In this document: positions 1 through 64,000 of the stretch, in pieces
How positions within the stretch are numbered: position 1 is the stretch's first letter
Layout of the letters: each line of letters begins with the position of its first letter
Source: Candidatus Tiddalikarchaeum anstoanum
GTDB taxonomy: Archaea; Nanobdellota; Nanobdellia; Tiddalikarchaeales; Tiddalikarchaeaceae
Direction of reading: 5' to 3'
Assembly: GCA_902385255.1 (NCBI GenBank)
Contig: CABMEV010000005.1
Location: forward strand, 62,001 to 126,000
DNA: 64,000 nt
The notes under the pieces: generated by a model
Database searches by the model: none
The model's input: the letters and a program-made list of their open reading frames with translations, nothing else
What the model was told of the DNA's origin: nothing
Translations under genes and position numbers: made by a program

Positions 1-99
1 ATAATTTTAGACATCGCGATATGCGTGATAGTAAACTATTTCGTGTTCCTGCTCTACTTCACTGTAAGAAGCGGGCTTTTACAAATAGGTGAAAAATAA
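1..99 (+). CDS. C-terminal end of a membrane protein (partial)
   Basis: The reading frame is open from the first base of the window and stops at TAA 97-99, giving the last 32 residues of a protein that begins upstream. The visible part is one hydrophobic helix (a VNYFVFLLYF stretch) followed by a short polar tail ending GEK, so it is a membrane protein C-terminus. The next gene starts at the base right after the stop, so the two are probably co-transcribed. The family cannot be named from this fragment. Confidence 0.6.
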   Translation: MILDIAICVIVNYFVFLLYFTVRSGLLQIGEK

Positions 100-396
100 A
101 TGATGGATATAACAACTATAATCGTGTACGTTATTCTTCTCATAATGCCAATAAGTTATTTATTATTCTTCAGGAAAAAACTTCACTTTTTCACAGGTGT
201 TTCCCCAAATAAATTCCTGCTCGTGTACATCTTCCTATCGTTTATGGTTACTATGAACTTGTTCGTAATACTTATTGATAACTGCGGACTGACACAGTAT
301 TACAGCCTTGCCGAGATGGTACAGGCAGCGGCATCCTTGCTTGCTGTAATATCTGGTTTGATATTCTTCAGGAAGATAATTTTCAAAAAAGAATAA
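100..396 (+). CDS. Small membrane protein, three predicted helices
   Basis: This is a 98-residue protein of unknown function. Hydrophobic segments lie at about residues 5-24, 39-58 and 74-91. Lys/Arg clusters follow the first helix (FRKKLHF) and the last (FRKIIFKKE), so the C-terminus is probably cytoplasmic. Two ATG codons stand in tandem at 100 and 103, and either could be the start. It directly follows the membrane protein fragment at 1-99, which suggests a two-gene membrane unit. No family motif is recognised. Confidence 0.7.
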   Translation: MMDITTIIVYVILLIMPISYLLFFRKKLHFFTGVSPNKFLLVYIFLSFMVTMNLFVILIDNCGLTQYYSLAEMVQAAASLLAVISGLIFFRKIIFKKE

Positions 397-431
397 GTTT
401 TATTAAAATAAGAATACTTAGTTCCTTCTTA

Positions 432-1667
432 ATGGAAGACGTGTTTAAGAAAGTGCTTAGCCGGGTTAACCCTACTGCTGAAGAAATAAGGATAGTGTCA
501 AATATTGAAAAGGAGATAATTTCAAAACTTGAAAAAGAATCTTACTCGAATAATCTTGATGCTGAAATAGTGCTGGGCGGCAGCGCCTCAAGAGGCACGT
601 TCATGTCAGGGAACCATGATTTGGACTTCTTCTTCAGGTTTAAAAACGAAGATGACATTAAAAATTATTACAGGAATATAGTCGAGAAGTGTTTTGAAAA
701 CTTGGTTTTAATGCATGGGACTAGGGATTATTTCAAGTTCAAATACAAAGGGTATGAAATTGAAGTGATACCCTCGGTCAAGTATGATTCCCCAAGTAAA
801 GCAAAGAACACGGCTGATATCAGCTTTTTCCACATTAATTACCTAAGGAAAAAATTCGAGAAAAATCCTGAGATGCGAAAAGAAGTCTTATTATTAAAAC
901 AGTTTTTGAAAGCCAACGAATTGTACGGCGCTGAGAGCGCAAAGAACGGCTTCTCAGGCTACGCGTCGGAATTATTGATTGTTTATTTCAAAACGTTCAA
1001 AAACTTGATGGACTTCTTTGAGAATAATAAGCCCAAGATAATATTAGACATTGAAAAATATTACAAGGATGATAAGGATGTTTTGAAACACCTTGGCGAG
1101 ACAAAATCAAATAATCCATTGATAATAGTCGACCCGTTGCTCCCGAAAAGGAATGCAGCAGCAAGCGTGTCATATGATATATTCAGCAACTTCGTATTCA
1201 GGATAAGGCAGTTTCTTCGCCAGCCGCTGATTAAATTATTCAACACTAGAGGGCTTAGTATCAGCTTAGTACTGGAGAGGAGCAACAGGAGAGGGACCAA
1301 AGTTTACGATTTCAAATTGAAGCCTGACAGGAATGAGTATGACATATTCAAGGCCAAGCTTCTTAGCAAGATGAAGCAGTTAAAGAAAGAGCTGGAAACT
1401 GAAGGATGGCTGGTTTACTCTTTCGGCATATGCGACGAGAAAATAGCTTATTTCGAACTGGAGACGATTAAGAACTCCAAGGCTAAAAAGCACTTCGGAC
1501 CTTTCGTATGGGCTGACGCTAAAGACTTCGATAAATTCTTCCAGAAATGGCAGGTTAATGCGCTTGGAAAACCTTACGTGGAGAATAATAAACTGATTGT
1601 GGATGTGTTCAGAAAAGAAGATATAGAGCAGAGTATTAAGAATTACCTGAAGGATTACTTATTATGA
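432..1667 (+). CDS. cca: CCA-adding tRNA nucleotidyltransferase (archaeal class I)
   Basis: This enzyme adds or repairs the CCA end of tRNAs using CTP and ATP without a nucleic acid template. The nucleotidyltransferase signature GGSASRGT is at about residues 49-56, followed by the metal-binding pair in HDLDFF near 62-67 and a third acidic region at EIEVIPS near 113. The 411 residues are close to the archaeal class I length. It fits the window, where the tRNA genes do not encode CCA directly after the discriminator base. The gene overlaps the next (NSUN methyltransferase) by four bases in an ATGA junction, so both are likely translated from one message. Confidence 0.95.
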   Translation: MEDVFKKVLSRVNPTAEEIRIVSNIEKEIISKLEKESYSNNLDAEIVLGGSASRGTFMSGNHDLDFFFRFKNEDDIKNYYRNIVEKCFENLVLMHGTRDYFKFKYKGYEIEVIPSVKYDSPSKAKNTADISFFHINYLRKKFEKNPEMRKEVLLLKQFLKANELYGAESAKNGFSGYASELLIVYFKTFKNLMDFFENNKPKIILDIEKYYKDDKDVLKHLGETKSNNPLIIVDPLLPKRNAAASVSYDIFSNFVFRIRQFLRQPLIKLFNTRGLSISLVLERSNRRGTKVYDFKLKPDRNEYDIFKAKLLSKMKQLKKELETEGWLVYSFGICDEKIAYFELETIKNSKAKKHFGPFVWADAKDFDKFFQKWQVNALGKPYVENNKLIVDVFRKEDIEQSIKNYLKDYLL

Positions 1668-2506
1668 TTAAGAGAGAGTTTGAGAAATCGTACACTGAAC
1701 GCTTCGGGCCGAATTTTGTCAGGGAGTTAACCGAGAAAATATGCACTCACTATAATGATTATATTAGGGTAAATACTTTAAAGATAAGCGTTGCCGATTT
1801 GAAAAAGAGGCTTGAAAACAGGGGTTTTCGCTTTAAAATGTTCAATAATATACCTTACGCATTAAGGGTTATGGAGGAGCCTTTTAGCATATCATCAACT
1901 CCTGAGTACTTGCTTGGATATTTCTACGTGCAGGACGGGGCTAGTATGATGCCTGTAATTGCATTAGACCCCAAAAAAGAAGATTTAATATTAGACTCGT
2001 GCGGGGCGCCTGGAGGGAAATGCTCGCATATCAGCCAGTTAATGAATAATGATGGTGTAATTGTCAGCTTGGATATTGACCGAAAGAGGCTGAAGTCGCA
2101 ATTATTCAACCTTCAGAGATTAGGAGTCAAGAATGTTGCAACCTTCCTTCTTGATGCAAAACAAGTCAGGAAGATAGGGATTCTTTTTGACAAAGTATTG
2201 GTTGACCCGCCTTGCAGCGCAAGCGGCGTAATATGGAAGGAGAAAAAAAGACTGAAGAGCATAAGCAAACAACAGGTTGAGAAGTATTCAAAAATTCAAA
2301 AAGACATACTAACATCCTCTGTCAAGACATTAAAACATGAAGGGTTAATAGTTTACTCAACGTGCAGCATTGAAGCTGAGGAGAATGAGGAAAATGTTAA
2401 TTTTGCAGAGAAAGAGTTAGGACTTAAATGCTTAAAGAGCGAGTATTTCTTCCCGCAGGTTAACAACACTCACGGATTTTTTTATGCATTGATGAGGAAA
2501 ATTTAA
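1664..2506 (+). CDS. NOL1/NOP2/Sun family RNA (cytosine-5) methyltransferase
   Basis: An SAM-dependent m5C methyltransferase acting on rRNA or tRNA. Motif I is CGAPGGK at about residues 113-119. Motif IV is DPPCSASG near 181-188, carrying one of the family's two cysteines, and motif VI, TCSIEAEEN near 233, carries the other. At 280 residues it is the compact archaeal form with little beyond the catalytic core. It overlaps cca by four bases and a stand-alone PUA-type protein lies just downstream at 3008, a combination often fused in other lineages. Whether the target is rRNA or tRNA cannot be read from the sequence. Confidence 0.9.
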   Translation: MIKREFEKSYTERFGPNFVRELTEKICTHYNDYIRVNTLKISVADLKKRLENRGFRFKMFNNIPYALRVMEEPFSISSTPEYLLGYFYVQDGASMMPVIALDPKKEDLILDSCGAPGGKCSHISQLMNNDGVIVSLDIDRKRLKSQLFNLQRLGVKNVATFLLDAKQVRKIGILFDKVLVDPPCSASGVIWKEKKRLKSISKQQVEKYSKIQKDILTSSVKTLKHEGLIVYSTCSIEAEENEENVNFAEKELGLKCLKSEYFFPQVNNTHGFFYALMRKI

Positions 2507-2970
2507 CTTATGTAATTATCATTTTTTCTTTTCTGCTTTTCCTGCTCTAACCAGTTTGATGACATTTTATTGCTTATCTTTTCAATAACGGGTTTTATAT
2601 CAATCCACGTGCTGACTGCTTTTTTGAGAAACTGGATTCTTACTTCTTCCTTCTTGGTGAATGCATTAATCGACTCCCAGTCCAATGCCGCGAGTCTTTT
2701 TAACACAGGGAATAATTCGTCCTTATCCTCTGATGTGAAAAATTTGGATTCGAAGCCGTCAAGGAAGCCTGAAGGGTTTAAGATGCCTAGAATTGCGCTT
2801 TTAATGATTGATGTTCTTCTAAGCACCGTACTCGTAATTTCCCATACAATATTTGCGGGCTTGTCTATGTAGAAGAAGAACTCATCCTCGTAATATCCCA
2901 AGTCTTCCAGGTTGTACTTCTTCTTTAGGGATTCGAAAATGTGAAGCACTTCTTTTCTGTTATCATCCAT
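2503..2970 (-). CDS. Conserved-looking hypothetical protein, 155 residues
   Basis: Not recognised. The protein is soluble, mostly helical by composition, and acidic in the first half (YYEDEFFFYIDK near residue 25). It ends in a very basic, polar tail (EQEKQKRKNDN). There is no signal peptide or membrane segment. The stop overlaps the stop of the NSUN gene by four bases in convergent orientation. It starts 37 bases from the divergent PUA gene, so the two share a short promoter region. No catalytic motif is visible. Confidence 0.65.
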   Translation of the reverse strand: MDDNRKEVLHIFESLKKKYNLEDLGYYEDEFFFYIDKPANIVWEITSTVLRRTSIIKSAILGILNPSGFLDGFESKFFTSEDKDELFPVLKRLAALDWESINAFTKKEEVRIQFLKKAVSTWIDIKPVIEKISNKMSSNWLEQEKQKRKNDNYIS

Positions 2971-3007
2971 TAAAAGGTTTTAATACTAATAACGCTTTAA
3001 AAAATTA

Positions 3008-3460
3008 ATGATAGACAAGTTCGTTAAGGGTTTCGAGACCCGTTTTGGCTTTAAACCTAATATGCCTGAGCATGCAATAGTTGACGGCTTTAAGGCGTTC
3101 GAAGTTAGCAAAGAGTTGTACGATAAGAGTTTTCGCATTAAGCCTCTAAGTGAAGGATTATTGCTCGCTACTAATAGAGGCGGTATGGTGATGCCTACGC
3201 AGTATTTTCTTTCACTGAATAAAGATGGTTTTAAGAATAAGATAATCCTTGATGAAAAAGTTAGTTTTTTGTTTACCTGCGGAAGGAGGATATTAAAGAA
3301 GAGCGCTTTGAGAATGACAGGCCGAGGACCATTATACTTAGTCTTAAACACGCGTGATGAAGTCCTGGGACTTGCGCAGTTTAAGGAGAAAGAATACTCC
3401 AATCTTGTTAACATAGGTGAATATTTCAAAGAGAACAGGATGGATGCGGTAGATTTCTAG
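3008..3460 (+). CDS. PUA-domain ribosome biogenesis protein (NIP7 / NOL1-NOP2 C-terminal type)
   Basis: The C-terminal half, from about residue 88 (FLFTCGRRILKKSA) to 132 (LVLNTRDEVLGLAQF), follows the PUA fold pattern seen in archaeal NIP7 and in the domain attached to NOL1/NOP2/Fmu methyltransferases. PUA domains bind structured RNA. The N-terminal part (FETRFGF...) resembles the pre-PUA region of the same group. Its position beside an NSUN methyltransferase that lacks such a domain suggests that it could act with that enzyme in rRNA modification or ribosome assembly; this is inference. Length (150) fits the family. Confidence 0.65.
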   Translation: MIDKFVKGFETRFGFKPNMPEHAIVDGFKAFEVSKELYDKSFRIKPLSEGLLLATNRGGMVMPTQYFLSLNKDGFKNKIILDEKVSFLFTCGRRILKKSALRMTGRGPLYLVLNTRDEVLGLAQFKEKEYSNLVNIGEYFKENRMDAVDF

Positions 3461-4137
3461 ACTATCTTTACCAGGTCGAGCGTGAACACTTCATGCTCTG
3501 CAAGATACTTTGCCAGAGGACCTAGTTTCTCCCCTCCGCCTTCGAAGAAGTTATTAAAGCACGGAAAGCTGAATATTGTCCTAATATTGGTTTTTACTTT
3601 CTTATCCTTGAAGTATTTCTCATTATCGAAATCGTAAATTGTCCAGACTTTCCTCTTCTCAATTATGCCTATCTTAGTTTTTATCCTATATGAAGAATGA
3701 AAATGGCCGAGCATTAAAGTGTCGACATCTTTAATGTTCTCAATTGAGGGATTTTTGTTTCCATGCATTAATAATGAATGCCCTATCCTGAACTCATTCA
3801 CCACTTCGATATTTGCGAAATGACATGTGTACTCTTCAATTTTCCCATCATGGTTTCCCTTGACTATTATAACAGACTCGAATAATGCTGATATTTTAGC
3901 CAAGAAATCGTATAATATTTTTCTGCGTTTTAAGAATATCTTATGCTTGACGTCGCCTAGTATTACGAGTTTTTTTGCTTTTTCCCTGAGTTTTTCTATC
4001 CTCTGAAGGAATTTAGGAGTCTGGTCTGGTATTATGTAACCTCTATCCTCCAGGTCTTCTTCAAAGCCTATATGCAAATCGGATATTATGGCATAGTCCT
4101 TCAATAATAGTGCAGCTTCGCCTTCTACAAACCTCAT
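3457..4137 (-). CDS. Metallophosphoesterase, archaeal SbcD/Mre11-related small type
   Basis: A calcineurin-like phosphoesterase of 226 residues. The metal-binding motifs appear in order: SDLHIGFE near residue 19, GDVKHKIF near 61 (GD with an extra KH), GNHDGKIE near 95, and GHFHSSY near 144. It resembles the archaeal family of putative phosphoesterases related to SbcD, not full Mre11, which has its own gene at 20365. The family's substrate is not established. The gene is convergent with the PUA gene, their stops overlapping by four bases. Confidence 0.85.
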   Translation of the reverse strand: MRFVEGEAALLLKDYAIISDLHIGFEEDLEDRGYIIPDQTPKFLQRIEKLREKAKKLVILGDVKHKIFLKRRKILYDFLAKISALFESVIIVKGNHDGKIEEYTCHFANIEVVNEFRIGHSLLMHGNKNPSIENIKDVDTLMLGHFHSSYRIKTKIGIIEKRKVWTIYDFDNEKYFKDKKVKTNIRTIFSFPCFNNFFEGGGEKLGPLAKYLAEHEVFTLDLVKIV

Positions 4138-4186
4138 AATTAAATCTAATAAAAGTTTTTAAGTAAATAAAAGTATTCTTTAACTC

Positions 4187-4741
4187 ATGCCCGAAGAAGC
4201 GCAGCAATGTATTTTTTGTCTAATCGGCGAAGGCAAGATTCAAAGTGCAAATATATGGAACGATGCTGATGTCGTAGCTTTCCTTGAGATTAAACCGGCA
4301 TCTAACGGCCACATAGTCGTAATATCCAAGGTTCACGCCCCTCTTATATCTATGCTGCCTAAGGAGGTTAGCGCTAAAATGTTCAGTATTGCATTAAGCA
4401 TTGGTTCTGGTATTGTAAAAAAGCTTGGCGCAACAGGTGTAACTTATCTTATTAACGAAGGAAAAGGTGCAGGCCAGAAAATTGCACATGCTGCAATTAA
4501 TATAATACCAAGGTATGACAATGACGGCGTCACCATAAGCTGGCCTGAGAAGAAACTTTCACAGGATGAATTAACCAAGTATATAAGCGGTATTTTTGAA
4601 AAATTGCAGTCTCCTGAAGATGCGAAGAAGGAATCTCACCCCGTCCAGGCAGCGCAGCCTCCAAAGGAAGAGAAGAATGAATCTCCGAAAAAAGAGGAGA
4701 AGACTGTTGTTATCAAAGAAAGGGTTCCAAGATACTGGTAA
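4187..4741 (+). CDS. HIT-family protein with a degenerate catalytic triad
   Basis: The N-terminal CIFC (Cys8, Cys11) and the following residues match the start of HINT/FHIT-like nucleotide hydrolases. The phosphate-binding loop GKGAGQKIAH leads into the HIT motif. The motif is altered: the H-x-H-x-H pattern reads His101-Ala102-Ala103-Ile104-Asn105, so the middle histidine, which is the nucleophile in FHIT and HINT, is alanine and the third is asparagine. Nucleotide binding may persist, but normal catalysis is unlikely. After about residue 140 there is a charged, proline-containing low-complexity tail (Lys/Glu rich) ending VPRYW. The gene stands alone between two minus-strand genes. Confidence 0.85.
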   Translation: MPEEAQQCIFCLIGEGKIQSANIWNDADVVAFLEIKPASNGHIVVISKVHAPLISMLPKEVSAKMFSIALSIGSGIVKKLGATGVTYLINEGKGAGQKIAHAAINIIPRYDNDGVTISWPEKKLSQDELTKYISGIFEKLQSPEDAKKESHPVQAAQPPKEEKNESPKKEEKTVVIKERVPRYW

Positions 4742-4748
4742 AAAAAAT

Positions 4749-5600
4749 TTATGCAAAGAGCAGTGCTTCTAAAAAGTTTATAAGCACGTTGCCATAAAAT
4801 ACTGCAAGTATTAATCCGATAAGGAAGCTTGGCACAAAAGGAATACCATCCCTTATCTTTATTGTTTTTAATTTGCTTTTCTGCAAGATTTTAATGTCAT
4901 CTTTTGACAGGCCTGTTGGTGTCTTTTTGACTGTTATCTTTCCTACTTTGATGTCATTAAAAATCCAGTCTCCAGGCTCCAGGCTTTTAACGCTCTTATC
5001 AACTGTTTGTATTATATTCTCAACTTTCCTGACTAAGTACGATATGGGTATGAAAAAAAGTATAAGGCTGAAAATCTTGTACAATTTATCAAAGAAGAAT
5101 AAGACTATGCTTGTCCCGAACAATAATATGACTATAACCAAATCAACAGGTGTTAATACTTTATTTATTTCTTTCCTCTTCTTGACTGCAAGTATGAATG
5201 AGTAGATTAGCCCGAACAATAAACCCCCAATTAATGTGTTTGTTATGAAATTGAAGAAGAAGGGTATTTTAAGCCCTGTTGTGGAAAAAGGGACTATTGC
5301 ATCCGTAGACAAGAAAGGTATTGCTATAGCCAGTGCAGTTATCATTTTAGCGTCACCGCCGCCCCACCAGCCTATCTTGTACAATACCAATGATACTATT
5401 AAGACTGGCACTGCGAAGAATAACAAGTTCAGGAAATTCGCTGCATCATTTGTTTCAAATATTAGCAATATCCTAAGAAGTATGAAAAGCACCCCGAAAC
5501 TGTATGTTGTATAATCGTGGACGAACCTGAATCTTATGTCATTTATACTGCTGATAATAAGGTAAACAGCCACTGATATCAGCAGGAATGTTTCAATCAT
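4749..5600 (-). CDS. Type IV prepilin / preflagellin peptidase (A24 aspartic protease)
   Basis: A polytopic membrane protease that cleaves class III signal peptides of pilins and archaellins. The two catalytic aspartates of the family are present: Asp21 in INDIRFRFVHD and Asp83 in the GxGD motif (WGGGDAK). Six or more hydrophobic helices are visible, and an extra soluble domain of about 70 residues lies near residues 195-255 (VGKITVKKTP region) before the last helix. This resembles the longer archaeal PibD/EppA-like enzymes. No pilin or archaellin gene is recognised in the window, so its substrates lie elsewhere. Confidence 0.85.
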   Translation of the reverse strand: MIETFLLISVAVYLIISSINDIRFRFVHDYTTYSFGVLFILLRILLIFETNDAANFLNLLFFAVPVLIVSLVLYKIGWWGGGDAKMITALAIAIPFLSTDAIVPFSTTGLKIPFFFNFITNTLIGGLLFGLIYSFILAVKKRKEINKVLTPVDLVIVILLFGTSIVLFFFDKLYKIFSLILFFIPISYLVRKVENIIQTVDKSVKSLEPGDWIFNDIKVGKITVKKTPTGLSKDDIKILQKSKLKTIKIRDGIPFVPSFLIGLILAVFYGNVLINFLEALLFA

Positions 5601-5635
5601 AAGATATTTATTAAGCTGGTTTCTTTAATAGTTTT

Positions 5636-6199
5636 GTGGAAATAAAGACTTGGTTTGTAGTTTTCGTAATATTCGTGATATCAAGAGCATTGATAACCCA
5701 GATTATACCTCCATTATTGTATACTATAATAATATTTTCAGTGCCCCTTGTCTACTTCATATATAAAAGAGAATTTTACCTGTTCTATTTCAACCTGACT
5801 GATACACTGCCTAGCATTGGGATAAATTTGACGTTCTCAATTATATTTATAATGTTCCTTCTTGTTGGCGGATTCCTTTTTGGAAATTATAACTGGGTGT
5901 TATTGTTAACCAGCAGTATTTCTGATATAATACTCGGATTACTGACTAGTTTTTTCCAGGAGATGCTGTTTAGGTATTTCATCCAGTACTGGTTCTTTAA
6001 AATGACAAATAATGATTTATTATCCATAATATTGACTAGCGTGGCAAGCAGTATAGTACTCCTTCCTTCTATTGTTGAAAGTTTCACTTACCTAATAATG
6101 GGATTAGTTATTGGCTACATATTCTATAAGACTAAGGATATTTATGGGGCTACGATGGCTAATTGGATAATTTCAACGTTTATCAGGGTAATAGCATAG
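5636..6199 (+). CDS. CPBP-family (Abi/CAAX) intramembrane protease-like protein
   Basis: Five to six hydrophobic segments surround a QEMLFR motif at about residues 109-114, corresponding to the EExxxR motif of CPBP proteases with the first glutamate replaced by glutamine. The third motif (GATMANW near 175) keeps the position of the usual H-x-x-x-N but not the histidine. The fold assignment is therefore reasonable but catalysis is doubtful. The start is GTG at 5636. It is divergent from the prepilin peptidase gene and 30 bases upstream of uppP on the same strand. Confidence 0.6.
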   Translation: MEIKTWFVVFVIFVISRALITQIIPPLLYTIIIFSVPLVYFIYKREFYLFYFNLTDTLPSIGINLTFSIIFIMFLLVGGFLFGNYNWVLLLTSSISDIILGLLTSFFQEMLFRYFIQYWFFKMTNNDLLSIILTSVASSIVLLPSIVESFTYLIMGLVIGYIFYKTKDIYGATMANWIISTFIRVIA

Positions 6200-6229
6200 T
6201 TTTTATTTAAAAAATGACGCTAAAACTGT

Positions 6230-6976
6230 ATGTTAGAGCTGATTGCAAGCGGAATCATACAGGGTATCGCTGAATGGCTGCCGATAAGCAGTCAGGGTAT
6301 AATCTCATTAATATTGCTTAACAGCGGTTACTCATTGCAGCAGTCAGTGGATATTGCATTCTTTCTCCATAGCGGAACACTGCTTGCAATGATTATGTAT
6401 TTCTGGAGCGATGTAAAACGCGTCCTGAATCCGAAAACAGGGCAGGATGTTCACTTATTATCTTTCCTAATCTGGTCCACGCTGTTCTCATTAATAACAG
6501 GTCTGCCTTTTTATTTTCTGATAGGCTCATTAGAAGTGTTCTCAAATAATGGCCCAAAAATAATTGGAACACTGCTAATCTTGATGGGTGTAATGCACAG
6601 CTCCAGAAAGGAGATAGGTTCCCGCAATGAGAATAGCATAGGAAGATTTGATGGTTTAACCACTGGCTTATTGCAGGGTTTTTCAGTGCTTCCTGGTGTT
6701 AGCAGAAGCGGCGTTACTACACTAGCATTATTACTCAGAGGTTTTAATATTGACAGCGCGTTAAAATATAGTTTCCTTGCGGGAATACCTGTGATATTAG
6801 GCTTGCAGATTGTAGAATTCATAAAAGGATTCTACTTCGACCCGATATACTTACTCAGCGCCGCTGCAGCTTTCATAGTTGGCAGGATAACAATAGGTTA
6901 CTTTTTCAAAATAGCAAAAAAACTAAACTTCACAGTAATATGCATAATACTTGGAATATTAAGCATACTTTTATAA
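6230..6976 (+). CDS. uppP: Undecaprenyl-diphosphatase-like enzyme, UppP/BacA family
   Basis: An integral membrane phosphatase that recycles polyprenyl diphosphate carriers; in archaea the carrier is probably dolichyl-type and the process N-glycosylation or other surface glycan assembly. The family motifs are intact: GIIQGIAEWLPISSQG at residues 8-23, with the conserved glutamate and serines, and PGVSRSGVT near residue 155. About seven to eight membrane segments and a length of 248 agree with the family. It may share a message with the CPBP-like gene upstream. Confidence 0.93.
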   Translation: MLELIASGIIQGIAEWLPISSQGIISLILLNSGYSLQQSVDIAFFLHSGTLLAMIMYFWSDVKRVLNPKTGQDVHLLSFLIWSTLFSLITGLPFYFLIGSLEVFSNNGPKIIGTLLILMGVMHSSRKEIGSRNENSIGRFDGLTTGLLQGFSVLPGVSRSGVTTLALLLRGFNIDSALKYSFLAGIPVILGLQIVEFIKGFYFDPIYLLSAAAAFIVGRITIGYFFKIAKKLNFTVICIILGILSILL

Positions 6977-7003
6977 AAAATTCTTAATTAATTAGATATT
7001 GTT

Positions 7004-7762
7004 ATGTTTTACTTAATAGGTCTTGGAATATACGGCTGGAAAGGTTTAAGCGTTGAAGGGCTTAATGCCTGCAAAAATGCGGATTCAATGTTTATAGAGA
7101 CTTATACCAATATCATTCAGAAAGAGTATATCATTGATTTGGAAAAGACGATTAATAAAAAAATAAGGGAATTATCCCGGGATGATGTTGAAACAAAGAG
7201 TGAAGAATTATTTATTGACAAGTCAAAAAAAAGCGATGTCTGCCTGCTTGTTGGAGGAGACCCTTTAACCGCCACTACGCACATAGAGCTTTTAAGGCTC
7301 TGCAAGGAGAAGGGCATAAAATTCAAAGTGGTGCATGCAGCCAGCATATACAACAGCGTCTGCGAAACAGGACTTCACGTTTATAAATTCGGGAAAAGCT
7401 GCAGTATCCCCTTCCCTGAACCTCATTATAATCCGACCAGTTTTTTTGATATTATCGAACAGAACCAGAAGATTGAAGCGCACACTATTGTATTCCTGGA
7501 TATCAAAAAAGACCAGGACAAGTATATGACAATATCTGAAGGGTTGAATATACTGTTAAATATTTCAAAGGAGAAAAAAAGTTTCTTCAATGATAATACT
7601 AAAGTTATAGGGATTGCGAGACTCGGCTCTCCAGACCAGGTAATAAGATACGGCTCTGTAAAAGAGTTGTTAAACTTCGATTTTGGAAAAAATCCGCATA
7701 TCCTGATAGTGCCGAAAATGGGTAAAATCGAAGAAGAGTACGCGAAAGAATTATACAGTTAA
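7004..7762 (+). CDS. dphB: Diphthine synthase (diphthamide biosynthesis methyltransferase)
   Basis: This SAM-dependent enzyme methylates the modified histidine of elongation factor 2 during diphthamide formation. The start MFYLIGLGIYGWKGLS and the motif GGDPLTATTH near residue 83 are typical of this member of the tetrapyrrole-methylase superfamily. The C-terminal RLGSPDQ near 204 also fits. Length 252 is normal. The first pathway enzyme, Dph2, appears only as a truncated fragment at 16912, so whether the pathway works depends on a second dph2 copy outside the window. Confidence 0.95.
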   Translation: MFYLIGLGIYGWKGLSVEGLNACKNADSMFIETYTNIIQKEYIIDLEKTINKKIRELSRDDVETKSEELFIDKSKKSDVCLLVGGDPLTATTHIELLRLCKEKGIKFKVVHAASIYNSVCETGLHVYKFGKSCSIPFPEPHYNPTSFFDIIEQNQKIEAHTIVFLDIKKDQDKYMTISEGLNILLNISKEKKSFFNDNTKVIGIARLGSPDQVIRYGSVKELLNFDFGKNPHILIVPKMGKIEEEYAKELYS

Positions 7763-7805
7763 CAAAAATTTATTAATTAAGGCAGGATTTAACTATTTCA
7801 TAATA

Positions 7806-8543
7806 ATGGTTAATCATTTTAAGCAGCTTTTCGAACTTGGACTTCTCTCATTCGACAGGGAGAAAGCTTTTTTTGACCTGTTAAGAAACAGCATTCCTGC
7901 AATGATGGCTAAAGAGGGTGACAAGACAAGAATTCAGGTGAAGAAAGGCGGAAAAAAAGCATTAATCTCCATAACTAATGAAGGTGTTACAGTATCTGGT
8001 GATTATGATTATTTCTCGTATGGTTTTGAAAAAGTTTACAAGAACGTTTTGTCCGAGTACGCTTTAAGCGTAAGGTCAAAGAAAGAGTTGTTATCAGTGC
8101 TTAATGTTGGCGAATTTTATAAGTTCGTACTGGTTCCAGTGCTTCTTGAGGTGCGTAACTCTTTCAAACTGAATATTAACTGGCTGGTGAGCGAGGTTAA
8201 AAAACTGGGCGCTGAGAAAAAGTTCCTTTTTTTCAAAGTTAAAAATAATGTTTCAGCAAGCTGGAAAAATAACGTGTTGGAGCTCTCATTTGACGATGCG
8301 AAATTCATTATAAAATTCAAGAAGTACAAGGTTGATAATTCATTGTTGTCCGACGACGTAAATGTTGGAAAGTTCCAGGTTGACGTGCATGATGCTTTCT
8401 TTGCGGGGCTGCCGTATACTATTTTGGCGTTGAACGGCAGTGAATTCAATTACTCATTCGAGGGTAGTGATATGTATCTTCGCGAGCTGGCAAAAAATAT
8501 GCTGGAATCCTTATATGACTTATTAATCATCGAGAATGTTTAA
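7806..8543 (+). CDS. Hypothetical protein, 245 residues
   Basis: Not recognised. It is soluble, with no signal peptide and no convincing membrane helix. The first 70 residues are basic (VKKGGKKALISI) and the rest alternates charged helices and hydrophobic strands. The start ATG at 7806 lies 43 bases after dphB on the same strand. Its stop overlaps the convergent HAD-like gene by four bases. No motif supports a function. Confidence 0.65.
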   Translation: MVNHFKQLFELGLLSFDREKAFFDLLRNSIPAMMAKEGDKTRIQVKKGGKKALISITNEGVTVSGDYDYFSYGFEKVYKNVLSEYALSVRSKKELLSVLNVGEFYKFVLVPVLLEVRNSFKLNINWLVSEVKKLGAEKKFLFFKVKNNVSASWKNNVLELSFDDAKFIIKFKKYKVDNSLLSDDVNVGKFQVDVHDAFFAGLPYTILALNGSEFNYSFEGSDMYLRELAKNMLESLYDLLIIENV

Positions 8544-9145
8544 GTTAGGACGTCTACGAAACTATTCAATGAAGGATATGTGAAGTTCGCTTCCGGAATC
8601 TTCTTGTTTGATATGAATACTATTTCTGAACCTATCATTTTTGCAGTCATGATTGACTTAGTATTATCGCTTACGAATGCGCATTCCTGGATTGATATGT
8701 TGAAATATTTCTGTAAATGTTCAAAAAAAGCGTAATTGTTTAATGGCAGTTTAGTGTTGCTGCTAAAGAGTTCGTAATCCGCGGTTAATCTGTTTTTGCG
8801 CTTTACTTCCCTCCACCACATTTCTAAAAAGTCGCCTATAACTGCTATTTTGAAATTTTCACGGATTCTCCCAATTACTTCACCGCTGATGGCGGGCTTT
8901 AATTTTGTGAAAAAGTCAGTTTTTAATGAATTAGTAATCCTTTTGCTTTTTGTGGCGTCTTTCAGCTTGTTCCAGAATGCGTCTTCTCTTAAATTGTTGG
9001 TTATTAAGTTCTCGTAGTCTTTCTTGATTAATTCTTCAAGCTTTTTTGCTGAGCTTTTAAATCTTGTAATTTCCTTAAATACTGAGTATATATTCTTTGT
9101 TTTTGGCAATAGTTGTTCAATGTCCAATATTATAATTTTGAACAT
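8540..9145 (-). CDS. HAD-like hydrolase fold protein, divergent
   Basis: The N-terminus IIILDIE resembles HAD motif I (hhhhDxD), with the second aspartate replaced by glutamate. The end (FVSDNTKSIMTAKMIG near residues 161-176) resembles motif IV plus the following helix of the HAD core, including the usual Ala...Gly spacing. A helical cap would occupy residues 20-100. Motifs II and III are weak (IAVIGDF near 103), so enzymatic activity is uncertain. The gene start overlaps the end of the upstream isomerase gene by 16 bases, so the two form a translationally linked pair. Confidence 0.6.
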   Translation of the reverse strand: MFKIIILDIEQLLPKTKNIYSVFKEITRFKSSAKKLEELIKKDYENLITNNLREDAFWNKLKDATKSKRITNSLKTDFFTKLKPAISGEVIGRIRENFKIAVIGDFLEMWWREVKRKNRLTADYELFSSNTKLPLNNYAFFEHLQKYFNISIQECAFVSDNTKSIMTAKMIGSEIVFISNKKIPEANFTYPSLNSFVDVLT

Positions 9146-9987
9146 GAGACGCTCCTCAATATTCCTCTTTCTGTTATGTATCCTTTTATCAGTTTATTGC
9201 TTGTGGTGTCAAACGCCGGGTTCCAGATTTCTAATTTTTTAGGCGCGTTGGGCCAGACTTCCTCCACGCTCCTGTTTTCTATTATTACACTGTCCCTGTA
9301 TTTGAAAGTCTCGCCTGCGGCGTACATTGGCACGTTGTTTTTCTTGCACATATTGGCTAATGTGTCAGTTCCTATTTTGTTAACGAAGAATGTTTTAGTT
9401 ATCGCATCGCAGCCGACCAGCACTAAGTCCGGAGGGTAGACTTCGAATGCTTCAACCATTGCAGAATCTATTGTGAATGTGACGTGTATTCCCACATCCA
9501 AAAGTTCTTTTGCTGTTATACGCCCCTGGTATAATGGTCTTGTTTCAAAACATACGACGTTGAATTTTTTACCCTGCTCTTTAGCTTTTTTAAATATCCT
9601 AATAACGCTGCTTGAATGGCAGTGCGTGAATATGTTCATGCCGTTTTTTATTAGTGCTGCACCTTTCTCGGCGATTATCTTCTCGGATTTCTCCTTTATT
9701 TTTATGAACTCGTTTGAATAATTAATATAATCTTTTCCTGTCTTGCTCTTTCTGATAACATAATCTATCGCATTTTTAAGCATTGGTTCTGTAGGTCTCG
9801 CACTCATGATTTTAGTTTTTGCATAAACCGCGTCTTTTCTCATGTTTGTTCCGGAACCAACGTATTCGCCGAATGCTAATACTCCGCTTTTTGCGATTGC
9901 GGTGGAGCCTTGAATCTGCAGTTTTTTAATCTTGACTGCCGTATTCTCCAGCTTTTTAATCCGTGATGCGATATCTTCAAAACTCAT
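9130..9987 (-). CDS. Ribose-1,5-bisphosphate isomerase / eIF2B-related protein
   Basis: This protein belongs to the eIF-2B alpha/MtnA superfamily. In archaea with the AMP-salvage pathway it converts ribose-1,5-bisphosphate to ribulose-1,5-bisphosphate. The residues catalytic in the archaeal isomerase are present: the cysteine in FTHCHSSS (Cys123) and the aspartate in GCDAIT (Asp194), followed by NKIGTD. This favours the isomerase over a translation factor subunit. At 285 residues it is somewhat shorter than typical (about 320). AMP phosphorylase and RuBisCO, its usual pathway partners, are not in the window. Confidence 0.8.
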   Translation of the reverse strand: MSFEDIASRIKKLENTAVKIKKLQIQGSTAIAKSGVLAFGEYVGSGTNMRKDAVYAKTKIMSARPTEPMLKNAIDYVIRKSKTGKDYINYSNEFIKIKEKSEKIIAEKGAALIKNGMNIFTHCHSSSVIRIFKKAKEQGKKFNVVCFETRPLYQGRITAKELLDVGIHVTFTIDSAMVEAFEVYPPDLVLVGCDAITKTFFVNKIGTDTLANMCKKNNVPMYAAGETFKYRDSVIIENRSVEEVWPNAPKKLEIWNPAFDTTSNKLIKGYITERGILRSVSCSKL

Positions 9988-10048
9988 ATTAAGAAAGATT
10001 CTTTTGGTTTATTTAAATTTATATGTAAAAAAATAGGTTTTGCTATGC

Positions 10049-10348
10049 TTATTTGTTAAATTTTTTAACTTCATCTTCAACTGTTCGCCTGACGTCGACT
10101 ATTTCCACGCTTTCCACACCTTTTATCTTTGATAATTCTTTTTCTGCCTCATCAGGGCTTCCTTTTGCCTCATCAGACACTAAGTAGATTAATAATTCTT
10201 TTAGACCGAACGCTATCGGGTTCGTTTCAACTTTTGCTATGACACCAACTTTTGATAATACTTTTCCAGCATCTTTCTCTATTTTTTTCAAGTCTATTTC
10301 CGGGGATGAAGGCATTATCTTGAATGTGATTATTACTTGGGCTGCCAT
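10049..10348 (-). CDS. Translation elongation factor 1-beta (aEF1B)
   Basis: The guanine nucleotide exchange factor for aEF1A. The 99-residue ferredoxin-like domain begins VIITFKIMPSSPEIDL and continues through VIAKVETNPIAFGLKEL to KGVESVEIVDVRR, matching the archaeal family along its whole length. It starts at the base immediately after the stop of the small zinc-ribbon gene upstream (TAA then ATG), so the two are almost certainly one transcript, an arrangement common in archaea. Confidence 0.93.
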   Translation of the reverse strand: MAAQVIITFKIMPSSPEIDLKKIEKDAGKVLSKVGVIAKVETNPIAFGLKELLIYLVSDEAKGSPDEAEKELSKIKGVESVEIVDVRRTVEDEVKKFNK

Positions 10349-10513
10349 TTATGGTCCCTCAAAACCGCATTTTGGACATTTATATTTTATTACTCTTTTT
10401 CTGCAAGTATCACATCGATTTATCTGGGCTTCTCCGCAGTTTGGGCATTTTAATACTACGTGGTGGCCTGATACGCTGATTTCCATCTTGCATGATGTAC
10501 ATTTTTCTACCAT
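10349..10513 (-). CDS. Small zinc-ribbon RNA-binding protein (COG2888-like)
   Basis: A 54-residue gene read on the minus strand from ATG at 10513 to TAA at 10349. It carries four CxxC pairs: CTSC, CPNC, CDTC and CPKC, spaced as two zinc ribbons. The order and the neighbouring aEF1B gene match the archaeal small zinc-finger family predicted to act in translation. The stop is directly followed by the ATG of aEF1B. A TATA-like AT-rich stretch lies upstream around 10530-10550. Confidence 0.88.
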   Translation of the reverse strand: MVEKCTSCKMEISVSGHHVVLKCPNCGEAQINRCDTCRKRVIKYKCPKCGFEGP

Positions 10514-10568
10514 AAGAATAAGAGAATGAGTAAATGGTTTTTAAATTTTGCTATCTATGAAGCCGCGC

Positions 10569-11396
10569 CTAAAAACGGCTTGATAATCGTTTCTCAACCA
10601 AAGAAAGCGCTTTCTTGTGGTCTGGCAGTTTCTTAAGTTCATCATAATATCTTTGGATATCTTCAAATTCAGGTATGGAATCCCTTTGTATCATCTTGTT
10701 TAGTATGATTATCATTTCGGATATTGTTTTTGAGTTCTTTTTTATATCCAATGCTTTTTTTGCGTAAATATATGCATATTTTAAAGGGTCGTTAAGTTCA
10801 GGTATACTTTTAATTTTTGTGGTTAATTTCGAATAGTCATAAAGTATGTCTGAAAGCGTCACGTATGCCTGGAAATTATCTTTATTTCTTTTTATGATTT
10901 TTTTGATGTATTTTATTGAGAGGTCAAAACAGCCTTCGCTGTATAATGCGCGGGAAAATCTTCCCGCCCTGTCTATTTTTAGTGCATTATTCATTGCTGA
11001 TATTATATCATCACACCTTTGCAGGTCAACTGATACTTCCAATAGTCCGGCGTAATTATCCAGCGTCTTATTGTTATGAACGAGTTTGCGCCAGATTAAA
11101 TAGGATTTTTTCAAGCAGCTTCTTTTTTCCAGGGAGAATCCTGCATAGTAATAAGCCTCGGCTAAATTTTTCAAAACTTGTGTTTTAATACTTGAATAAC
11201 TATGCTTCAGTGCTCTTTTTGCGTAGTTAAGAGAAGCTTCAGCTTCATCTTGTTCGGAGTATATCTTTGATGCCAGCAGTAAAACGCTTGGTTTTTTAGG
11301 GGTGTCTATAAGAGATACATCAATGAATATTTGGGCTTCAGGTATGCTGTACTGTTCAAATAATACTTTTGCTTTATTATAACTTGAGACTGCCAT
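10569..11396 (-). CDS. TPR-like helical repeat protein
   Basis: A 275-residue all-helical protein with repeated helix-turn-helix units. Recognisable TPR-like stretches include LLASKIYSEQDEAEASLNYAKRAL (about residues 40-63) and others near residues 160-190. No membrane helix or signal is present. TPR proteins serve as protein-interaction scaffolds; no specific partner is evident. The gene stands alone between the zinc-ribbon gene and the divergent pth2. Confidence 0.65.
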   Translation of the reverse strand: MAVSSYNKAKVLFEQYSIPEAQIFIDVSLIDTPKKPSVLLLASKIYSEQDEAEASLNYAKRALKHSYSSIKTQVLKNLAEAYYYAGFSLEKRSCLKKSYLIWRKLVHNNKTLDNYAGLLEVSVDLQRCDDIISAMNNALKIDRAGRFSRALYSEGCFDLSIKYIKKIIKRNKDNFQAYVTLSDILYDYSKLTTKIKSIPELNDPLKYAYIYAKKALDIKKNSKTISEMIIILNKMIQRDSIPEFEDIQRYYDELKKLPDHKKALSLVEKRLSSRF

Positions 11397-11497
11397 TTTT
11401 TTATTTGAAAAGTCTTATTGTTTAAAAAAGAATTTAGTCACTAGAACATCGTAAATAATCAGTACGTATAAAAACCCTGAAATGCTTATTTTATAAT

Positions 11498-11848
11498 ATG
11501 GAATACAAGCAGGCAATTATAATAAGGACAGATTTAGACATGAAAAAAGGCAAGATGGTTGCGCAGGGAAGCCATGCAAGTGTAGGTTCAGCGTATAAAG
11601 TATTCCAGAAAAATCCTGTTATTTTCAAATCCTGGTTTGGCGCAATGACTAAGATAGTTCTTAAAGTTTCAAGCGAGAAAGAATTAATTGAACTTGCTGA
11701 GAAAGCAGGGAAGGAAGGTTTAGTTCACGAGCTCGTACACGATGCCGGAAGGACGCAGGTCGAGCCTGGAAGTATTACTGCTCTTGCCATAGGTCCTGAT
11801 GAGGAAAAGAAGATAGACATTATTACAAGCAGATTAAAATTATTATGA
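11498..11848 (+). CDS. pth2: Peptidyl-tRNA hydrolase, archaeal/eukaryotic type (Pth2)
   Basis: Releases tRNA from prematurely dropped peptidyl-tRNA. The N-terminus KQAIIIRTDLDMKKGKMVAQGSHAS is diagnostic of Pth2, with the catalytic DxxMxKGK...QGSHA pattern intact. The C-terminal VHDAGRTQVEPGS...AIGP also matches. The length of 116 is typical. It is monocistronic, with a convergent GNAT gene five bases beyond its stop. Confidence 0.95.
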   Translation: MEYKQAIIIRTDLDMKKGKMVAQGSHASVGSAYKVFQKNPVIFKSWFGAMTKIVLKVSSEKELIELAEKAGKEGLVHELVHDAGRTQVEPGSITALAIGPDEEKKIDIITSRLKLL

Positions 11849-11853
11849 ATTAC

Positions 11854-12318
11854 TTATTTGAATTCAAGAAGCATCCTTGTGAATAAAGTCTTAAATCCCT
11901 GTCTCTCGTAGAATTTTACAAGTTTTTGCAGGTTCTTGGAGTCAGCGGATGCTATGACTTTCTTATAGCCAACCCTTCTCACATTTGCTATACAGTATTT
12001 TAACAACTTAGTTCCGATTCCTTTATTCCTGAAATTTTTCTTTATAAACACGGAGTCCAAGTCAACGTATTTTTCACCCTCGCTTATGTGGTGTATCTTG
12101 CTGTCCTCTTTTGCTATCTTCACTCTGCATTTTAGGAAACCTATAATTTCACTATTTACTTCTGCAATGAAAAATGTCGAATTTTTAAACTCTTTACGGA
12201 AAGAGTATTCTGACTCTTTAAGAGTGCCAGGGGATATCCCTTCATCAAACCATTCATTGTTGAGGTCTAATAATTGCTTAAAATCGCTTTGTGTAGCTTC
12301 CCTAATATTCAACTTCAT
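11854..12318 (-). CDS. GNAT-family N-acetyltransferase
   Basis: A 154-residue acetyl-CoA-dependent acetyltransferase. The acetyl-CoA pyrophosphate-binding motif is FRNKGIGTKLLKY at about residues 96-108 (R/Q-x-x-G-x-G/A). The following region, VIASADSKNLQKLVKFYERQGF, matches GNAT motif B. The acceptor is unknown; archaeal GNATs modify protein N-termini, ribosomal proteins or small molecules. The gene is convergent with pth2 and followed on the same strand only by the tRNA-Tyr upstream of it. Confidence 0.85.
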   Translation of the reverse strand: MKLNIREATQSDFKQLLDLNNEWFDEGISPGTLKESEYSFRKEFKNSTFFIAEVNSEIIGFLKCRVKIAKEDSKIHHISEGEKYVDLDSVFIKKNFRNKGIGTKLLKYCIANVRRVGYKKVIASADSKNLQKLVKFYERQGFKTLFTRMLLEFK

Positions 12319-12373
12319 AGTATAAAATTAGATGTTTTACTTAATTATAAAATAAACTGTTAAAAAAATTGGT

Positions 12374-12509
12374 TCCCGCGGGGCGGATTCGAACCACCAA
12401 CCTCCTGATGTCTGCTGAAGGACATGTCATCGAATGCTATAATAGCATATTCTCATGCCTCGACTGTTACATCTACAGTCAGACGCTCTAACCATTGGGC
12501 TACCGCAGG
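12374..12509 (-). tRNA. tRNA-Tyr (GTA) with a 63-base intron
   Basis: Read on the minus strand, the acceptor CCTGCGG pairs with CCGCGGG, with one G-U pair. The anticodon loop is CTGTAGA with anticodon GTA, and the T-loop is TTCGAAT. C1-G72 fits archaeal tRNA-Tyr. Exon 1 is 12473-12509, exactly ending at position 37; exon 2 is 12374-12409. The intron 12410-12472 sits at the canonical 37/38 site and contains its own AT-rich hairpin (GCTATTATAGC). CCA is not encoded directly after A73. Confidence 0.92.
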
Positions 12510-12545
12510 AATAATAATAGAAAGACATTGATTACTTTTTAAAAC

Positions 12546-13727
12546 TTACTGAAATAAGCCTCCGCCTAACGTGCCCAGGCTTCCGAGTATCGCACTTTGC
12601 AGTGCCTGTTCTATTACACCCAGGCTAACTAAGTATGGAACGGTGATTACAGGATCGGTTTGTCCGCTGCCTATGCATTCGCAAAGAGTGTAATTAGTTT
12701 TAAAAACGCATACTCTTACATTGTAAATATTGTTTAAAGTGCTTGACGTGAGAACTGTTCCAAGATTAGGTATTTGAGTGGAGTAGCTTGTTGACAAGTA
12801 ATAAGTCTGGTTGTTTACCCTAACTCCTCTTGTCATGCTTGGAATAAGATAAGTTCCGCTTGGAAGAGATTGCGAGATTAAAGTGTTATTAAATGTTATT
12901 GCTGAATTACTGGTTGTCTGGAAGTTCTCGATTGTGCTCCTTGCCTGCACGCATCCTTCAGGAAGTGCTGCTGGGAATAAGAAGCCGAAGTTGAAAGCGT
13001 CATTTATTGAGTTTATTGTTGAAATTGATGTTTGTGACAATATAAAGATGACAAACACTGCAAATAATACTACTCCTATTGCCGAGATTGGATTTTTCAG
13101 CAGGAATTCGAAAATGCTTTTAACAGACTCTTTCCCCGTGATGCTTCCGGTGTAGCCGTCAAGTGTTAAGTTCTCTTTGCCTTTGTTTGAACTAATTTGG
13201 CAGTACCACATGTCTTCTTTTTTTTCGCATTTTAGAAGTTCGTACTTTTTAACGCCTACTTTCTCCAAGTCTTTTGCGAGCGCTTTCTTTATTCCCTCTT
13301 CATCAAGGAGTGTTGGAATCATATTCTTGTCTTCCAATGCTTTTGTTAATTTGGCAACCTGTATCTTCAGTGTTTTAACATCTTCTGAGAGTGATGAAAC
13401 GTCAATCTTTGTGGCGTATTTTTCTTTTGCCTTAAATCCCGTAGATACGAGCAGCATGATAAAATAAAGTATTACTGCTGTGACTATTGAGAATAAGTAA
13501 TCGCTTAGGAAGAATTTCATGTTAAATACAGTCTCTAAAGTTAAGCCTCCTATGAAACATAATATTCCAAGAACCCCTGTGCCTGCTATTTTGAAAATTA
13601 TATTGGTTGCGCCTTTCCATCCTTTAATGGCCATGTTGCCAAAGTAGAAACAAAGAAGTATGAACGCCAGCTTGTTTAAGGCTGTAAAAATTAGTTCTGC
13701 TATGCTTAGAATATCTGAGATAGCCAT
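12546..13727 (-). CDS. Membrane protein of unknown function, 393 residues
   Basis: Not recognised. Three hydrophobic helices lie in the first 100 residues, then a short coiled coil (about 108-135). A small soluble domain with two cysteines follows (CEKKEDMWYC near 167-176), another helix lies near 218-238, and the rest is a long C-terminal region rich in Asn, Thr and Ser with potential N-glycosylation sites (NNT, NQT, NYT). That region also carries a CVFKTNYTLCEC cysteine group near residue 345. The composition suggests an outward-facing C-terminal domain. It is divergent from the CYTH gene. Confidence 0.65.
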   Translation of the reverse strand: MAISDILSIAELIFTALNKLAFILLCFYFGNMAIKGWKGATNIIFKIAGTGVLGILCFIGGLTLETVFNMKFFLSDYLFSIVTAVILYFIMLLVSTGFKAKEKYATKIDVSSLSEDVKTLKIQVAKLTKALEDKNMIPTLLDEEGIKKALAKDLEKVGVKKYELLKCEKKEDMWYCQISSNKGKENLTLDGYTGSITGKESVKSIFEFLLKNPISAIGVVLFAVFVIFILSQTSISTINSINDAFNFGFLFPAALPEGCVQARSTIENFQTTSNSAITFNNTLISQSLPSGTYLIPSMTRGVRVNNQTYYLSTSYSTQIPNLGTVLTSSTLNNIYNVRVCVFKTNYTLCECIGSGQTDPVITVPYLVSLGVIEQALQSAILGSLGTLGGGLFQ

Positions 13728-13782
13728 ATTAGATTAGTGAAAATAGCAGATTTTAAAAACTTTTAACAAAAGATATTATTTC

Positions 13783-14319
13783 ATGGTTGTAGAAGTTGAA
13801 ATAAGAAGTTTCATTAAAAAAGAGAAATATGATGAATTATTGGATTTTTTTAAGAAGAATGCGGAATTTGAGGGCGAAGATGACCAAGAAACGCATTATT
13901 TTGACGGAAAAAATGACCTTAGGATTCAAAAAAATAAATCATACTCTAAAATATGGCTGAAAGGAGGGAGGATACATGATGAGGAGAGGAAAGAGGTTGA
14001 AGTCAAATTTGGCAGGGATGATTTTGAAAAATTAGAAGAGCTGTTTTTAAGCCTCGGCTATAATGTCAGCATTAAATGGTTCAGAAAAAGGAATTCTTTC
14101 AAATGGGAAGGCTTAGGTGTCAGTATTGATTACACTAAGGGTTATGGATACATAATAGAATTGGAAAAATTAAGCGATGAGAATGATAAGGATACTGCGT
14201 TAAATCTCCTTAAGGAGAAAATGAGAATCTTAAATGTGGATATCACTCCAAAAGAGCTTTTTGATAAGAAATTCGAGTATTACAGGGAAAATTGGGAAAA
14301 ATTAGCACTGGAGAAATAA
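13783..14319 (+). CDS. CYTH-domain protein (adenylate cyclase class IV / thiamine-triphosphatase fold)
   Basis: CYTH enzymes form an eight-stranded tunnel that binds triphosphates and divalent metals. The family N-terminal E-x-E-x-(K/R) motif is present as VEVEIRSF at residues 3-10. Other tunnel positions are HYFDGKNDLRIQ near 45-56, KIWLKGG, EERKEVEVKF near 70-80 and IELEKL near 125. Substrate could be ATP, thiamine triphosphate or inorganic triphosphate; sequence alone does not decide. Length 178 is typical. Confidence 0.8.
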   Translation: MVVEVEIRSFIKKEKYDELLDFFKKNAEFEGEDDQETHYFDGKNDLRIQKNKSYSKIWLKGGRIHDEERKEVEVKFGRDDFEKLEELFLSLGYNVSIKWFRKRNSFKWEGLGVSIDYTKGYGYIIELEKLSDENDKDTALNLLKEKMRILNVDITPKELFDKKFEYYRENWEKLALEK

Positions 14320-14354
14320 AGTTTAAAATAGGTTAGACAATATTCTTTAACTAT

Positions 14355-14648
14355 ATGGTAAGTTGGATTTTTTCATTCGTTACTGCTTTAATAACTGTTT
14401 ATGCAATCTATACATCGATGCGATTGAAAAATGCAAGGCTTCGAATTGTTGCATTAATAGCGTTCTCGCTTCTGCTTATTGGGGAAACATTTGATATACT
14501 TGCCGGAAACGGCTCGTCAACCATACTTGCAGTATTTGTGGAAGTACTTGAAATGTTTATAACTATAGGGTTCTTCGCTTTATTGTATTATTTAAAATTG
14601 TTAACAGAGAGGAAAAAAGCAAGAAAAAGAAAAGGTGGAAAAAGGTGA
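14355..14648 (+). CDS. Small membrane protein, three predicted helices
   Basis: A 97-residue protein of unknown function with hydrophobic segments at about 4-20, 28-50 and 58-82. A strongly basic C-terminus (ERKKARKRKGGKR) is probably cytoplasmic. Its stop overlaps the GTG start of the next small membrane gene (GTGA), and that gene in turn overlaps the DHH gene, so all three are one operon. Confidence 0.7.
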   Translation: MVSWIFSFVTALITVYAIYTSMRLKNARLRIVALIAFSLLLIGETFDILAGNGSSTILAVFVEVLEMFITIGFFALLYYLKLLTERKKARKRKGGKR

Positions 14649-14878
14649 AGGACAACATAAATATAGGAGAATATGACAGGATTGTAAGAATTGTTTTTGG
14701 CCTGATGATATTATTGCTGATTTGGTTTGAGATGCTTGGACGCATAATACTGCCTTTGGATTTTATATTGAAAGCTGTTCTGATAATAACGGGTGCGGCT
14801 TTGCTTATAACTGGCGTCTCAAGAACGAGCCCAGTATACTATTTATTACACATTAACACGAATAAGAGATTAAAATGA
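14645..14878 (+). CDS. DUF2892-type small membrane protein
   Basis: The 77 residues contain NINIGEYDRIVRIVFGL followed by two hydrophobic helices. The end, TSPVYYLLHINT, matches the DUF2892 pattern (N-x-G-x-x-D-R-x-x-R ... CP-x-Y-x-x-x-G-x-x-T), with the usual cysteine replaced by Ser. In bacteria this domain is attached to rhodanese modules; alone, its role is unknown. It starts with GTG overlapping the upstream stop, and its own stop overlaps the next ATG by four bases. Confidence 0.75.
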   Translation: MKDNINIGEYDRIVRIVFGLMILLLIWFEMLGRIILPLDFILKAVLIITGAALLITGVSRTSPVYYLLHINTNKRLK

Positions 14879-15951
14879 ACAAGATAGAGGATTTTTTGAA
14901 GAATGCTGAAAAAATTATAATATTGTTTCATATAGATACTGATGGAATATGCAGCGCTAAGATAGTTAATGAGAGCCTGAAAAGACTGAATAAAAAAGTA
15001 TTGGATTATTTTCCAACCAGTCCGCAGCTGTTAAAGAGCAAAACTTTCCAGATAGGGATAGTGAGGGATAATCCGGATTTGATAATACTTGTTGACATCA
15101 GCGTTGATGATGACGAGCCTTTGATAAAGAATAATAAGGGCAGGAAGTTCTTGATTATCGACCACCACCAAGTCACGAAAGACTTATCGAATGATAATAT
15201 TATTCACATTAATCCAAAACTTTCAGGTGATGAGACTTACACGCCGGCTTCGAAAGTTTGTTTCGACGAGTTAAACAAAGTAATTGACATCGAAGATTTG
15301 GACTGGGTTAGCGCCGTTGGCATAATAGGCGACACTGGCGGTATTTTTCAAAAAAAATTCATAACAAAAACCCTGAAAAAATACAAGTACGCTGTGAAAA
15401 ACGACAAGGATTACTTCTTCGACTCCTTCTTTGGGGAATTATCAAACATAATCAATAGTGCAAAGATGTGCAAAGGAAATGACGGCGCAATAAAGGCATT
15501 GAAGCTGATAGAGGAAAGCAGTACTCCAAATGAGTTTTTTGAAAAAGCATTCGAGCTCAGGATGTGCAATGAACAAGTGGAGCAGTACATCAATGATAGT
15601 GTTGAATTATTTGAGAAAAGCAAGGAGTATTTGAAAGACTTGGACCTTTATTTTTTCACATTCTCGCCAAAATACCTTATTGGCTCAACCCTTTCGACAA
15701 TATTAAGCTTCAAATACCCGGCTAAGACACTGGTAATATTAACAAAGAAAGGTAATAATACGACTGTGAATTTCAGGCGACATGATAAGACGTATGATAT
15801 GGGCCAGCTTGCAAAGGAGAGTGTGCAGGGCTTGAAAAACGCTGGAGGCGGAGGGCATATTCCGGCTGCAGGTGCGCATCTTCAGTCCAAAGATGTATTG
15901 ACATTAAAGAATAATATAATGAAAAAATTAGGGGATATGATGCATAAATAA
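14875..15951 (+). CDS. DHH-family phosphoesterase (RecJ-like / NrnA-like)
   Basis: A manganese-dependent phosphoesterase with the DHH core and a DHHA1 domain. Motif I is FHIDTDGICSA near residues 18-28, motif II LVDISVDD near 72, and motif III is IIDHH near 94-98. Motif IV is GIIGDTGG near 148. The DHHA1 glycine motif GGGGHIPAAG is near 323-332. Archaeal relatives include RecJ-like 5'-3' exonucleases that interact with GINS and oligoribonucleases; the 358-residue length fits either. It is last in a three-gene operon with two small membrane proteins. Confidence 0.88.
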   Translation: MNKIEDFLKNAEKIIILFHIDTDGICSAKIVNESLKRLNKKVLDYFPTSPQLLKSKTFQIGIVRDNPDLIILVDISVDDDEPLIKNNKGRKFLIIDHHQVTKDLSNDNIIHINPKLSGDETYTPASKVCFDELNKVIDIEDLDWVSAVGIIGDTGGIFQKKFITKTLKKYKYAVKNDKDYFFDSFFGELSNIINSAKMCKGNDGAIKALKLIEESSTPNEFFEKAFELRMCNEQVEQYINDSVELFEKSKEYLKDLDLYFFTFSPKYLIGSTLSTILSFKYPAKTLVILTKKGNNTTVNFRRHDKTYDMGQLAKESVQGLKNAGGGGHIPAAGAHLQSKDVLTLKNNIMKKLGDMMHK

Positions 15952-15959
15952 ATTTATTT

Positions 15960-16877
15960 TTACTTGAGCAGTTCCTTAATGAGATATTTTTTCAAATCAT
16001 CCAATCCTTCGCCTGTAATGCATGAGATATAAAAGTCAGTTTTAAGACTCCTGTCCAATTCGCACTTGTTTGTAACGCTGATTATTTTCTTTGAAGTAAA
16101 AAGTTTCTTAACCTCGCCGTATAATTTCTCCTGGTCTTCTATCTTAAAACCGCTGGAGCCGCTCGAATCGAATAAGAATAAGACTAAGTTTGCAAGGTAT
16201 TTGAGAGCAGTTATGGCTTTCATCTCTATAACATTACGCTCACTAAGAGGTCGTTCCAGCAAACCGGGAGTATCCACAACCTGAATCTTATGATTGCCGT
16301 AGGTCATATAGCTGATATTGATGTTTTTCGTGGTGAATGGGTAACTGTTTACTTCTGCAGTGCTTCCTGTCAGTCTAGCCAATAAACTGGTTTTTCCTGT
16401 ATTTGGAAAACCTGCGATTAAAACAGTAGGAAGACTCTTAACGCTAGGGAAATTGCCAAGGGCTTTTCTTACAATATCTAAGAATTTGAAATCAGAGTCT
16501 ATCTGCTTGAGCGATGATTTAGTCCTGCCAAACAATGCTTCAATCCCTATTTTCTTTTTCATGAACTCATAATATAATTTTTTAACCATGAACCTGCCCC
16601 AGTTTATGGCGCCAAGGCTTTTCTTATACCTGTCAACGTTCACTGTGACGTCAAGGAGTTCTTTGTAGAAAGATGATAACTTCTCAACCTGCGGGAAGTG
16701 CTCGATTATGCTTGTGAGGGCGCTATACAAATAGTCATAGAATGCTTTTGCGCGCTCTTTTTCAAGGATATATTTTTTCATATTCCAGGGAATTGTCTTG
16801 TCTATATCTACAGTTTTTGTTCTCCTGTACGCAGTATCAACATAATGATCGTAAGATTCAACTTTAGGAACATTCAT
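15960..16877 (-). CDS. NOG1-like GTPase, ribosome biogenesis
   Basis: An Obg/Nog1-subfamily GTPase. The helical N-terminal domain (about 1-148) is typical of NOG1. The G domain follows: G1 GFPNTGKTS near residue 156, the switch region with TTKN, G3 DTPGLLERP near 203, and G4 TNKCEL near 266. NOG1 acts in large ribosomal subunit assembly in eukaryotes and its archaeal homologues are thought to do likewise. At 305 residues it ends just after the G domain, as in archaea. It is divergent from the dph2 fragment. Confidence 0.88.
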   Translation of the reverse strand: MNVPKVESYDHYVDTAYRRTKTVDIDKTIPWNMKKYILEKERAKAFYDYLYSALTSIIEHFPQVEKLSSFYKELLDVTVNVDRYKKSLGAINWGRFMVKKLYYEFMKKKIGIEALFGRTKSSLKQIDSDFKFLDIVRKALGNFPSVKSLPTVLIAGFPNTGKTSLLARLTGSTAEVNSYPFTTKNINISYMTYGNHKIQVVDTPGLLERPLSERNVIEMKAITALKYLANLVLFLFDSSGSSGFKIEDQEKLYGEVKKLFTSKKIISVTNKCELDRSLKTDFYISCITGEGLDDLKKYLIKELLK

Positions 16878-16911
16878 AACGTTTAAAACAATACTCTCAA
16901 TTTAATAAGTT

Positions 16912-17169
16912 ATGGAATACGAAATAGATTATAAAAAAATAGCAGGCAGTCTTAAAGAAGTAAAAGCTAAAAATGTGTTATTACAGCTTCCTGATGGATT
17001 AAAACCTGATTTTAAAAAAGTCATCAATAATATATCTCAGTTTTACAAGTGCAACTTATTCATTTGGGGCAACTCCTGTTTTGGCGCATGCGATTTGCCA
17101 GTCCAGTCTGAAAAAGCAGGGATAGATACTATAATACACGTAGGCCATGAGGTTTTCAAAAAGAGGTGA
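16912..17169 (+). pseudogene. dph2: Truncated diphthamide synthase subunit Dph2 (N-terminal fragment)
   Basis: The 85 residues align with the start of archaeal Dph2: LLQLPDGL near 24, then WGNSCFGACDLP near 54-65 containing the first iron-sulfur cysteine, then IIHVGHEVF near 75. Intact archaeal Dph2 is about 320-340 residues with three cysteines for the 4Fe-4S cluster; only the first domain is left here. The frame ends at TGA 17167 and no Dph2-like sequence follows in any frame. The RNase HII sequence begins at once and lacks a normal start codon, so a deletion seems to have joined the two genes. An assembly collapse would look the same. Confidence 0.75.
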
Positions 17170-17173
17170 ATGA

Positions 17174-17836
17174 ATTATTTTAATTTGCGGCATAGACGAA
17201 GCAGGAAGGGGTCCTGTGCTTGGGGACTTGGTGGTTGCCGGCTGCCTGATAGCTGAGGAGAAAGAATCTGGCTTCAAAGAATTAGGTGTTAAAGACAGCA
17301 AGTTATTAACGCCTAAGGAGAGGGAAAAATTATATGTTGACATAGTCAAGGAATCAAAGTACGAGATTATTCCAATAAGCGCCGAAGAGATAGATGAAAG
17401 GAATAAGGTTGGATGCAACCTTAACAAGCTGGAGTGCATAAAGATGGCTCAGATAATAAACGCGTTAAATCCTGACAAGGTGATTATTGACTGCCCGCAT
17501 CCTATTCCTGAAAAATTCGAAAGGGAGATAGCGTCGTACGTGGTCAATAAGAAGACAAAGATAGTCGCCGAGCATAAGGCGGATTTCAACTATCCAGTGG
17601 TGGGTGCTGCTAGTATTCTTGCAAAAGTAACAAGGGACAGGAGGCTTAGGGATATAGAAAAAGTTTTAGGAATTGAATTAGGTTCGGGCTACCCTCATGA
17701 CCCGAAGACCAGGGAAGTGATTAAAAATGCAGTTGGCAATAACTCCAAAGAGCTGCACAAATATATAAGGCACAGCTGGAGCACTTACAAAGATGAGAAA
17801 AAAATGGCTGAACAGAAAAAAATGGCTGATTTTTAA
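17174..17836 (+). CDS. rnhB: Ribonuclease HII, with a probable ATT start codon
   Basis: RNase HII removes ribonucleotides and RNA primers from DNA. The catalytic motif GIDEAGRGP is coded at 17189-17215, upstream of the first standard start codon in this frame (GTG 17216), which would remove the essential Asp and Glu. The frame is closed by TGA at 17171-17173, leaving only ATT ATT TTA ATT TGC before the motif. A GAGGTGA ribosome-binding sequence at 17163-17169 is well placed for ATT at 17174, giving 220 residues. Later motifs (KDSKLL, IDCP, AEHKAD near 135, AASILAKVTRDR) are normal. The neighbouring dph2 truncation suggests the original ATG was lost. Confidence 0.88.
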   Translation: MILICGIDEAGRGPVLGDLVVAGCLIAEEKESGFKELGVKDSKLLTPKEREKLYVDIVKESKYEIIPISAEEIDERNKVGCNLNKLECIKMAQIINALNPDKVIIDCPHPIPEKFEREIASYVVNKKTKIVAEHKADFNYPVVGAASILAKVTRDRRLRDIEKVLGIELGSGYPHDPKTREVIKNAVGNNSKELHKYIRHSWSTYKDEKKMAEQKKMADF

Positions 17837-18796
17837 ATGATAAACGCTGTAAATTTCATAAAATCGTATGAAAGAAAAAGTGAAGGAAAAATATTCGCAA
17901 TAGGAAAAGATAAAGGCGTATTGGTTTCTGAAAAAAATTTCAAACAATTATCATCAAAAAAGAGCGCTGACATTTTCGCAATAGACGGCGGAAATGCAAT
18001 AATAGCTGACGGCGGAGGATGGATTATAAGCCTGTTAAAGGTCGTGGTTGCCGGTTATAACGGTTATGAGAAGAAGATTATAAAGAAGAAAGATTATTTG
18101 CTTACGATACTGCACAAGGATAATTTTGAATTCCTGCTTGAATCCGAAGGAAGGAACATAGATATTAAACTCCCTGATTTCTCAAATGAGGAAATTGAAA
18201 ACGTGCCAAGCAAAGTGATGAAGATATTGGAATGGCAAGAATGCATGGATTTATGCAGGATGGAAAAGCAGATAATAATAATGGATTCTCCTCTTGATGC
18301 TGACAATAAAACAGAGGAAGACATAATCAAGAATGTTGAAAAAACCAATAATGTTGTTGTCGGGTTCTCAAAGACTTCAAGGCTGAGGACGAATACAGGC
18401 AGGAGTTTTCTTGGAGTCTTAAACCATATGGTAAAAGGCAGGGAGTGGTATTATTATCCTATATTCGAGAATGAACCTGTTAATACATTTGTAGTGAAAT
18501 TGAATAAGAGGGCAAAGTTCTGCAACAAAGTCCAAGTTTTTAAGAAGGAAAAGAATTTCGATGAAATATTCAGCTATTTATCATTCTTCGCCAATGATTC
18601 AGAAATGCTGGGCTATCCTTATCCTTTAATCAAGGCTGATAAGTTAGCAAGGATTACCGGATTTGAAAAGAAAAAAGAGTCTGTCAGGATTGAAAGGCTT
18701 CTTAAGAAAGCAAATTTGGATGATGATTTGTACAGCCAGAACGAGCATGGCGAGCTTGATATGCGAATGTACCGGAATCTTAATCAAAAGAGTTAA
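17837..18796 (+). CDS. nurA: NurA 5'-3' nuclease
   Basis: NurA forms a dimer that docks on the HerA hexamer and resects DNA ends in archaeal double-strand-break repair. The metal-binding motif FAIDGGNA is near residues 47-54. GFSKTSRLRTNTG near 178 and the C-terminal GYPYPLIKADKLARI near 263 match NurA. The 319-residue length fits. The ATG follows directly on the rnhB stop codon, and herA starts 27 bases beyond the nurA stop, so the set is one operon. Confidence 0.88.
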   Translation: MINAVNFIKSYERKSEGKIFAIGKDKGVLVSEKNFKQLSSKKSADIFAIDGGNAIIADGGGWIISLLKVVVAGYNGYEKKIIKKKDYLLTILHKDNFEFLLESEGRNIDIKLPDFSNEEIENVPSKVMKILEWQECMDLCRMEKQIIIMDSPLDADNKTEEDIIKNVEKTNNVVVGFSKTSRLRTNTGRSFLGVLNHMVKGREWYYYPIFENEPVNTFVVKLNKRAKFCNKVQVFKKEKNFDEIFSYLSFFANDSEMLGYPYPLIKADKLARITGFEKKKESVRIERLLKKANLDDDLYSQNEHGELDMRMYRNLNQKS

Positions 18797-18823
18797 AAGA
18801 AGCGTTAAATTCTGCTTCTATTA

Positions 18824-20368
18824 ATGATTATCGGCAAAATAGTCGGCGGCAGCGTAAGCGATAAAATAATAATCAGGCTTAAATCCAACTCTGAAATAGA
18901 TGTAGGGGATATATTGTTAATAAATGACCCTAAGGCATTATTTTATGTTAAAGTCATTAACGTCTCCATAACTTCAATGGTTCCCGCCCAGTTCATAGAA
19001 GAAATGGCCGGCAACGATTTAGAATACCAGGATGGGATAAACTTATTCGATGACAAGGACAGGTTTTACAGGATAGCTGAAGCTAAAATTTTAAAAATTA
19101 AGAAAGCTGAATTCGTGCCTCCAAGAACAATACCTAATTTTTTCTCAGATGTCAAAAAAGTAACTGCTGAAGATTTCAAATTCTTGGAGAATGAAGGCGA
19201 AGTTGAAGTAGGGAACCTAAGGCTCGGAACTGATTACCTGCGGGATGTTATCATAAAACTACCTGCAAAAAAATTAATATCACACCACATTCTTGTCAGC
19301 GCTGCAACAGGAAAAGGAAAAAGCAATTTCGTAAAAGTATTCATAAGAGGGTTGCTGAATAATAAAGAGATTGCAAAAATAATCATAGACCCGCATGCCG
19401 AATATTATGGCAATAAGGGAATGAAAGGGTTGTCACATCACCCTCTTCACAATGAGATAGAATATTACACTCCAAGGTGGAATGACACAGCTGGAAGTGA
19501 GGAGCTTAAGGTGTACGCCGAAGACCTTGTTCCCTCGGATTTTCATGGGGTTGTAGAATTATCAGACGCCCAGAAGGAAGCAATGGATGCGTTATATAAG
19601 ACTTACAATGAAACCTGGATTAGAACGCTCATCATTGACAAACCTGTCAATACTATTTATGAAGATTTAAAGAGGAATGTCGGGCTGTCGACGCTTTTCG
19701 CGCTCAGAAGAAGATTAAGTTATACATTAGAGTTGAATGATGACGAGAACGGCTTGGTGTTCACGCTTAAGAAAAGAAATTCGAAAAGCGTTTTTGAAAA
19801 AATCGAGAAAGCAGTAATTTCAGGAAAGACAATAATAGTTGACACTTCAATGCTTGGCAGTGAGGCTGAGAAATTGCTTTCTGCGGCGATAGTAAGCAGG
19901 GAATTCAACCTGTTTAGGAAGACTAAACAATTAAACCCTGAAGCATTCAAAACCCTGCCTGAATTGTTAATAGTTTTTGAAGAGGCGCCAAGAGTCCTTG
20001 GTATTGAGGCATTAAGCCACGGCACCAATGTGTTCGAAAGGATAGCGCGTGAAGGCAGAAAATTCAATGTAGGCCTTTGTGCAATTACGCAGATGCCTAG
20101 TCTTATTTCAAAAGAGATACTAAGCCAGATGAATACTAAAATAATACTTGGCGTTCCTTCTCCTGCAGACAGGACTGCAGTAATAGAGTCAAGCTGTCAG
20201 AATATAAGCGATGAAGGCACCGAGATTCAAATGTTAGACAAGGGTGAGGCAATAATAACAAGCCCGTTTGTAGATTTCCCCCTGCCTGTGAAGGTTTTCC
20301 ACTTTGACGAGCTGTTAAAGACTGACGCTAATAAAAAAGTGGCAAGTGATGAATTGTTAGGATTATGA
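18824..20368 (+). CDS. herA: HerA DNA translocase
   Basis: A hexameric FtsK/HerA-type ATPase that pumps DNA into NurA during end resection. The N-terminal HAS barrel covers about 1-100. Walker A is AATGKGKSNF near 160-169, followed by IIIDPHAEY. The Walker B region is LLIVFEEAPRVLG near 385. The arginine-finger region AREGRKFNVGLCAITQMPS is near 410-428. Length 514 is typical. The stop overlaps mre11 by four bases. Confidence 0.93.
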   Translation: MIIGKIVGGSVSDKIIIRLKSNSEIDVGDILLINDPKALFYVKVINVSITSMVPAQFIEEMAGNDLEYQDGINLFDDKDRFYRIAEAKILKIKKAEFVPPRTIPNFFSDVKKVTAEDFKFLENEGEVEVGNLRLGTDYLRDVIIKLPAKKLISHHILVSAATGKGKSNFVKVFIRGLLNNKEIAKIIIDPHAEYYGNKGMKGLSHHPLHNEIEYYTPRWNDTAGSEELKVYAEDLVPSDFHGVVELSDAQKEAMDALYKTYNETWIRTLIIDKPVNTIYEDLKRNVGLSTLFALRRRLSYTLELNDDENGLVFTLKKRNSKSVFEKIEKAVISGKTIIVDTSMLGSEAEKLLSAAIVSREFNLFRKTKQLNPEAFKTLPELLIVFEEAPRVLGIEALSHGTNVFERIAREGRKFNVGLCAITQMPSLISKEILSQMNTKIILGVPSPADRTAVIESSCQNISDEGTEIQMLDKGEAIITSPFVDFPLPVKVFHFDELLKTDANKKVASDELLGL

Positions 20369-21525
20369 AAATCTTAATCTGCGGCGACACGCATCTTGGC
20401 CGTAAAAATTTTAAAGTAGATGAGAGAGAGAAGGATTTCGAGAATAGTTTTACTGAAATTATTGATTATGCACTTAAAAACTGCAAGGCAGTGATACACG
20501 CAGGCGACTTGTTCGATACTGGCAGGCCGAGCGTGAGAACTCTTCTTTTCACAATTAAGGAATTAAAGAGGCTGAAGGAGCAGAATATTCCAGTGTTCAT
20601 AATTGCAGGCAGCCATGACATAAGTGTTGATGAAAGTTTCTTAAATGTCCTTGACAAATTAGGATTAGTTATTCATGTATCGGAGAAGAAGAATTATACC
20701 AATTTTGGCGGGAAAATAGTGCTGAAAGGCGAGTCTTTCAACGGCTTGTTCGTTGCAGGACTTTATGCCAAGGACTCAAATATAGTTTCAGCGCTGGAAG
20801 TCTTGAATGTCGAATTCCCGAAAGAGCCTTGCTTTAAGATATTCTTATTCCATCATATAATCTCTGACATTAGTACATTATTTAGCACTATCAAGAAAAG
20901 CAGTTTGCCTAAAGGTTTCGACTTGTATGTTTCAGGCCACTGGCATGAACGCTTCGAGACTGAAGTGTACAATAAAAAATTGTTATATGCAGGCTCGACT
21001 GAGAACTGGGATTTTAGGGAGGTTAGCGGGGAGAAAAAAGGGTTCTTCATGTACGACACTGATAATAACAAGTACGAATTTATCAAATTAAAAATAAGGG
21101 ACAGCGAAATAATCAGTGTAGAGTGCAGCAACAAAACAACTGATGAAGTTAAGGAATTATTATTATCCAAGATTGGCGAAGGAAACGGGAAGATGCTGTT
21201 CTTCATGCTCAAAGGCAGATTAAAAAGCGGAATAAAATCGACGCTGAACAAGCAGGAAGTTTATGACGCTGCAATGAAGAAAGGCTACTTATTATGCAAA
21301 GTTTATGACGGCGAGCTGGAGAATCCTAATGAGGAGCAGGTCTCGGTTAAAACGAGAAGCGTAAATGAGATAGAAGGGGAGTTTTTTAAGAATAAGGGTT
21401 TCAGCGATGACGAACTCAAAATTTCACTTATGCTGTTAGACCTCCTTGGCAAGGATTGCTCGAACTCAGAAAGAGACAAATTGGTTGAGGAAGCGATAAA
21501 TTATTCAGAGGCTGCTTTCAAATGA
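20365..21525 (+). CDS. mre11: Mre11 nuclease
   Basis: The DNA double-strand-break nuclease that partners Rad50. Phosphoesterase motifs: ICGDTHLG at residues 4-11, HAGDLFDTGRPS near 46, AGSHDIS near 75, HHIIS near 160 and SGHWHE near 189. In the third motif the usual GNHD asparagine, a metal ligand in studied Mre11 proteins, is serine while the catalytic histidine remains; the same GSHD form occurs in other archaeal relatives as far as I recall. The 386 residues include the capping and Rad50-binding regions. It overlaps herA and rad50 by four bases each. Confidence 0.93.
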   Translation: MKILICGDTHLGRKNFKVDEREKDFENSFTEIIDYALKNCKAVIHAGDLFDTGRPSVRTLLFTIKELKRLKEQNIPVFIIAGSHDISVDESFLNVLDKLGLVIHVSEKKNYTNFGGKIVLKGESFNGLFVAGLYAKDSNIVSALEVLNVEFPKEPCFKIFLFHHIISDISTLFSTIKKSSLPKGFDLYVSGHWHERFETEVYNKKLLYAGSTENWDFREVSGEKKGFFMYDTDNNKYEFIKLKIRDSEIISVECSNKTTDEVKELLLSKIGEGNGKMLFFMLKGRLKSGIKSTLNKQEVYDAAMKKGYLLCKVYDGELENPNEEQVSVKTRSVNEIEGEFFKNKGFSDDELKISLMLLDLLGKDCSNSERDKLVEEAINYSEAAFK

Positions 21526-23507
21526 GATTGTCAAGATTATCATTGGAGAATGTGCGATCCCATAAAACAACAGAGATATTGTTTGATAACGGGATAACTG
21601 TGATAATGGGCAGAACTGGCAGCGGGAAATCATCAATTTTAATGGCTATAGATTACGCATTGTTTGGCTCTGAAAATATTTCTAATAATGAGATAATAAG
21701 GCGCGGGGCAAAGAATATGCGAATCACTCTGGAGTTTGAGCATAATAATAAGAGGTATACAATAACAAGGGGTTTAAAAAAAGCAGGGGAGAAAGTATCC
21801 ATAGATTTTGAAAATTTGAACGTTACAGAGGACGGGAAAAAATTAAACATATTGTCAAGAGCGAAAGATGTCAACGAGATAATTCAGAAAATATTAGGAT
21901 ACCCGAATAACGTAAAGATGACGCAGATGTTTCAGGTAACGACTTACACAAGGCAGGATGAGATTCGTAAACTTATAGAAATGAAAACCGAGGAGAGGCA
22001 GGAGTATATAGACAAGATTCTACAGCTCTCGAAGTATAAGGGAACGTATGATAATCTGAAAGAGGTCATAACACATTTCAAGAATAAGATGCTGGAGCTT
22101 GAGAGAATAAATGAATTTAAACAAACGCTTGACAAGGACTTAAATGAGCTTGGAAAACAATTAACCAAGAACGAGAATGACTGCAGTGAAAAGGAAAAGG
22201 AGCTGTTAACAGTTGAGTTTGACATTAAGAACAATAAAATAATTATAGAAAACATAAATAAGGATATAAAACTGGTAGAGAAGAGTCTTATTGAGAAAAG
22301 GGAGAATAATAACCTTGTAAAGAGCATAGACGAGCAGTTAAATAATATCCGCTTAAAACAGGACATCAATAAGGGGAAAAAGGAGATTCTGAAAGGCAGA
22401 CTTTTGCAAATTAAGACTTCAAAAAACAGGGCTGTTATTGAGGATGAAATTAAGGATTCTGAGGCAAAAATAAATATAGCATCCGCCAAACTCAAAGACT
22501 TAAACAAAGATTTCTCTATTATTGGCCAGAAAGGCTCAAAATGCCCTTTATGCAAGCAATTAGTGACTGAAAATCATATTAAGGGTTTAGAGTCTGAGTA
22601 CGAGTCTAAAAAGAAAGAATACGAGAATGAGAAAAACTGCAAAGAGATTAAACTAAAGGATTTAAAGGATGATTTGAAAAAAGTAAAGGAAAAAGAGGAT
22701 TTCGAAAACCAGATATCTAATATTGACGAATTAGTGAAGCAAAACGAAGAACTTATTGATATGTTAAACAAGAAGAAGGGAAACAAGGCAATTATAGACT
22801 TAAAATCTGATGAGAATGATTACAACATGAAAAAAGAAGCATTAGACAAGGCTAAGGATGATGAGAAAAGAATATTCTCAAGAGGTGAGTCGCTCAAGGA
22901 TTTAAAGAAGTACGTCTTGAAGGAGATTTCAAAAATAAAAGATGATATTGGGAAAAAGGAATTACTGGTTAAGAATTATGTAGAGGAGATTGGTAAAAAG
23001 AAGAAGGTGGAATACTTATTGAAGTTCTTGAACGTGTTAAGGGATAACGTCAAGGATATTCGTGGTGTGATTAGGCAGAAGTTCTTATTGGATTTTCGTT
23101 ACGAGTTCCAGCAAAAATTTGAGGAGATTAGGAAACAAGAGGATGAGTACAGCGTGGAAGTTGGGGATGATTATGAGCCTGTAGCTTATACGACCAAGGG
23201 TGAACCTGTCCCAATTAATCATTTAAGCGGCGGTGAGAAGACCAGCGTCGCATTGGCTTATAGGCTGGCATTAAGCAGTTTGGCAAGCCAGATGAACAAC
23301 GTGATGCCTTCAACTTTGCTAATACTCGATGAGCCAACTACCGGATTTGACGAGGAGGATATTAAAACTCTGCCTCAGGCGTTAAGAAATATTACCAGCA
23401 TCTCGCAGATAATAATAGTAACCCATGAAAATGCATTAAAAGAGATTGCAGACCATAATATTTCAATAGTCAAGAAAGGAAATAATTCAATAATTGAAAA
23501 AATTTAG
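21522..23507 (+). CDS. rad50: Rad50 ATPase
   Basis: An SMC-like ATPase that tethers DNA ends and controls Mre11. Walker A GRTGSGKSS is near residue 30. The two long coiled coils meet at a zinc hook CPLC (341-344). The signature LSGGEKTSVALAYRLA near 568 and Walker B LLILDEPTTGFDEED near 603 are complete. At 661 residues it is clearly shorter than typical archaeal Rad50 (about 850-900), mostly through shorter coiled coils. It ends the rnhB-nurA-herA-mre11-rad50 operon, and its stop overlaps the convergent aTrm56 gene by four bases. Confidence 0.95.
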   Translation: MRLSRLSLENVRSHKTTEILFDNGITVIMGRTGSGKSSILMAIDYALFGSENISNNEIIRRGAKNMRITLEFEHNNKRYTITRGLKKAGEKVSIDFENLNVTEDGKKLNILSRAKDVNEIIQKILGYPNNVKMTQMFQVTTYTRQDEIRKLIEMKTEERQEYIDKILQLSKYKGTYDNLKEVITHFKNKMLELERINEFKQTLDKDLNELGKQLTKNENDCSEKEKELLTVEFDIKNNKIIIENINKDIKLVEKSLIEKRENNNLVKSIDEQLNNIRLKQDINKGKKEILKGRLLQIKTSKNRAVIEDEIKDSEAKINIASAKLKDLNKDFSIIGQKGSKCPLCKQLVTENHIKGLESEYESKKKEYENEKNCKEIKLKDLKDDLKKVKEKEDFENQISNIDELVKQNEELIDMLNKKKGNKAIIDLKSDENDYNMKKEALDKAKDDEKRIFSRGESLKDLKKYVLKEISKIKDDIGKKELLVKNYVEEIGKKKKVEYLLKFLNVLRDNVKDIRGVIRQKFLLDFRYEFQQKFEEIRKQEDEYSVEVGDDYEPVAYTTKGEPVPINHLSGGEKTSVALAYRLALSSLASQMNNVMPSTLLILDEPTTGFDEEDIKTLPQALRNITSISQIIIVTHENALKEIADHNISIVKKGNNSIIEKI

Positions 23508-24019
23508 TAGAAGCTTTTTCCTTTAGGATTCGGTTTGATTCTTAATTTTGCATTCTTAAACTTTAAACCCATCTCTTTTCCTTTGAAATACCTGTCCAGG
23601 AATAATGCGAGGGCTGCGACTTCGCTGTGAGGCTGGTTTGTCACGCTGATGTTAAAATCCGACTCCTTGTAAACCTCGCCTGGAACTTTCTCTCCGCCAA
23701 CTATTACCAGTAAGTCTTTACACTTTCGTATTTTCTTAATGTCTTTCTCCAGTTCCGAGCCGTACATAGTCAGGTGAACAACAGTAAAACGTTTCTTCTT
23801 GTAAAATGATATGACTTTCTCGGCGTTTTTCTCGTAAGTTATCCCAAAATTCCCACCCCAGTTCTCAACTACTTTATTTATTGATGATTCGTAATTGTCA
23901 TCCTGTTCTCCTGAGTACACTAATTTATTGGCCCCTAGCGCCCTTGCCACGAGTCCGACATGCGTTGAAATTCTCTTATCACGCTCTCTCCTGTGGCTTA
24001 AGCGAAGAACAACAATCAT
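23504..24019 (-). CDS. tRNA (cytidine-56 2'-O)-methyltransferase aTrm56
   Basis: A SPOUT-class methyltransferase specific to archaea that modifies C56 in the T loop of tRNAs. The start chosen is the ATG at 24019, because the family begins with IVVLRLSHRRERDKRISTHV; a longer frame reaching 24046 only adds residues overlapping the upstream gene. The knot region VIVGGEKVPGEVY and SVTNQPHSEVAALALFLDR (near 113-155) are diagnostic. The gene starts one base after the stop of the thioredoxin-like gene, so it ends that operon. Confidence 0.92.
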   Translation of the reverse strand: MIVVLRLSHRRERDKRISTHVGLVARALGANKLVYSGEQDDNYESSINKVVENWGGNFGITYEKNAEKVISFYKKKRFTVVHLTMYGSELEKDIKKIRKCKDLLVIVGGEKVPGEVYKESDFNISVTNQPHSEVAALALFLDRYFKGKEMGLKFKNAKLRIKPNPKGKSFY

Positions 24020-24020
24020 G

Positions 24021-24683
24021 TTACTGCACACCGAGCGTTTTTCCAAGAATAGTAATATTCTGGTATCCTGTATTCAATACCCCATCCACCACTAGAGATG
24101 GATAAGTGTTTATCCCATAATTGTAAACCAGCATCTTCACTATGCTGATATTCATGTCGGAATCTATGGCAAATATTAAGACATTGCTTTTCAGCATGTT
24201 CTTGTAATAATTCAAAACGTACGCTTGGTTCTCGCACTGGAAGCAGCGCGTATTGCTGTAGAAATATAGTATTGTTGAATAATTAGCTTCGCATGATTTC
24301 TTAATATCCTCAAGAGTCAGCCAGTCTTTTATCAGGACACGGGTATAATCCTCTTTTAATGTAAGATAACCTTCCTCGTTTATCTGGTTTGACCTTTCAA
24401 AAATGTCCAGCCTCTCCCCAAGCTTGGAGGATTGTTCGCCTAACTCTTCGGACTTGAGTATTAAATAGTTGCAGCTCACGTTTCCCCCGAAGTAGTCAAA
24501 CATTAATAGTTCAAGTTCTGCATCAACTATGGAGTTTTGCAAATCCGTAATGCTCGAGCTTACAGAGGCGCTTTTCAACTCGTCGATAAAAAGCCCTATG
24601 CCAACTCCTGATGAGAAGACTATGAACGAAGCGATAAATGCTATGAACAGGTAAAAACTAACAGGTCTCTTACTCTGAACCAT
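24021..24683 (-). CDS. Membrane-anchored thioredoxin-fold protein
   Basis: A 220-residue protein with one N-terminal membrane helix (about 8-30), then a helical region and a thioredoxin-like domain. The domain has LYFYSNTRCFQCENQA near residue 145 with a CxxC active-site pair (Cys-Phe-Gln-Cys) and a YPSLVVDG cis-proline loop near 197. The topology suggests an extracytoplasmic thiol-disulfide protein. It lies between a glycosyltransferase gene, which it overlaps by 14 bases, and aTrm56. A role in folding disulfide-rich surface proteins is possible but inferred. Confidence 0.78.
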   Translation of the reverse strand: MVQSKRPVSFYLFIAFIASFIVFSSGVGIGLFIDELKSASVSSSITDLQNSIVDAELELLMFDYFGGNVSCNYLILKSEELGEQSSKLGERLDIFERSNQINEEGYLTLKEDYTRVLIKDWLTLEDIKKSCEANYSTILYFYSNTRCFQCENQAYVLNYYKNMLKSNVLIFAIDSDMNISIVKMLVYNYGINTYPSLVVDGVLNTGYQNITILGKTLGVQ

Positions 24684-25932
24684 TTTTCCATCCCTTTAAA
24701 TTTCCTCTTAAGAATAATTTGTATAACAGCGTGCTTGACCAGAAATAAGTCATCAAGAACGAGTAAGATATTAGGTACAACACATAGCTTAAGAAATTCT
24801 TCCTTATATTAACGCTCTCGTAAGAAACTTTCAGACTGTAATAGATGATGAACAATGAAATAATGAGGAATAATATGCCTATTATTGAAAAAATATTAAT
24901 CCCGAACATGTTTGTTGCAAAGTCAGGAAGTTTAAGCATTGGGAAAAAGTCAAACTTTATCGCTGAAAGATTGCTTATATTAGTGAGTCCTGATTTTACA
25001 GAATTAAACAATGCGTAAAATGTAAGGAATAATAAGGCGAACGTTGATAATAAGTTTGAAGGCAGCAAAAATCCGCCAAGGAATCCGTAATCCTTGTTGA
25101 AGTAGAAGTGTTTATACTTTAAGCTGTCTTCTATAAATCCTGTGTACCATCTTATTCTTTGCACGCTTAATGTCTTCAAATCTTTCGGGGAATTCGTGTA
25201 AGTTATGGCGTTCAGGCTGTTTTCTATAAAATATTTATGGTTTTGTATATTAAACGCTATTTCCATATCCTCGGTTAATGTGGTTGTCGAGAATCCTCCT
25301 ATTTCAAGTAATACTTTCTTCCTGTACATGCTTCCAGGGCCTGGAGTGACGTATAAGGAATTAAACAAGCTCATGCTTTTTCTCATCAGTATGCTGAACA
25401 TGTACTCAACCCACTGCACTTTTTGCAAAAATCCGTTTTTTGTTGATACCTTCATGCTTGACGTTACTGCAGCGACTTTGGCGTTATCAAAATAACCTAT
25501 TAAGTGCTTAAAATTGGATTTTTCAGCAAAGGAGTCAGCATCTAAAACGTAAATTAGTTCTCCTTTAGCAATTGTTAATCCTGCGTTTAATGCGCTTGCT
25601 TTCCCTCCGTTCTTCTTGCTGACAATCTTGATTAATCCTTTTTTCTCGTATTCCTTGCAGAGTTTTTCAGTATTATCTGTTGAGCCGTCATTTATTACTA
25701 TTACTTCAAACAGATTCTTAGAGTAGTCCTGTCTTAGAACACTGTTTATTGTTTTTCTAATGGATTTCTCCTCGTTAAAAGCAGGAATTAATACTGATAT
25801 GAAATATTTATTTTTAGTTTTCGGGTCATTCCATAATATGTCATAATTGTCCAAAAATATGATAATCCAGAAGAATGCAACAAATAGGGTAAGATATAAT
25901 AGTGATAATACGATTAGTGTTAAAATATCCAT
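24670..25932 (-). CDS. Membrane glycosyltransferase, family 2 (processive type)
   Basis: A GT2 enzyme flanked by membrane helices, of the kind that makes or transfers polysaccharide chains. One N-terminal helix precedes the GT-A domain with IPAFNEEKS near 50, INDGSTDN near 80, VLDADSF near 130, TEDMEIA near 222 and QRIRWYTG (Q-x-x-R-W) near 258. Several helices follow after residue 285. The D, D, D, QxxRW pattern is that of hyaluronan/chitin/PGA synthases. It lies in an operon with a GT39-like gene, pointing to surface glycan synthesis. Confidence 0.88.
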   Translation of the reverse strand: MDILTLIVLSLLYLTLFVAFFWIIIFLDNYDILWNDPKTKNKYFISVLIPAFNEEKSIRKTINSVLRQDYSKNLFEVIVINDGSTDNTEKLCKEYEKKGLIKIVSKKNGGKASALNAGLTIAKGELIYVLDADSFAEKSNFKHLIGYFDNAKVAAVTSSMKVSTKNGFLQKVQWVEYMFSILMRKSMSLFNSLYVTPGPGSMYRKKVLLEIGGFSTTTLTEDMEIAFNIQNHKYFIENSLNAITYTNSPKDLKTLSVQRIRWYTGFIEDSLKYKHFYFNKDYGFLGGFLLPSNLLSTFALLFLTFYALFNSVKSGLTNISNLSAIKFDFFPMLKLPDFATNMFGINIFSIIGILFLIISLFIIYYSLKVSYESVNIRKNFLSYVLYLISYSFLMTYFWSSTLLYKLFLRGNLKGWKNGSE

Positions 25933-25942
25933 GGTTGGTTAA

Positions 25943-27208
25943 TCATCTCGGAATAGAGTATATAAATATTTGTTCACAAGTGCCATTAATAAGCTTATCC
26001 ATTGAATAATTCGAAAAATAAGATAAATTAGATGCGTAAGGAGGATGTGAGTACGCGTTTGACACTGCAATGTACGAAGCATTAAGTTCAGATATTCTGA
26101 GAGAGAGCCATTCTGGAAGATAAGATAGTACAGGGCAACTCCTGCCAAGATAATAAGAGCATAAAGGCATGAAATTAGTCAAAATTGTGCCGTTCTTAGT
26201 TGAGAAATAATCAGTGAACTCGCCTATTACAGTATCATAATTGCAAGTAGTTTGGTTCTGGTAGAATGAGTATAACACTGCTACAAAATTTATAACAATG
26301 AATGCAAGCAGGATTATTGTCAGTGTTTGTTCTTTGAACTTTAAAGATTTAATTAAGAATATTGAAAGGAAGGGAAGTATTTGTATCATGAACCGAAACT
26401 CTTTATGCTGAAATATTTGAAAAAAAGAGAGCATGGTGATTAATGGTATTAAGTACCATAAGTCTTTCTTCTCATATTTGTACCCTGACGAGAAAGGTAA
26501 TAGCAGTATAGTGAACCCTAATATGTAAGGAATATTGTATATATAGTATAATCCGTCGCTGGGTAAGCCGCTCCATATCAATGCATTAGTTATAGCTGTT
26601 AGTCCGATAAAATTCAGCCATACTAATATGGGCAGTATGAAGAATAATTGGCTTAATAACAATATCTTCCAATTTACTTTTTTAACAAACAAGAAGTATA
26701 GGCATATAATAATTGGGTATACGAGTCCTGACGGGTACCTTGTCAGCGCCGTCAGTGATGCAAAGAAGAAGCTTAAGTATAACGGTGTTTCCTTGTTATT
26801 CTTCGTATGTTCTTTCATGAATAATAATGAAGCTATGAAGAATGCTGCGCTCGGAACGTCGGTTAAAAGCCTTGTCCCGTACAATAATACAACAGGGAAA
26901 GAGAATAATAATAAGACTGGATAGGCTGCTTTTTCTTTCAGAAAATCTTTTGAGTAAAAGAACAAAGATACGGATAATAAAGCAAGGAAAAATGCGGGCA
27001 GAAAATTGGCCAAAAATCCAAGGTGCAGGAAATAAAACACTGAAACTGATAATGGGAGCACTGGGGGCCTTATTTCTTCAAAGTATAACTTCTCGCCAGA
27101 GAAGTATCTGCCATTCAATAAGTAAACGTACTCATCCCATATCTTCACAGGTTTGACTAAGGATAATATTATTAGAATTACTGCAAGTATGATTATTTCT
27201 TTTTTCAA
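25943..27208 (-). CDS. Membrane glycosyltransferase, GT39/ArnT-like (GT-C fold)
   Basis: A polytopic protein of 421 residues with about ten hydrophobic helices. The first extracytoplasmic loop has WDEYVYLLNGRYF near residue 24 followed by EEIRPPVLP near 44. This acidic-then-RPP pattern is typical of protein mannosyltransferase/ArnT relatives that use lipid-linked sugars. The target is unknown. It overlaps truD by four bases upstream and is ten bases from the GT2 gene downstream. Confidence 0.8.
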   Translation of the reverse strand: MKKEIIILAVILIILSLVKPVKIWDEYVYLLNGRYFSGEKLYFEEIRPPVLPLSVSVFYFLHLGFLANFLPAFFLALLSVSLFFYSKDFLKEKAAYPVLLLFSFPVVLLYGTRLLTDVPSAAFFIASLLFMKEHTKNNKETPLYLSFFFASLTALTRYPSGLVYPIIICLYFLFVKKVNWKILLLSQLFFILPILVWLNFIGLTAITNALIWSGLPSDGLYYIYNIPYILGFTILLLPFSSGYKYEKKDLWYLIPLITMLSFFQIFQHKEFRFMIQILPFLSIFLIKSLKFKEQTLTIILLAFIVINFVAVLYSFYQNQTTCNYDTVIGEFTDYFSTKNGTILTNFMPLCSYYLGRSCPVLSYLPEWLSLRISELNASYIAVSNAYSHPPYASNLSYFSNYSMDKLINGTCEQIFIYSIPR

Positions 27209-28353
27209 GGCGCAATCAACTCTCTCATAATTATAGTTGCGTAGCTTGCTTTTGGCAGCGAAAAACTCACTGTGTAACTGTCGCCGCTGATATTCACTAT
27301 CTTAAAATTATCAGGGAATACGAGTGTCCTCCTTGTTGTCCCCCTGCAGCTTATCTCAGGATAACTTGAGACGCGAAAATCGCTTAATTTCAAGCCTTCA
27401 TCCTTTAACACTTCTTCAATTATTGAGCCGCCAAGTTTTTTCAGCGTCGAATCATAACCTGGTAATTCTATTTCAAAATCGCTTATCAGCCCTTTCTCTA
27501 CCATTTTTGAGACTGCAAGATTGAATATGTAAGACTGGTATGAGTATACGAATATTTTTGCAATGTTTCTTGGAAGTCTTCTTAGCGCGTTCACGTAATC
27601 ATTCTTATGCAAAACCAAATGGTTTAGTATCACTCTTTCAGGTGTCAGGTATTTTGGGAATATTTCAAGTGCTTCTTTCCAGCTTCCCCAGTGCTCGAAT
27701 AGGAATTTCCTTACTTTGCCGCTTTCCTCCCCTTCCATAGGCGTTGTTACTGCGAGTAATTGTTTTAATGCATTGTCAAAGTCCTCTTTTAAGATGTATT
27801 TTCCTACCAAGTGGTTGTTCGGCCTTTGCAGTCCGAATCTTTGTTCTCCGAAATAGTTTGGAAGTCCTTGTTTTGCAGTTTCTATGAAATGCTCTATTAC
27901 GCTTTTCACATTCTTGCATTCGTAATCCCTAACTGTGATTATGAAATTATTGGTTTGTAAGTCTCCAAGTTTCAGCGGCTCATCGCTTTTGAAGATGTCG
28001 CTTATTGTTATGTCTTTTATTTTTATTGTCTCCAAGAATTCAGGGTTTACCCCTTTCACTGAAACTAACTGTTTTGTTATTCCAAACCTGTCTTTTGTTC
28101 CTGCAAAGTTGAATCTTTTCCAGCTTACGTGGCAGTATCGTGCTATCTTGTTTATTGCCTGTGTTGTAGTCCAGTTCTTTTTAGTTAGTGTGAAATAAGT
28201 GAGGTTTCCGTTTTCATTTTTTTTTTTAAGAAAAGGTATTTCTTCAACTATGAAGTCTTCGGGCTTCTCTTTTATGTAACCTTTAGTACTTTCTTTGAAC
28301 GTTTTCGTTTTTATCCCTATATCTATATAGTTTATTGGAAATTTGCGATACAT
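27205..28353 (-). CDS. truD: tRNA pseudouridine synthase TruD
   Basis: The archaeal TruD/Pus7 family forms pseudouridine at position 13 of tRNAs. The catalytic aspartate lies in FAGTKDRFG (Asp88). NYFGEQRFG near 168 and the TRUD insertion domain (about 185-310) are present. KPEDFIVEEIP at 30-40 is the typical N-terminal motif. Length 382 fits. It is the second gene of a minus-strand operon that continues into glycosyltransferases. Confidence 0.95.
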   Translation of the reverse strand: MYRKFPINYIDIGIKTKTFKESTKGYIKEKPEDFIVEEIPFLKKKNENGNLTYFTLTKKNWTTTQAINKIARYCHVSWKRFNFAGTKDRFGITKQLVSVKGVNPEFLETIKIKDITISDIFKSDEPLKLGDLQTNNFIITVRDYECKNVKSVIEHFIETAKQGLPNYFGEQRFGLQRPNNHLVGKYILKEDFDNALKQLLAVTTPMEGEESGKVRKFLFEHWGSWKEALEIFPKYLTPERVILNHLVLHKNDYVNALRRLPRNIAKIFVYSYQSYIFNLAVSKMVEKGLISDFEIELPGYDSTLKKLGGSIIEEVLKDEGLKLSDFRVSSYPEISCRGTTRRTLVFPDNFKIVNISGDSYTVSFSLPKASYATIIMRELIAP

Positions 28354-28358
28354 GAAAA

Positions 28359-28718
28359 TTATCTCACGCTGAACATCGGGTTCCAGTCATCATCTATTAG
28401 TGTGCCGTTCTGGTCGTATAATTTGCATGAGCATAAGCACATAGGGTCTGCTATGCCTACGTTTACGTTTTCGAAATGGCAGCTGCAGTCTGTTACGTTA
28501 GCTGTGGACTGGGGCAGCACTTCCTCATTTAAGTATGTTGTAAATTCTACGCATTGCGCATTTCTTGTTTCGTATATTGTCTTATATCTTAAGAATTGTA
28601 TAAGGTAGAGTATGCCATAAAGCGCCCCTATGCTTATTGCTGCAAAAAGCATTATATAAAGAGCTGTTCGTATCTTATCCTTGTCTACTTTAATCCTTTT
28701 AGGTATTTTTATCTTCAT
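28359..28718 (-). CDS. Small single-helix membrane protein with cysteine-rich C-terminus
   Basis: A 119-residue protein of unknown function. A basic start (KIKIPKRIKVDKDKIR) leads to one membrane helix at about 17-40. An outward-facing tail follows with six cysteines grouped as CSCHF and CLCSC plus two singles, and possible N-glycosylation at NVT and NGT. The clustered cysteines suggest disulfides or a metal site. Its stop is five bases from the truD start, so it is probably the first gene of that operon. Confidence 0.7.
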   Translation of the reverse strand: MKIKIPKRIKVDKDKIRTALYIMLFAAISIGALYGILYLIQFLRYKTIYETRNAQCVEFTTYLNEEVLPQSTANVTDCSCHFENVNVGIADPMCLCSCKLYDQNGTLIDDDWNPMFSVR

Positions 28719-28785
28719 ACTTTAGAATTCCAATTAGTTTATGGTTTTAAAAAAGTTTGTTTTAGAATCAAGTTGGTTTAAAATA

Positions 28786-28806
28786 AAAAAAATAAAAAAA
28801 ATAAAG
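28786..28806 (-). terminator. Poly-U terminator after the S-layer gene
   Basis: On the minus strand, just after the stop codon, a weak hairpin (AAAGG ... CCTTT) is followed by two runs of eight U separated by one A. Such U-tracts terminate archaeal RNA polymerase. A strong terminator makes sense after a highly expressed S-layer gene. Confidence 0.65.
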
Positions 28807-28821
28807 GGTTTTTTAAGTCCT

Positions 28822-31233
28822 TTATTCTGTTGCTACTGTTACTTGGCTGTATGTAGTTCCGCTAGTGTCTAACCAAGTTGTAGTTCCAGTTAATGCAATG
28901 TTGCTAAGACCTGCTACCTTAGCTGCTAATACTTGGCATGCTAATTTAGTGTCTTTTGCTGCGTATCCTGCAACGACTAATACTGGTTGTGATGTTCCGA
29001 ATGCGTTCTCAACTAATTGTATGTATGCTCTGTTTGCTGTTACGCTTGCTGCTGGAACTCCGGCTGTACCTAAGTCGTGTACTCCTTCGTTAACCATTGA
29101 ACCACCAATTAAGATTGTTGGTTTGCTTATTGAAGTGAATACAACATCTTGGTCTGTTATTCCGATTCCAGGTGTTATTGCATTTACTGCTGCTGAACCG
29201 CCAGCTCCGACAGCTGATATTGTGTAATCTGTTCCAGTAACCTTGTCGCCGACTGCGAAACTAGTTATTGCTGTTGAACTTCTACCAATCCAGATGTTTG
29301 CTGTTCTTCTTCCCTGTGGGTATGATAGGATTACGTTGCTTGATGTTGGGCTTATTGCTGTTCCGTAGTATGTGTATTTTGTTGCGCCGTTTGCTACAGT
29401 TCCTGCAGTTGTTGGTGCTTCAACTTTCTCTATTGAACCACGAGTCATAGTTGTTACAATTGTCTTGCCGTCTGGTTCTGTTAGAGTTACTGTTCCGCTT
29501 AATGTTGCGTTTGAGTTGAATTCGTGTACATCTTTTACTGCGTAACTTAATTTGTCAGCGAAGTATTGTCCACCTAACTCGTCTTCTCCAGTGTAGGAGC
29601 CCATTGAGTTAGAACTCCAGTTCAACAGTGATATGTTGAAAGTTGCGTTGTTGAAGCTTATGTTGTACCATGCACCTGATGTGTTGAAGATTGCGTATGC
29701 CCATGCTGCTACTCCAGTGTGTGATACGTCTCCAATTCCCCATACTGTTGCATTTACTGCTGTTAAGTTCCAAACGTTTGAACTTCCTTGCCATACACCT
29801 ATTGCGTTGTATATTTCTCCTCTACTTGTTGGTAAACCAACTGGTGCACTGCCGTTTATGTACTGGAATCTGTAACTGTCTGATCCTGATAGTAATCTTA
29901 CAGTATTTGACTTGTTGCTGTTTAAGAATCCTGCAACTCCGTTCTGATTAGTCCATGAGTCTGAAACTCCATCTAAGTTTAAGTTCTGGCTTACTGAGCT
30001 TGTTGCGTTGTTTGTGTAGATTAATTCAGCACCTTGTCCGCCGTCTGCGTTCTTTATCTGTACTGATGTGTAGTTGTTGTCACTCCATCCGTCGAATGAT
30101 ATGTTGAAGTAATCTCCAATCATTTTTTGTCCAGGTGATAAGCTGATTAATCCGTTTTCTGCTAACACTGGGCTCGTGAAGGCTAATGATTTTAGTCCTG
30201 CTGAGTTTACAACATATTGTACTGTCCAGTTCGCAAGTGGTGATGTTAGACCAACTAATGCTGAGGCATTGTTCTCTCCACTAGTGTTCTTTAATGTTAC
30301 TGATGAAGTTGACCAGTCAATGTCTATGTGGTTTCCAAGTATGCTTGATATTACAACATCTTTAAGTGTTATTGTGTATCCGTTTGTTGTGTTATCAAAT
30401 ACTGTTCCTTCAACGTAGTAATCATCTACCCAAATGTGTCCGTCTGAACCAGTTATTGTTACTTTTGCTTTGTTGTTTGCTGTGTTCCAGTCAGATATTT
30501 TTACAGTTGCTTTAGTTCCAACGTTTATAGTTGTTCCAAAAGGTATGTTAGTCTCTGATTTAACTTGTCCAAATCTTATTTGTGAAGCGCCTGCGCTTAC
30601 TATTGAGTAAGTTGCTCCAAATAATGGCCATTTGTCAAAGTTTGCTGGGACTGCAGTACCGTTTGTAGTTATGTTGTATGTTACACCTGCATAACTTCTA
30701 AATAATCCTGTAGTATCCAAGTTTCCATCAGTTACAGTTAATTTCTCATATATTGGGTAATCTGTACTATTGTATACTTTTGTCTCATTCATTAACCATT
30801 CAAATCCGCTAATACTGTGGTTGAATGTGTTTATTGTTGGACTGTTTGCATCAACGGCGCCACCAACTGGTAGTCTTCCTGATGATGAGTTTAACAGTAC
30901 ACCTGGTGTGTTTGGTTTTGTCATGGTTACTGTTCCGGCTGCGCCTGCTGCGCCTTTTGCTTGTTGTGCGAAGGCTGCTGCTACGTCAATTGCTCCGGCT
31001 AAGTCGCTTGCGAGTCCTGCTGGGTCTCCAGCTACTAATGCGTTCCACATTTGTGAACCTACAACTACATTAGCGTCAAAGTAACCGTTTGTGTTAACAA
31101 ATGGTCTTGGCAAATCAGCTAATGAAGCTGCGATTGCTGGTGCTACTATGGAACTTGCCATTAATGCTGCACCTGCTACTGCTGCAACTCTTTTTACTGC
31201 TTTTTTTACTCTTATTACAAAATTGTTTTGCAT
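28822..31233 (-). CDS. S-layer surface protein
   Basis: The major cell-surface lattice protein. A signal peptide (basic KKAVKRVAAVAG, hydrophobic core, cut near VAPAIAA) is followed by SLADLPRPFV and a short region rich in Ala and Gly, as in archaeal S-layer N-terminal domains. The C-terminal domain (ILIGGSMVNEG ... VLVVAGYAAKDTKLACQVLA) is the typical S-layer C-terminal domain. Many Asn-x-Ser/Thr sites indicate N-glycosylation. The start chosen is ATG 31233 (803 residues), because AGGTG lies nine bases upstream; a GTG at 31245 in the same frame is itself part of that ribosome-binding site. Confidence 0.9.
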   Translation of the reverse strand: MQNNFVIRVKKAVKRVAAVAGAALMASSIVAPAIAASLADLPRPFVNTNGYFDANVVVGSQMWNALVAGDPAGLASDLAGAIDVAAAFAQQAKGAAGAAGTVTMTKPNTPGVLLNSSSGRLPVGGAVDANSPTINTFNHSISGFEWLMNETKVYNSTDYPIYEKLTVTDGNLDTTGLFRSYAGVTYNITTNGTAVPANFDKWPLFGATYSIVSAGASQIRFGQVKSETNIPFGTTINVGTKATVKISDWNTANNKAKVTITGSDGHIWVDDYYVEGTVFDNTTNGYTITLKDVVISSILGNHIDIDWSTSSVTLKNTSGENNASALVGLTSPLANWTVQYVVNSAGLKSLAFTSPVLAENGLISLSPGQKMIGDYFNISFDGWSDNNYTSVQIKNADGGQGAELIYTNNATSSVSQNLNLDGVSDSWTNQNGVAGFLNSNKSNTVRLLSGSDSYRFQYINGSAPVGLPTSRGEIYNAIGVWQGSSNVWNLTAVNATVWGIGDVSHTGVAAWAYAIFNTSGAWYNISFNNATFNISLLNWSSNSMGSYTGEDELGGQYFADKLSYAVKDVHEFNSNATLSGTVTLTEPDGKTIVTTMTRGSIEKVEAPTTAGTVANGATKYTYYGTAISPTSSNVILSYPQGRRTANIWIGRSSTAITSFAVGDKVTGTDYTISAVGAGGSAAVNAITPGIGITDQDVVFTSISKPTILIGGSMVNEGVHDLGTAGVPAASVTANRAYIQLVENAFGTSQPVLVVAGYAAKDTKLACQVLAAKVAGLSNIALTGTTTWLDTSGTTYSQVTVATE

Positions 31234-31242
31234 TTTTTTTTT

Positions 31243-31294
31243 CACCTAATTTCTAATTTCCTAAAATAAGAAGGTGTGTCTTCCATATTTATAG
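31243..31294 (-). promoter_or_regulatory. Promoter and ribosome-binding site of the S-layer gene
   Basis: Read on the minus strand, a TATA box (TATAAATA) lies at 31286-31293. It places the transcript start near 31262-31266, about 30 bases before the ATG at 31233. An AGGTG ribosome-binding site at 31243-31247 is followed by nine A. A clear TATA box plus a strong ribosome-binding site agrees with high expression. Assignment is by pattern only. Confidence 0.55.
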
Positions 31295-31382
31295 GAAAAA
31301 TCTCTATAGTCTTTACTAGCAAAATAAGAAGTATGTGTTAAAGAATAGGTTTGATGCGTATTTTTAAAGATTTCTAGTTGTA

Positions 31383-31781
31383 TTACTTAGTATTACGTTC
31401 CTGTAATTTGCGTGTAAGGAGTTTATTTACCCCTGCAACGGATTTTAAACTCTTGTCATAATCATGCAGTTTGGTCATAAAACTATTGGCTATTTCCTCT
31501 AACTCGCCTGCAGTTAGTTCCATTTTGTAAGGTTCAAGCACTTCAACGAAAGTGGGCGTGTAATTCATCATGAATTCAACCATTGACTGGATGTTTTTGA
31601 ACTCGACTGTAATCTCCAAAAATGATGTGTGAAACTTGTCGCCTGTCTTTTCGGGGTTTCCAACCTCCATAGCCGAGACAGTATACGTTTTCTTTATTGA
31701 GTCAGCTATGCCGTTTAATGTCTTTACTAACAAGTCAGGTATTCCCATTGCTTCAATTACAAATCTTCCTTTTAGTTTCAT
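31383..31781 (-). CDS. Hypothetical protein, 132 residues
   Basis: Not recognised. A soluble alpha/beta protein: two strands (KGRFVIEAMG and SFLEITVEFK) with helices between, then a long helical C-terminal half with basic end. The pattern would fit a small ferredoxin-like fold, but this is a guess from hydrophobic spacing. It overlaps the surface-protein gene by four bases and is the last of a three-gene operon led by the radical SAM gene. Confidence 0.65.
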   Translation of the reverse strand: MKLKGRFVIEAMGIPDLLVKTLNGIADSIKKTYTVSAMEVGNPEKTGDKFHTSFLEITVEFKNIQSMVEFMMNYTPTFVEVLEPYKMELTAGELEEIANSFMTKLHDYDKSLKSVAGVNKLLTRKLQERNTK

Positions 31782-32932
31782 TTCAGCTTCACGTACAATA
31801 TCAATAATGATATTATGCTTGTTAATATTGAAAGGATATAAAAGTATTTCTCTTCACCGCCTGATTCGGCTAGTGCAGCGAATGCAGTTATGGGAGTAGT
31901 ATTGCCTGAAACATTCCTCTCCACCACCACTTCTTTTGTCAGGTATATTATACTGGCATTGCTGTTTAACAATAACCTTTCAACTGATATTTTACCGTTT
32001 ATGTAGATTGTTAAGAACTGACTTGTATTATTCAGGAATATTTTCTTTTGGGTGTGAGGAGGTAAAGAACCATTCATTAATAGTGTACGATTCTCGTTTA
32101 CTATTTCTATATTATAATCTGTGTTTGTTTGTTCAAAATTTTTGATTAGTATAGTATTGTTATCTATTGTAATATTATAATCCGGCTCGTTCTTTTTGGT
32201 TACGAATATTTTTTGTTCATAAGTGTAATCTTTGGAGCAGGAATTCAGTCTTAATACATAGTAGTACTCTCCTGTTGTTGCGTTAACGTCTATTGTATTA
32301 TTCAGGAATATTTTTGCTGTTGAACCATAAGGTAATACGAGTTCCTGCAAATTGCCATTAATACTGCCTGTGATGGGTTTATCATCTTTATGTATGAATG
32401 AGTATGCATGTATTGTTGTGCAGTTTTCAAAATTAGTGATGTTGAAAGTATTGGATACTGTGCTTCCCTGCTCCACTAACGTGTTTAAGCTTCTTGCATC
32501 TACCACTATCCCAGAGGGATTGTAAACGTAAATTACCGGCTCATCATTGGATGTTAAGTAAAAGAAATTATTGCTGTCAGAATCTTTATGGTATGTATCG
32601 TTAAAATGCAATTGCACAAATAAGCGGTAGATTAATGGCTGGAGGTTTATAATTGGGAACTCGTAATATCCCAAGAACTCCTTATCCACATATATATCAA
32701 ACCTGTTTAGAAAAATATCACACCTGTAATTGTATGATAATGAGACGAAGTCGAAATTCGCCAGGCAGAATTTTAAATCGGCAATCCCTGTATAATTTTC
32801 CGATATGTTAACCTGGACTTTAATATTATCTCCGGGAAATACGTAATGATTGAGCACTGTGCCTTCAACACTTGAAAAAGCGAGCGAAGGAAGGATCAGG
32901 GCTAATATAATAAGGATATTTTCTCTTTGCAT
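31778..32932 (-). CDS. Secreted, C-terminally membrane-tethered surface protein
   Basis: A 384-residue protein with an N-terminal signal peptide (ILIILALILPSLAFS) and a C-terminal membrane helix (ILSILTSIISLLILYV) followed by KLK. In between it is all beta by composition, with many N-glycosylation sequons (NIS, NYT, NIT, NNT, NAS), suggesting Ig-like or CARDB-like domains. No PGF-type sorting motif precedes the helix. It overlaps the radical SAM gene by 31 bases and the small downstream gene by four. Confidence 0.75.
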   Translation of the reverse strand: MQRENILIILALILPSLAFSSVEGTVLNHYVFPGDNIKVQVNISENYTGIADLKFCLANFDFVSLSYNYRCDIFLNRFDIYVDKEFLGYYEFPIINLQPLIYRLFVQLHFNDTYHKDSDSNNFFYLTSNDEPVIYVYNPSGIVVDARSLNTLVEQGSTVSNTFNITNFENCTTIHAYSFIHKDDKPITGSINGNLQELVLPYGSTAKIFLNNTIDVNATTGEYYYVLRLNSCSKDYTYEQKIFVTKKNEPDYNITIDNNTILIKNFEQTNTDYNIEIVNENRTLLMNGSLPPHTQKKIFLNNTSQFLTIYINGKISVERLLLNSNASIIYLTKEVVVERNVSGNTTPITAFAALAESGGEEKYFYILSILTSIISLLILYVKLK

Positions 32933-33903
32933 TTATTGCACGCTCCATGGACGAGCCCTATAAGTTTCGGATTTGATGAGAATCTGTCAATCAGCAAGTT
33001 TCCGCATTTTGGGCATATCGTGTTTACGAATTCTTTTTTGAAAATGTTTCCGCCGTAAACGTATTTTAACCCTTCTTTTCTTGCGATGCCAACAGCCTTA
33101 CTTATTGTTTCTTCAGGAGTAATTGGCGCCTGCAGTTTGTAATAAGGGAAGAATCTCAGGAAGTGAACAGGCACGTCCGCTGATAAATTATTGATAATCC
33201 ATTTTGAGAATAGTTTTACTTCTTCAAGGTTATCACTGTATCTTGGTATTAACAGCATTGTCAGTTCTATGTGGATTCTTAATTTATTATATATTTTTAT
33301 CGTTTCGAGAACTTTATCCAAATCCGCATGGATGACTTCGCTGTAAATCTTTTTATTGAATCCTTTCAGGTCTATTGTCGCTGCAGAAATGTACTTGCTG
33401 ATTTTTTGAAGGGGTTCTTTCTCAATGTAGCCGTTTGTGACGAATATATTCTTCAGCCCTTTTTTCACTGCAAGTTTTGCTGTCTCAAGTGCGAATTCGT
33501 AATTTACTGTGGGCTCGTTGTAAGTGTAAGCGATTATTTGGCAGTCATTGTCCACTGCGTCCTTGACAACCTGGCTTGGCGTCATAATGTTGGCAATTGA
33601 TGAATCGCTTTTTGACTGGCTGATTTCATAATTTTGGCAGAAAATGCAGTGAAAGTTGCAGCCGTTGGTTCCAATACTGTAAGCGCTGCTTCCTGGGTAG
33701 AAGTGGTATAACGGCTTCTTCTCTATAGGGTCAATATTTAATGCTGTTATCCTCCCGTAAACGTCAGAGATTAATACGCCGTCAACATTAACTCTTGCAT
33801 TGCAAAAACCGAACTTGCCCTTGTTTATAGTGCAGTGCTGGCAGCAAAGTTCGCACTGAACCATTTCATTGTCTTTCTTAAGGTAAAATAATGCCTCTTT
33901 CAT
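32902..33903 (-). CDS. AmmeMemoRadiSam system radical SAM enzyme (AmrS-like)
   Basis: A radical SAM protein whose 4Fe-4S cysteines are in CNFHCIFC (Cys82, 86, 89). Upstream is the family's N-terminal cysteine cluster (CELCCQHC ... FCNAR, residues 17-36). A C-terminal CPKC ... CNKC zinc-like site follows near 295-325. This is the enzyme usually paired with AMMECR1 and MEMO1 proteins; AMMECR1 is found separately at 39867 and MEMO1 is not seen. The chemical reaction of the system is not established. It heads an operon with a surface protein, an unusual context. Confidence 0.88.
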   Translation of the reverse strand: MKEALFYLKKDNEMVQCELCCQHCTINKGKFGFCNARVNVDGVLISDVYGRITALNIDPIEKKPLYHFYPGSSAYSIGTNGCNFHCIFCQNYEISQSKSDSSIANIMTPSQVVKDAVDNDCQIIAYTYNEPTVNYEFALETAKLAVKKGLKNIFVTNGYIEKEPLQKISKYISAATIDLKGFNKKIYSEVIHADLDKVLETIKIYNKLRIHIELTMLLIPRYSDNLEEVKLFSKWIINNLSADVPVHFLRFFPYYKLQAPITPEETISKAVGIARKEGLKYVYGGNIFKKEFVNTICPKCGNLLIDRFSSNPKLIGLVHGACNKCKEKISLLY

Positions 33904-33969
33904 TAATAATTACAGGAGTACTCGCATATAAAAAAAGTTTTTAAACAATCAAAAGCACAATTTTTATTT

Positions 33970-34500
33970 ATGGGTTTATTTGATAAAAAGAAAAGTGCGC
34001 CTGTAAATACCAGTTTTCCAGAACCGCCAGCTCGCAAGATTGAGCCGGCTTTTCCAGAACCGCCAAAGGCCACAACTGATTTAGATAGTATAAAAGAACA
34101 AGTTGAAAAACCTGTTGTTGAACCACAGATGCAGATGCCTCAGCCTCCAAAGATGGATGATGAGGAAAAAGAGCCTCCATCAATACCTTTACAAGAAGAG
34201 GACATGCAGATCTCTATACCAAAACCTAGCCAGAATATATCAATTGAAACAATACCAGAACCTGTTATGCCAACAACCATTAACCCAATACTCTACGTCA
34301 AGCTTGCAGAGTACAAGGATGTTGTTGAAGCGACTAATAATATGAGAAAAGATATAGAAAAAATAAAAAGTATAGTTTCAGAGCTTAGAAAGATTGAGAA
34401 AGAGGAGCACTTAAGGTTAGAAAAGAGTGAAGAGTTAATAAGGGATATTAACAATATAGTCAACTTATTCGAGAAGACGATGGTTGCGCCAACAGAATAA
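33970..34500 (+). CDS. Proline-rich, coiled-coil protein of unknown function
   Basis: The 176 residues split in two. Residues 1-110 are disordered and proline-rich, with the repeat FPEPP twice (SFPEPPARK and AFPEPPKA). Residues 112-176 form a likely coiled coil (YKDVVEATNNMRKDIEKI ...). The start MGLFDKKK is typical of small DPANN proteins of this shape, from memory. It is soluble and may be a scaffold. It is divergent from the radical SAM gene. Confidence 0.7.
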   Translation: MGLFDKKKSAPVNTSFPEPPARKIEPAFPEPPKATTDLDSIKEQVEKPVVEPQMQMPQPPKMDDEEKEPPSIPLQEEDMQISIPKPSQNISIETIPEPVMPTTINPILYVKLAEYKDVVEATNNMRKDIEKIKSIVSELRKIEKEEHLRLEKSEELIRDINNIVNLFEKTMVAPTE

Positions 34501-34514
34501 AAAAAAGGAAATAA

Positions 34515-34655
34515 TTAGTTTGGTTTTGGAGTAGCTAGCCTATTAGCTATCTGCTCTACTTTAAATTTGTACCAGTCTATATCTTCTTTCCTAGTGTTAA
34601 TTACGCTGTCCATACAGTTTAATATCTTGTTAAATCCTTTGAATTTAGCTATCAT
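34515..34655 (-). CDS. Small hypothetical protein, 46 residues
   Basis: A short frame on the minus strand from ATG 34655 to TAA 34515, filling the gap between two plus-strand coiled-coil genes. The product is basic and helical, starting MIAKFKGFNKIL and ending ATPKPN. Its use of codons resembles neighbouring genes. No family is recognised. It is supported only by the open frame, the start codon and its fit into an otherwise empty 228-base gap. Confidence 0.5.
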   Translation of the reverse strand: MIAKFKGFNKILNCMDSVINTRKEDIDWYKFKVEQIANRLATPKPN

Positions 34656-34728
34656 AGAATAATGGTTCTCGCTGCGTTTTTAAAAGAAGAATTATAGTAA
34701 GCTTCCCTAAATCCGTTAATATTTTAAA

Positions 34729-35268
34729 ATGAGAGTGTCTTATTTTTTCCATATGATAACTCCTCCAAATAATGCAAAATATTATGTTAAAGTCGATGTT
34801 AATCCGCAGATAAATAATGTTATCACTAATGCTTCTTTCAAACTAAGAGAGTTAAAACAGATGATAAATACATTAAACGGCACCAGACAGGTGAAAGCCG
34901 AACTCAGGAAAGAACTTTATGAAATTTTAATAAGCATAAGGTTAAACCTTGACAAATTCAAGGGTTTAATGCCTAGCCATGAAGCAGAACTTCTTGAAAA
35001 GAAACTGAGAGAGATAACGCAGTACGTCAAAAAGACTTCATTTTCTGAGAAAAAAAGTGAACAGCCATTCCAGATTAAGAGAGAGGAGACAACACCAAGT
35101 GAACGAAAGACCAAGGTTGAAATAGAAGCAAGGAAGGAGCCTAATGTTTATGATAACGCTTCAGAAAGCGAGAAACAAGAATTGGAGATGTTAAAGCAGG
35201 ACTTGGAAGATATAAGCAAGGAGTTAAAGAAAAAAGAAAGAATAGCAAGACTTAGAAGCGGAAAATAA
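34729..35268 (+). CDS. Coiled-coil hypothetical protein, 179 residues
   Basis: Not recognised. The first 20 residues are mixed (MRVSYFFHMI). Residues 35-105 are helical with heptad-like spacing, 106-140 are a charged linker and the last 35 residues form a second coiled coil (MLKQDLEDISKELKKKER). There is no signal or membrane segment. Two predicted-coil genes and the 46-residue gene form a small group ahead of tRNA-Leu; a common role is possible but unsupported. Confidence 0.65.
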   Translation: MRVSYFFHMITPPNNAKYYVKVDVNPQINNVITNASFKLRELKQMINTLNGTRQVKAELRKELYEILISIRLNLDKFKGLMPSHEAELLEKKLREITQYVKKTSFSEKKSEQPFQIKREETTPSERKTKVEIEARKEPNVYDNASESEKQELEMLKQDLEDISKELKKKERIARLRSGK

Positions 35269-35307
35269 GATTTTAAAAAGGCAAATTGTTCTAATTTAGT
35301 TTAAGTT

Positions 35308-35458
35308 GCAGGGGTGCCGGAGTGGTCAAACGGGATAGGCTCAAGACGAATTACTTGTTTTGAGCTCTGAGCATTATTAATGCTGTGACGAATTTAAATT
35401 TCATCGTGAGACACCTATTGGCTTAGTGCCTACACGAGTTCGAACCTCGTCCCCTGCA
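35308..35458 (+). tRNA. tRNA-Leu (CAA) with a 67-base intron
   Basis: The acceptor GCAGGGG pairs perfectly with CCCCTGC, discriminator A73. The anticodon loop is CTCAAGA with stem ATAGG/CCTAT, giving anticodon CAA. A long variable arm (GGC ... GCC) confirms a class II tRNA. Exon 1 is 35308-35345, exon 2 35413-35458, and the intron 35346-35412 interrupts the loop after position 37. The intron holds a small hairpin (AGCATTATTAATGCT). Confidence 0.93.
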
Positions 35459-35462
35459 CTTA

Positions 35463-35471
35463 TTTTTTTTT
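35463..35471 (+). terminator. Poly-U terminator after tRNA-Leu
   Basis: Nine T in a row on the plus strand begin five bases after the tRNA discriminator base. Such runs end archaeal transcription and separate the tRNA from the next gene. Confidence 0.55.
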
Positions 35472-35514
35472 AAAACCAAACTTATTAATTGTCAAAGGAC
35501 ATTTATTTTTAAGA

Positions 35515-36222
35515 ATGGTTAAGGTTAAAGCTGTTAAGAAAGGTAGTTCCAGAAGGGCTTTTATCAAAGCATTATGGGATGACCAGGAGATTTTTGGTAA
35601 AGAGAATCCGTTAAAGCCTTTCCATGGCGACTCTTATGACCCAAAAATAATACTAGTCGTTGAGAAACAATGGGCTTACATGCGCATAGTTGACGAACTG
35701 GAGAGTAATAATATAAAAGATATCACTGTAATATCCCTGCAGGGATTTCCTTCTGACAAGATAACAACTGAGAGTATAAAAGAGACTTTGAAATTATCAA
35801 AGAGGGTGAGAAGGGTTCTTGAAGACAAGAGCAAATACCCGAATAATGAACTTCATGTCTCCAGCAGGACAAAAGTGTATTTCATAGGAGACATGGACCC
35901 GATAAGCTACGCCAGCTATTACTCATTAAAGAAGGGCAATACGAAATTCAAGAAAGCTAAGGATAAGATTAAAGTCAGATACTTGGGTGTAACTCTTAGC
36001 GACACCAAAAAATACAATATTCCAAAAGAGTATTTCATAAGCCTGAATAAACCTGAAGTAAAAGTGCTTGAATACTTGATAAACAACAAGCTGGTTCCGG
36101 AGCTTAAAAAAGAAACTAGTTTCATGTACAGTACAGGATTGAAAGTTGAAATCGAAGGATTGTTTCTAGCAATAGAGAATAAAAAGATATCAGTTCTTGA
36201 TTATTTGAAAAATAAGTTTTAA
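35515..36222 (+). CDS. Stand-alone TOPRIM protein related to topoisomerase VI A / Spo11
   Basis: The central region matches the TOPRIM domain of Topo VI subunit A and Spo11. The metal-binding glutamate is in ILVVEKQWAYMRIVDEL (Glu50), then comes VISLQGFPSD near 73. The D-x-D motif is FIGDMDPISYASYYSLKKGN (Asp126, Asp128), followed by VRYLGVTLSD near 153. In Topo VI-A a DNA-cleaving 5Y-CAP domain of about 130 residues precedes TOPRIM. Here only 45 basic residues precede it, so there is no room for the catalytic tyrosine domain. Function unknown; Mg-dependent nuclease or DNA-binding activity is possible. Confidence 0.7.
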   Translation: MVKVKAVKKGSSRRAFIKALWDDQEIFGKENPLKPFHGDSYDPKIILVVEKQWAYMRIVDELESNNIKDITVISLQGFPSDKITTESIKETLKLSKRVRRVLEDKSKYPNNELHVSSRTKVYFIGDMDPISYASYYSLKKGNTKFKKAKDKIKVRYLGVTLSDTKKYNIPKEYFISLNKPEVKVLEYLINNKLVPELKKETSFMYSTGLKVEIEGLFLAIENKKISVLDYLKNKF

Positions 36223-37154
36223 TTAAATAATTTGTTAAAGTTATTTGAGAATATGTTCTCTTTATCTTTTACTGAAATATGAGAATGTGAAATCAGGTTT
36301 ATCTGCTCCTTTAATGGCGACCAGTTGAAATCTGAACCGAAGAAAATCTTATTTGAGCCGACAAGTTTAACTGCTAACTCAATCATGTACTTATAATCAA
36401 AAGTTATATCTTTATACTTGTTATCTTTAACCTGACTGTCTTTGAATTCGTTAGTCTTAATATAATCTAAAAAAGTAACTGTTGTTGGCATTTGAATTAT
36501 ATTAAAAAATTCGTAAGACAGCCTTGAATACCCATCCAGCACCGTTTGTTTAAATGCGTTATGGATGACAGCGCTCGTATCCAAGTATATATTATTGGTT
36601 TTAGCCGCCGCACTTAAAATATCCCTGTTTAAAAAACCAAAATGAGGAATGATTGACTTAAGCTTTGTATGTTTCAATAATATGGTTGACAATTCTGCAA
36701 AGTAATCAACGTTCGGGTGAATTAATAAAGGAATATCATTCTCGATTGCTGCATCAATGATACCATAATCTGCCAGCACCTCTGGACTAGTTTTATGCGA
36801 AGAGATATGGACTTTTATAGCTCTTGGGTTATAAATGCTGGAGCGCTCAATCTCTTTTACTGCATTATAATCCCTTGCATCAACGAAGACTGCAAATAAG
36901 TACTCTTTGGAATTCGCGCAGATTTTTCCGATTTCGTCATTTTTTTTGCCAAAATCTATTGTACACGCATCCGTATACTTTGATAAGAACGGGTACGGCC
37001 TTGGCTGGCTGAAAACAAGGCTCTTATTAACAAAAACACCTTCATCTTTCAGAACTCTTTTTTCTGCTTCATAATCAGCGATGCTGCTCTCATTCACGTT
37101 CTTCTTGGTGCCGTAATTATTGCCGCAGTGCACATGAAAATTATTGACTATCAT
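36219..37154 (-). CDS. Amidohydrolase-2 family metal-dependent hydrolase
   Basis: A TIM-barrel hydrolase of 311 residues. The metal-binding H-x-H pair is NFHVHCG near residue 5. The second histidine is in LLIHPNVD near 147, the third in IIPHFG near 172 and the metal-binding aspartate in FFGSDFNWSP near 272. These four elements match amidohydrolase-related enzymes (decarboxylases or hydrolases). The substrate is unknown. It is convergent with the TOPRIM gene (four-base overlap) and divergent from the Hef helicase. Confidence 0.82.
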   Translation of the reverse strand: MIVNNFHVHCGNNYGTKKNVNESSIADYEAEKRVLKDEGVFVNKSLVFSQPRPYPFLSKYTDACTIDFGKKNDEIGKICANSKEYLFAVFVDARDYNAVKEIERSSIYNPRAIKVHISSHKTSPEVLADYGIIDAAIENDIPLLIHPNVDYFAELSTILLKHTKLKSIIPHFGFLNRDILSAAAKTNNIYLDTSAVIHNAFKQTVLDGYSRLSYEFFNIIQMPTTVTFLDYIKTNEFKDSQVKDNKYKDITFDYKYMIELAVKLVGSNKIFFGSDFNWSPLKEQINLISHSHISVKDKENIFSNNFNKLFN

Positions 37155-37228
37155 GAATTGGGATAATAAAAAACCTGCCTTAAATACTTATTCAAATATT
37201 TAAATAACAGTTAAATATCATCTTAAGT

Positions 37229-38779
37229 ATGATATTTCTAAGGGAGCGACTAAAGCCAAGACTTTATCAGGAGAAGATATTCAATACCTGTGTAAAGAGT
37301 AATTGTCTTGTAGTCCTTCCAACAGGCCTTGGCAAGACAATAATTGCACTCATGCTTGCAATGCATGCATTAAACAGGGATAAAACAAGCAATGTGGTAT
37401 TCCTAGCGCCTACGAAACCTTTAATTGAACAGCATAAGAGGACGTTTGACGAATTCATACATGATGAAGGAGGGGAGATTATAGTTTTAAGCGGCGAGAC
37501 TCCGCCTGATGAAAGGATGAAATTTTACGCTAATGCCAGGATAATATTTGCTACTCCCCAGACAATAGAGAATGACTTATTGACCCGCAAATTGACGCTT
37601 GCAAAAACCAGCCTGGTAGTATTCGACGAGTGCCACAGGGGAGTTGGCGACTACGCTTACACATTCATTAATAAAGTCTACAACAAGCAAAGGGATGCTA
37701 ATCGGAAAATATTAGGGCTCAGCGCAAGCCCGGGAAGCGACAAAGCCAAAATAATCGAAGTGTGCAAAAACCTGGGTCTGAATGAGATTGTGCATATGGA
37801 CGAATCTGACATAGATGTGAAACCTTACGTTAATGAAAAAGAGATAAACAAAGTTGAACTGGTGCTTCCTAAAGAATTAGAGAATGTAAAAAATAGTCTT
37901 GAAGTATCGTTAAAGAAGAGGCTTATAATTATGAAAAATAAGAACCTCTTAAAAACTTCAGACTCTTCCAAGATCAGCAAGAGGGTTTTTCTTGGAATAC
38001 AAAGGGAGCTTCAATTAAAACTGAAAGATGAGAAGTCTGCCGAGCTGTTTGAAAATATAAGTTTGGTCAGCGAGGTGATTAAGATATTATATGCGTTAGA
38101 GCTTCTTCAGACTCAGGGTGTTAAACCGTTAATATCTTATTTTGAGAAGATGAAAAAACAATATAATATCAAGTCTAACAGGACTTTGTTAAGTGATGAG
38201 GATTTCCGCGAGGCAATGGTTCAAACATTCAATGTGGAGGATAAGGTTGAACATCCGAAATTTAATGCATTAAAGGAGATTGTATTAAACAATGAGCCGA
38301 AGAAGAACAAGTTCATAATATTCACAAATTACAGGGATACTGGAAAAAGAGTGGTTAATTACTTGGCAGATATTAAAGGATTAAACCCTGTACTATTCAT
38401 AGGACAAGCCGGGAAAGAAGGTTTAAGCCAGAAAGAGCAGGTTAATATAATAAAGGATTTCGATGCAGGATTTTATAATATTCTTGTGGCAACTAGTGTT
38501 GCCGAAGAGGGTCTGCACATTCCGAGCGTTGACTACGCAATTTTTTTCGAACCGGTGCCGAGCGGCCTTAGGATGATACAAAGGAGAGGAAGGGTTGGGA
38601 GGACAAAGATTGGAAAAGTAATTGTTATGTATACAAAAGGCTGCATTGATGAGAAGTACTTATACATCAGCAAAGCGAAGGAGAAAAGGATGAAGGAAGC
38701 AATACTTGAAGTCAAGGATGCACTTAATGACTTAAAGCAGAGCACGCTGGAGGCGTTTTCAAAAAATGATAATCGTTGA
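37229..38779 (+). CDS. Hef/FANCM-like helicase (helicase part only)
   Basis: An SF2 DEAH-type helicase acting on stalled forks and branched DNA. Walker A is PTGLGKT (31-37), the DECH box is at 133-136 and motif III is LSASPGS near 166. A helical insert typical of Hef (about 205-320) separates the two RecA-like halves, and motif VI is QRRGRVGRT near 451. In most Euryarchaeota Hef also contains the XPF-type nuclease in one chain; here that part is the next gene, overlapping by 14 bases in another frame. Confidence 0.92.
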   Translation: MIFLRERLKPRLYQEKIFNTCVKSNCLVVLPTGLGKTIIALMLAMHALNRDKTSNVVFLAPTKPLIEQHKRTFDEFIHDEGGEIIVLSGETPPDERMKFYANARIIFATPQTIENDLLTRKLTLAKTSLVVFDECHRGVGDYAYTFINKVYNKQRDANRKILGLSASPGSDKAKIIEVCKNLGLNEIVHMDESDIDVKPYVNEKEINKVELVLPKELENVKNSLEVSLKKRLIIMKNKNLLKTSDSSKISKRVFLGIQRELQLKLKDEKSAELFENISLVSEVIKILYALELLQTQGVKPLISYFEKMKKQYNIKSNRTLLSDEDFREAMVQTFNVEDKVEHPKFNALKEIVLNNEPKKNKFIIFTNYRDTGKRVVNYLADIKGLNPVLFIGQAGKEGLSQKEQVNIIKDFDAGFYNILVATSVAEEGLHIPSVDYAIFFEPVPSGLRMIQRRGRVGRTKIGKVIVMYTKGCIDEKYLYISKAKEKRMKEAILEVKDALNDLKQSTLEAFSKNDNR

Positions 38780-39395
38780 CTCAAGGGAGTTTAAGAGCAA
38801 GGTTGTAAAATACTTGTTTGAAGCTGATGTTGAGATGCAGTCATTGCAGTTATTGTCAGGTGATTACCAGATAGGCGAGGATATCTGCATTGAGAGGAAA
38901 AGCGTTCAGGACTTCGTAGACTCGTTGGTTGACAAGAGGATATTTGAGCAGTTAAGGGTGCTGAAACAGTCTTACAAAAAGCCGTTATTAATTGTTGAAG
39001 GAGGGGAGCATATATACTCTGTCAGGAAAGTCCACCCAAACGCCATAAGGGGTCTTATTGCCTCAATAACACTTGATTATAATGTTCCTATAATATTCTC
39101 GCAAAACGAGGAGGATACGGCTAATTATATAATATCTTTGATGACTAGGAGCGTTAACGAGCCGAAGCCTTTAAGCAAGGTGCAAAAAAAGACTAACTTG
39201 TCCGACATACAGGAAGCGATTGTTTCAAACCTCCCTGGTGTTGGGATTAAAAGTGCAAGAAAAATCTTGTTAAAGTTTAAGACGTTGAAGAACTTATTTA
39301 ATAGCAGTGTTGAGGAATTAAAAAATGTCGAAGGAATCGGCGGGAAGAACGCTGAAAAAATCATTGAAACAGCCACTAAAGAATACGAAGAATGA
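38766..39395 (+). CDS. Hef/XPF-type nuclease (ERCC4 domain plus HhH)
   Basis: A structure-specific endonuclease for flap and fork DNA. Active-site motifs: VDSRE (4-8), GDY (32-34) and ERKS (43-46). Two helix-hairpin-helix elements follow: NLPGVGIKSARKIL near 153 and VEGIGGKNAEKI near 186. The domain order equals the C-terminal half of Hef. The start ATG is inside the last codons of the helicase gene, in a different frame, so the proteins are made separately but probably translated in tandem. Confidence 0.93.
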   Translation: MIIVDSREFKSKVVKYLFEADVEMQSLQLLSGDYQIGEDICIERKSVQDFVDSLVDKRIFEQLRVLKQSYKKPLLIVEGGEHIYSVRKVHPNAIRGLIASITLDYNVPIIFSQNEEDTANYIISLMTRSVNEPKPLSKVQKKTNLSDIQEAIVSNLPGVGIKSARKILLKFKTLKNLFNSSVEELKNVEGIGGKNAEKIIETATKEYEE

Positions 39396-39888
39396 ACTAT
39401 TCATATTCCTGCTTAAATTCTTCCTGCTGTCGATACCTATAATATTCATAATAAACCTTAACTGGTACAGCATTGAGAAAATAATAACTGTAATTGTCAG
39501 TAATTTATTGACTAACTCCAATGTCGGCAACGTAATCTTTGATACATTAAACTCGAATGGGTTTGTTGTTCCTGCAGTGTATATAGCTTCTAAGACTTTA
39601 ATCCTGCGCATAGACTGGGCGTGCACTGGCATTAGGAGTGCTTATTTCTTATTTGCTTTGTTGTTTAGTGCGCCGCTGAATTTGAAGAAGCAGGTTAAGT
39701 ATTTATTGACAGGGTTAGTGGTTCTTTTTTTCGTGAATATAATGCGCATCTATTCAGCTATTATTTTTGCTGTAAGCTTCGGCTGGAGTGACGTTTTTGA
39801 TAATTTAGTATGGTCATTATCCCTTAATATTACGGCAATCCTGATATTCTTGTTATACTTGAGAAATTATTCAGTCTTAAAGGCTTGA
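39325..39888 (+). CDS. Archaeosortase/exosortase-like membrane protein
   Basis: A polytopic membrane protein of up to 187 residues with five to six helices. It has the exosortase core: the cysteine in DWACTGIRS (Cys100) and the arginine in FVNIMRIYSA (Arg141). The conserved third histidine is missing; the expected site reads VFDNLVW, with Asn160. Archaeosortases remove C-terminal sorting helices from surface proteins. The ATG at 39325 overlaps the nuclease gene by 71 bases; a TTG at 39364 would shorten the overlap. Activity is uncertain because of the missing histidine. Confidence 0.72.
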   Translation: MSKESAGRTLKKSLKQPLKNTKNELFIFLLKFFLLSIPIIFIINLNWYSIEKIITVIVSNLLTNSNVGNVIFDTLNSNGFVVPAVYIASKTLILRIDWACTGIRSAYFLFALLFSAPLNLKKQVKYLLTGLVVLFFVNIMRIYSAIIFAVSFGWSDVFDNLVWSLSLNITAILIFLLYLRNYSVLKA

Positions 39889-40373
39889 ACGCTGAATTTC
39901 TTAAAATTCGCTTTTTTATAATCATCCGGATTGAGTCCGGCTTTGATTGATAATTGTTCCAGAAATAATTGCTTGCCTGGAAGTTCTTCCCAGACCTGAG
40001 GGAGGAATAATGCATTCCTAAATCCGTATTCGAGTATTACGCCGTCGCCTTTTTTTATATCCTCAAGTTTTACAGGAACAGGAGTTGATAAAACGCTGAC
40101 TTCTGTGACTAAATCCTTCTTCTCATCTTCTGAAATAGGGGGAAATCTTGGGTCAGCGTAAGCTGCAGACTCTGCAGCTTCAATTACTGCCTCGCCTAAT
40201 GGTTTAACTGGAAAAGGGAGTCCTATGCATCCTCTTAATTCCCCTTTCATCGTTAGTGTGACAAAAACACCTTTTTTCTCCTTTAGAAAATTATCTTTTG
40301 GCAGCCCGCGTTTTTTATTGATTGCATTAACAGCTATCTTCAATAATGTTTTACCTTCAATTTGTGCCAGCAT
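39867..40373 (-). CDS. AMMECR1-domain protein (AmrA-like)
   Basis: The 168 residues hold the AMMECR1 signature GELRGCIGLPFP near 53-64, followed by AAYADPRFPPIS near 85 and TEVSVLSTP near 105. The family accompanies a radical SAM enzyme and MEMO1 in a conserved system of unknown chemistry; the radical SAM gene is at 32902. Start chosen at ATG 40373 because a longer frame to 40421 runs into the divergent gene. Its end overlaps the archaeosortase-like gene by 22 bases. Confidence 0.9.
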   Translation of the reverse strand: MLAQIEGKTLLKIAVNAINKKRGLPKDNFLKEKKGVFVTLTMKGELRGCIGLPFPVKPLGEAVIEAAESAAYADPRFPPISEDEKKDLVTEVSVLSTPVPVKLEDIKKGDGVILEYGFRNALFLPQVWEELPGKQLFLEQLSIKAGLNPDDYKKANFKKFSVQAFKTE

Positions 40374-40409
40374 AATTAATTTAAATAATAGCACTGTTTT
40401 ATAGTTTTT

Positions 40410-41285
40410 GTGAAAGAGCAAATAATCGGATTAATAAAACAGTTAGGTCCTGTAGTTCCTAATGAATTAACAGGCAAATTAGGCAAGGATAGCTTCATCG
40501 TGTCGGCATTGCTGTCTGAACTTATCAAGGAAGGGTTAGTATTCATATCGAGCAAAAAGATAGGTAGCAGTTCTGTTTATTATTTAAAAGGCCAGGAGGA
40601 TGCTATGAGAAAAAGGCTGCTTCCTGAACTTAAGATTCCTGAGAAGAAGACTCTTGAATTTTTTGAGAAGAATAAATTGATGCTCCGCGACAATCTTGAG
40701 CCGCAGCAGAGATTCGTCGTTGACGGGTTGAGTGATTTTATCACTAAGATGACTTTGAAAATAAACGGAGAGGATAAGATATTTTACAAGCATTACTCAA
40801 TTCCTTCAGAGGTCATATATGATGAGCTTAAGAAGATGAATGATAAGCCAAAATTGAAGCCGCAGAAGACTAGCACTGTCCAGGAGAGCTTGTTCCTTGT
40901 GAAGAAGGAGAAGCCTGAGAAGAAATCGAAGAAGGCAAAACAGGCTGTTCCTGCCGAGGTTAAGCCTGAAGAGCCTTATGTTAAGGTTGATGATGCGAGC
41001 GATAAGTTCTTCCAGGAAAAAGGCCTGACTATTACGAAAACTGATGTTGTCAAGAAGAATTCGGAATTTAATTTCACAGCTAGAACAAACTATACTCTGC
41101 CTCAGTTTTATTTTGTAAAATATTTCAAGAAAAACAGCCTTAACGAGGCTGACATTTCAAGAGCGCACACCCAGGCTCAGACTAATAAGATGCCCTGCCT
41201 TATTATTACAACCGGGGCTGTGAGCAAGAATGCTGAGAAATTATTAATCAGTCTTGGAAACCTAGTTAATATTGTGAAATTGTAA
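40410..41285 (+). CDS. Winged-helix protein with a C-terminal nuclease-like (Mrr-type) domain
   Basis: A 291-residue protein starting with GTG. Residues 1-65 look like a winged helix (LGPVVPNELTGKLGKDSFIVSALLSELIKEGLV). Residues 70-150 are a helical region, 151-190 a Lys/Pro-rich linker. The C-terminal 90 residues (FYFVKYFKKN ... PCLIITTGAVSKNAEKLL) resemble the second half of Mrr-like restriction-endonuclease folds, but the acidic catalytic residues are not clear. DNA binding is likely; nuclease activity is doubtful. It is divergent from AMMECR1. Confidence 0.6.
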   Translation: MKEQIIGLIKQLGPVVPNELTGKLGKDSFIVSALLSELIKEGLVFISSKKIGSSSVYYLKGQEDAMRKRLLPELKIPEKKTLEFFEKNKLMLRDNLEPQQRFVVDGLSDFITKMTLKINGEDKIFYKHYSIPSEVIYDELKKMNDKPKLKPQKTSTVQESLFLVKKEKPEKKSKKAKQAVPAEVKPEEPYVKVDDASDKFFQEKGLTITKTDVVKKNSEFNFTARTNYTLPQFYFVKYFKKNSLNEADISRAHTQAQTNKMPCLIITTGAVSKNAEKLLISLGNLVNIVKL

Positions 41286-41297
41286 ATTTTTATTACT

Positions 41298-42104
41298 TTA
41301 ATATTTTTTACGTTTTGTTTTTATTATTAAATAATCTTTTTCTAAAAGTCTTAACATTTCTTCTCCTAATTTTGTTGTTTGGTCTTGCTTCGCTTTTTTA
41401 TCTAAATAACCACAAATTATTTCACCTACAACTATTATGTTTAAGAGGGACGTTAAAAAAGATTCAATCAACATAATTACCTTACTAACCCCTTGTGGTT
41501 GAATCTCACCTAATGCATTAGAAACGAATACAGATGTACTAAAATAAAGATAGTCTAAAGAACTTATAGTTATTTGATTTTTTTCATAAACCAAAGAATT
41601 ATTAGGGCCTAATACAGGAGATAACATAAAGAAACCAGCTCCACCTAAAATAATCGCTACTGCTATTATAGAATATCCAAAACCCATACCAACTAAATCA
41701 TCATTTTTTTTACTTTTTATTAATTTATCAAAACCTAATTTACCAATAATAACACAACATAAAATAAGTCCAATAGCACAACTTAACAATGTAATTGTTA
41801 ATGTACCTATTACTACAGGTATTAACAAAGATTCAGGTAATTTAAAATTAAATACAACTATCCAACCATAAAGGAAAACGATGGGTAATAATAAAAAGTA
41901 TAGTATTAAATTAATAAAAAGAGGTTTATTTTCTTTTGCATTAGCAAATTCAGTATAAATTCCATAACCTAAAAATAAAGCAAATGAAATAAGTTTAATT
42001 AACGGTGTCCAATCTAAATATAATGCAAGAAATGTAAATACATAAATTATAATTTTTATTAAAGTATCTTTGTTTAATTTAAATACATTAATTATTTTTA
42101 GCAT
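41298..42104 (-). CDS. Membrane protein with a K+-channel-like pore region
   Basis: The 268 residues have about five hydrophobic helices. The last pair flanks DYLYFSTSVFVSNALGEIQP near residues 185-204, whose position and shape match the pore helix and filter of two-helix potassium channels. The TVGYG filter itself is not conserved (SNALGEI). The gene is visibly richer in A and T than its neighbours. Its ATG at 42104 lies only four bases after the discriminator base of initiator tRNA-Met, so it has no promoter of its own there and may be read from the tRNA transcript. Confidence 0.65.
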   Translation of the reverse strand: MLKIINVFKLNKDTLIKIIIYVFTFLALYLDWTPLIKLISFALFLGYGIYTEFANAKENKPLFINLILYFLLLPIVFLYGWIVVFNFKLPESLLIPVVIGTLTITLLSCAIGLILCCVIIGKLGFDKLIKSKKNDDLVGMGFGYSIIAVAIILGGAGFFMLSPVLGPNNSLVYEKNQITISSLDYLYFSTSVFVSNALGEIQPQGVSKVIMLIESFLTSLLNIIVVGEIICGYLDKKAKQDQTTKLGEEMLRLLEKDYLIIKTKRKKY

Positions 42105-42108
42105 ATTT

Positions 42109-42183
42109 TAGCGGGGGTTGGATTTGAACCAACGACCTTCGGGTTATGAGCCCGACGGGCACTCCAAACTGCCCCACCCCGCT
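42109..42183 (-). tRNA. Initiator tRNA-Met (CAT)
   Basis: Minus strand, no intron. The acceptor AGCGGGG pairs with CCCCGCT, so the first pair is A1-U72, an archaeal initiator hallmark. The anticodon stem has three G-C pairs next to the loop (GGG CTCATAA CCC), also an initiator feature. The T-arm is GTTGG TTCAAAT CCAAC. CCA is not encoded. The channel-like gene begins four bases after A73. Confidence 0.95.
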
Positions 42184-42240
42184 GTCATTTATGAGAATTC
42201 ATAGTATTTTTTCGTATTAAAAATGTTGCTAAATTTTTTT

Positions 42241-43530
42241 TTAATCAGTTAGTATGAAAGACTTGGTTTTAACAGCCGGGAAGTCAAAATTGCCAATATC
42301 AAAACGAGTCTCCTTGCTAATCTCTGTGATATCCTTGAACATTTCAAAACTGTTACCTGTAACAACCCCGCCATACGCTAAACCCTTAATCTCGCCATTC
42401 TCCACATAATAGAATGTTGAACTGTTCAGTCCAAACGCGCCTGTAATATTGTTAACCACATGGCTTGGGTATAAGTCAAAGAATATGAATCCTTTTTTCA
42501 TCCCGCCAATCATCGCATCATAATTATCCTTGCCTCTTATTTCAGGATTAAAAAATGAAACACTAGGCTTAACCAATATGCTGCCGCTGTTATGCGTATT
42601 CTTGGCATTTAGGACTTTGCTTGTGTAAGCATCATGCAGGAAAGTCTTTAACACACCACCCTTAACCAAAACATTCTTTTTTGAAGCGTTGCCTTCAGAG
42701 TCAAAATAAGACAAGTTATTCCTCCCAAAAGGGTTGTCAGTAATAGTCAAATTATCGCTTAATATCTTCCTGCCAACGCCGCCTATGTAATGCGACTTTT
42801 TTTCAACAACAGACTCTCCTGTAAGCGAGGACAGTATTGGCTGTAAAACCACACCCAAACAGTTAGGTGTGAATAAGACATCATAATTTCCTTTTTTTAC
42901 CTTAACTTTATTCTTTGACCAGTCATACTGCTCTAACGCTTCACTAACCACAAATTTCGCACTTGGCATCTTAAATGTTAGTGTTGAAGAGCCGCTTCCA
43001 ACCCTATCACCATCGCCAACACTCACACCCAAGCTCACCCCGCTCTCATTAAAAGATAATGCTGAACCATTGCTGTTATAATATTCGATTTTATGACTTA
43101 CTTTTGAGACACCAGACTCTAATAAAGGAGCTTTATTATCGATTAAAGCTCTAACTTCATTCAATAAGTTGAATAATTCCTCCTCCTTGAAATTTTTGAA
43201 ACAGTCATGGACTTTTGACAAGTTCTTTTTCGAAGATATTGGGACATTTATGCTCCTTTTTGGAGTTACTTTTGCAGTCTTGTAAGCGTTGGCGAAGCAT
43301 TCAATGAATCGTGAAGGAGTAGTTGATGCTGATAATCCCACCTTATTTCCTGGCAGTAATACTCTGACAATGAGGCTCCCGCTGTTATTATTAATTGGCG
43401 TCCCAAAATCTTTATTGTCCAATGTCAGCCTGGAATTATCGCTTGTTGAGAATACGCACTCCCACTCCGCGTCCTTGAACTTTTTCTTAATTTCTGAAAA
43501 TTTAATTTCCAACGCTGACACCTTCCACAA
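42241..43530 (-). CDS. tldE: TldE/PmbA-like subunit of the TldD/TldE protease
   Basis: The catalytically silent partner in the TldD-TldE heterodimeric metalloprotease, which trims unfolded or small peptides. The 429-residue protein matches the family: the N-terminal domain (SRLTLDNKDFG) and the C-terminal beta region (NTHNSGSILVKPS, FGLNSSTFYYVENGEIKG). The HExxxH zinc motif is absent, as expected for TldE. Its start overlaps tldD by 29 bases, so it is the last gene of the Cdc48-LonB-TldDE cluster. Confidence 0.9.
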   Translation of the reverse strand: MWKVSALEIKFSEIKKKFKDAEWECVFSTSDNSRLTLDNKDFGTPINNNSGSLIVRVLLPGNKVGLSASTTPSRFIECFANAYKTAKVTPKRSINVPISSKKNLSKVHDCFKNFKEEELFNLLNEVRALIDNKAPLLESGVSKVSHKIEYYNSNGSALSFNESGVSLGVSVGDGDRVGSGSSTLTFKMPSAKFVVSEALEQYDWSKNKVKVKKGNYDVLFTPNCLGVVLQPILSSLTGESVVEKKSHYIGGVGRKILSDNLTITDNPFGRNNLSYFDSEGNASKKNVLVKGGVLKTFLHDAYTSKVLNAKNTHNSGSILVKPSVSFFNPEIRGKDNYDAMIGGMKKGFIFFDLYPSHVVNNITGAFGLNSSTFYYVENGEIKGLAYGGVVTGNSFEMFKDITEISKETRFDIGNFDFPAVKTKSFILTD

Positions 43531-44863
43531 GTAAGTATGGCACCATGTCTGATACTGGCACTCTCTGCCCTTTCTTCCCGCAAAATCCGCCCATTAAGCC
43601 GTCACCGTATTCGTTTCCAACATGCCTGATATTCTTCATCAATTTTTTCAAGTCACCGCTTAATGTCACACCTTTCAAGCTCTCTATTTCCTCTCCTTCT
43701 TTTATGACAAACGCTTCCTCTGCTTTGAAGCTGAAAATCCCAGTGAGGGAGTCAACAGCTCCGCCGATACTGCCGGAAACTAATAAGCCGTTTTTTAATT
43801 CGTGAATTAACTCATCCTTCTTCATGCTGCCTTTTTCTACAACCGTGTTTGACATTCTTGGAATAGGTATTGCTAAAGGATTGTCCATTCTGCCGTTCGC
43901 CGTCTTTTTCAATCCGTCTATGTCGTAATAGGATGATAAGTCATTGATGAAGTTTACAACAACACCTTTATCTATGAGCATTGAAGGCTTGCTTTTTATC
44001 CCCTCATCATCAAAAACATAAGATCCCCATAAGTGAGGTATTGTAGGGTCGTCGTAAAGAGTCAGGAAGTCTGGCCCGACTTTTTCATTAAGCGCTAAAC
44101 ATGTGCCCTTCTCCCTTAAGTTATCAGCTTCTAATGCGTGGCCTACTGCTTCGTGGAAGAATAACCCGCCCATTTCCGGGTCTATTATTATATTATAATT
44201 TCCGCAATTAACGTTTTTGGCATTTATTAATCGTTTAAGTTTCTCTTCCGTTTTTTTAATTTCAGATTCTATGTTAAACATGTTAAATAGTTCGAATCCT
44301 AATTTTCCTCTTTTTATCATTGCTGTCTCTTCAAGATTTGCCCCGCCGACTACGTGTGATACCATCTCAGAAAAATCACGCTCCTGCTTTATATTTGAGC
44401 CAAGGGAATTAATGGTTGTAGATTTTCCCCTGCTGAAAATTATTGTTGTCTCAACGTTCTTAATCTCGGGATAAGTATAATACTTGTTGATGTCGCCAAT
44501 TAGTTTTATTTTCTCCTCGTCACTTTTTAAAAAAGGGTTTATTTTCGCGTCGCTCTTAACAACACATTTGTTGAAACTTAATTCTTTCAACACTGTCTTA
44601 TTCCTGATATTCTTCGAAGCGTTAAGCGCCAGTTTATAACTCTTGTCAAAAAGTTTAGGGATGTCTTTCTTTATCGTCGTTGCTGAAAGGCCCCATCCTC
44701 CGTTTACAAGCATCCTTACACCGTATGACTCGCTGCTTGATTTTATGAAAGATAAGAGTTCGTTATTCCTCTGTATTAATGCTTCTTTTTCATTAGAAAC
44801 CTGGTTGAATTGGACTATGCTCGCTTTGTTTTCAAATTTTTTAATTAAACTTTCAGCGTTCAT
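43502..44863 (-). CDS. tldD: TldD metalloprotease
   Basis: The active subunit of the TldD/TldE peptidase. The zinc motif [13 protein letters not shown] has HEAVGH at residues 237-242. The following GSYVFDDEG and the C-terminal cysteine region ([14 protein letters not shown] near 430) agree with the family, as does the length of 453. It overlaps lonB by four bases and tldE by 29. Placement directly after Lon suggests that peptides released by Lon or Cdc48-linked degradation are trimmed by TldDE; this is inference. Confidence 0.93.
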
Positions 44864-46794
44864 CTTATTATCTTTTTGATTTTCTTAACTATTGTCTCAC
44901 GCTGCTTGGTTTCTGATAGTGCGGATTCTATTACGTCGCTGATGTTTTCTACAGGAATTAATTCTATACCATTGCTTCTCAAATTTGGTATTACATCTTC
45001 AAGATTCAATTTTGGAAGTATTACTCTTTTTATTCCGGCTTCTTTAGCAGCTTCTATCTTAGCATTTATTCCGCCTATAGGAAGCACTTCACCCCTGATG
45101 CTTAAACTTCCTGTCATTGCAGTATCCTGCCTTACAGGTATGTTTTCAAGCGCTGAGATTACAGCTGTTGCTATTGACACTGAAGCACTGTCTCCTTCAA
45201 CTCCTGAATAACTCATCACGAATTGTATATTAGTATCATACCTTGTTTTCATCTCTTCGCCCTTGTATTTCTTGATTACTGCAAATACGTTCTTTACGGC
45301 TTCCTGAGCTATCTTTCCAAGCTTTCCTGTAGCTATTACTTCGCTTATCCCTTCCTTGGATGTTGGTGTTACAGTCGCTTCTATAGGCATTACTATGCCG
45401 CTGTCGCTTGCAGTTCCAAGCACTGCTAAGCCGTTGACCCTTCCCACTTCAGCACCGCTGTTTAATATTATGTTATAATCCTTGTTCTGTTCGATGAATT
45501 CCTGGACCATTTGTTTTTCAAGGCTTGCAGCTACAATCTTGGCGGATTCGACGTCTTCTGCGCTTACTGTTTTTTCATTTTTCTCCCTTGCTATGTCTCC
45601 TGCAGCTCGAACCAGTCCTCCAAGTTCTCTTAATTTTAATGATAATTTTTTCTTTCTGCCGCTTATTCTTCTTGAAGCTTTAATTATTTCAATGACTGCT
45701 TCTTTTGTAAATGCTGGAATTTTTCCTTTCTCATTCTTTATTTCCTGTGCTACGAATTGCGCGTATTTTTTCCTGTTATCTGCCGTATCATCTATCATAT
45801 TGTTCATGAATATCTCGTAGCCGCCTCCGCGGATTCTGCTTCTTAATGGCGGAAGTATTCCTCGAATGCTGTTTTCATTGCCTGCAGCAACCAGGATAAA
45901 GTCGCATGGTACCGGGTCTGTTTTTACCATTGCTCCGGCGCTTCTCTCGCTTCTTCCTGTTATAGGTAGTTTCTTCTCCTGCATTGCAGATAATAATTCC
46001 ACCTGGCTTTCAATGCTTAATGTTGCGATTTCATCTATGAATAATACTCCGCTGTTTGCTTTGTGAACGGCTCCTGCTTCAACCCTCTCGTGCGCAGGGG
46101 TTCCGAGTCCTCCGCTCTGGAATGGGTCGTGCCTGACATCTCCAAGAAGCGCTCCTTCATGAGTGCTTGTTGCATCAATGAAAGGTGCTTGTTCAAGTTC
46201 TGCATTGTCAACTAATACTTTAGGCTTTAGTATCTTAACCATTCTCTGGCTCAGGCTTTTTCCTAATGTGAAAAGCGCCATCGCGCCAAGTGAGAATATC
46301 GTAACGAAGAATGTGAAGCTTATCCTGTTCGCAGCCTGCAGTACGTCGCTCTCTTTTGATAATATAAAATAATTAACTATTCCGTAGATTATGCTGATTA
46401 CTCCGAATATTATGAACATTGTATACATCGAATTATTGTCATTTCCGTTCTGTAATAACTGCGCCGGGGGTGTGGCGTTTAATATGCGTCTTCCTGTTCC
46501 TGCCGGCACTGCCTGTATTTTTGGATTATTCTCATCGCGCTGGTTAGGGAGGCATAATAAGTCAACTAGTTTAGATTTTGGTAATAATTGCGCCAATGCC
46601 TGGCCTAGCATGCTTTTTCCGGTTCCAGGCTCCCCAAGTAGTAAAACGTTTCGTCGCTGCTTTGCGGCTTTTTTTATGATTTCAACTGCTTTATCCTGTC
46701 CTATAACTTGGTTGATTATATGCTCGTCTATTTTTAGTTCATCAGTTGTCTTAAAATCTAATTCGGGGTACTCGTCAGACTTGGTCATATTCAA
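44860..46794 (-). CDS. lonB: Archaeal membrane-anchored Lon protease (LonB)
   Basis: An ATP-dependent protease at the cytoplasmic face of the membrane. Walker A GEPGTGKS is at 54-61. Two membrane helices (about 124-145 and 158-178) are inserted in the ATPase, as in all archaeal LonB, and Walker B LFIDE is at 251-255. The protease domain holds the Ser-Lys dyad: Ser536 in EGDSAS and Lys579 in GGINAKIEA. Length 644 is typical. It overlaps tldD by four bases and follows the PRC-barrel gene by 30. Confidence 0.95.
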
Positions 46795-46824
46795 ATAGTA
46801 AAAATATCAGAATTAAAAAAGTTG

Positions 46825-47139
46825 CTACTCTGCTTCTTCGTTTGATTCTGCACCTTTTTTCTTTTCATTTTGCTCAGTATTCTTTTCTGTATAAGCAGGT
46901 ACTGCTGTTTTTGAGATTATCATCACGTCGCCTATTGCATTTACTAAACCTTGTGGTATTATAACGCCTTTAGCTGAACTCATTATTTTGGATAGTAATG
47001 AATTATTTGTTGATTTTATCTTCCAGCCGTATACTTTATTGTTTTGTATGAATCCTTCTTCAACTTCTCCGAAGAAGTCTCCAAGTTCCGTGTACACTTT
47101 ACGGCCTTTTGTTTCATTCAGACTTACTAGTTTCACCAT
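46825..47139 (-). CDS. PRC-barrel domain protein
   Basis: A small protein of 104 residues: a PRC beta-barrel (MVKLVSLNETKGRKVYTELGDFFGEVEEG ... GVIIPQGLVNAIGDVMII), then a charged tail (EKNTEQNEKKKG ... EEAE). PRC barrels in archaea occur in RNA-processing and cell-division (CdvA-like) proteins. The start chosen is ATG 47139, where the domain begins; a longer frame to 47181 adds residues that overlap scpB. The 26-base overlap with scpB suggests coupled translation with the condensin subunits. Confidence 0.78.
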   Translation of the reverse strand: MVKLVSLNETKGRKVYTELGDFFGEVEEGFIQNNKVYGWKIKSTNNSLLSKIMSSAKGVIIPQGLVNAIGDVMIISKTAVPAYTEKNTEQNEKKKGAESNEEAE

Positions 47140-47632
47140 GCATATCCTCATCCTCGTCGTTAAATATAAACTTTTCTTCACCTTTCGTTATATTAAAGTA
47201 TTCGAAGAACTTGTCAGAGAGTACGAGCTTGAAAGTCTTCCCGAACGGCTCCAGTTTGATGAAATCGTACTCTTTAAGCTTGTTTATGTGGTCGTAAGCT
47301 TTGTTTCCGCGGATTCGAACAACTTCTCCCTGTGTTATTCCATTCTTCCATGCTACCACGCTTAACGTTTTTATTAATGATTTTGAGAACTCCTGCGGTA
47401 TTAGTTCCGTGACGTTTGAAATGAGGCTCCTGTCTACGCTTAACCTGTAAAGGTCATTATAGTTTATGAGTGTTATAGCACTGTCTCTTTCTTTGTAACC
47501 ATCATTTAATTCTTTCAGGGCTTTTGTTATCTCCTCTTCGGGGACGTTAATCCTCTCGGCTAACTCCTTAATTTTCAGTCCTTCGCTTATTATGAATAAT
47601 AATGCTTCAACCCGCTTCTTAATATTGCTCAT
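47114..47632 (-). CDS. scpB: ScpB, condensin kleisin-interacting subunit
   Basis: A double winged-helix protein that binds the kleisin ScpA in the SMC-ScpAB complex. The first domain begins KKRVEALLFIISEGLKIKELAERI. The second carries ALKTLSVVAW-like sequence (SLIKTLSVVAWKNGITQGEV near 83) with RIRGNKAYDHINKL, typical of ScpB. Length 172 is normal. scpA is 29 bases upstream; SMC itself lies at 53743 on the other strand. Confidence 0.9.
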   Translation of the reverse strand: MSNIKKRVEALLFIISEGLKIKELAERINVPEEEITKALKELNDGYKERDSAITLINYNDLYRLSVDRSLISNVTELIPQEFSKSLIKTLSVVAWKNGITQGEVVRIRGNKAYDHINKLKEYDFIKLEPFGKTFKLVLSDKFFEYFNITKGEEKFIFNDEDEDMHGETSKSE

Positions 47633-47661
47633 ATTTTAACCTTCAATTCGTTGTTTTTATT

Positions 47662-48417
47662 TTAAACTTGTGCTGTTACTATTTCTGGCATCTTTATTGA
47701 AATGTCTCCAAATTGCACTTTCTGGGATATTTCTATTTTTCCGTCATTGCTTAAGTGCAGTAATGGGACGAACGTCCATACTATGTCTTTTTTCTCGTTT
47801 GATGGTACTAATTCTTTGAATAATAATTCTTCCCTTCTTAAGTTTTGGAATGCGTTGACTATGTTATTATATAATTGTTTTATTTTCTCTGTTATGTCCA
47901 CTGCAACTACATCTGCGTGATAGTTCATCTTCTCCTTTAATTCCTGTTTTCTGACATCACGCCTGTCCTGTACTTCTATAGCTTCTCTTAATGCCGCAAC
48001 GAGGTCGTCTACGCTGACTGGCCGCATCCTTTCCCTTGGGGTTCTTAAGTCCACCGTGACGCCTGATTCTTTGAATGATTGTTTCAGTCCGTAATTTTTG
48101 AACTCGCTTACCATGTATTCGACGTCTAAATCTTCAAGGAATTCCTCAAAGTACTCTTCAGGTATGTTTAAGAATTCGTTGACGTTGAATTCATCGCTTT
48201 TCATTTTTAGTAGTATTGCTGATGCGAGGAGGAATTTTCCGCAGAGCTTGAAGTCTATGTGCTCCAATCCCATTACGGCTTCTCTGTACTTGTCTGCTAA
48301 GAATTTGACGTCTATATCCCATGGGTTCACGTTTTCTTTTTTAATTATATCTCTAAGTAGTCCTTCCCATGTTAATTCTCTGCTCATTATGAGCTCGTAT
48401 ATTTTTAGATCGTCCAT
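47662..48417 (-). CDS. scpA: ScpA, condensin kleisin subunit
   Basis: The kleisin that bridges the SMC heads in chromosome compaction and segregation. The N-terminal domain has NPWDIDVKFLADKYREAV near 31-48 and LASAILLKMKSDE near 65, both typical. The C-terminal winged helix ends with HLSNDGKIEISQKVQFGDISI. The 251-residue length fits. It is 39 bases downstream of the Cdc48 gene, so the AAA ATPase and condensin parts are probably on one message. Confidence 0.92.
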   Translation of the reverse strand: MDDLKIYELIMSRELTWEGLLRDIIKKENVNPWDIDVKFLADKYREAVMGLEHIDFKLCGKFLLASAILLKMKSDEFNVNEFLNIPEEYFEEFLEDLDVEYMVSEFKNYGLKQSFKESGVTVDLRTPRERMRPVSVDDLVAALREAIEVQDRRDVRKQELKEKMNYHADVVAVDITEKIKQLYNNIVNAFQNLRREELLFKELVPSNEKKDIVWTFVPLLHLSNDGKIEISQKVQFGDISIKMPEIVTAQV

Positions 48418-48456
48418 AAAATTAAAAAAATGTAAGGATGGGATTTATTAAAAAGT

Positions 48457-51273
48457 CTACCCTAAGTAGCTTAATCCCTTCTTTACCTCCTCTTTTGTTA
48501 ATTCTTTCTGGTGCTCTGAAAATCCCTTGTACAATTTGACTTCACTCGGATCTATGCTTGGCTTTGAATTCTTGAGTGCTTTGTCAAAATGCAGTTTCTT
48601 AACTTTGTCGCATTTTATGTCCTCTCTTAGAGCGAGCATCGCTGCTTCTCTGCATAATCCTTCGATATCTGCGCCGCTGTAATTCTCAGTGGCTTTTGCA
48701 AGCTCCTCGATATCAACATCTTTGTCCAACGGCATCCCATGTGTATGCACCTTGAATATTGTCAGCCTTGCTTTCTCATCAGGAGGAGGAACTAGTATTA
48801 ATCTGTCAAGTCTTCCAGGCCTCATCATTGCTGAGTCTACAAGGTCAGGCCTGTTTGTTGCCGCGATTATAATTACATTATTTAACTCCTCAAGCCCGTC
48901 AATCTCTGTTAATAACTGGTTAACAACTTGTTCCGTGACATTATTTCCTGACTCGCCGCCTCTTCTAGGCACTAATGAATCCACTTCATCAAAAAATATT
49001 ATGCAAGGGGCAACTTGTCTTGCTTTTCTGAACGTTTCCCTGACTGCTTTCTCAGATTCTCCAACCCATTTTGATAATAGTTCCGGTCCTTTTATTGAAA
49101 TAAAGTTCATCTCTGTCTCTTTAGCCACTGCTTTTACCAGAAGGGTTTTTCCTGTTCCGGGAGGCCCGTATAATAATATTCCTTTTGGAGGCTTAATTCC
49201 AAGTCTTCTGAAAGATTCCGGATTCTTAACCGGCCATTCAACACTTTCAATAAGCTGCTGCTTTACCTCTTCTAATCCTCCTATATCACTCCAGTGGACG
49301 TTTGGTATCTGCACTAAGACTTCTCTCATTGCGCTCGGCCTCACAATCCTTAATGCGTCCCCAAAGTCATCCTTCATGTTGACCTTGATTTTTTGAAGCA
49401 GTTCCGACGGAACTTTTTCATTCTTATTCCAGTCTATTGAAGGTATAATCCTTCTTATTACAAACATTGCAGCTTCCTTGCATAACGATTCAAGGTCTGC
49501 TCCGACAAAACCAAAAGTCTTATTTGCTAAATTATCCAGGTCTTTGAGTATGCCTTTGCTTCGCACTTCATCATAAAAAGACTTGCTTAATATTGAAAGC
49601 GAGATTAAGTCTGCGATTACATCACGGAGTTCTGATGATAACTTGTTCTCTGTTATTTCAAGGAATTTAATCCTGGCATCCGCGCTTGAGCCTGTCCATA
49701 ATTCTTTGGAATGCTCTATGTCCGCAATGTTTTTTGCAAGCTCATAAATCTTAGCTTTGTTCTTTGAGAAATAATCGCTTATCTTTTTGGATAGTTTCAT
49801 CTCAGCCTGCAATAAGGATATTTTTTTGGAAACATCAGATATTTCCTTTTTCTTTGAATCTATCTTGGAGTTGACCTGGTTTAACTGGTTCACAACCCTG
49901 CCTAATAATGTTTCATCTTTTTTCTCCTTGATTTTTTCAAGGTCGGTTAACCTCTCCTGCAGCGTTTCAAAATCCTCCTTAAGCTCTTCCTCTTTTTTAA
50001 CAGCTAGTTTTAATTCCTCATTTTTTTTCGGGATATCATCCTCAATATATTTGAGCAGCGTGTTAGCAGCTAAATCGCTGTAAAATCCCCCTTCCAACGG
50101 CATGTTACGAGTATGTATCTTAAGTATCTCAAGCCTTCCTGTCTTGTCTGGCACTCCGATTTCTATCTCCCTGTCAAAACGTCCGGGTCGTCTTAGGGCT
50201 GGGTCTAATGCGTTCGGGCGGTTAGTTGCAGCAATAACTATCACTTTACCTCTTGATTTCAATCCGTCCATTAATGCAAGAAGCTGTGCAACAACTCGTC
50301 TTTCTACTTCACCGACGCTTTCCTCTCTCTTGCTTGCTATCGCGTCTATCTCATCTATGAATATTATTGAAGGTGCTTTTTTTTCGGCATCATCGAATAT
50401 TTTACGAAGGTGCTTTTCAGCTTCTCCGACCCATTTGCTCATTATCTCCGGGCCGTTTAGGCTGATAAAGTTGGCATCACTCTCGCTGGCAACTGCTTTT
50501 GCAAGAAGAGTCTTACCTGTTCCAGGAGGTCCGTATAATAAAACTCCTTTTGGAGGCTGAACTCCTAATCTTTCGAAAACTTCTGGGTGGCGCATTGGAA
50601 GCTCCACCATTTCCCTTACTTTTTTTACTTCTTCAGTTAGTCCTCCAATGTCTTCGTAAGTTATCTCAGGCATCTTTTCTTTAATTGTGACAGGCTGGTC
50701 GCTGTATTCAATTTCCGTTAACTCAGTAATTAGTACGTTGCCTTTGGGCGAGACGTCTGATATTACCAATTTAATTTCTTGTCCGCCAAGACCCATGCCG
50801 AAACCGAATAATTCATCTTCGGCCAGCATGTTAAAGATGTCAGATATTGGGTCGCCGACGCCGCTCCTTCGTCTTCTTCCGCTGCCTAACGTTACTATAT
50901 CATCTTTTCTTACAGCTCTCCCTAATAAGTTCATTTTGAAAAACTGAGGATTTGCTTGTATTTTAAAATCAGATGCAGGTGAAACAACCACTTTTTTCGC
51001 TTCGCTGTACTCTGCTTTTCTTACAGTTACTGTTTCTCCAACTCCGCTTTTGCTGTTCCATCTTGTATAACCGTCCATCCTTATTATTCTAAGACCTATA
51101 TCGCGCGGATAACAGCGGTCAATCGTTGCAACAGTCGTCTTATCGCCGATTATTTCTACAGGATCCCCCTTATTTATACCAAGCTCTTTCATGACTTGGG
51201 AATCGATGCGTACCAGCCCTTTTCCTATGTCATCCTGCTGGGCTTCCGCCACTCTTAATTGAATATCACTCAT
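48457..51273 (-). CDS. cdc48: Cdc48/VCP-type AAA+ unfoldase with a large insertion in D1
   Basis: A hexameric protein unfoldase. The N-terminal double-psi barrel domain covers 1-185. D1 has Walker A GPPGTGKT at 248-255 and Walker B IIFIDEID at 303-310. D2 has GPPGTGKT at 703-710 and IIFFDEVD at 758-765. Archaeal Cdc48 is usually 730-810 residues; this one is 938. The excess lies between RNMPL (about 393) and [14 protein letters not shown] (from 581), the border between the large and small parts of D1. About 175 residues rich in Lys/Glu heptads predict coiled coils. The small part of D1 is otherwise complete. It overlaps the regulator gene upstream by eight bases. Confidence 0.95.
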
Positions 51274-51571
51274 TATTATTACCTCCCTGAAATGTAAAAA
51301 CTATCTTCCTTACAATTACTATAGGCTTTTTTGTTCTCCCCTCGCCATGGAAACTTATAATATGGTTTTTCTGAAGGAGCACTAAATCTTCAAAAACGTT
51401 CTTCACGTTCCTGTCTAGAACCCTTGAGAGCTCGCGGATACTATGCGGCTCCTCTTTCATAATTACTTTAATCATTTCTATACGCTTCTCAGTCAGGCAT
51501 TCAAGTATGCTAAACTGGTCGAGCATTTTTTTCTTTTCCTTCTCAAATTCCTCAAAAAAAGCCTCAATCAT
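51266..51571 (-). CDS. Winged-helix transcription regulator
   Basis: A 101-residue DNA-binding protein. A short helical start ([16 protein letters not shown]) precedes a winged helix: [30 protein letters not shown], then the recognition helix [15 protein letters not shown], and a wing ([15 protein letters not shown]). It resembles archaeal HVO_A0114-type regulators. Start chosen at ATG 51571, 26 bases from the TATA box, implying a leaderless message; TTG at 51589 would lie upstream of the predicted transcript start. It is the first gene of the Cdc48 cluster and may autoregulate through the inverted repeat at 51572-51628. Confidence 0.82.
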
Positions 51572-51628
51572 TGTTGGTATAGAATACAAACAATAAGTAT
51601 TTATAAATGTTGTGCTGAAATACCAACA
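51572..51628 (-). promoter_or_regulatory. Promoter with a 9-bp inverted repeat around the TATA box (likely operator)
   Basis: A perfect inverted repeat TGTTGGTAT (51572-51580) and ATACCAACA (51620-51628) is centred at 51600. A TATA box, minus-strand ATTTATAAATA at 51598-51608, sits in the middle. One arm overlaps the predicted transcript start beside the ATG, and the other lies upstream of the TATA box. A dimeric regulator bound to the arms would block TBP or polymerase. The adjacent winged-helix gene is the obvious candidate; this link is inferred. Confidence 0.6.
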
Positions 51629-51648
51629 TGAGTTAGATTAAGGTAATT

Positions 51649-52155
51649 TCAGAATTTATTATCTGTTCGCTGCTGAAATTTTTTATGGGTTGCAAAATTG
51701 GAGAGCACTTCTTCCAGAAATCCTAAATCTAGTTTTTCAACCTTTATGGAGCCAGGAGTTAAATCGCTGTCTTTTACAATAGACCATCCCTTGAATGGGT
51801 TGTAGTAGGAATAGCCGACTATTTCATAATAAGATCCCCTACTAATAACTTCATTTATGATTTTTGCATTTATAAAATACTTTGAGTTTTTTGCAGAGAA
51901 TTTCATTTGATGCAAATAAACGTACTTGCTTAAGATATCATCCGCTATCGCTGCGCAACCAACAGAATTATTGCTCCTCGCAACGAAATTAGATGATGTA
52001 AAACCATATGAAACAGCATCGTTGCCAACACTCTTATTAGCGGGCTGGACAAAATATGAAATTATATTCTCATACGTTGGCAAGTTCTTAAGGACTGCAT
52101 TGCTGCCTGAATTTCTGACAGGTCTTAATTTTCCAAAAGGGCTTTTTTGTTTCAT
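51649..52155 (-). CDS. Hypothetical protein, 168 residues
   Basis: Not recognised. A soluble alpha/beta protein, basic at the N-terminus (MKQKSPFGKLRPVR), with aromatic-rich strands in the second half (GSYYEIVGYSYYNPFKGW near 110-127) and a polar tail. A single cysteine lies in SVGCAAIADDIL near 66. There is no signal peptide or membrane helix. It sits between the Cdc48 regulator promoter and the HAD gene, each about 50 bases or more away, and seems to be transcribed alone. Confidence 0.6.
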   Translation of the reverse strand: MKQKSPFGKLRPVRNSGSNAVLKNLPTYENIISYFVQPANKSVGNDAVSYGFTSSNFVARSNNSVGCAAIADDILSKYVYLHQMKFSAKNSKYFINAKIINEVISRGSYYEIVGYSYYNPFKGWSIVKDSDLTPGSIKVEKLDLGFLEEVLSNFATHKKFQQRTDNKF

Positions 52156-52203
52156 AACCGAGAGGAATAAAAATTAATACTTATATAAAAACTTATGTAG
52201 TCA

Positions 52204-52857
52204 TCAGATAATAGTCCATCCATTCTTCCTTGCAAAAGTTAAAAGTTCAGCATCAGGGTTAACTGCAACAGGATGGCCAACAGCCATCAGCACCTTCAAA
52301 TCATTAATGCTGTTGCCGTAAGCGTAAGAATCCTTCAAAGAGACTTTGAATTTTTTGGCAATCCTCCTCATTACAACCAATCTGTCTTTTCCTGTCAGGT
52401 AAGGCGTTCTGAGTTTGCTTGTATAAACATTATTTCTGACCGCTAAACGCGTGCCAATCGAATAATCAAAACTTAATAACTTGCCAAGAGCAGATACTAA
52501 CTCATTGGGGCTTGCGCTTATCAAAAACAATTTATGCCCCCTTCGTCTATGATTGTTAAGCTCTGACAGCATATTCTTGCGTATATTATTGAACTCAATT
52601 GGTGCATATTTAAGCGCTGCATATTGAATCTTGCTTTGCTTAACGCCTTTTACTGACAACGCCCATAAAGTATCAAAGCCCTGTATGTATCCTTCAACAT
52701 CACTTGTTAAAAAATCATAAAATGCTTTTAATGTCGGTATTAAAACATCAAAATTTATCTGCAATAATTTTTTATTTATCAAAAAACGCGCAAAGCGCAA
52801 ACCTGCAGTGCCATTAACAAGTGTGCCATCGAGATCAAAAAAAACTCCAGTATTCAT
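52204..52857 (-). CDS. HAD-superfamily IB phosphatase (SerB-like)
   Basis: A 217-residue phosphatase. Motif I FFDLDGTLV at 6-14 with the nucleophile and acid aspartates, motif II LFLISASPNE near 104, and motif IV YGNSINDLKVL near 175 are complete. A helical C1 cap (about 18-95) matches subfamily IB, which includes phosphoserine phosphatase and phospholipid phosphatases. The substrate cannot be fixed. It is divergent from the MinD-like gene with a short shared promoter region. Confidence 0.85.
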   Translation of the reverse strand: MNTGVFFDLDGTLVNGTAGLRFARFLINKKLLQINFDVLIPTLKAFYDFLTSDVEGYIQGFDTLWALSVKGVKQSKIQYAALKYAPIEFNNIRKNMLSELNNHRRRGHKLFLISASPNELVSALGKLLSFDYSIGTRLAVRNNVYTSKLRTPYLTGKDRLVVMRRIAKKFKVSLKDSYAYGNSINDLKVLMAVGHPVAVNPDAELLTFARKNGWTII

Positions 52858-52940
52858 AGAAGAATAAAATATGCAGGACTATTTATTATTTTTTGCAATT
52901 AGTTAAGTATAAAAAGCTAAAGAGCCTCAATTATAAAATC

Positions 52941-53705
52941 ATGTCTCGGGTAATCGGAGTAGCAAGTGTTAAAGGCGGCGTTGGAAAAACAACAATCGTT
53001 ACAAATCTGGCAACAACTCTTTCAAAAATGGGTTATAAAGTTCTCGCAATTGATACAAATATTACAGGCGCAAACTTAGGACTGCATCTTGGAGTATCAT
53101 CAAGGAATATATTAACTATACATGACGTTCTAAAAAACAGCATAGATATTAAAGAGGCAATATACAAGCACCAGTTAGGCTTCCACGTGCTTCTGGGAGG
53201 CATATATCTTGAGGATTTGAATAATACTAAAATGTCAGTATTCAAAGAAAAATTAAACAGCATAAAAAAAGAATATGATATAGTGCTTTTAGACTGCGCT
53301 GCAGGCCTTGGTGATGAGGCATTAAACGCTATCAATTCGAGCGATGAATTATTAGTTGTCACGAATCCTGAACTTCCATCAGTTGCTGACGCGTACAAAG
53401 TGGTTGAGTATGCGCAAAATAACTGGCTTCCAATATCAGGAATAGTTGTTAACAAATCAAAAGACGGCAAGTATCAGGATATAAACCTGAAAGACGTCGA
53501 AGAAATATTAGGCAAAAAAGTTTTACAGTCAATCCCTGAAGAAAAAGAAGTCGAACACAGCGTTAATCTGAAAAAACCGGTAGTGAACATGTTTCCTAAC
53601 GCAAAAAGCAGCGTTAGTTTGCAGAAATTAGCCTATAAACTGGTCGGAAAAGAGTACAAAGAAGAGAAAACATTCATTCAAAAAATATTAGGATTCTTTT
53701 CATAA
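52941..53705 (+). CDS. MinD/ParA-like ATPase
   Basis: A P-loop ATPase of the SIMIBI class. The deviant Walker A KGGVGKTT at 11-18 carries the signature lysine. Walker A' is LAIDTNITGANLGLHLG near 35-51 and Walker B VLLDCAAGLGDEAL near 117. VVTNPELPSVADAYK near 141 fits the MinD subgroup. Such proteins place division or surface machinery, or partition DNA. The start chosen is ATG 52941, where the family begins; an upstream TTG at 52893 adds only unrelated residues. Smc follows 37 bases later on the same strand. Confidence 0.9.
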   Translation: MSRVIGVASVKGGVGKTTIVTNLATTLSKMGYKVLAIDTNITGANLGLHLGVSSRNILTIHDVLKNSIDIKEAIYKHQLGFHVLLGGIYLEDLNNTKMSVFKEKLNSIKKEYDIVLLDCAAGLGDEALNAINSSDELLVVTNPELPSVADAYKVVEYAQNNWLPISGIVVNKSKDGKYQDINLKDVEEILGKKVLQSIPEEKEVEHSVNLKKPVVNMFPNAKSSVSLQKLAYKLVGKEYKEEKTFIQKILGFFS

Positions 53706-53742
53706 AGTATTAAAAACATCGGAAGCATTTTCTTATAAGTCT

Positions 53743-56700
53743 ATGGTCCGCATAAATAAACTAATACTTGAAAACTTCAAGAGTTTCGGCGGGAAAACAG
53801 AATTAAAATTCATGGACAAATTAAACATAATTATAGGCCCTAACGGCAGCGGAAAAAGCAATATTGGAGAAAGCATAAGTTTCGTATTAGGTATGATGAG
53901 CAAAAAAGGGCTCAGGACTGAAAAATTCTCAGATATAATATTTAACGGCGGAAAAAGAGGGACAGCCGCAAAAAGCGCAACAGTAAAAATAGTATTCTCA
54001 AATGAGGACAAAGTCTTCCCTGTTGAGGAGGATTTTATAGAAATATCACGTAAAGTTGACGTCGACAGCGAGGGAGAGTACAGGATTAACGGAAAGAAGA
54101 CTACAAGAAATGAGATATTGAACGTGCTGGACTATGCAGGACTCAACCCTGAAGGTTTTAACATGATTATGCAGGGGAGCATAGCGAAATTCGTTGATAT
54201 GTCAACCCTGGAAAGAAGGGGAATAATCGAAGAAGTAAGCGGTATAGCAACTTATGAGGAGAAGAAAGAAAAAACGCTCGGAGAGCTTGAAAAAGTAAAA
54301 GAGAAAATCAAGGAGACCCATATCATATTAAAAGAGCGCGAAAAACACCTCGAAGAGATAAAGAAAGAAAAACAGCTGGCTGAAAAATTCCAGAATACAA
54401 AACAACTGCTTAAGGTTACAAAAGGCCAATTGGTTAATAAGCAGATAAAAGAGAAGGAAGAGGAGTCGCTTAATATCCAGAAAAAGATTGAAGACGGAAA
54501 AGAGAGGATTACCAAAAACCAGGGCGACATCATAACCACTGAACAGAAGATTAAGATAATAAAGGAAGAAATAGACGCGTTAAATAAAAACTTGGGAAGC
54601 CAGGGTGCGCAAAAACAAAAAGAGCTGGAAGACAAAATAGCCTCACTTAAAACTGAAACTCATAATACTGAAATCACAATTAAAAGCCACACTAATGAGA
54701 TTGAGAGAATTAAAGACCGTGAAGCCCAGGTTATTAAGAATCTTTTAGATTATGACTCTGAAACTTCCAAGTTGAAAAAAGAGATAACTGATTATGATGA
54801 GAAGCTTAAATCACTAACTGAGGAAGTAAGCAAGTTAAAGGAAAATGCAAGCAGCAAAAGGGAAGTTAACTATTTCGAATTAAAACAGAGAATAAATGAA
54901 GTTAAGGATAATTTGCTGAACTTAAGAAGCGAACAGGAGAGTCTCATACGCAAACAGGAAAGTTTTGAGAATTTCAAGGATTTGCAGGAAGAGTTTGAGC
55001 AGAAGAAAGCGTTGATGGATGATGTTCTTAAAAAATTAGAAAACGAGATGAATTTAAACAGCGAGCTGGCATTGAAGGTTGACCAGGTTAATAATAAGAT
55101 AACGTCAATAATCCAGACTCTGGAAAGGTTAAAGGCGCAGAAGAATGTCAGCATTGAAACCGCCGGAGAAGGTGTAAAGCAGCTTCTTGAGCAGAATATT
55201 CCCGGAGTTCAGGGAACAGTTGCCCAGTTAATAAAAGTCAACAAGGAATACGAACTGCCAATCCGCGTAGCCGCCGGAAACAGGCTGTTAAACGTAGTGG
55301 TTGATACTGAGGATACCGCCAAGAAATGCATAGATTTCCTGAAGAATAACAGGTTAGGAGTCATAACATTCCTTCCTATGAATAAGATAAAGCCATCCCC
55401 TCTCCCTGACGGATTCAGGATGACTCAGGGAGTTGTCGAGTTTGCAATAAACCTTGTTGATTTTAACAATAAATACCAGAATATTTTTGAATATATATTC
55501 AGGGATACTTTGGTCGTTCAGGAGTTTGAGACTGCAAAGAAGATTGGTATTGGAAAAATCAGGATGGTTACTGTCCAGGGAGACCTGATAGAGACGAGCG
55601 GTGCAATAACAGGCGGTTTCCGCGGAGAAAAAAGCCCGCTTACTCTGGCGAGCGCTGAGAATGAAGAGAAGATAGTTTCATTAGAGGAGGATCTCGCAAA
55701 GAATCAGGAAATTTATACCCGAATTAAAACGAGCAAGGAAGAGAATGATAAAAATATCATGAGTTTAAGGGAGAAGAGGGCGGGACTTGATGCTGAAATA
55801 AAGAACGTGAGTTCATTAATTGAAGACTTGAAAAGCAAGAGCGAAGGCTTTGATATAAGAAGACTCGAGAAAGTAAGATTGGACACTGACAAGTACAGTT
55901 CTGAACTTTCTGAGAAAGAGAAACAAATACAAGACTTTGAGAAGACATTCAGCAAGGACGCTTTTGAAAAAACCCAGAAAGTTATGCAGAACATAGAATC
56001 TGAAATAAACAGCCTGACTGTGAACAAAGGCATAAAGTCATCAAGGCTCAAACAAATAGTAGAAAAAGATATTGTAGAATTGACAAAGATTAAGAAAGAC
56101 CTTGAAAAACAAAGATTAAGCTTCTCTGACGAGATTAGCAAACTTAAGCAGTCGCTTGAGAATATGAATTCACAATTGAAAACTTACGAGTCTGACGAGA
56201 AATCATTCCATAATAAACTTAAGGAGAATTATGAAAAAAGGGACAAGAATGAGGAGGAAAAAAGGAACCTGTTAATCAAGATAGAAGAGAAGAAGATGCA
56301 CATAAAAGATGAAGAGGACAAGATTAACAATTTGACTTTATTAATCGCTGAAGTGCACTCGAAGAGCGAAGGATTAAGGCTTAAATTTGAAGAGTATAAG
56401 AGCCTGGAACTCCCTGAAACCAAAAAGAGCGAAAAGGACCTTGAGCAGGAAGTGTTCCTTCTTGAGAAGAAACTTGAAACTTTCGGAAACGTTAACCTGA
56501 AATCATTGGATGTTTACAAAATAGTTGAAGAGGAATATAATGAAGTCAAAACGAAGATGTCACAGTTAGAAGGCGATAGTAATTCTATAATTTCAACAAT
56601 TGACGAGATTGAAAAGAAGAAGAAAGGGACTTTCATGGAAGTGTTTAATGAAATACGCAATAATTTCCAGAGAATCTTCGGTATAATAAGCCCTGGTGGA

Positions 56701-57081
56701 ATAGCTGACTTAATCGTTGAAAACCCTGACAGCCCTTTCGAATCAGGGATTGATATCAAGGCAAGACCGAAAGGCAAAAAGACGCTTACGCTAAAAAGCA
56801 TGAGCGGAGGAGAGAAGACAATAACAGCTTTAAGCTTCATATTTGCAATCCAGGAATATGACCCTGCACCTTTCTACATATTTGATGAGGTTGACGCAGC
56901 GCTTGATAAAGAGAATGCTACAAAACTTGCAAAGCTTGCAAAACAGTACAGTGAGAAGGCGCAGTTTTTGCTAATCAGCCATAATGATAATGTTATCAGC
57001 GAGGCGGATTACTTATATGGTGTCAGTATGACTCCTGACGGTATAAGCAAGGTTGTAACGCTGAAACTCCCTGAACAATAA
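53743..57081 (+). CDS. smc: SMC chromosome condensin ATPase
   Basis: The core ATPase of archaeal condensin. Walker A GPNGSGKSN is near 32-40. Two long coiled coils (about 165-480 and 660-950) flank a hinge (GVQGTVAQLIKVN through the RGEKSPL region, near 485-645). The ABC signature MSGGEKTITALS is near 1020, Walker B FYIFDEVDAALDKEN near 1044, and the D-loop is complete. Length 1112 is standard. Its partners ScpA and ScpB are in the opposite-strand Cdc48 cluster about 6 kb away, so the complex is encoded in two transcription units. Confidence 0.96.
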   Translation: MVRINKLILENFKSFGGKTELKFMDKLNIIIGPNGSGKSNIGESISFVLGMMSKKGLRTEKFSDIIFNGGKRGTAAKSATVKIVFSNEDKVFPVEEDFIEISRKVDVDSEGEYRINGKKTTRNEILNVLDYAGLNPEGFNMIMQGSIAKFVDMSTLERRGIIEEVSGIATYEEKKEKTLGELEKVKEKIKETHIILKEREKHLEEIKKEKQLAEKFQNTKQLLKVTKGQLVNKQIKEKEEESLNIQKKIEDGKERITKNQGDIITTEQKIKIIKEEIDALNKNLGSQGAQKQKELEDKIASLKTETHNTEITIKSHTNEIERIKDREAQVIKNLLDYDSETSKLKKEITDYDEKLKSLTEEVSKLKENASSKREVNYFELKQRINEVKDNLLNLRSEQESLIRKQESFENFKDLQEEFEQKKALMDDVLKKLENEMNLNSELALKVDQVNNKITSIIQTLERLKAQKNVSIETAGEGVKQLLEQNIPGVQGTVAQLIKVNKEYELPIRVAAGNRLLNVVVDTEDTAKKCIDFLKNNRLGVITFLPMNKIKPSPLPDGFRMTQGVVEFAINLVDFNNKYQNIFEYIFRDTLVVQEFETAKKIGIGKIRMVTVQGDLIETSGAITGGFRGEKSPLTLASAENEEKIVSLEEDLAKNQEIYTRIKTSKEENDKNIMSLREKRAGLDAEIKNVSSLIEDLKSKSEGFDIRRLEKVRLDTDKYSSELSEKEKQIQDFEKTFSKDAFEKTQKVMQNIESEINSLTVNKGIKSSRLKQIVEKDIVELTKIKKDLEKQRLSFSDEISKLKQSLENMNSQLKTYESDEKSFHNKLKENYEKRDKNEEEKRNLLIKIEEKKMHIKDEEDKINNLTLLIAEVHSKSEGLRLKFEEYKSLELPETKKSEKDLEQEVFLLEKKLETFGNVNLKSLDVYKIVEEEYNEVKTKMSQLEGDSNSIISTIDEIEKKKKGTFMEVFNEIRNNFQRIFGIISPGGIADLIVENPDSPFESGIDIKARPKGKKTLTLKSMSGGEKTITALSFIFAIQEYDPAPFYIFDEVDAALDKENATKLAKLAKQYSEKAQFLLISHNDNVISEADYLYGVSMTPDGISKVVTLKLPEQ

Positions 57082-57102
57082 AAATTAAAAAAGATTAATT
57101 TT
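57082..57102. terminator. AT-rich bidirectional terminator between smc and the next gene
   Basis: The 21 bases between two convergent stop codons contain a run of six T on the plus strand (57098-57103 region) and of six A (six U for the minus strand). This could end transcription in both directions. Pattern-based and uncertain. Confidence 0.35.
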
Positions 57103-57864
57103 TTACTGGTTTAAACATTGTGTTGTTGCCTGTTCTATACTTAAACCAGAGGTCATTAATCTATTTATGCAGTTTTGCATCTGCGGACTACTTACTTGTT
57201 GTATCCTGTCCTGCATTGCCTGACCCATGCCGCTCAAGTCCGGCATGTTTAGTATTATTTGAGAGCCTTCAAATATCTTGACTATCCCTGTGAATGGCTG
57301 TATTGTCAAATCACCTGTGAAGAACATCTTAATAAGAGTCCATCCTACTTTCACTATAGAGCCTATAAAATCAAGTATGTTTATGTTATTGCCGTTCGTT
57401 ACTGTTCTAAGCTCTGACACTATCTCTTCCAGCCTTACTAGCTCTACATGCAGTGCAATATGCTGGTCACTGGAACCTTTCAAAGGGTCGCCCTGTAGTT
57501 TGAAAAATTTAAGCTCTGAATTATTAAACATTAAACTGCCGTTAAAGCATACTGAATTATTGTATAATATTTCAGCGCTGAATACAACTTCGCTTAAAGC
57601 TTTTGTCACGTTCACCGCTTCTGGCTTACTGCGTATCTGCTCGTTAATGTAATCTAAAACTTCCGGAGGGAATTCCGTCATGTTCTGGTATTGTGTTCCC
57701 CTGAACCTGTCACCCTGGAATGTGAATGTTATATCATGAAGCTTCTCGCAAATAGTCAATATTGGGTGCGTATCATTCTCATTAATGGATATTTGAACGG
57801 CTTGGGGTGCAAAAATTGCTGATACCGTAAGCAGTGATATTAAAATTAATAAAACGTTTTTCAT
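57103..57864 (-). CDS. Secreted or exported protein of unknown function
   Basis: A 253-residue protein starting at ATG 57864 with a signal peptide (KNVLLILISLLTVSAIFA). The mature part has Asn-x-Ser/Thr sites (NDT, NMT, NVT, NNS, NGS). A hydrophobic stretch lies near 174-190 (LDFIGSIVKVGWTLIKMFF), and paired cysteines lie near the end (MQNCINRL, TTQCLNQ). No family is recognised. A longer frame reaching 57930 would run into tRNA-Val and is rejected. It is 36 bases downstream of that tRNA. Confidence 0.68.
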   Translation of the reverse strand: MKNVLLILISLLTVSAIFAPQAVQISINENDTHPILTICEKLHDITFTFQGDRFRGTQYQNMTEFPPEVLDYINEQIRSKPEAVNVTKALSEVVFSAEILYNNSVCFNGSLMFNNSELKFFKLQGDPLKGSSDQHIALHVELVRLEEIVSELRTVTNGNNINILDFIGSIVKVGWTLIKMFFTGDLTIQPFTGIVKIFEGSQIILNMPDLSGMGQAMQDRIQQVSSPQMQNCINRLMTSGLSIEQATTQCLNQ

Positions 57865-57900
57865 AAAATAATCAAATATTACTTGGGAATAAAAAGGTTT

Positions 57901-57972
57901 TGGGCCCGGCAGGATTTGAACCTGCGACATCCACAGTGTGAGTGTGGCGTCATACCGCTAGACCACAGGCCC
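57901..57972 (-). tRNA. tRNA-Val (CAC)
   Basis: Minus strand, no intron. The acceptor GGGCCTG pairs with CGGGCCC, with one G-U pair and discriminator A. The anticodon stem-loop is CCACA CTCACAC TGTGG, giving anticodon CAC. The T-arm is GCAGG TTCAAAT CCTGC. CCA is not encoded. A second tRNA-Val with anticodon TAC is about 2 kb away and shares the same anticodon stem. Confidence 0.95.
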
Positions 57973-58030
57973 AATAATAAAGATTAAAGAATTAAGCTAA
58001 TATTTATGTCTTTCCCACACCCCAAAAAAT

Positions 58031-58348
58031 TTATACGCGCCTAATAAGTCGTACTGCCAGATAAATCAGATTGGTTAACAAATAGAAAATGCAGCCTATT
58101 ATTACTCCCATCGCGGCAGCTATACCAACACCAAGTAATCCAATTCCTCCGCTTGCACCATCCAAACTTGAATTAACAATTAATACTAATATATTGCCTA
58201 CACCTGTGACTAATAAACATACAATGAAAAAGATGATTAAATCTTTAATCCAGTACTTAATCTTCCACCTTGACAAGGCTATTTTAAGAAAGTAGTTTAG
58301 TAATAATGCTAATATTATTGCTATTGGCAGTATTATTGCAGAACTCAT
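58031..58348 (-). CDS. Small membrane protein, three predicted helices
   Basis: A 105-residue membrane protein of unknown function. Hydrophobic segments lie at about 3-24, 36-56 and 65-98 (the last is Gly-rich and may be two short helices). The end is basic (VRLIRRV). A longer frame to 58615 is open but would overlap the divergent DUF362 gene and adds non-membrane residues of odd composition, so ATG 58348 is preferred. No partner is evident. Confidence 0.65.
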   Translation of the reverse strand: MSSAIILPIAIILALLLNYFLKIALSRWKIKYWIKDLIIFFIVCLLVTGVGNILVLIVNSSLDGASGGIGLLGVGIAAAMGVIIGCIFYLLTNLIYLAVRLIRRV

Positions 58349-58382
58349 ATGAAGGCTAAGTTTATTAAAAATTAAAAACATA

Positions 58383-59336
58383 TTGTATTCTGCAATGGAT
58401 AACACAGTATTCTCAAAAAACTTCGATGAATTATTAGGCAAGATAGATTTTTCCAAATTAGGGAAGAATATAGCCGTGAAGATGCATTTTGGAGAGAAAG
58501 GATGCACCACATACATGCCTCCAATTATTGTTAAAAAATTATATGAAAAAGTGAAAAAAGATGACAACATCGTCGAATTGGTTGACTGCAATGCTTTATA
58601 CAAAGGTTCACGCACTAATTCTTACAATCATATAGAAACTGCAAAAAGCCACGGCTTTATTTTCGCGCCTGTGAAAATTCTTGACGGAGAAATCGGCGAA
58701 GAATATGTTGAAATTAACGGCTGCAAGATTGGAAGAAATATCAATGATTATGACTCATTAATCGTTCTCACTCACTTCAAAGGCCATATAATGACTGGAT
58801 TTGGAGGGGCGTTAAAGAATGTCGGAATGGGATTAGGCAGCAGGGCTGGAAAGCTTGACATGCACTCCAATATTAAGCCCAGTGTCAATGTTAAAAAATG
58901 CGCGGGATGCGGACTTTGTGCAAAAAATTGTCCTGCCCTCGCCATCAGCGTCGACACAAAAGCGTTCATAAACCCCAAGAAATGCATAGGCTGCGCTACA
59001 TGCATTGAAGTATGCCCGAATAATGCTATATCTATACCATGGAACAGCAAGACTCATGTAGAGCTGCAGGAGAGGATATGTGATTACGCAAAAGCAGTAT
59101 TATCTCTTTTTAAGAATGTAATATTCATCAACGCCCTTATTAACATCACAAAAGACTGCGACTGCATTGGAAGGAAGCAGGAGAAGTTAACAAAAGATAT
59201 AGGATACTTATATTCTGATAATATAATATCAATTGACACCGCTTCAAAAAAATTAATTGATAAAGAAAAAATATTAACAGAGAAGAGTAAAAGTTTCAGC
59301 CACTTTTTAGAATACGCTAAAAAAATAGGGCTTTAA
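58383..59336 (+). CDS. DUF362 protein with two 4Fe-4S ferredoxin modules
   Basis: The 317-residue protein matches DUF362 iron-sulfur proteins: VKMHFGEKGCTTYMPP near 34-49, LVDCNALYKGSRTN near 66 and THFKGHIMTGFGGALKNVGMG near 132. Two ferredoxin cysteine sets follow: CAGCGLCAKNCP near 173 and CIGCATCIEVCP near 201. A final CDC pair is near 257. It probably handles electrons, but no reaction is established. The start may be TTG 58383 or ATG 58395; the family's N-terminal strand begins at about this point, so both are listed as possible. Confidence 0.87.
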   Translation: MYSAMDNTVFSKNFDELLGKIDFSKLGKNIAVKMHFGEKGCTTYMPPIIVKKLYEKVKKDDNIVELVDCNALYKGSRTNSYNHIETAKSHGFIFAPVKILDGEIGEEYVEINGCKIGRNINDYDSLIVLTHFKGHIMTGFGGALKNVGMGLGSRAGKLDMHSNIKPSVNVKKCAGCGLCAKNCPALAISVDTKAFINPKKCIGCATCIEVCPNNAISIPWNSKTHVELQERICDYAKAVLSLFKNVIFINALINITKDCDCIGRKQEKLTKDIGYLYSDNIISIDTASKKLIDKEKILTEKSKSFSHFLEYAKKIGL

Positions 59337-59983
59337 GCATTTGCAAACTTTGTTAAAAGGAATATTGAATGAGGTTTATAATAAGTCTCATAAGGCGCTT
59401 CCTTAAATGAGAAACCTTTTAGTTCTGATTCAACAAGTTTCGGCTCGCTTCTAGCATCTATTTTAAAGTTTTTAATCAATGAGTTAACAATTTTTAGGTC
59501 ATAGCATGGGATAAATCCCCCATATTTCATACTGAAGTATCTCATCTTTTCAGACTCAACAGGTATCTCACCAAAATAATGTCGTTTAGGCTCAGTTTCG
59601 CTTTTTAATAAATTCATTATACCCACATATATATTATTCCTCATCTCTTTATTTTCGAAAAGAAATTTATTATAGCAGAAGAAACCTATTTTTGAAAAAT
59701 ATTTTTCCACTTCTGGTATTAAGTTAAACGTTGTTGACCCTAGAAGAAAATCGATTAATTCTTCGCTTACGTGCATATATAACCTGTGATATTGTTTTGT
59801 AATCTTGTCCCTGCATTTCTCCAGACTCCATGTTGGTTTGATATTTTGTTTATAATCAGCATATGTTATTTCTGAAAAATTATATGTCAGCGTGCTTAAT
59901 TCATTAATTATCTTATTATCCTTGATTGTATTAGTGTCAACAAAGTAAAAGTTATTTCCAAGATTCTTGAATGATTCAATCAT
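59333..59983 (-). CDS. Hypothetical protein, 216 residues
   Basis: Not recognised. The protein is soluble and rich in aromatic residues and Asn/Lys. The first strand NNFYFVDTNTIKDN resembles the start of a PIN or HAD fold, but the remaining motifs do not follow. Start chosen at ATG 59983; a longer frame to 60076 overlaps tRNA-Val(TAC) and translates its T-arm. Its stop overlaps the convergent DUF362 gene by four bases. Confidence 0.65.
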   Translation of the reverse strand: MIESFKNLGNNFYFVDTNTIKDNKIINELSTLTYNFSEITYADYKQNIKPTWSLEKCRDKITKQYHRLYMHVSEELIDFLLGSTTFNLIPEVEKYFSKIGFFCYNKFLFENKEMRNNIYVGIMNLLKSETEPKRHYFGEIPVESEKMRYFSMKYGGFIPCYDLKIVNSLIKNFKIDARSEPKLVESELKGFSFKEAPYETYYKPHSIFLLTKFANA

Positions 59984-60042
59984 AAAAATGAGAGCAACGT
60001 TTCTTATTAATAAAACATTTGGTTTCCATTTAAAAATAAGTG

Positions 60043-60115
60043 TGGGCCCGGCCGGATTTGAACCGGCGGCATCCACAGTGTAAGTGTGGCGTTATAACCA
60101 CTAAACTACGGGCCC
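60043..60115 (-). tRNA. tRNA-Val (TAC)
   Basis: Minus strand, no intron. The acceptor GGGCCCG pairs perfectly with CGGGCCC. The anticodon stem-loop is CCACA CTTACAC TGTGG, anticodon TAC. The T-arm is GCCGG TTCAAAT CCGGC. With the CAC tRNA at 57901 it covers GTA, GTG and probably other valine codons. Confidence 0.95.
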
Positions 60116-60165
60116 TAGGATAAAAGTAATAGAGAGTAAGGTGTTTTTAAAATTTGCTTAAAACT

Positions 60166-60173
60166 AAAAAAAA
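60166..60173 (-). terminator. Poly-U terminator
   Basis: Eight A on the plus strand give eight U on the minus strand, about 30 bases after the stop codon of the small gene ending at 60204. It probably ends the minus-strand group of small genes 60204-61762. Confidence 0.45.
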
Positions 60174-60203
60174 TAAAGATTTAATAAAAGAATTTGATTC
60201 CTT

Positions 60204-60365
60204 CTATTTGCCTTTGTGTTCCTGTTCCACTGCTTTAATTTTTTCTATGTACTTGTCTTCGAGTTCATTAACCGCTTTGCGTTGTTCTTGTAAGAGATTA
60301 AATAATTCCTTAGACCCGCATCTTAAAGCGGCAAAGCCCTCAGTCTTAGTGTAATCTTTTAAAAT
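60204..60365 (-). CDS. Small helical protein, probable ATT start (53 residues)
   Basis: A coding-like frame on the minus strand from a stop at 60204 upward: ILKDYTKTEGFAALRCG then a charged helix (QEQRKAVNELEDKYIEKI) ending EHKGK. The frame is open back to a TAG 30 bases further upstream but contains no ATG, GTG or TTG near the start. ATT at 60363-60365 is preceded by TTGAG in the overlapping end of the next gene. Either the start is noncanonical or the frame is made by frameshifting from that gene. Function unknown. Confidence 0.42.
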   Translation of the reverse strand: MLKDYTKTEGFAALRCGSKELFNLLQEQRKAVNELEDKYIEKIKAVEQEHKGK

Positions 60366-60366
60366 C

Positions 60367-60699
60367 TCAAGTTTTGAGTTTAACTTCTATGCTGACGTAT
60401 TTCTTGATTTTTTTCTCAAGCTTAGGCTTGGCAACTTCTATGCTTATAAAGAAAGTATCTTTGTCTGAAGCAAAAGGTTTCGGAGAGTAATAATTTAAAA
60501 TTGTTAATATACCCCGCTTTGCTGAGTTCAACTCTATATAATCACTGTCTTGTGCGTCTAAAGTTCCCCTGTAATCTATAACTGCTTCGCCTACGTGGGT
60601 TGAAATGCAGAAAAAACCACTCACAATTTTATTCATTCCAATGCCAAAACTTACAGAAGCACGGATAGGTGTATTGTCAAATAAGCTTTCAATGTTCAT
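60367..60699 (-). CDS. Hypothetical protein, 110 residues
   Basis: Not recognised. A small, mainly beta protein (RASVSFGIGMNKIVSGFFCIS, AVIDYRGTLDAQ, TFFISIEVAK) ending in a basic strand (KKIKKYVSIEVKLKT). There is no signal peptide. The small ATT-start frame begins within two bases of its stop. The upstream gene (60771) is on the same strand, 71 bases away. Confidence 0.6.
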   Translation of the reverse strand: MNIESLFDNTPIRASVSFGIGMNKIVSGFFCISTHVGEAVIDYRGTLDAQDSDYIELNSAKRGILTILNYYSPKPFASDKDTFFISIEVAKPKLEKKIKKYVSIEVKLKT

Positions 60700-60770
60700 A
60701 AGATTAAAGTATTTGGACCATATTTTTAACAGTTTTTCACCACTGCATAATTAAAATAAAAAAGGTATAA

Positions 60771-61016
60771 TTATTTAAAATGGGGGTCGTACTCTTCAAT
60801 ATTATGCTGTTTGCAAAAATGTTTTGTGACAGCCTTTTCTTTAACCAGTTCGTTTAGCCATCCATTAATCTTAGTGATATCTTCTTCTTTAACCTGCAGT
60901 TCTTTGGTAATTTCTTTAAGTGTAACATCAAAATGGTGGCTGAGATAATCTTTTAATTCTTCCTTAGTGCCTTTCTTAAAACTCTTTTTTTCTTTTTTAA
61001 TGACTAAATAGTCCAT
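60771..61016 (-). CDS. Small protein, possible winged-helix fold
   Basis: The 81-residue protein begins with basic residues (KKEKKSFKKGTKEEL). It continues as helices with a helix-turn-helix-like spacing (VTLKEITKELQVKEEDITKINGWLNELVKE, about 31-60). It ends with a Cys/His tail (KHFCKQHNIEEYDPH). DNA binding is possible but not shown. It lies 23 bases downstream of the 240-residue gene. Confidence 0.55.
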   Translation of the reverse strand: MDYLVIKKEKKSFKKGTKEELKDYLSHHFDVTLKEITKELQVKEEDITKINGWLNELVKEKAVTKHFCKQHNIEEYDPHFK

Positions 61017-61039
61017 AAAATAATAATATCATAGTGCCT

Positions 61040-61762
61040 TTAAGAGTTTGATTTTATTCCAATAAAACAACCCTTGGAATAGAGATTATTACTGTGCAAG
61101 CAGCTAATGCTGTTCCAGCAGTCATTTTTATAATAGGTGAGGGACAGCAATCGGGCGTGCGGTATTGAAGCATCTTCTTCTTTAAGCCAGAGCCAGTGAA
61201 GGTTGCCCACCATTCCCTTATTTATATCTCTTTTGCATTCTGCTTTATAAAAAAGTTGTGCTTTATCAAAATAGTTTTCTAAGTTTTGTCTCCCGCCGTT
61301 GCGGGCTATCACTAGTGGATTATTGATGAATTTACTCTTTTCTTGATATTCTGATTTTAATTTCTTTGCTATCTTTAACGGCATCTTAATAGCATAATGC
61401 CCGAATGGATTAGGAATGTCCTTCTCATAAGTGTATACTTTTACTATTTTTTCTTCTAATAAATTATTGAATTCGTCCTGAGTTAATTTTGCACTCCCGC
61501 TACTAATTAATTCGTCATTAATTGCCTGCCGGATTCTAGCGGGTGTTAGTACCCCTGCTCCATGAATAGTCACTAAATATTCTTTTCCATTATATGTTCC
61601 TATAACTTCTTCACCAAGAGCATTAAAAAATTTATTTTGCCAAAGGTAATTATTTTTATCAGCCAGCGCTTTAGCAGCTATTAATTGAGGTAATGTTGCC
61701 ACACTGCCATAAGCAAGTGCTTGCTCCAGCGCTACAGGGATGCTGTCATTTAAGAAATCCAT
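61040..61762 (-). CDS. Hypothetical protein, 240 residues
   Basis: Function unknown. Recognisable features are GKEYLVTIHGAGVLTPARIRQA near 59-80, and a later QDEFNNLLEEKI. Related-looking sequences with a LTPARI motif occur in other uncultured archaea as far as I recall, but no activity is known. The C-terminal part has a Trp/His stretch (GNLHWLWLKEE near 180) and two or three cysteines. A TATA-like sequence lies near 61825. It is first in a minus-strand group of four small genes. Confidence 0.65.
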   Translation of the reverse strand: MDFLNDSIPVALEQALAYGSVATLPQLIAAKALADKNNYLWQNKFFNALGEEVIGTYNGKEYLVTIHGAGVLTPARIRQAINDELISSGSAKLTQDEFNNLLEEKIVKVYTYEKDIPNPFGHYAIKMPLKIAKKLKSEYQEKSKFINNPLVIARNGGRQNLENYFDKAQLFYKAECKRDINKGMVGNLHWLWLKEEDASIPHARLLSLTYYKNDCWNSISCLHSNNLYSKGCFIGIKSNS

Positions 61763-61882
61763 GCCTTCATTAATTAAATTATCAACACTAACAAATTAGC
61801 TGTCATAACCCAACCAAAATAATACTAATCTTATAAATATTTTCATTGAGTTAAAGAAAATGAGCGTATATAAATAAAATGG

Positions 61883-62024
61883 CGCTGGGGCCGAGATTCG
61901 AACTCGGGCTAGCCGTGAGGCTAACAGGTTGGTTGCAAGATTTTGTCACCAACGACAGGACTCTAAAAGTCTTTTAGAGCGTCTTTTAGCAAACCTGCGC
62001 GTTAGACCACTCTGCCACCCCAGC
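61883..62024 (-). tRNA. tRNA-Ser (GCT) with a 56-base intron
   Basis: Minus strand. The acceptor GCTGGGG pairs perfectly with CCCCAGC, discriminator G73. The anticodon loop TTGCTAA gives GCT. A long variable arm (TAGCC ... GGCTA) confirms a class II tRNA. Exon 1 ends at 61987 after position 37, exon 2 is 61883-61930, and the intron is 61931-61986. The intron contains a perfect 9-bp hairpin (61961-61969 with 61971-61979, one-base loop). Confidence 0.93.
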
Positions 62025-62031
62025 ATTAAAA

Positions 62032-64000
62032 CTATCTAACGAAGAATTTATTTAAAAAACTAACTAATATGTCAAAAATTGTTACTTCATCGAAGTTCCT
62101 GACCTCAAAAGCGCCGCCTTCCTCAGGTATTGATGCGATTACATTAATCTTGAATTGTCTTATTGAAATATCGCTAGGGTCGTATATATTCTTGACCTGC
62201 AACGTATATGTCACTTCTCCTATTATTGTAGGGAAAATGTCTATGTAATTAGTGAACGCTGTATTTGGAGGTATGACAAGAGTCATGCTGTCTGTCTCAG
62301 TGCTTGTAAAGTGAGCGTAGCCTCTGTCAAAAAACAGGTCAACGTTGTAAGTTTTGTAATTATTTGTCGGATTCAATATTGTGAAATCTATAGCTCCATA
62401 CCCAGTTTCGCCGCTTATGAAAGTGTTGGCTGATATTTCTGTCTGAATTGTTGTCTCAGCGCAGAGGGAACTTACACCCCAAGTATTATTTTCTGTGCAG
62501 AACTTCCCGGCATAAAGGTCGCAAGTGTTAACATCGGTGTCTATGCCTAAATCTTCCTGATTATTGCAGTCATACAAAAAACCGCTCAAGCATAACATAC
62601 TATTATTGGAATAACCTGATGATAAATAACTCCCTTTATAACAGCAGTTATTGTACCCGAGGAAATTATCACTCGTTCCGTTATCACCGCAGCAAAAAGG
62701 TGAAGCCCCGCTCTTAGATGGGTAAATCCATGTCCAGCTCGTTGAATCATTCTCGCACAAGCTAATATTATTATCAGGCGTTTGCCCGACAATTACGCAA
62801 TCAGGGTCCAATATGCTGCAAACCATCGTCGTATTAATATCCTCAGGGCAGACTCCGTCAGCAACGCCGCAGTAATAACTTAAACCGTTAGTGCAGATTG
62901 CGCTGTCGTTGAAGAATTCATCAAAAGTGCCATCATCACCGCAGCATGCTGAATTAGAGCCCGTAACTGTTCCTGTAAACCACTTGTTAGGATAATAATA
63001 GTTGCAGATTGTTGAATTAGAATCAATATCTTGATTTACAAACAATCCATTGTAGCAGAAGTTGTTTGTGCTTCCTATTGAATCATTGTAGAAATTATCA
63101 CTAACTCCGTCATCTCCACAGCAAATACCCAAAATGCTAAGAGTTGGTTTATTATTTAATGTATATGTTGGTGAAGGATTTGTTGTTCCGCTTATTGAGT
63201 TATAATCAAGTCTTATTAATCCGCTAGCTCCTGTATTTCCTGAACTTCCGTTAGTTCCTCCTCCTGAACTGCAAGGATTTGTTTGATAACAAGTACCTGT
63301 TAATAACGGGCCACCCATTCCTCCACTACCTCCTGCTCCCCCTAATGATTCTATTGAATTAGCTCCTGCAATTATTGAAGTTGCTTGTATATATATTGAT
63401 CCTCCGCTGCCACCATCACCTCCATATCCTCCGCCACCACCACCTCCTATTGCATAACTTGGCGAGCTTAATCCTCCTGCTCCTCCATTTCCTCCTGCTC
63501 CTCCATTACTTTTTATGTTGCCCAAAACAGTTACGATTCCTGATTGTATAAAAATAATTCCTCCACCTGATGCACCGCTGACTCCTGAGCCTCCATTATA
63601 TCCGGAATTGCATGAAGCTCCTCCTATACCATATAATCCATTAGCATTTCCTCCGCTTCCTCCTTTAGAAGCACAGTCTCCTGAGCCTCCTGCACCTCCA
63701 CCACCTGCTCCCGCTGCAGCACCTCCTCCTAAATAAAATTTGTTTGTTGAATATGCTGGTATTCCTGCTGCGTCAAATGGGTGTCCTCCTCCTGCACCTC
63801 CACTACCATCTCTTGCTCCTCCGCCTCCTGCTGAAAATCCTGACGCACTGCCTCCGTTACTGCCTAATGACGAGCCTAATGAACCTCCAATATTATTATT
63901 TCCTCCGTTGTAACCTCTATAACCTCCGCCACCTCCACCACCACCTGATGCAGAGCACCCTCCGTTTCCTCCACTACCTACATTATCTCCTCCGCTCGAC
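62032..64000 (-). CDS. Large glycine-rich, cysteine-repeat surface protein (partial, start outside window)
   Basis: The frame is open on the minus strand from the window edge to TAG at 62032, giving at least 655 residues. The first part visible (about 270 residues) is extremely Gly/Ala/Ser-rich with runs such as GGGGGGGY. Next come three copies of a C-C-G-D-(D/N)-G motif (CCGDDGVSDNF, CCGDDGTFDEF, CCGDNGTSDNF), each with nearby cysteines and Asn-x-Ser/Thr sites. The last 130 residues look like a beta-sandwich (GAIDFTILNPTNNY ... VTYTLQVKNI). It is a cell-surface or matrix protein; its signal peptide would lie beyond the window. It ends seven bases before tRNA-Ser. Confidence 0.82.
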   Translation of the reverse strand, partial: SSGGDNVGSGGNGGCSASGGGGGGGGYRGYNGGNNNIGGSLGSSLGSNGGSASGFSAGGGGARDGSGGAGGGHPFDAAGIPAYSTNKFYLGGGAAAGAGGGGAGGSGDCASKGGSGGNANGLYGIGGASCNSGYNGGSGVSGASGGGIIFIQSGIVTVLGNIKSNGGAGGNGGAGGLSSPSYAIGGGGGGGYGGDGGSGGSIYIQATSIIAGANSIESLGGAGGSGGMGGPLLTGTCYQTNPCSSGGGTNGSSGNTGASGLIRLDYNSISGTTNPSPTYTLNNKPTLSILGICCGDDGVSDNFYNDSIGSTNNFCYNGLFVNQDIDSNSTICNYYYPNKWFTGTVTGSNSACCGDDGTFDEFFNDSAICTNGLSYYCGVADGVCPEDINTTMVCSILDPDCVIVGQTPDNNISLCENDSTSWTWIYPSKSGASPFCCGDNGTSDNFLGYNNCCYKGSYLSSGYSNNSMLCLSGFLYDCNNQEDLGIDTDVNTCDLYAGKFCTENNTWGVSSLCAETTIQTEISANTFISGETGYGAIDFTILNPTNNYKTYNVDLFFDRGYAHFTSTETDSMTLVIPPNTAFTNYIDIFPTIIGEVTYTLQVKNIYDPSDISIRQFKINVIASIPEEGGAFEVRNFDEVTIFDILVSFLNKFFVR

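Follow-up and report, generated by a model that had tools for sequence, protein, structure and literature searches.

A predicted coiled-coil arm in the D1 lid of an archaeal Cdc48, present or absent among close relatives

Control of Cdc48/p97 is exerted by its N-domains, to which eukaryotes add many separate adaptors; to our knowledge, little is known about the control of archaeal Cdc48. Coiled coils occur on other ATPases at various sites: the proteasomal ATPase Mpa/ARC carries a Pup-capturing coiled coil, which is N-terminal in Mpa, a coiled-coil insert lies in the D2 lid of MJ1156 from Methanocaldococcus, and the M-domain of ClpB follows a later lid helix. The arm that we describe here, in the Cdc48 of Candidatus Tiddalikarchaeum anstoanum, lies in the D1 lid, between the first and second lid helices. 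As described in the accessible part of PMC4023160, the M-domain of ClpB/Hsp104 and ClpC is likewise a long coiled coil in the small subdomain of the first AAA module. In p97, residue N387 of D1 lies at the NTD-D1 interface, facing R155; mutants at this interface shift the up/down equilibrium of the N-domain, and the helices H1 and H2 of the adaptor UBXD1 are bound there (PMC5102582, available in part).

No published description of such an arm was found by title or by the start of the abstract among the matches listed, and the words 'insertion' and 'coiled' do not occur in the available portion of the main text of PMC5070193. The arm is also a warning that Cdc48 varies more among archaea than one would expect from VAT as the model.

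The cdc48 gene and the site of the arm

The window, i.e. the whole stretch of 64,000 nucleotides that was analysed, belongs to a genome of 1.16 Mb in 13 contigs (94% complete), and contains the sole CDC48_N-bearing gene detected in that genome. The features of the gene are as follows.

48457..51273, reverse strand: cdc48 gene, 938 aa, no internal stops
51010..51261, reverse strand: N-domain part 1 (CDC48_N, residues 5-88), by domain match
50686..50958, reverse strand: N-domain part 2 (CDC48_2, residues 106-196), by domain match
50155..50544, reverse strand: D1 AAA core (residues 244-373) with Walker A at 248-255, by domain and motif matches
50104..50106, reverse strand: N390, equivalent of p97 N387 (NTD-D1 interface, opposite R155), by alignment ends and the accessible part of PMC5102582
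49543..50094, reverse strand: inserted arm, residues 394-577 (184 aa), by PDB alignment and comparison of class loci
49438..49542, reverse strand: remainder of the D1 lid (residues 578-612), by PDB alignment and AlphaFold2 model
48571..49317, reverse strand: D2 AAA module (residues 653-901) with Walker A at 703-710, by motifs and NCBIfam match
48460..48468, reverse strand: C-terminal YLG, read from the sequence

The protein scored 1035 bits against the NCBIfam model TIGR01243 CDC48 (cut-off 802.65) over residues 4-925, and its body matched p97, VAT and NVL structures in a structure search. It shares with VAT and archaeal Cdc48 the N-D1-D2 architecture, with Walker A motifs at residues 248 and 703, Walker B-type motifs at 305 and 760 and the aromatic pore loop SKWVGE at 279 and 734, and both ATPase sites therefore look intact, in agreement with the initial annotation. 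It differs in having 184 residues, versus about 8 in VAT, in the loop that joins the first two helices of the D1 lid. A short loop is no formal defining feature of the Cdc48/VAT family, and the long-loop protein is treated here as a variant inside it. The C-terminus reads Y-[F/L/M/V/Y]-G in 43 of the 45 class loci with readable ends (L169-L217; the exceptions are L205 and L215), and such ends recall the HbYX/YPhi tails described in the available part of PMC8907193, suggesting that YLG may serve as a proteasome-docking tail.

The boundaries of the arm were taken from phmmer alignments to PDB chains, in which the query lacked Met1 and the program's residue numbers are one lower than those given here. 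The best matches were the VAT structures 5g4f, 5g4g and 5vc7. The VAT alignment came in two pieces, breaking at L393 and restarting at 577, with 8 VAT residues between them; in the p97 alignment, the first piece ended at chain position 390 (3hu1) and the second started at 395 (806-aa chains). These breakpoints define the insert as residues 394-577, in the loop joining the first and second helices of the D1 small subdomain. The long D1 insertion noticed in the initial annotation is thus real and its site was correctly placed, but the extent of about 175 residues at 49534-50073 has to be replaced by 184 residues at 49543-50094. Because the stretch H387-T-R-N390-M-P-L393 aligns with p97 up to position 390, N390 is the equivalent of p97 N387, and, given the p97 mutant data, the root of the arm therefore lies three residues from a control point of p97.

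Predicted fold of the arm and its relation to known coiled coils

An AlphaFold2 model of full-length Cdc48 (28 aligned sequences; mean pLDDT 80.9, pTM 0.51) has helices at residues 399-450 and 454-525, forming a hairpin, followed by helices at 533-558 and 565-585, the last of which continues into the normal D1 lid helix. Its pTM of 0.51 is too low to fix the direction of the arm relative to the ring. The model of the arm and lid alone (11 sequences; mean pLDDT 80.1, pTM 0.66) has the same hairpin with a small break, with pLDDT values of 83-94 in the hairpin blocks, except for 73 at the turn; the base is less certain (pLDDT 50-89), with three helices versus two in the full-length model. The arm is accordingly predicted to be a two-helix coiled-coil hairpin on a helical base, composed of the following parts.

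49924..50079, reverse strand: outgoing coil helix, residues 399-450 (AlphaFold2, full-length and arm alone)
49882..49923, reverse strand: hairpin turn and hydrophobic start of the return helix, residues 451-464 (AlphaFold2 and arm alignment)
49699..49914, reverse strand: return coil helix, residues 454-525 (AlphaFold2)
49600..49677, reverse strand: base helix, residues 533-558, a single helix in the full-length model and broken up when the arm is modelled alone; relatives without the coil retain the segment (AlphaFold2 and homologues)
49543..49581, reverse strand: last base helix, residues 565-577, continuing into the D1 lid helix (AlphaFold2)

The Lys/Glu-rich heptad character noted earlier was borne out: Lys and Glu make up 28% of the arm, and of 200 shuffled sequences, 1 equalled it in hydrophobic heptad periodicity (0-9 of 200 across the 17 arms tested). 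Of the two coils proposed at residues 405-500 and 530-575, the coiled-coil nature stands, whereas the ranges give way to the hairpin (399-450 and 454-525) and the base helices (533-585) of the model.

Searches for known relatives yielded no specific link. No convincing domain was found in the arm among the best 25 of 30 Pfam matches with E up to 10, nor within the arm among the best 25 of 55 NCBIfam matches of the whole protein. The sequence search of PDB returned nothing convincing; its best match, the SNAPIN homologue 9tqb (E 0.0027), is read as coiled-coil composition. With the arm model alone, Foldseek gave no match at E <= 0.001 among the best 50 of 792 with E up to 10, and the best 50 matches of VIA-align were generic antiparallel coiled coils, prefoldin and Rad50 among them (Z about 10-11), a likeness that may reflect only the common arrangement of helical models.

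The initial annotation had compared the arm with the ClpB M-domain, and this comparison holds at most as an analogy, since the Pfam, PDB sequence and fold searches revealed no link that would indicate descent. A coiled coil in the small subdomain of D1 is common to both as an arrangement. However, the insertion points appear to differ, the arm is modelled as one hairpin with base helices on a classic Cdc48-family ATPase, ClpB was absent among the best 50 matches of each arm fold search, and nothing in the genome, and therefore nothing in this Cdc48, matched the ClpB-type second AAA module (PF10431) at E 0.001. The protein is thus not a ClpB family member, and by these searches its arm would not be an M-domain by descent, although the arm could work like one.

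Distribution, variation and selection

A profile of 19 arms was run over the 378 genomes of the class and matched 44 of them. We kept 22 genomes at E <= 1.5e-12, the next genome being at 4.4e-6; the other 22 matches look like other coiled coils and were dropped by this gap in E and by frame length, as a group. The profile missed the arms of G211 and G317, in the class sample, which were recognised in the retrieved genes by site, length and composition. The arm is therefore present in at least 24 of the 378 genomes, a lower bound, spread over 14 families. Inserts of 30-100 aa (G145, G019, G363 and G348) were left out of the arm count. In another census, G111, G261 and G071 were false matches, being other proteins by their frames. 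Of the 49 class loci that were retrieved, the long arm (124-252 aa) is present in 21, the canonical loop of 11-12 residues in 24 and an insert between these (30, 88 and 100 aa) in three, with no read-out for the remaining one.

Outside the class, the arm was found in 10 of the 185 genomes of the order containing the Methanoperedens genome G378. In a set of 80 named loci, at least six have a long arm, namely Woesearchaeota/Nanoarchaeota MAGs (L056-L060) and Methanoperedens sp. MnB_21 (L105), and at least four have, at the same D1 site, an insert of 70-79 aa versus the 184 aa seen here (L068, L070, L079 and L130: Thermococcus, Archaeoglobaceae twice and Aenigmatarchaeota); loci without a read-out are excluded from both counts. 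The 70-79 aa insert is possibly a short form of the same element. Whether all archaeal Cdc48 proteins carry the arm had been raised as a check, and these counts identify it as no general archaeal trait. Nor is it a trait of the lineage of the window genome, as had been supposed: it is present in other families and in Methanoperedens relatives, and absent from the same-family genomes G001, G002 and G003, which have a 12-residue loop and 89-91% identity over the 190 residues before the arm site. One genus (g67) is itself mixed, with the arm in G087, G132 and G364 and absent from G120. Another genome of the arm-less relative set, G004, had no Cdc48 match at E 1e-100. In G063 (L009, L037), the cdc48 frame of an arm carrier is broken by a TGA within the arm, reflecting either a pseudogene or an assembly error.

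On a tree of the arm-free body (74 rows, 27 with arm), the arm state changes at least 19 times, and at least 12 of these changes are forced by well-supported branches; the tree was built by a quick method, with no bootstrap, and has long branches for L188, L204 and the bodies cut around the intein (L211). Shuffled arm labels gave a mean of 22.0 changes, and 50 of 500 shuffles were as low as 19, so that the arm is close to randomly scattered over this sample and its labels cluster only weakly on the body tree. Since the canonical loop is exact in most of the arm-less proteins, we infer that arm and 12-residue loop replace each other by allele exchange and not by ragged deletion. Import of the arm together with its flanks was considered and rejected: between G000 and its arm-less relatives, identity is high up to both arm edges. 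These flank identities reveal no donor tract, and the exchange is thus something that we infer from the loop of 12 residues being restored.

The arm evolves much faster than the body, with identities of 33% versus 93% between G090 and L056 and of about 37% versus 87% in family f36. It is nevertheless under purifying selection in the two least saturated of the eight pairs analysed by the Nei-Gojobori method: in G364/G132 (dS about 1), dN/dS is 0.11 for the arm and 0.02 and 0.04 for the body, and in L059/G352 (dS about 0.2), it is 0.42 for the arm and 0.06 for the body. The remaining arm values (0.25-0.45 or undefined) were not used, dS being saturated, and neither was the upstream-body comparison of L059/G352, which was spoiled, probably by the L211 intein.

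Homologous arms range from about 113 to 254 aa. The coil is absent from some of them (124-125 aa in G090 and G055; 113 aa in G419 and G421) and is therefore dispensable. In the ten arms from the Methanoperedens order, five keep the turn motif of the class (ESFLQRILGTI beside DSFLADLLAKI, for instance) and two have lost the whole coil (113 aa). Among the 19 aligned arms, the hairpin turn is hydrophobic at column 117 in all 16 that have the segment, at column 120 in 15 of 16 and at column 124 in 16 of 17. Across phyla, the tip ranks about sixth among windows of 11 columns in conservation, and the G317 arm lies outside the tip pattern. Arms of f68 (L042 and L043) have a tandem internal duplication (KKIAEKNSKISE..EIKQLN) in the coil.

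Inteins were found in other genes of the class: one with a splicing domain and LAGLIDADG in the D2 ATPase of the arm-bearing Cdc48 of G087 (L058:2500-4400), one at a second site, in D1 of the arm-bearing Cdc48 of G352 (L211:375-5045; 1557-aa frame), and one in an AAA protein of G028 (L216).

Possible roles of the arm and its cellular setting

The window genome encodes DnaK and two 20S proteasome genes. It has no PAN match over the cut-off, and a 460-aa AAA protein of unclear kind reached 167.5 bits to the PAN model (cut-off 500). These gene searches, which for PAN and the proteasome covered the window genome alone, thus found in it no clear unfoldase of the Cdc48/PAN type for the 20S proteasome other than Cdc48. 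Some archaea are without PAN, and archaeal Cdc48 is able to bind and serve the 20S core, according to the part of PMC4192671 that was available.

We assign an even chance to our preferred reading, in which the insert is a genuine, folded element that acts in cis on the N-domain side of Cdc48, as a regulatory or docking arm. Its position, its homology across lineages, its coming and going and, in two pairs, the purifying selection on it are results of the analysis, its fold is a prediction, and contact with the N-domain, binding of a partner and an effect on activity are proposals. The root of the arm near the N387 equivalent, the confident hairpin model, the homologous arms in a second order, the constraint in two pairs, the hydrophobic turn and the gene set of the window genome speak for this reading. 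The uncertain direction of the arm and fold of its base, the loss of the coil in some homologues, the low arm identity, the modest rank of the tip across phyla, the lack of a gene that tracks the arm and the 460-aa AAA protein speak against it. The helical base would be seated in the D1 lid loop bordering the N-domain/D1 interface, and the two-helix coiled coil would project from it by roughly 80 A (52 residues at 1.5 A). Most likely, the base would contact the N-domain and bias its up/down position, thereby influencing the ATPase activity of D1 and the access of substrates, and the coil with its hydrophobic tip would grip a partner, a class of substrates or an adjacent arm. Because no other clear unfoldase of this type was found there, the arm would serve Cdc48 as an adaptor and a brake built into the enzyme. 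Helices acting at the NTD-D1 interface, the site of N387, would be shared with UBXD1 (PMC5102582, same part); UBXD1 differs as a separate eukaryotic cofactor, whereas the arm helices would belong to Cdc48 itself. The patchy presence of the arm suggests a built-in regulator or docking arm that can be swapped. A more detailed version, which we offer tentatively as one possibility, is that of a cis-encoded adaptor arm, lost, regained or exchanged as an allele (arm or 12-residue loop), which would tune the N-domain position and partner choice of Cdc48 in a cell without detected PAN or ClpB, as an independent solution to the tasks of the ClpB M-domain and the p97 adaptors.

The arm could instead be a tolerated, weakly constrained expansion, a coiled coil grown in a permissive lid loop and varying freely with no specific role. 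The spread of arm lengths, the low arm identity, the coil deletions and the f68 duplication all agree with this, as does the behaviour of the site as a hot spot with graded insert lengths (12, 24, 30, 70-79, 85, 88 and 100 aa). However, dN/dS is below 1 in the two least saturated pairs, base and coil are homologous in two phyla, the heptad pattern exceeds shuffles in the arms tested, and the 49 class loci mostly have either the canonical loop or the long arm. We consider such an expansion rather unlikely, and its strictly lineage-specific form, offered as an alternative in the initial annotation, is hard to square with the purifying selection and with the recurrence of the arm in two phyla. 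The tip could also mediate ring-to-ring or neighbour assembly and thereby store inactive Cdc48, in the manner of ClpC, whose coiled coils give head-to-head assembly according to the title of PMC5699869; 16 of the 19 aligned arms begin the return helix, at the hairpin turn, with a hydrophobic stretch of low charge, which would suit this role, but the tip is missing or misfitting in several homologues, which makes it quite improbable. That the arm is an artefact or mobile element, arising from an intein, a frameshift or a chimeric assembly, has a negligible chance: inteins do occur elsewhere in Cdc48 genes of the class, and the Pfam search detects those of L058, L211 and L216 with the same library, yet no intein domain was found in the arm among the 25 of 30 matches listed (E up to 10), no intein-type junction residues were seen by eye, the frame is open, and the same arm recurs in many separate assemblies.

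A role like that of the M-domain, in which the arms would belt the D1 ring and repress the motor until released by DnaK, would make this Cdc48 a disaggregase where ClpB is missing. Besides the shared location (PMC4023160, same part), this would agree with the window genome, in which DnaK is present and the ClpB_D2-small domain (PF10431) has no match; in the proposed check for an absence of both chaperones, ClpB was thus not detected whereas DnaK was. DnaK is also enriched in arm genomes (22/24 versus 177/354 others; Fisher p 6e-5, uncorrected for kinship), but the association becomes marginal once the genomes are restricted to a completeness of at least 90% and a contamination of at most 5% (16/17 versus 122/174; p 0.044, likewise uncorrected). 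No DnaK match was found in G177 and G255, which carry the arm, whereas the arm-less G001-G003 have DnaK; the arm-less relatives were retrieved mostly from the DnaK-positive list, so this set is unfit for testing DnaK against the arm. Over the 24 arm genomes of the class plus G378, PF10431 exceeds its cut-off in four: G378 itself has an 894-aa ClpB-type protein (98 bits) alongside its arm, and in three arm genomes of f15 a 701-aa protein matches weakly (32-34 bits). Together with the arms that lack the coil and the single modelled hairpin, as opposed to the two-bladed propeller with motifs 1 and 2 described for ClpB, these observations make the role unlikely. Under the preferred reading of a cis-acting regulatory or docking arm, Hsp70 docking is possible, as DnaK is present in the window genome, and is one candidate among several.

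The arm lies inside the enzyme at an interface disturbed by human disease mutations, and its presence or absence among close relatives constitutes a natural experiment. The finding is of real interest because an arm that is optional among close relatives is directly testable, and the comparison of arm and 12-residue loop bears on whether N-domain control can be wired in cis.

Directly upstream of cdc48, several families have a conserved gene of 135-170 aa (L056:4054-4563, L057:4353-4778 and L060:4342-4746), which we take to be SecB-like; three members had no Pfam SecB match and one had no NCBIfam match. It was rejected as a partner of the arm, as it occurs with and without the arm and has no match in the window, and the comparison of this neighbour across families yielded no partner gene tracking arm presence. 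In the window, cdc48 is followed directly, on its own strand, by ScpA and ScpB genes (47114-48417), and a 1112-aa frame, Smc-like by eye, lies at 53743-57081 on the strand opposite to cdc48. A 107-aa protein matching PF25212 HVO_A0114 (71 bits) is encoded at 51266-51589, overlapping the start of cdc48 by 8 bases, and its gene may be co-transcribed with cdc48.
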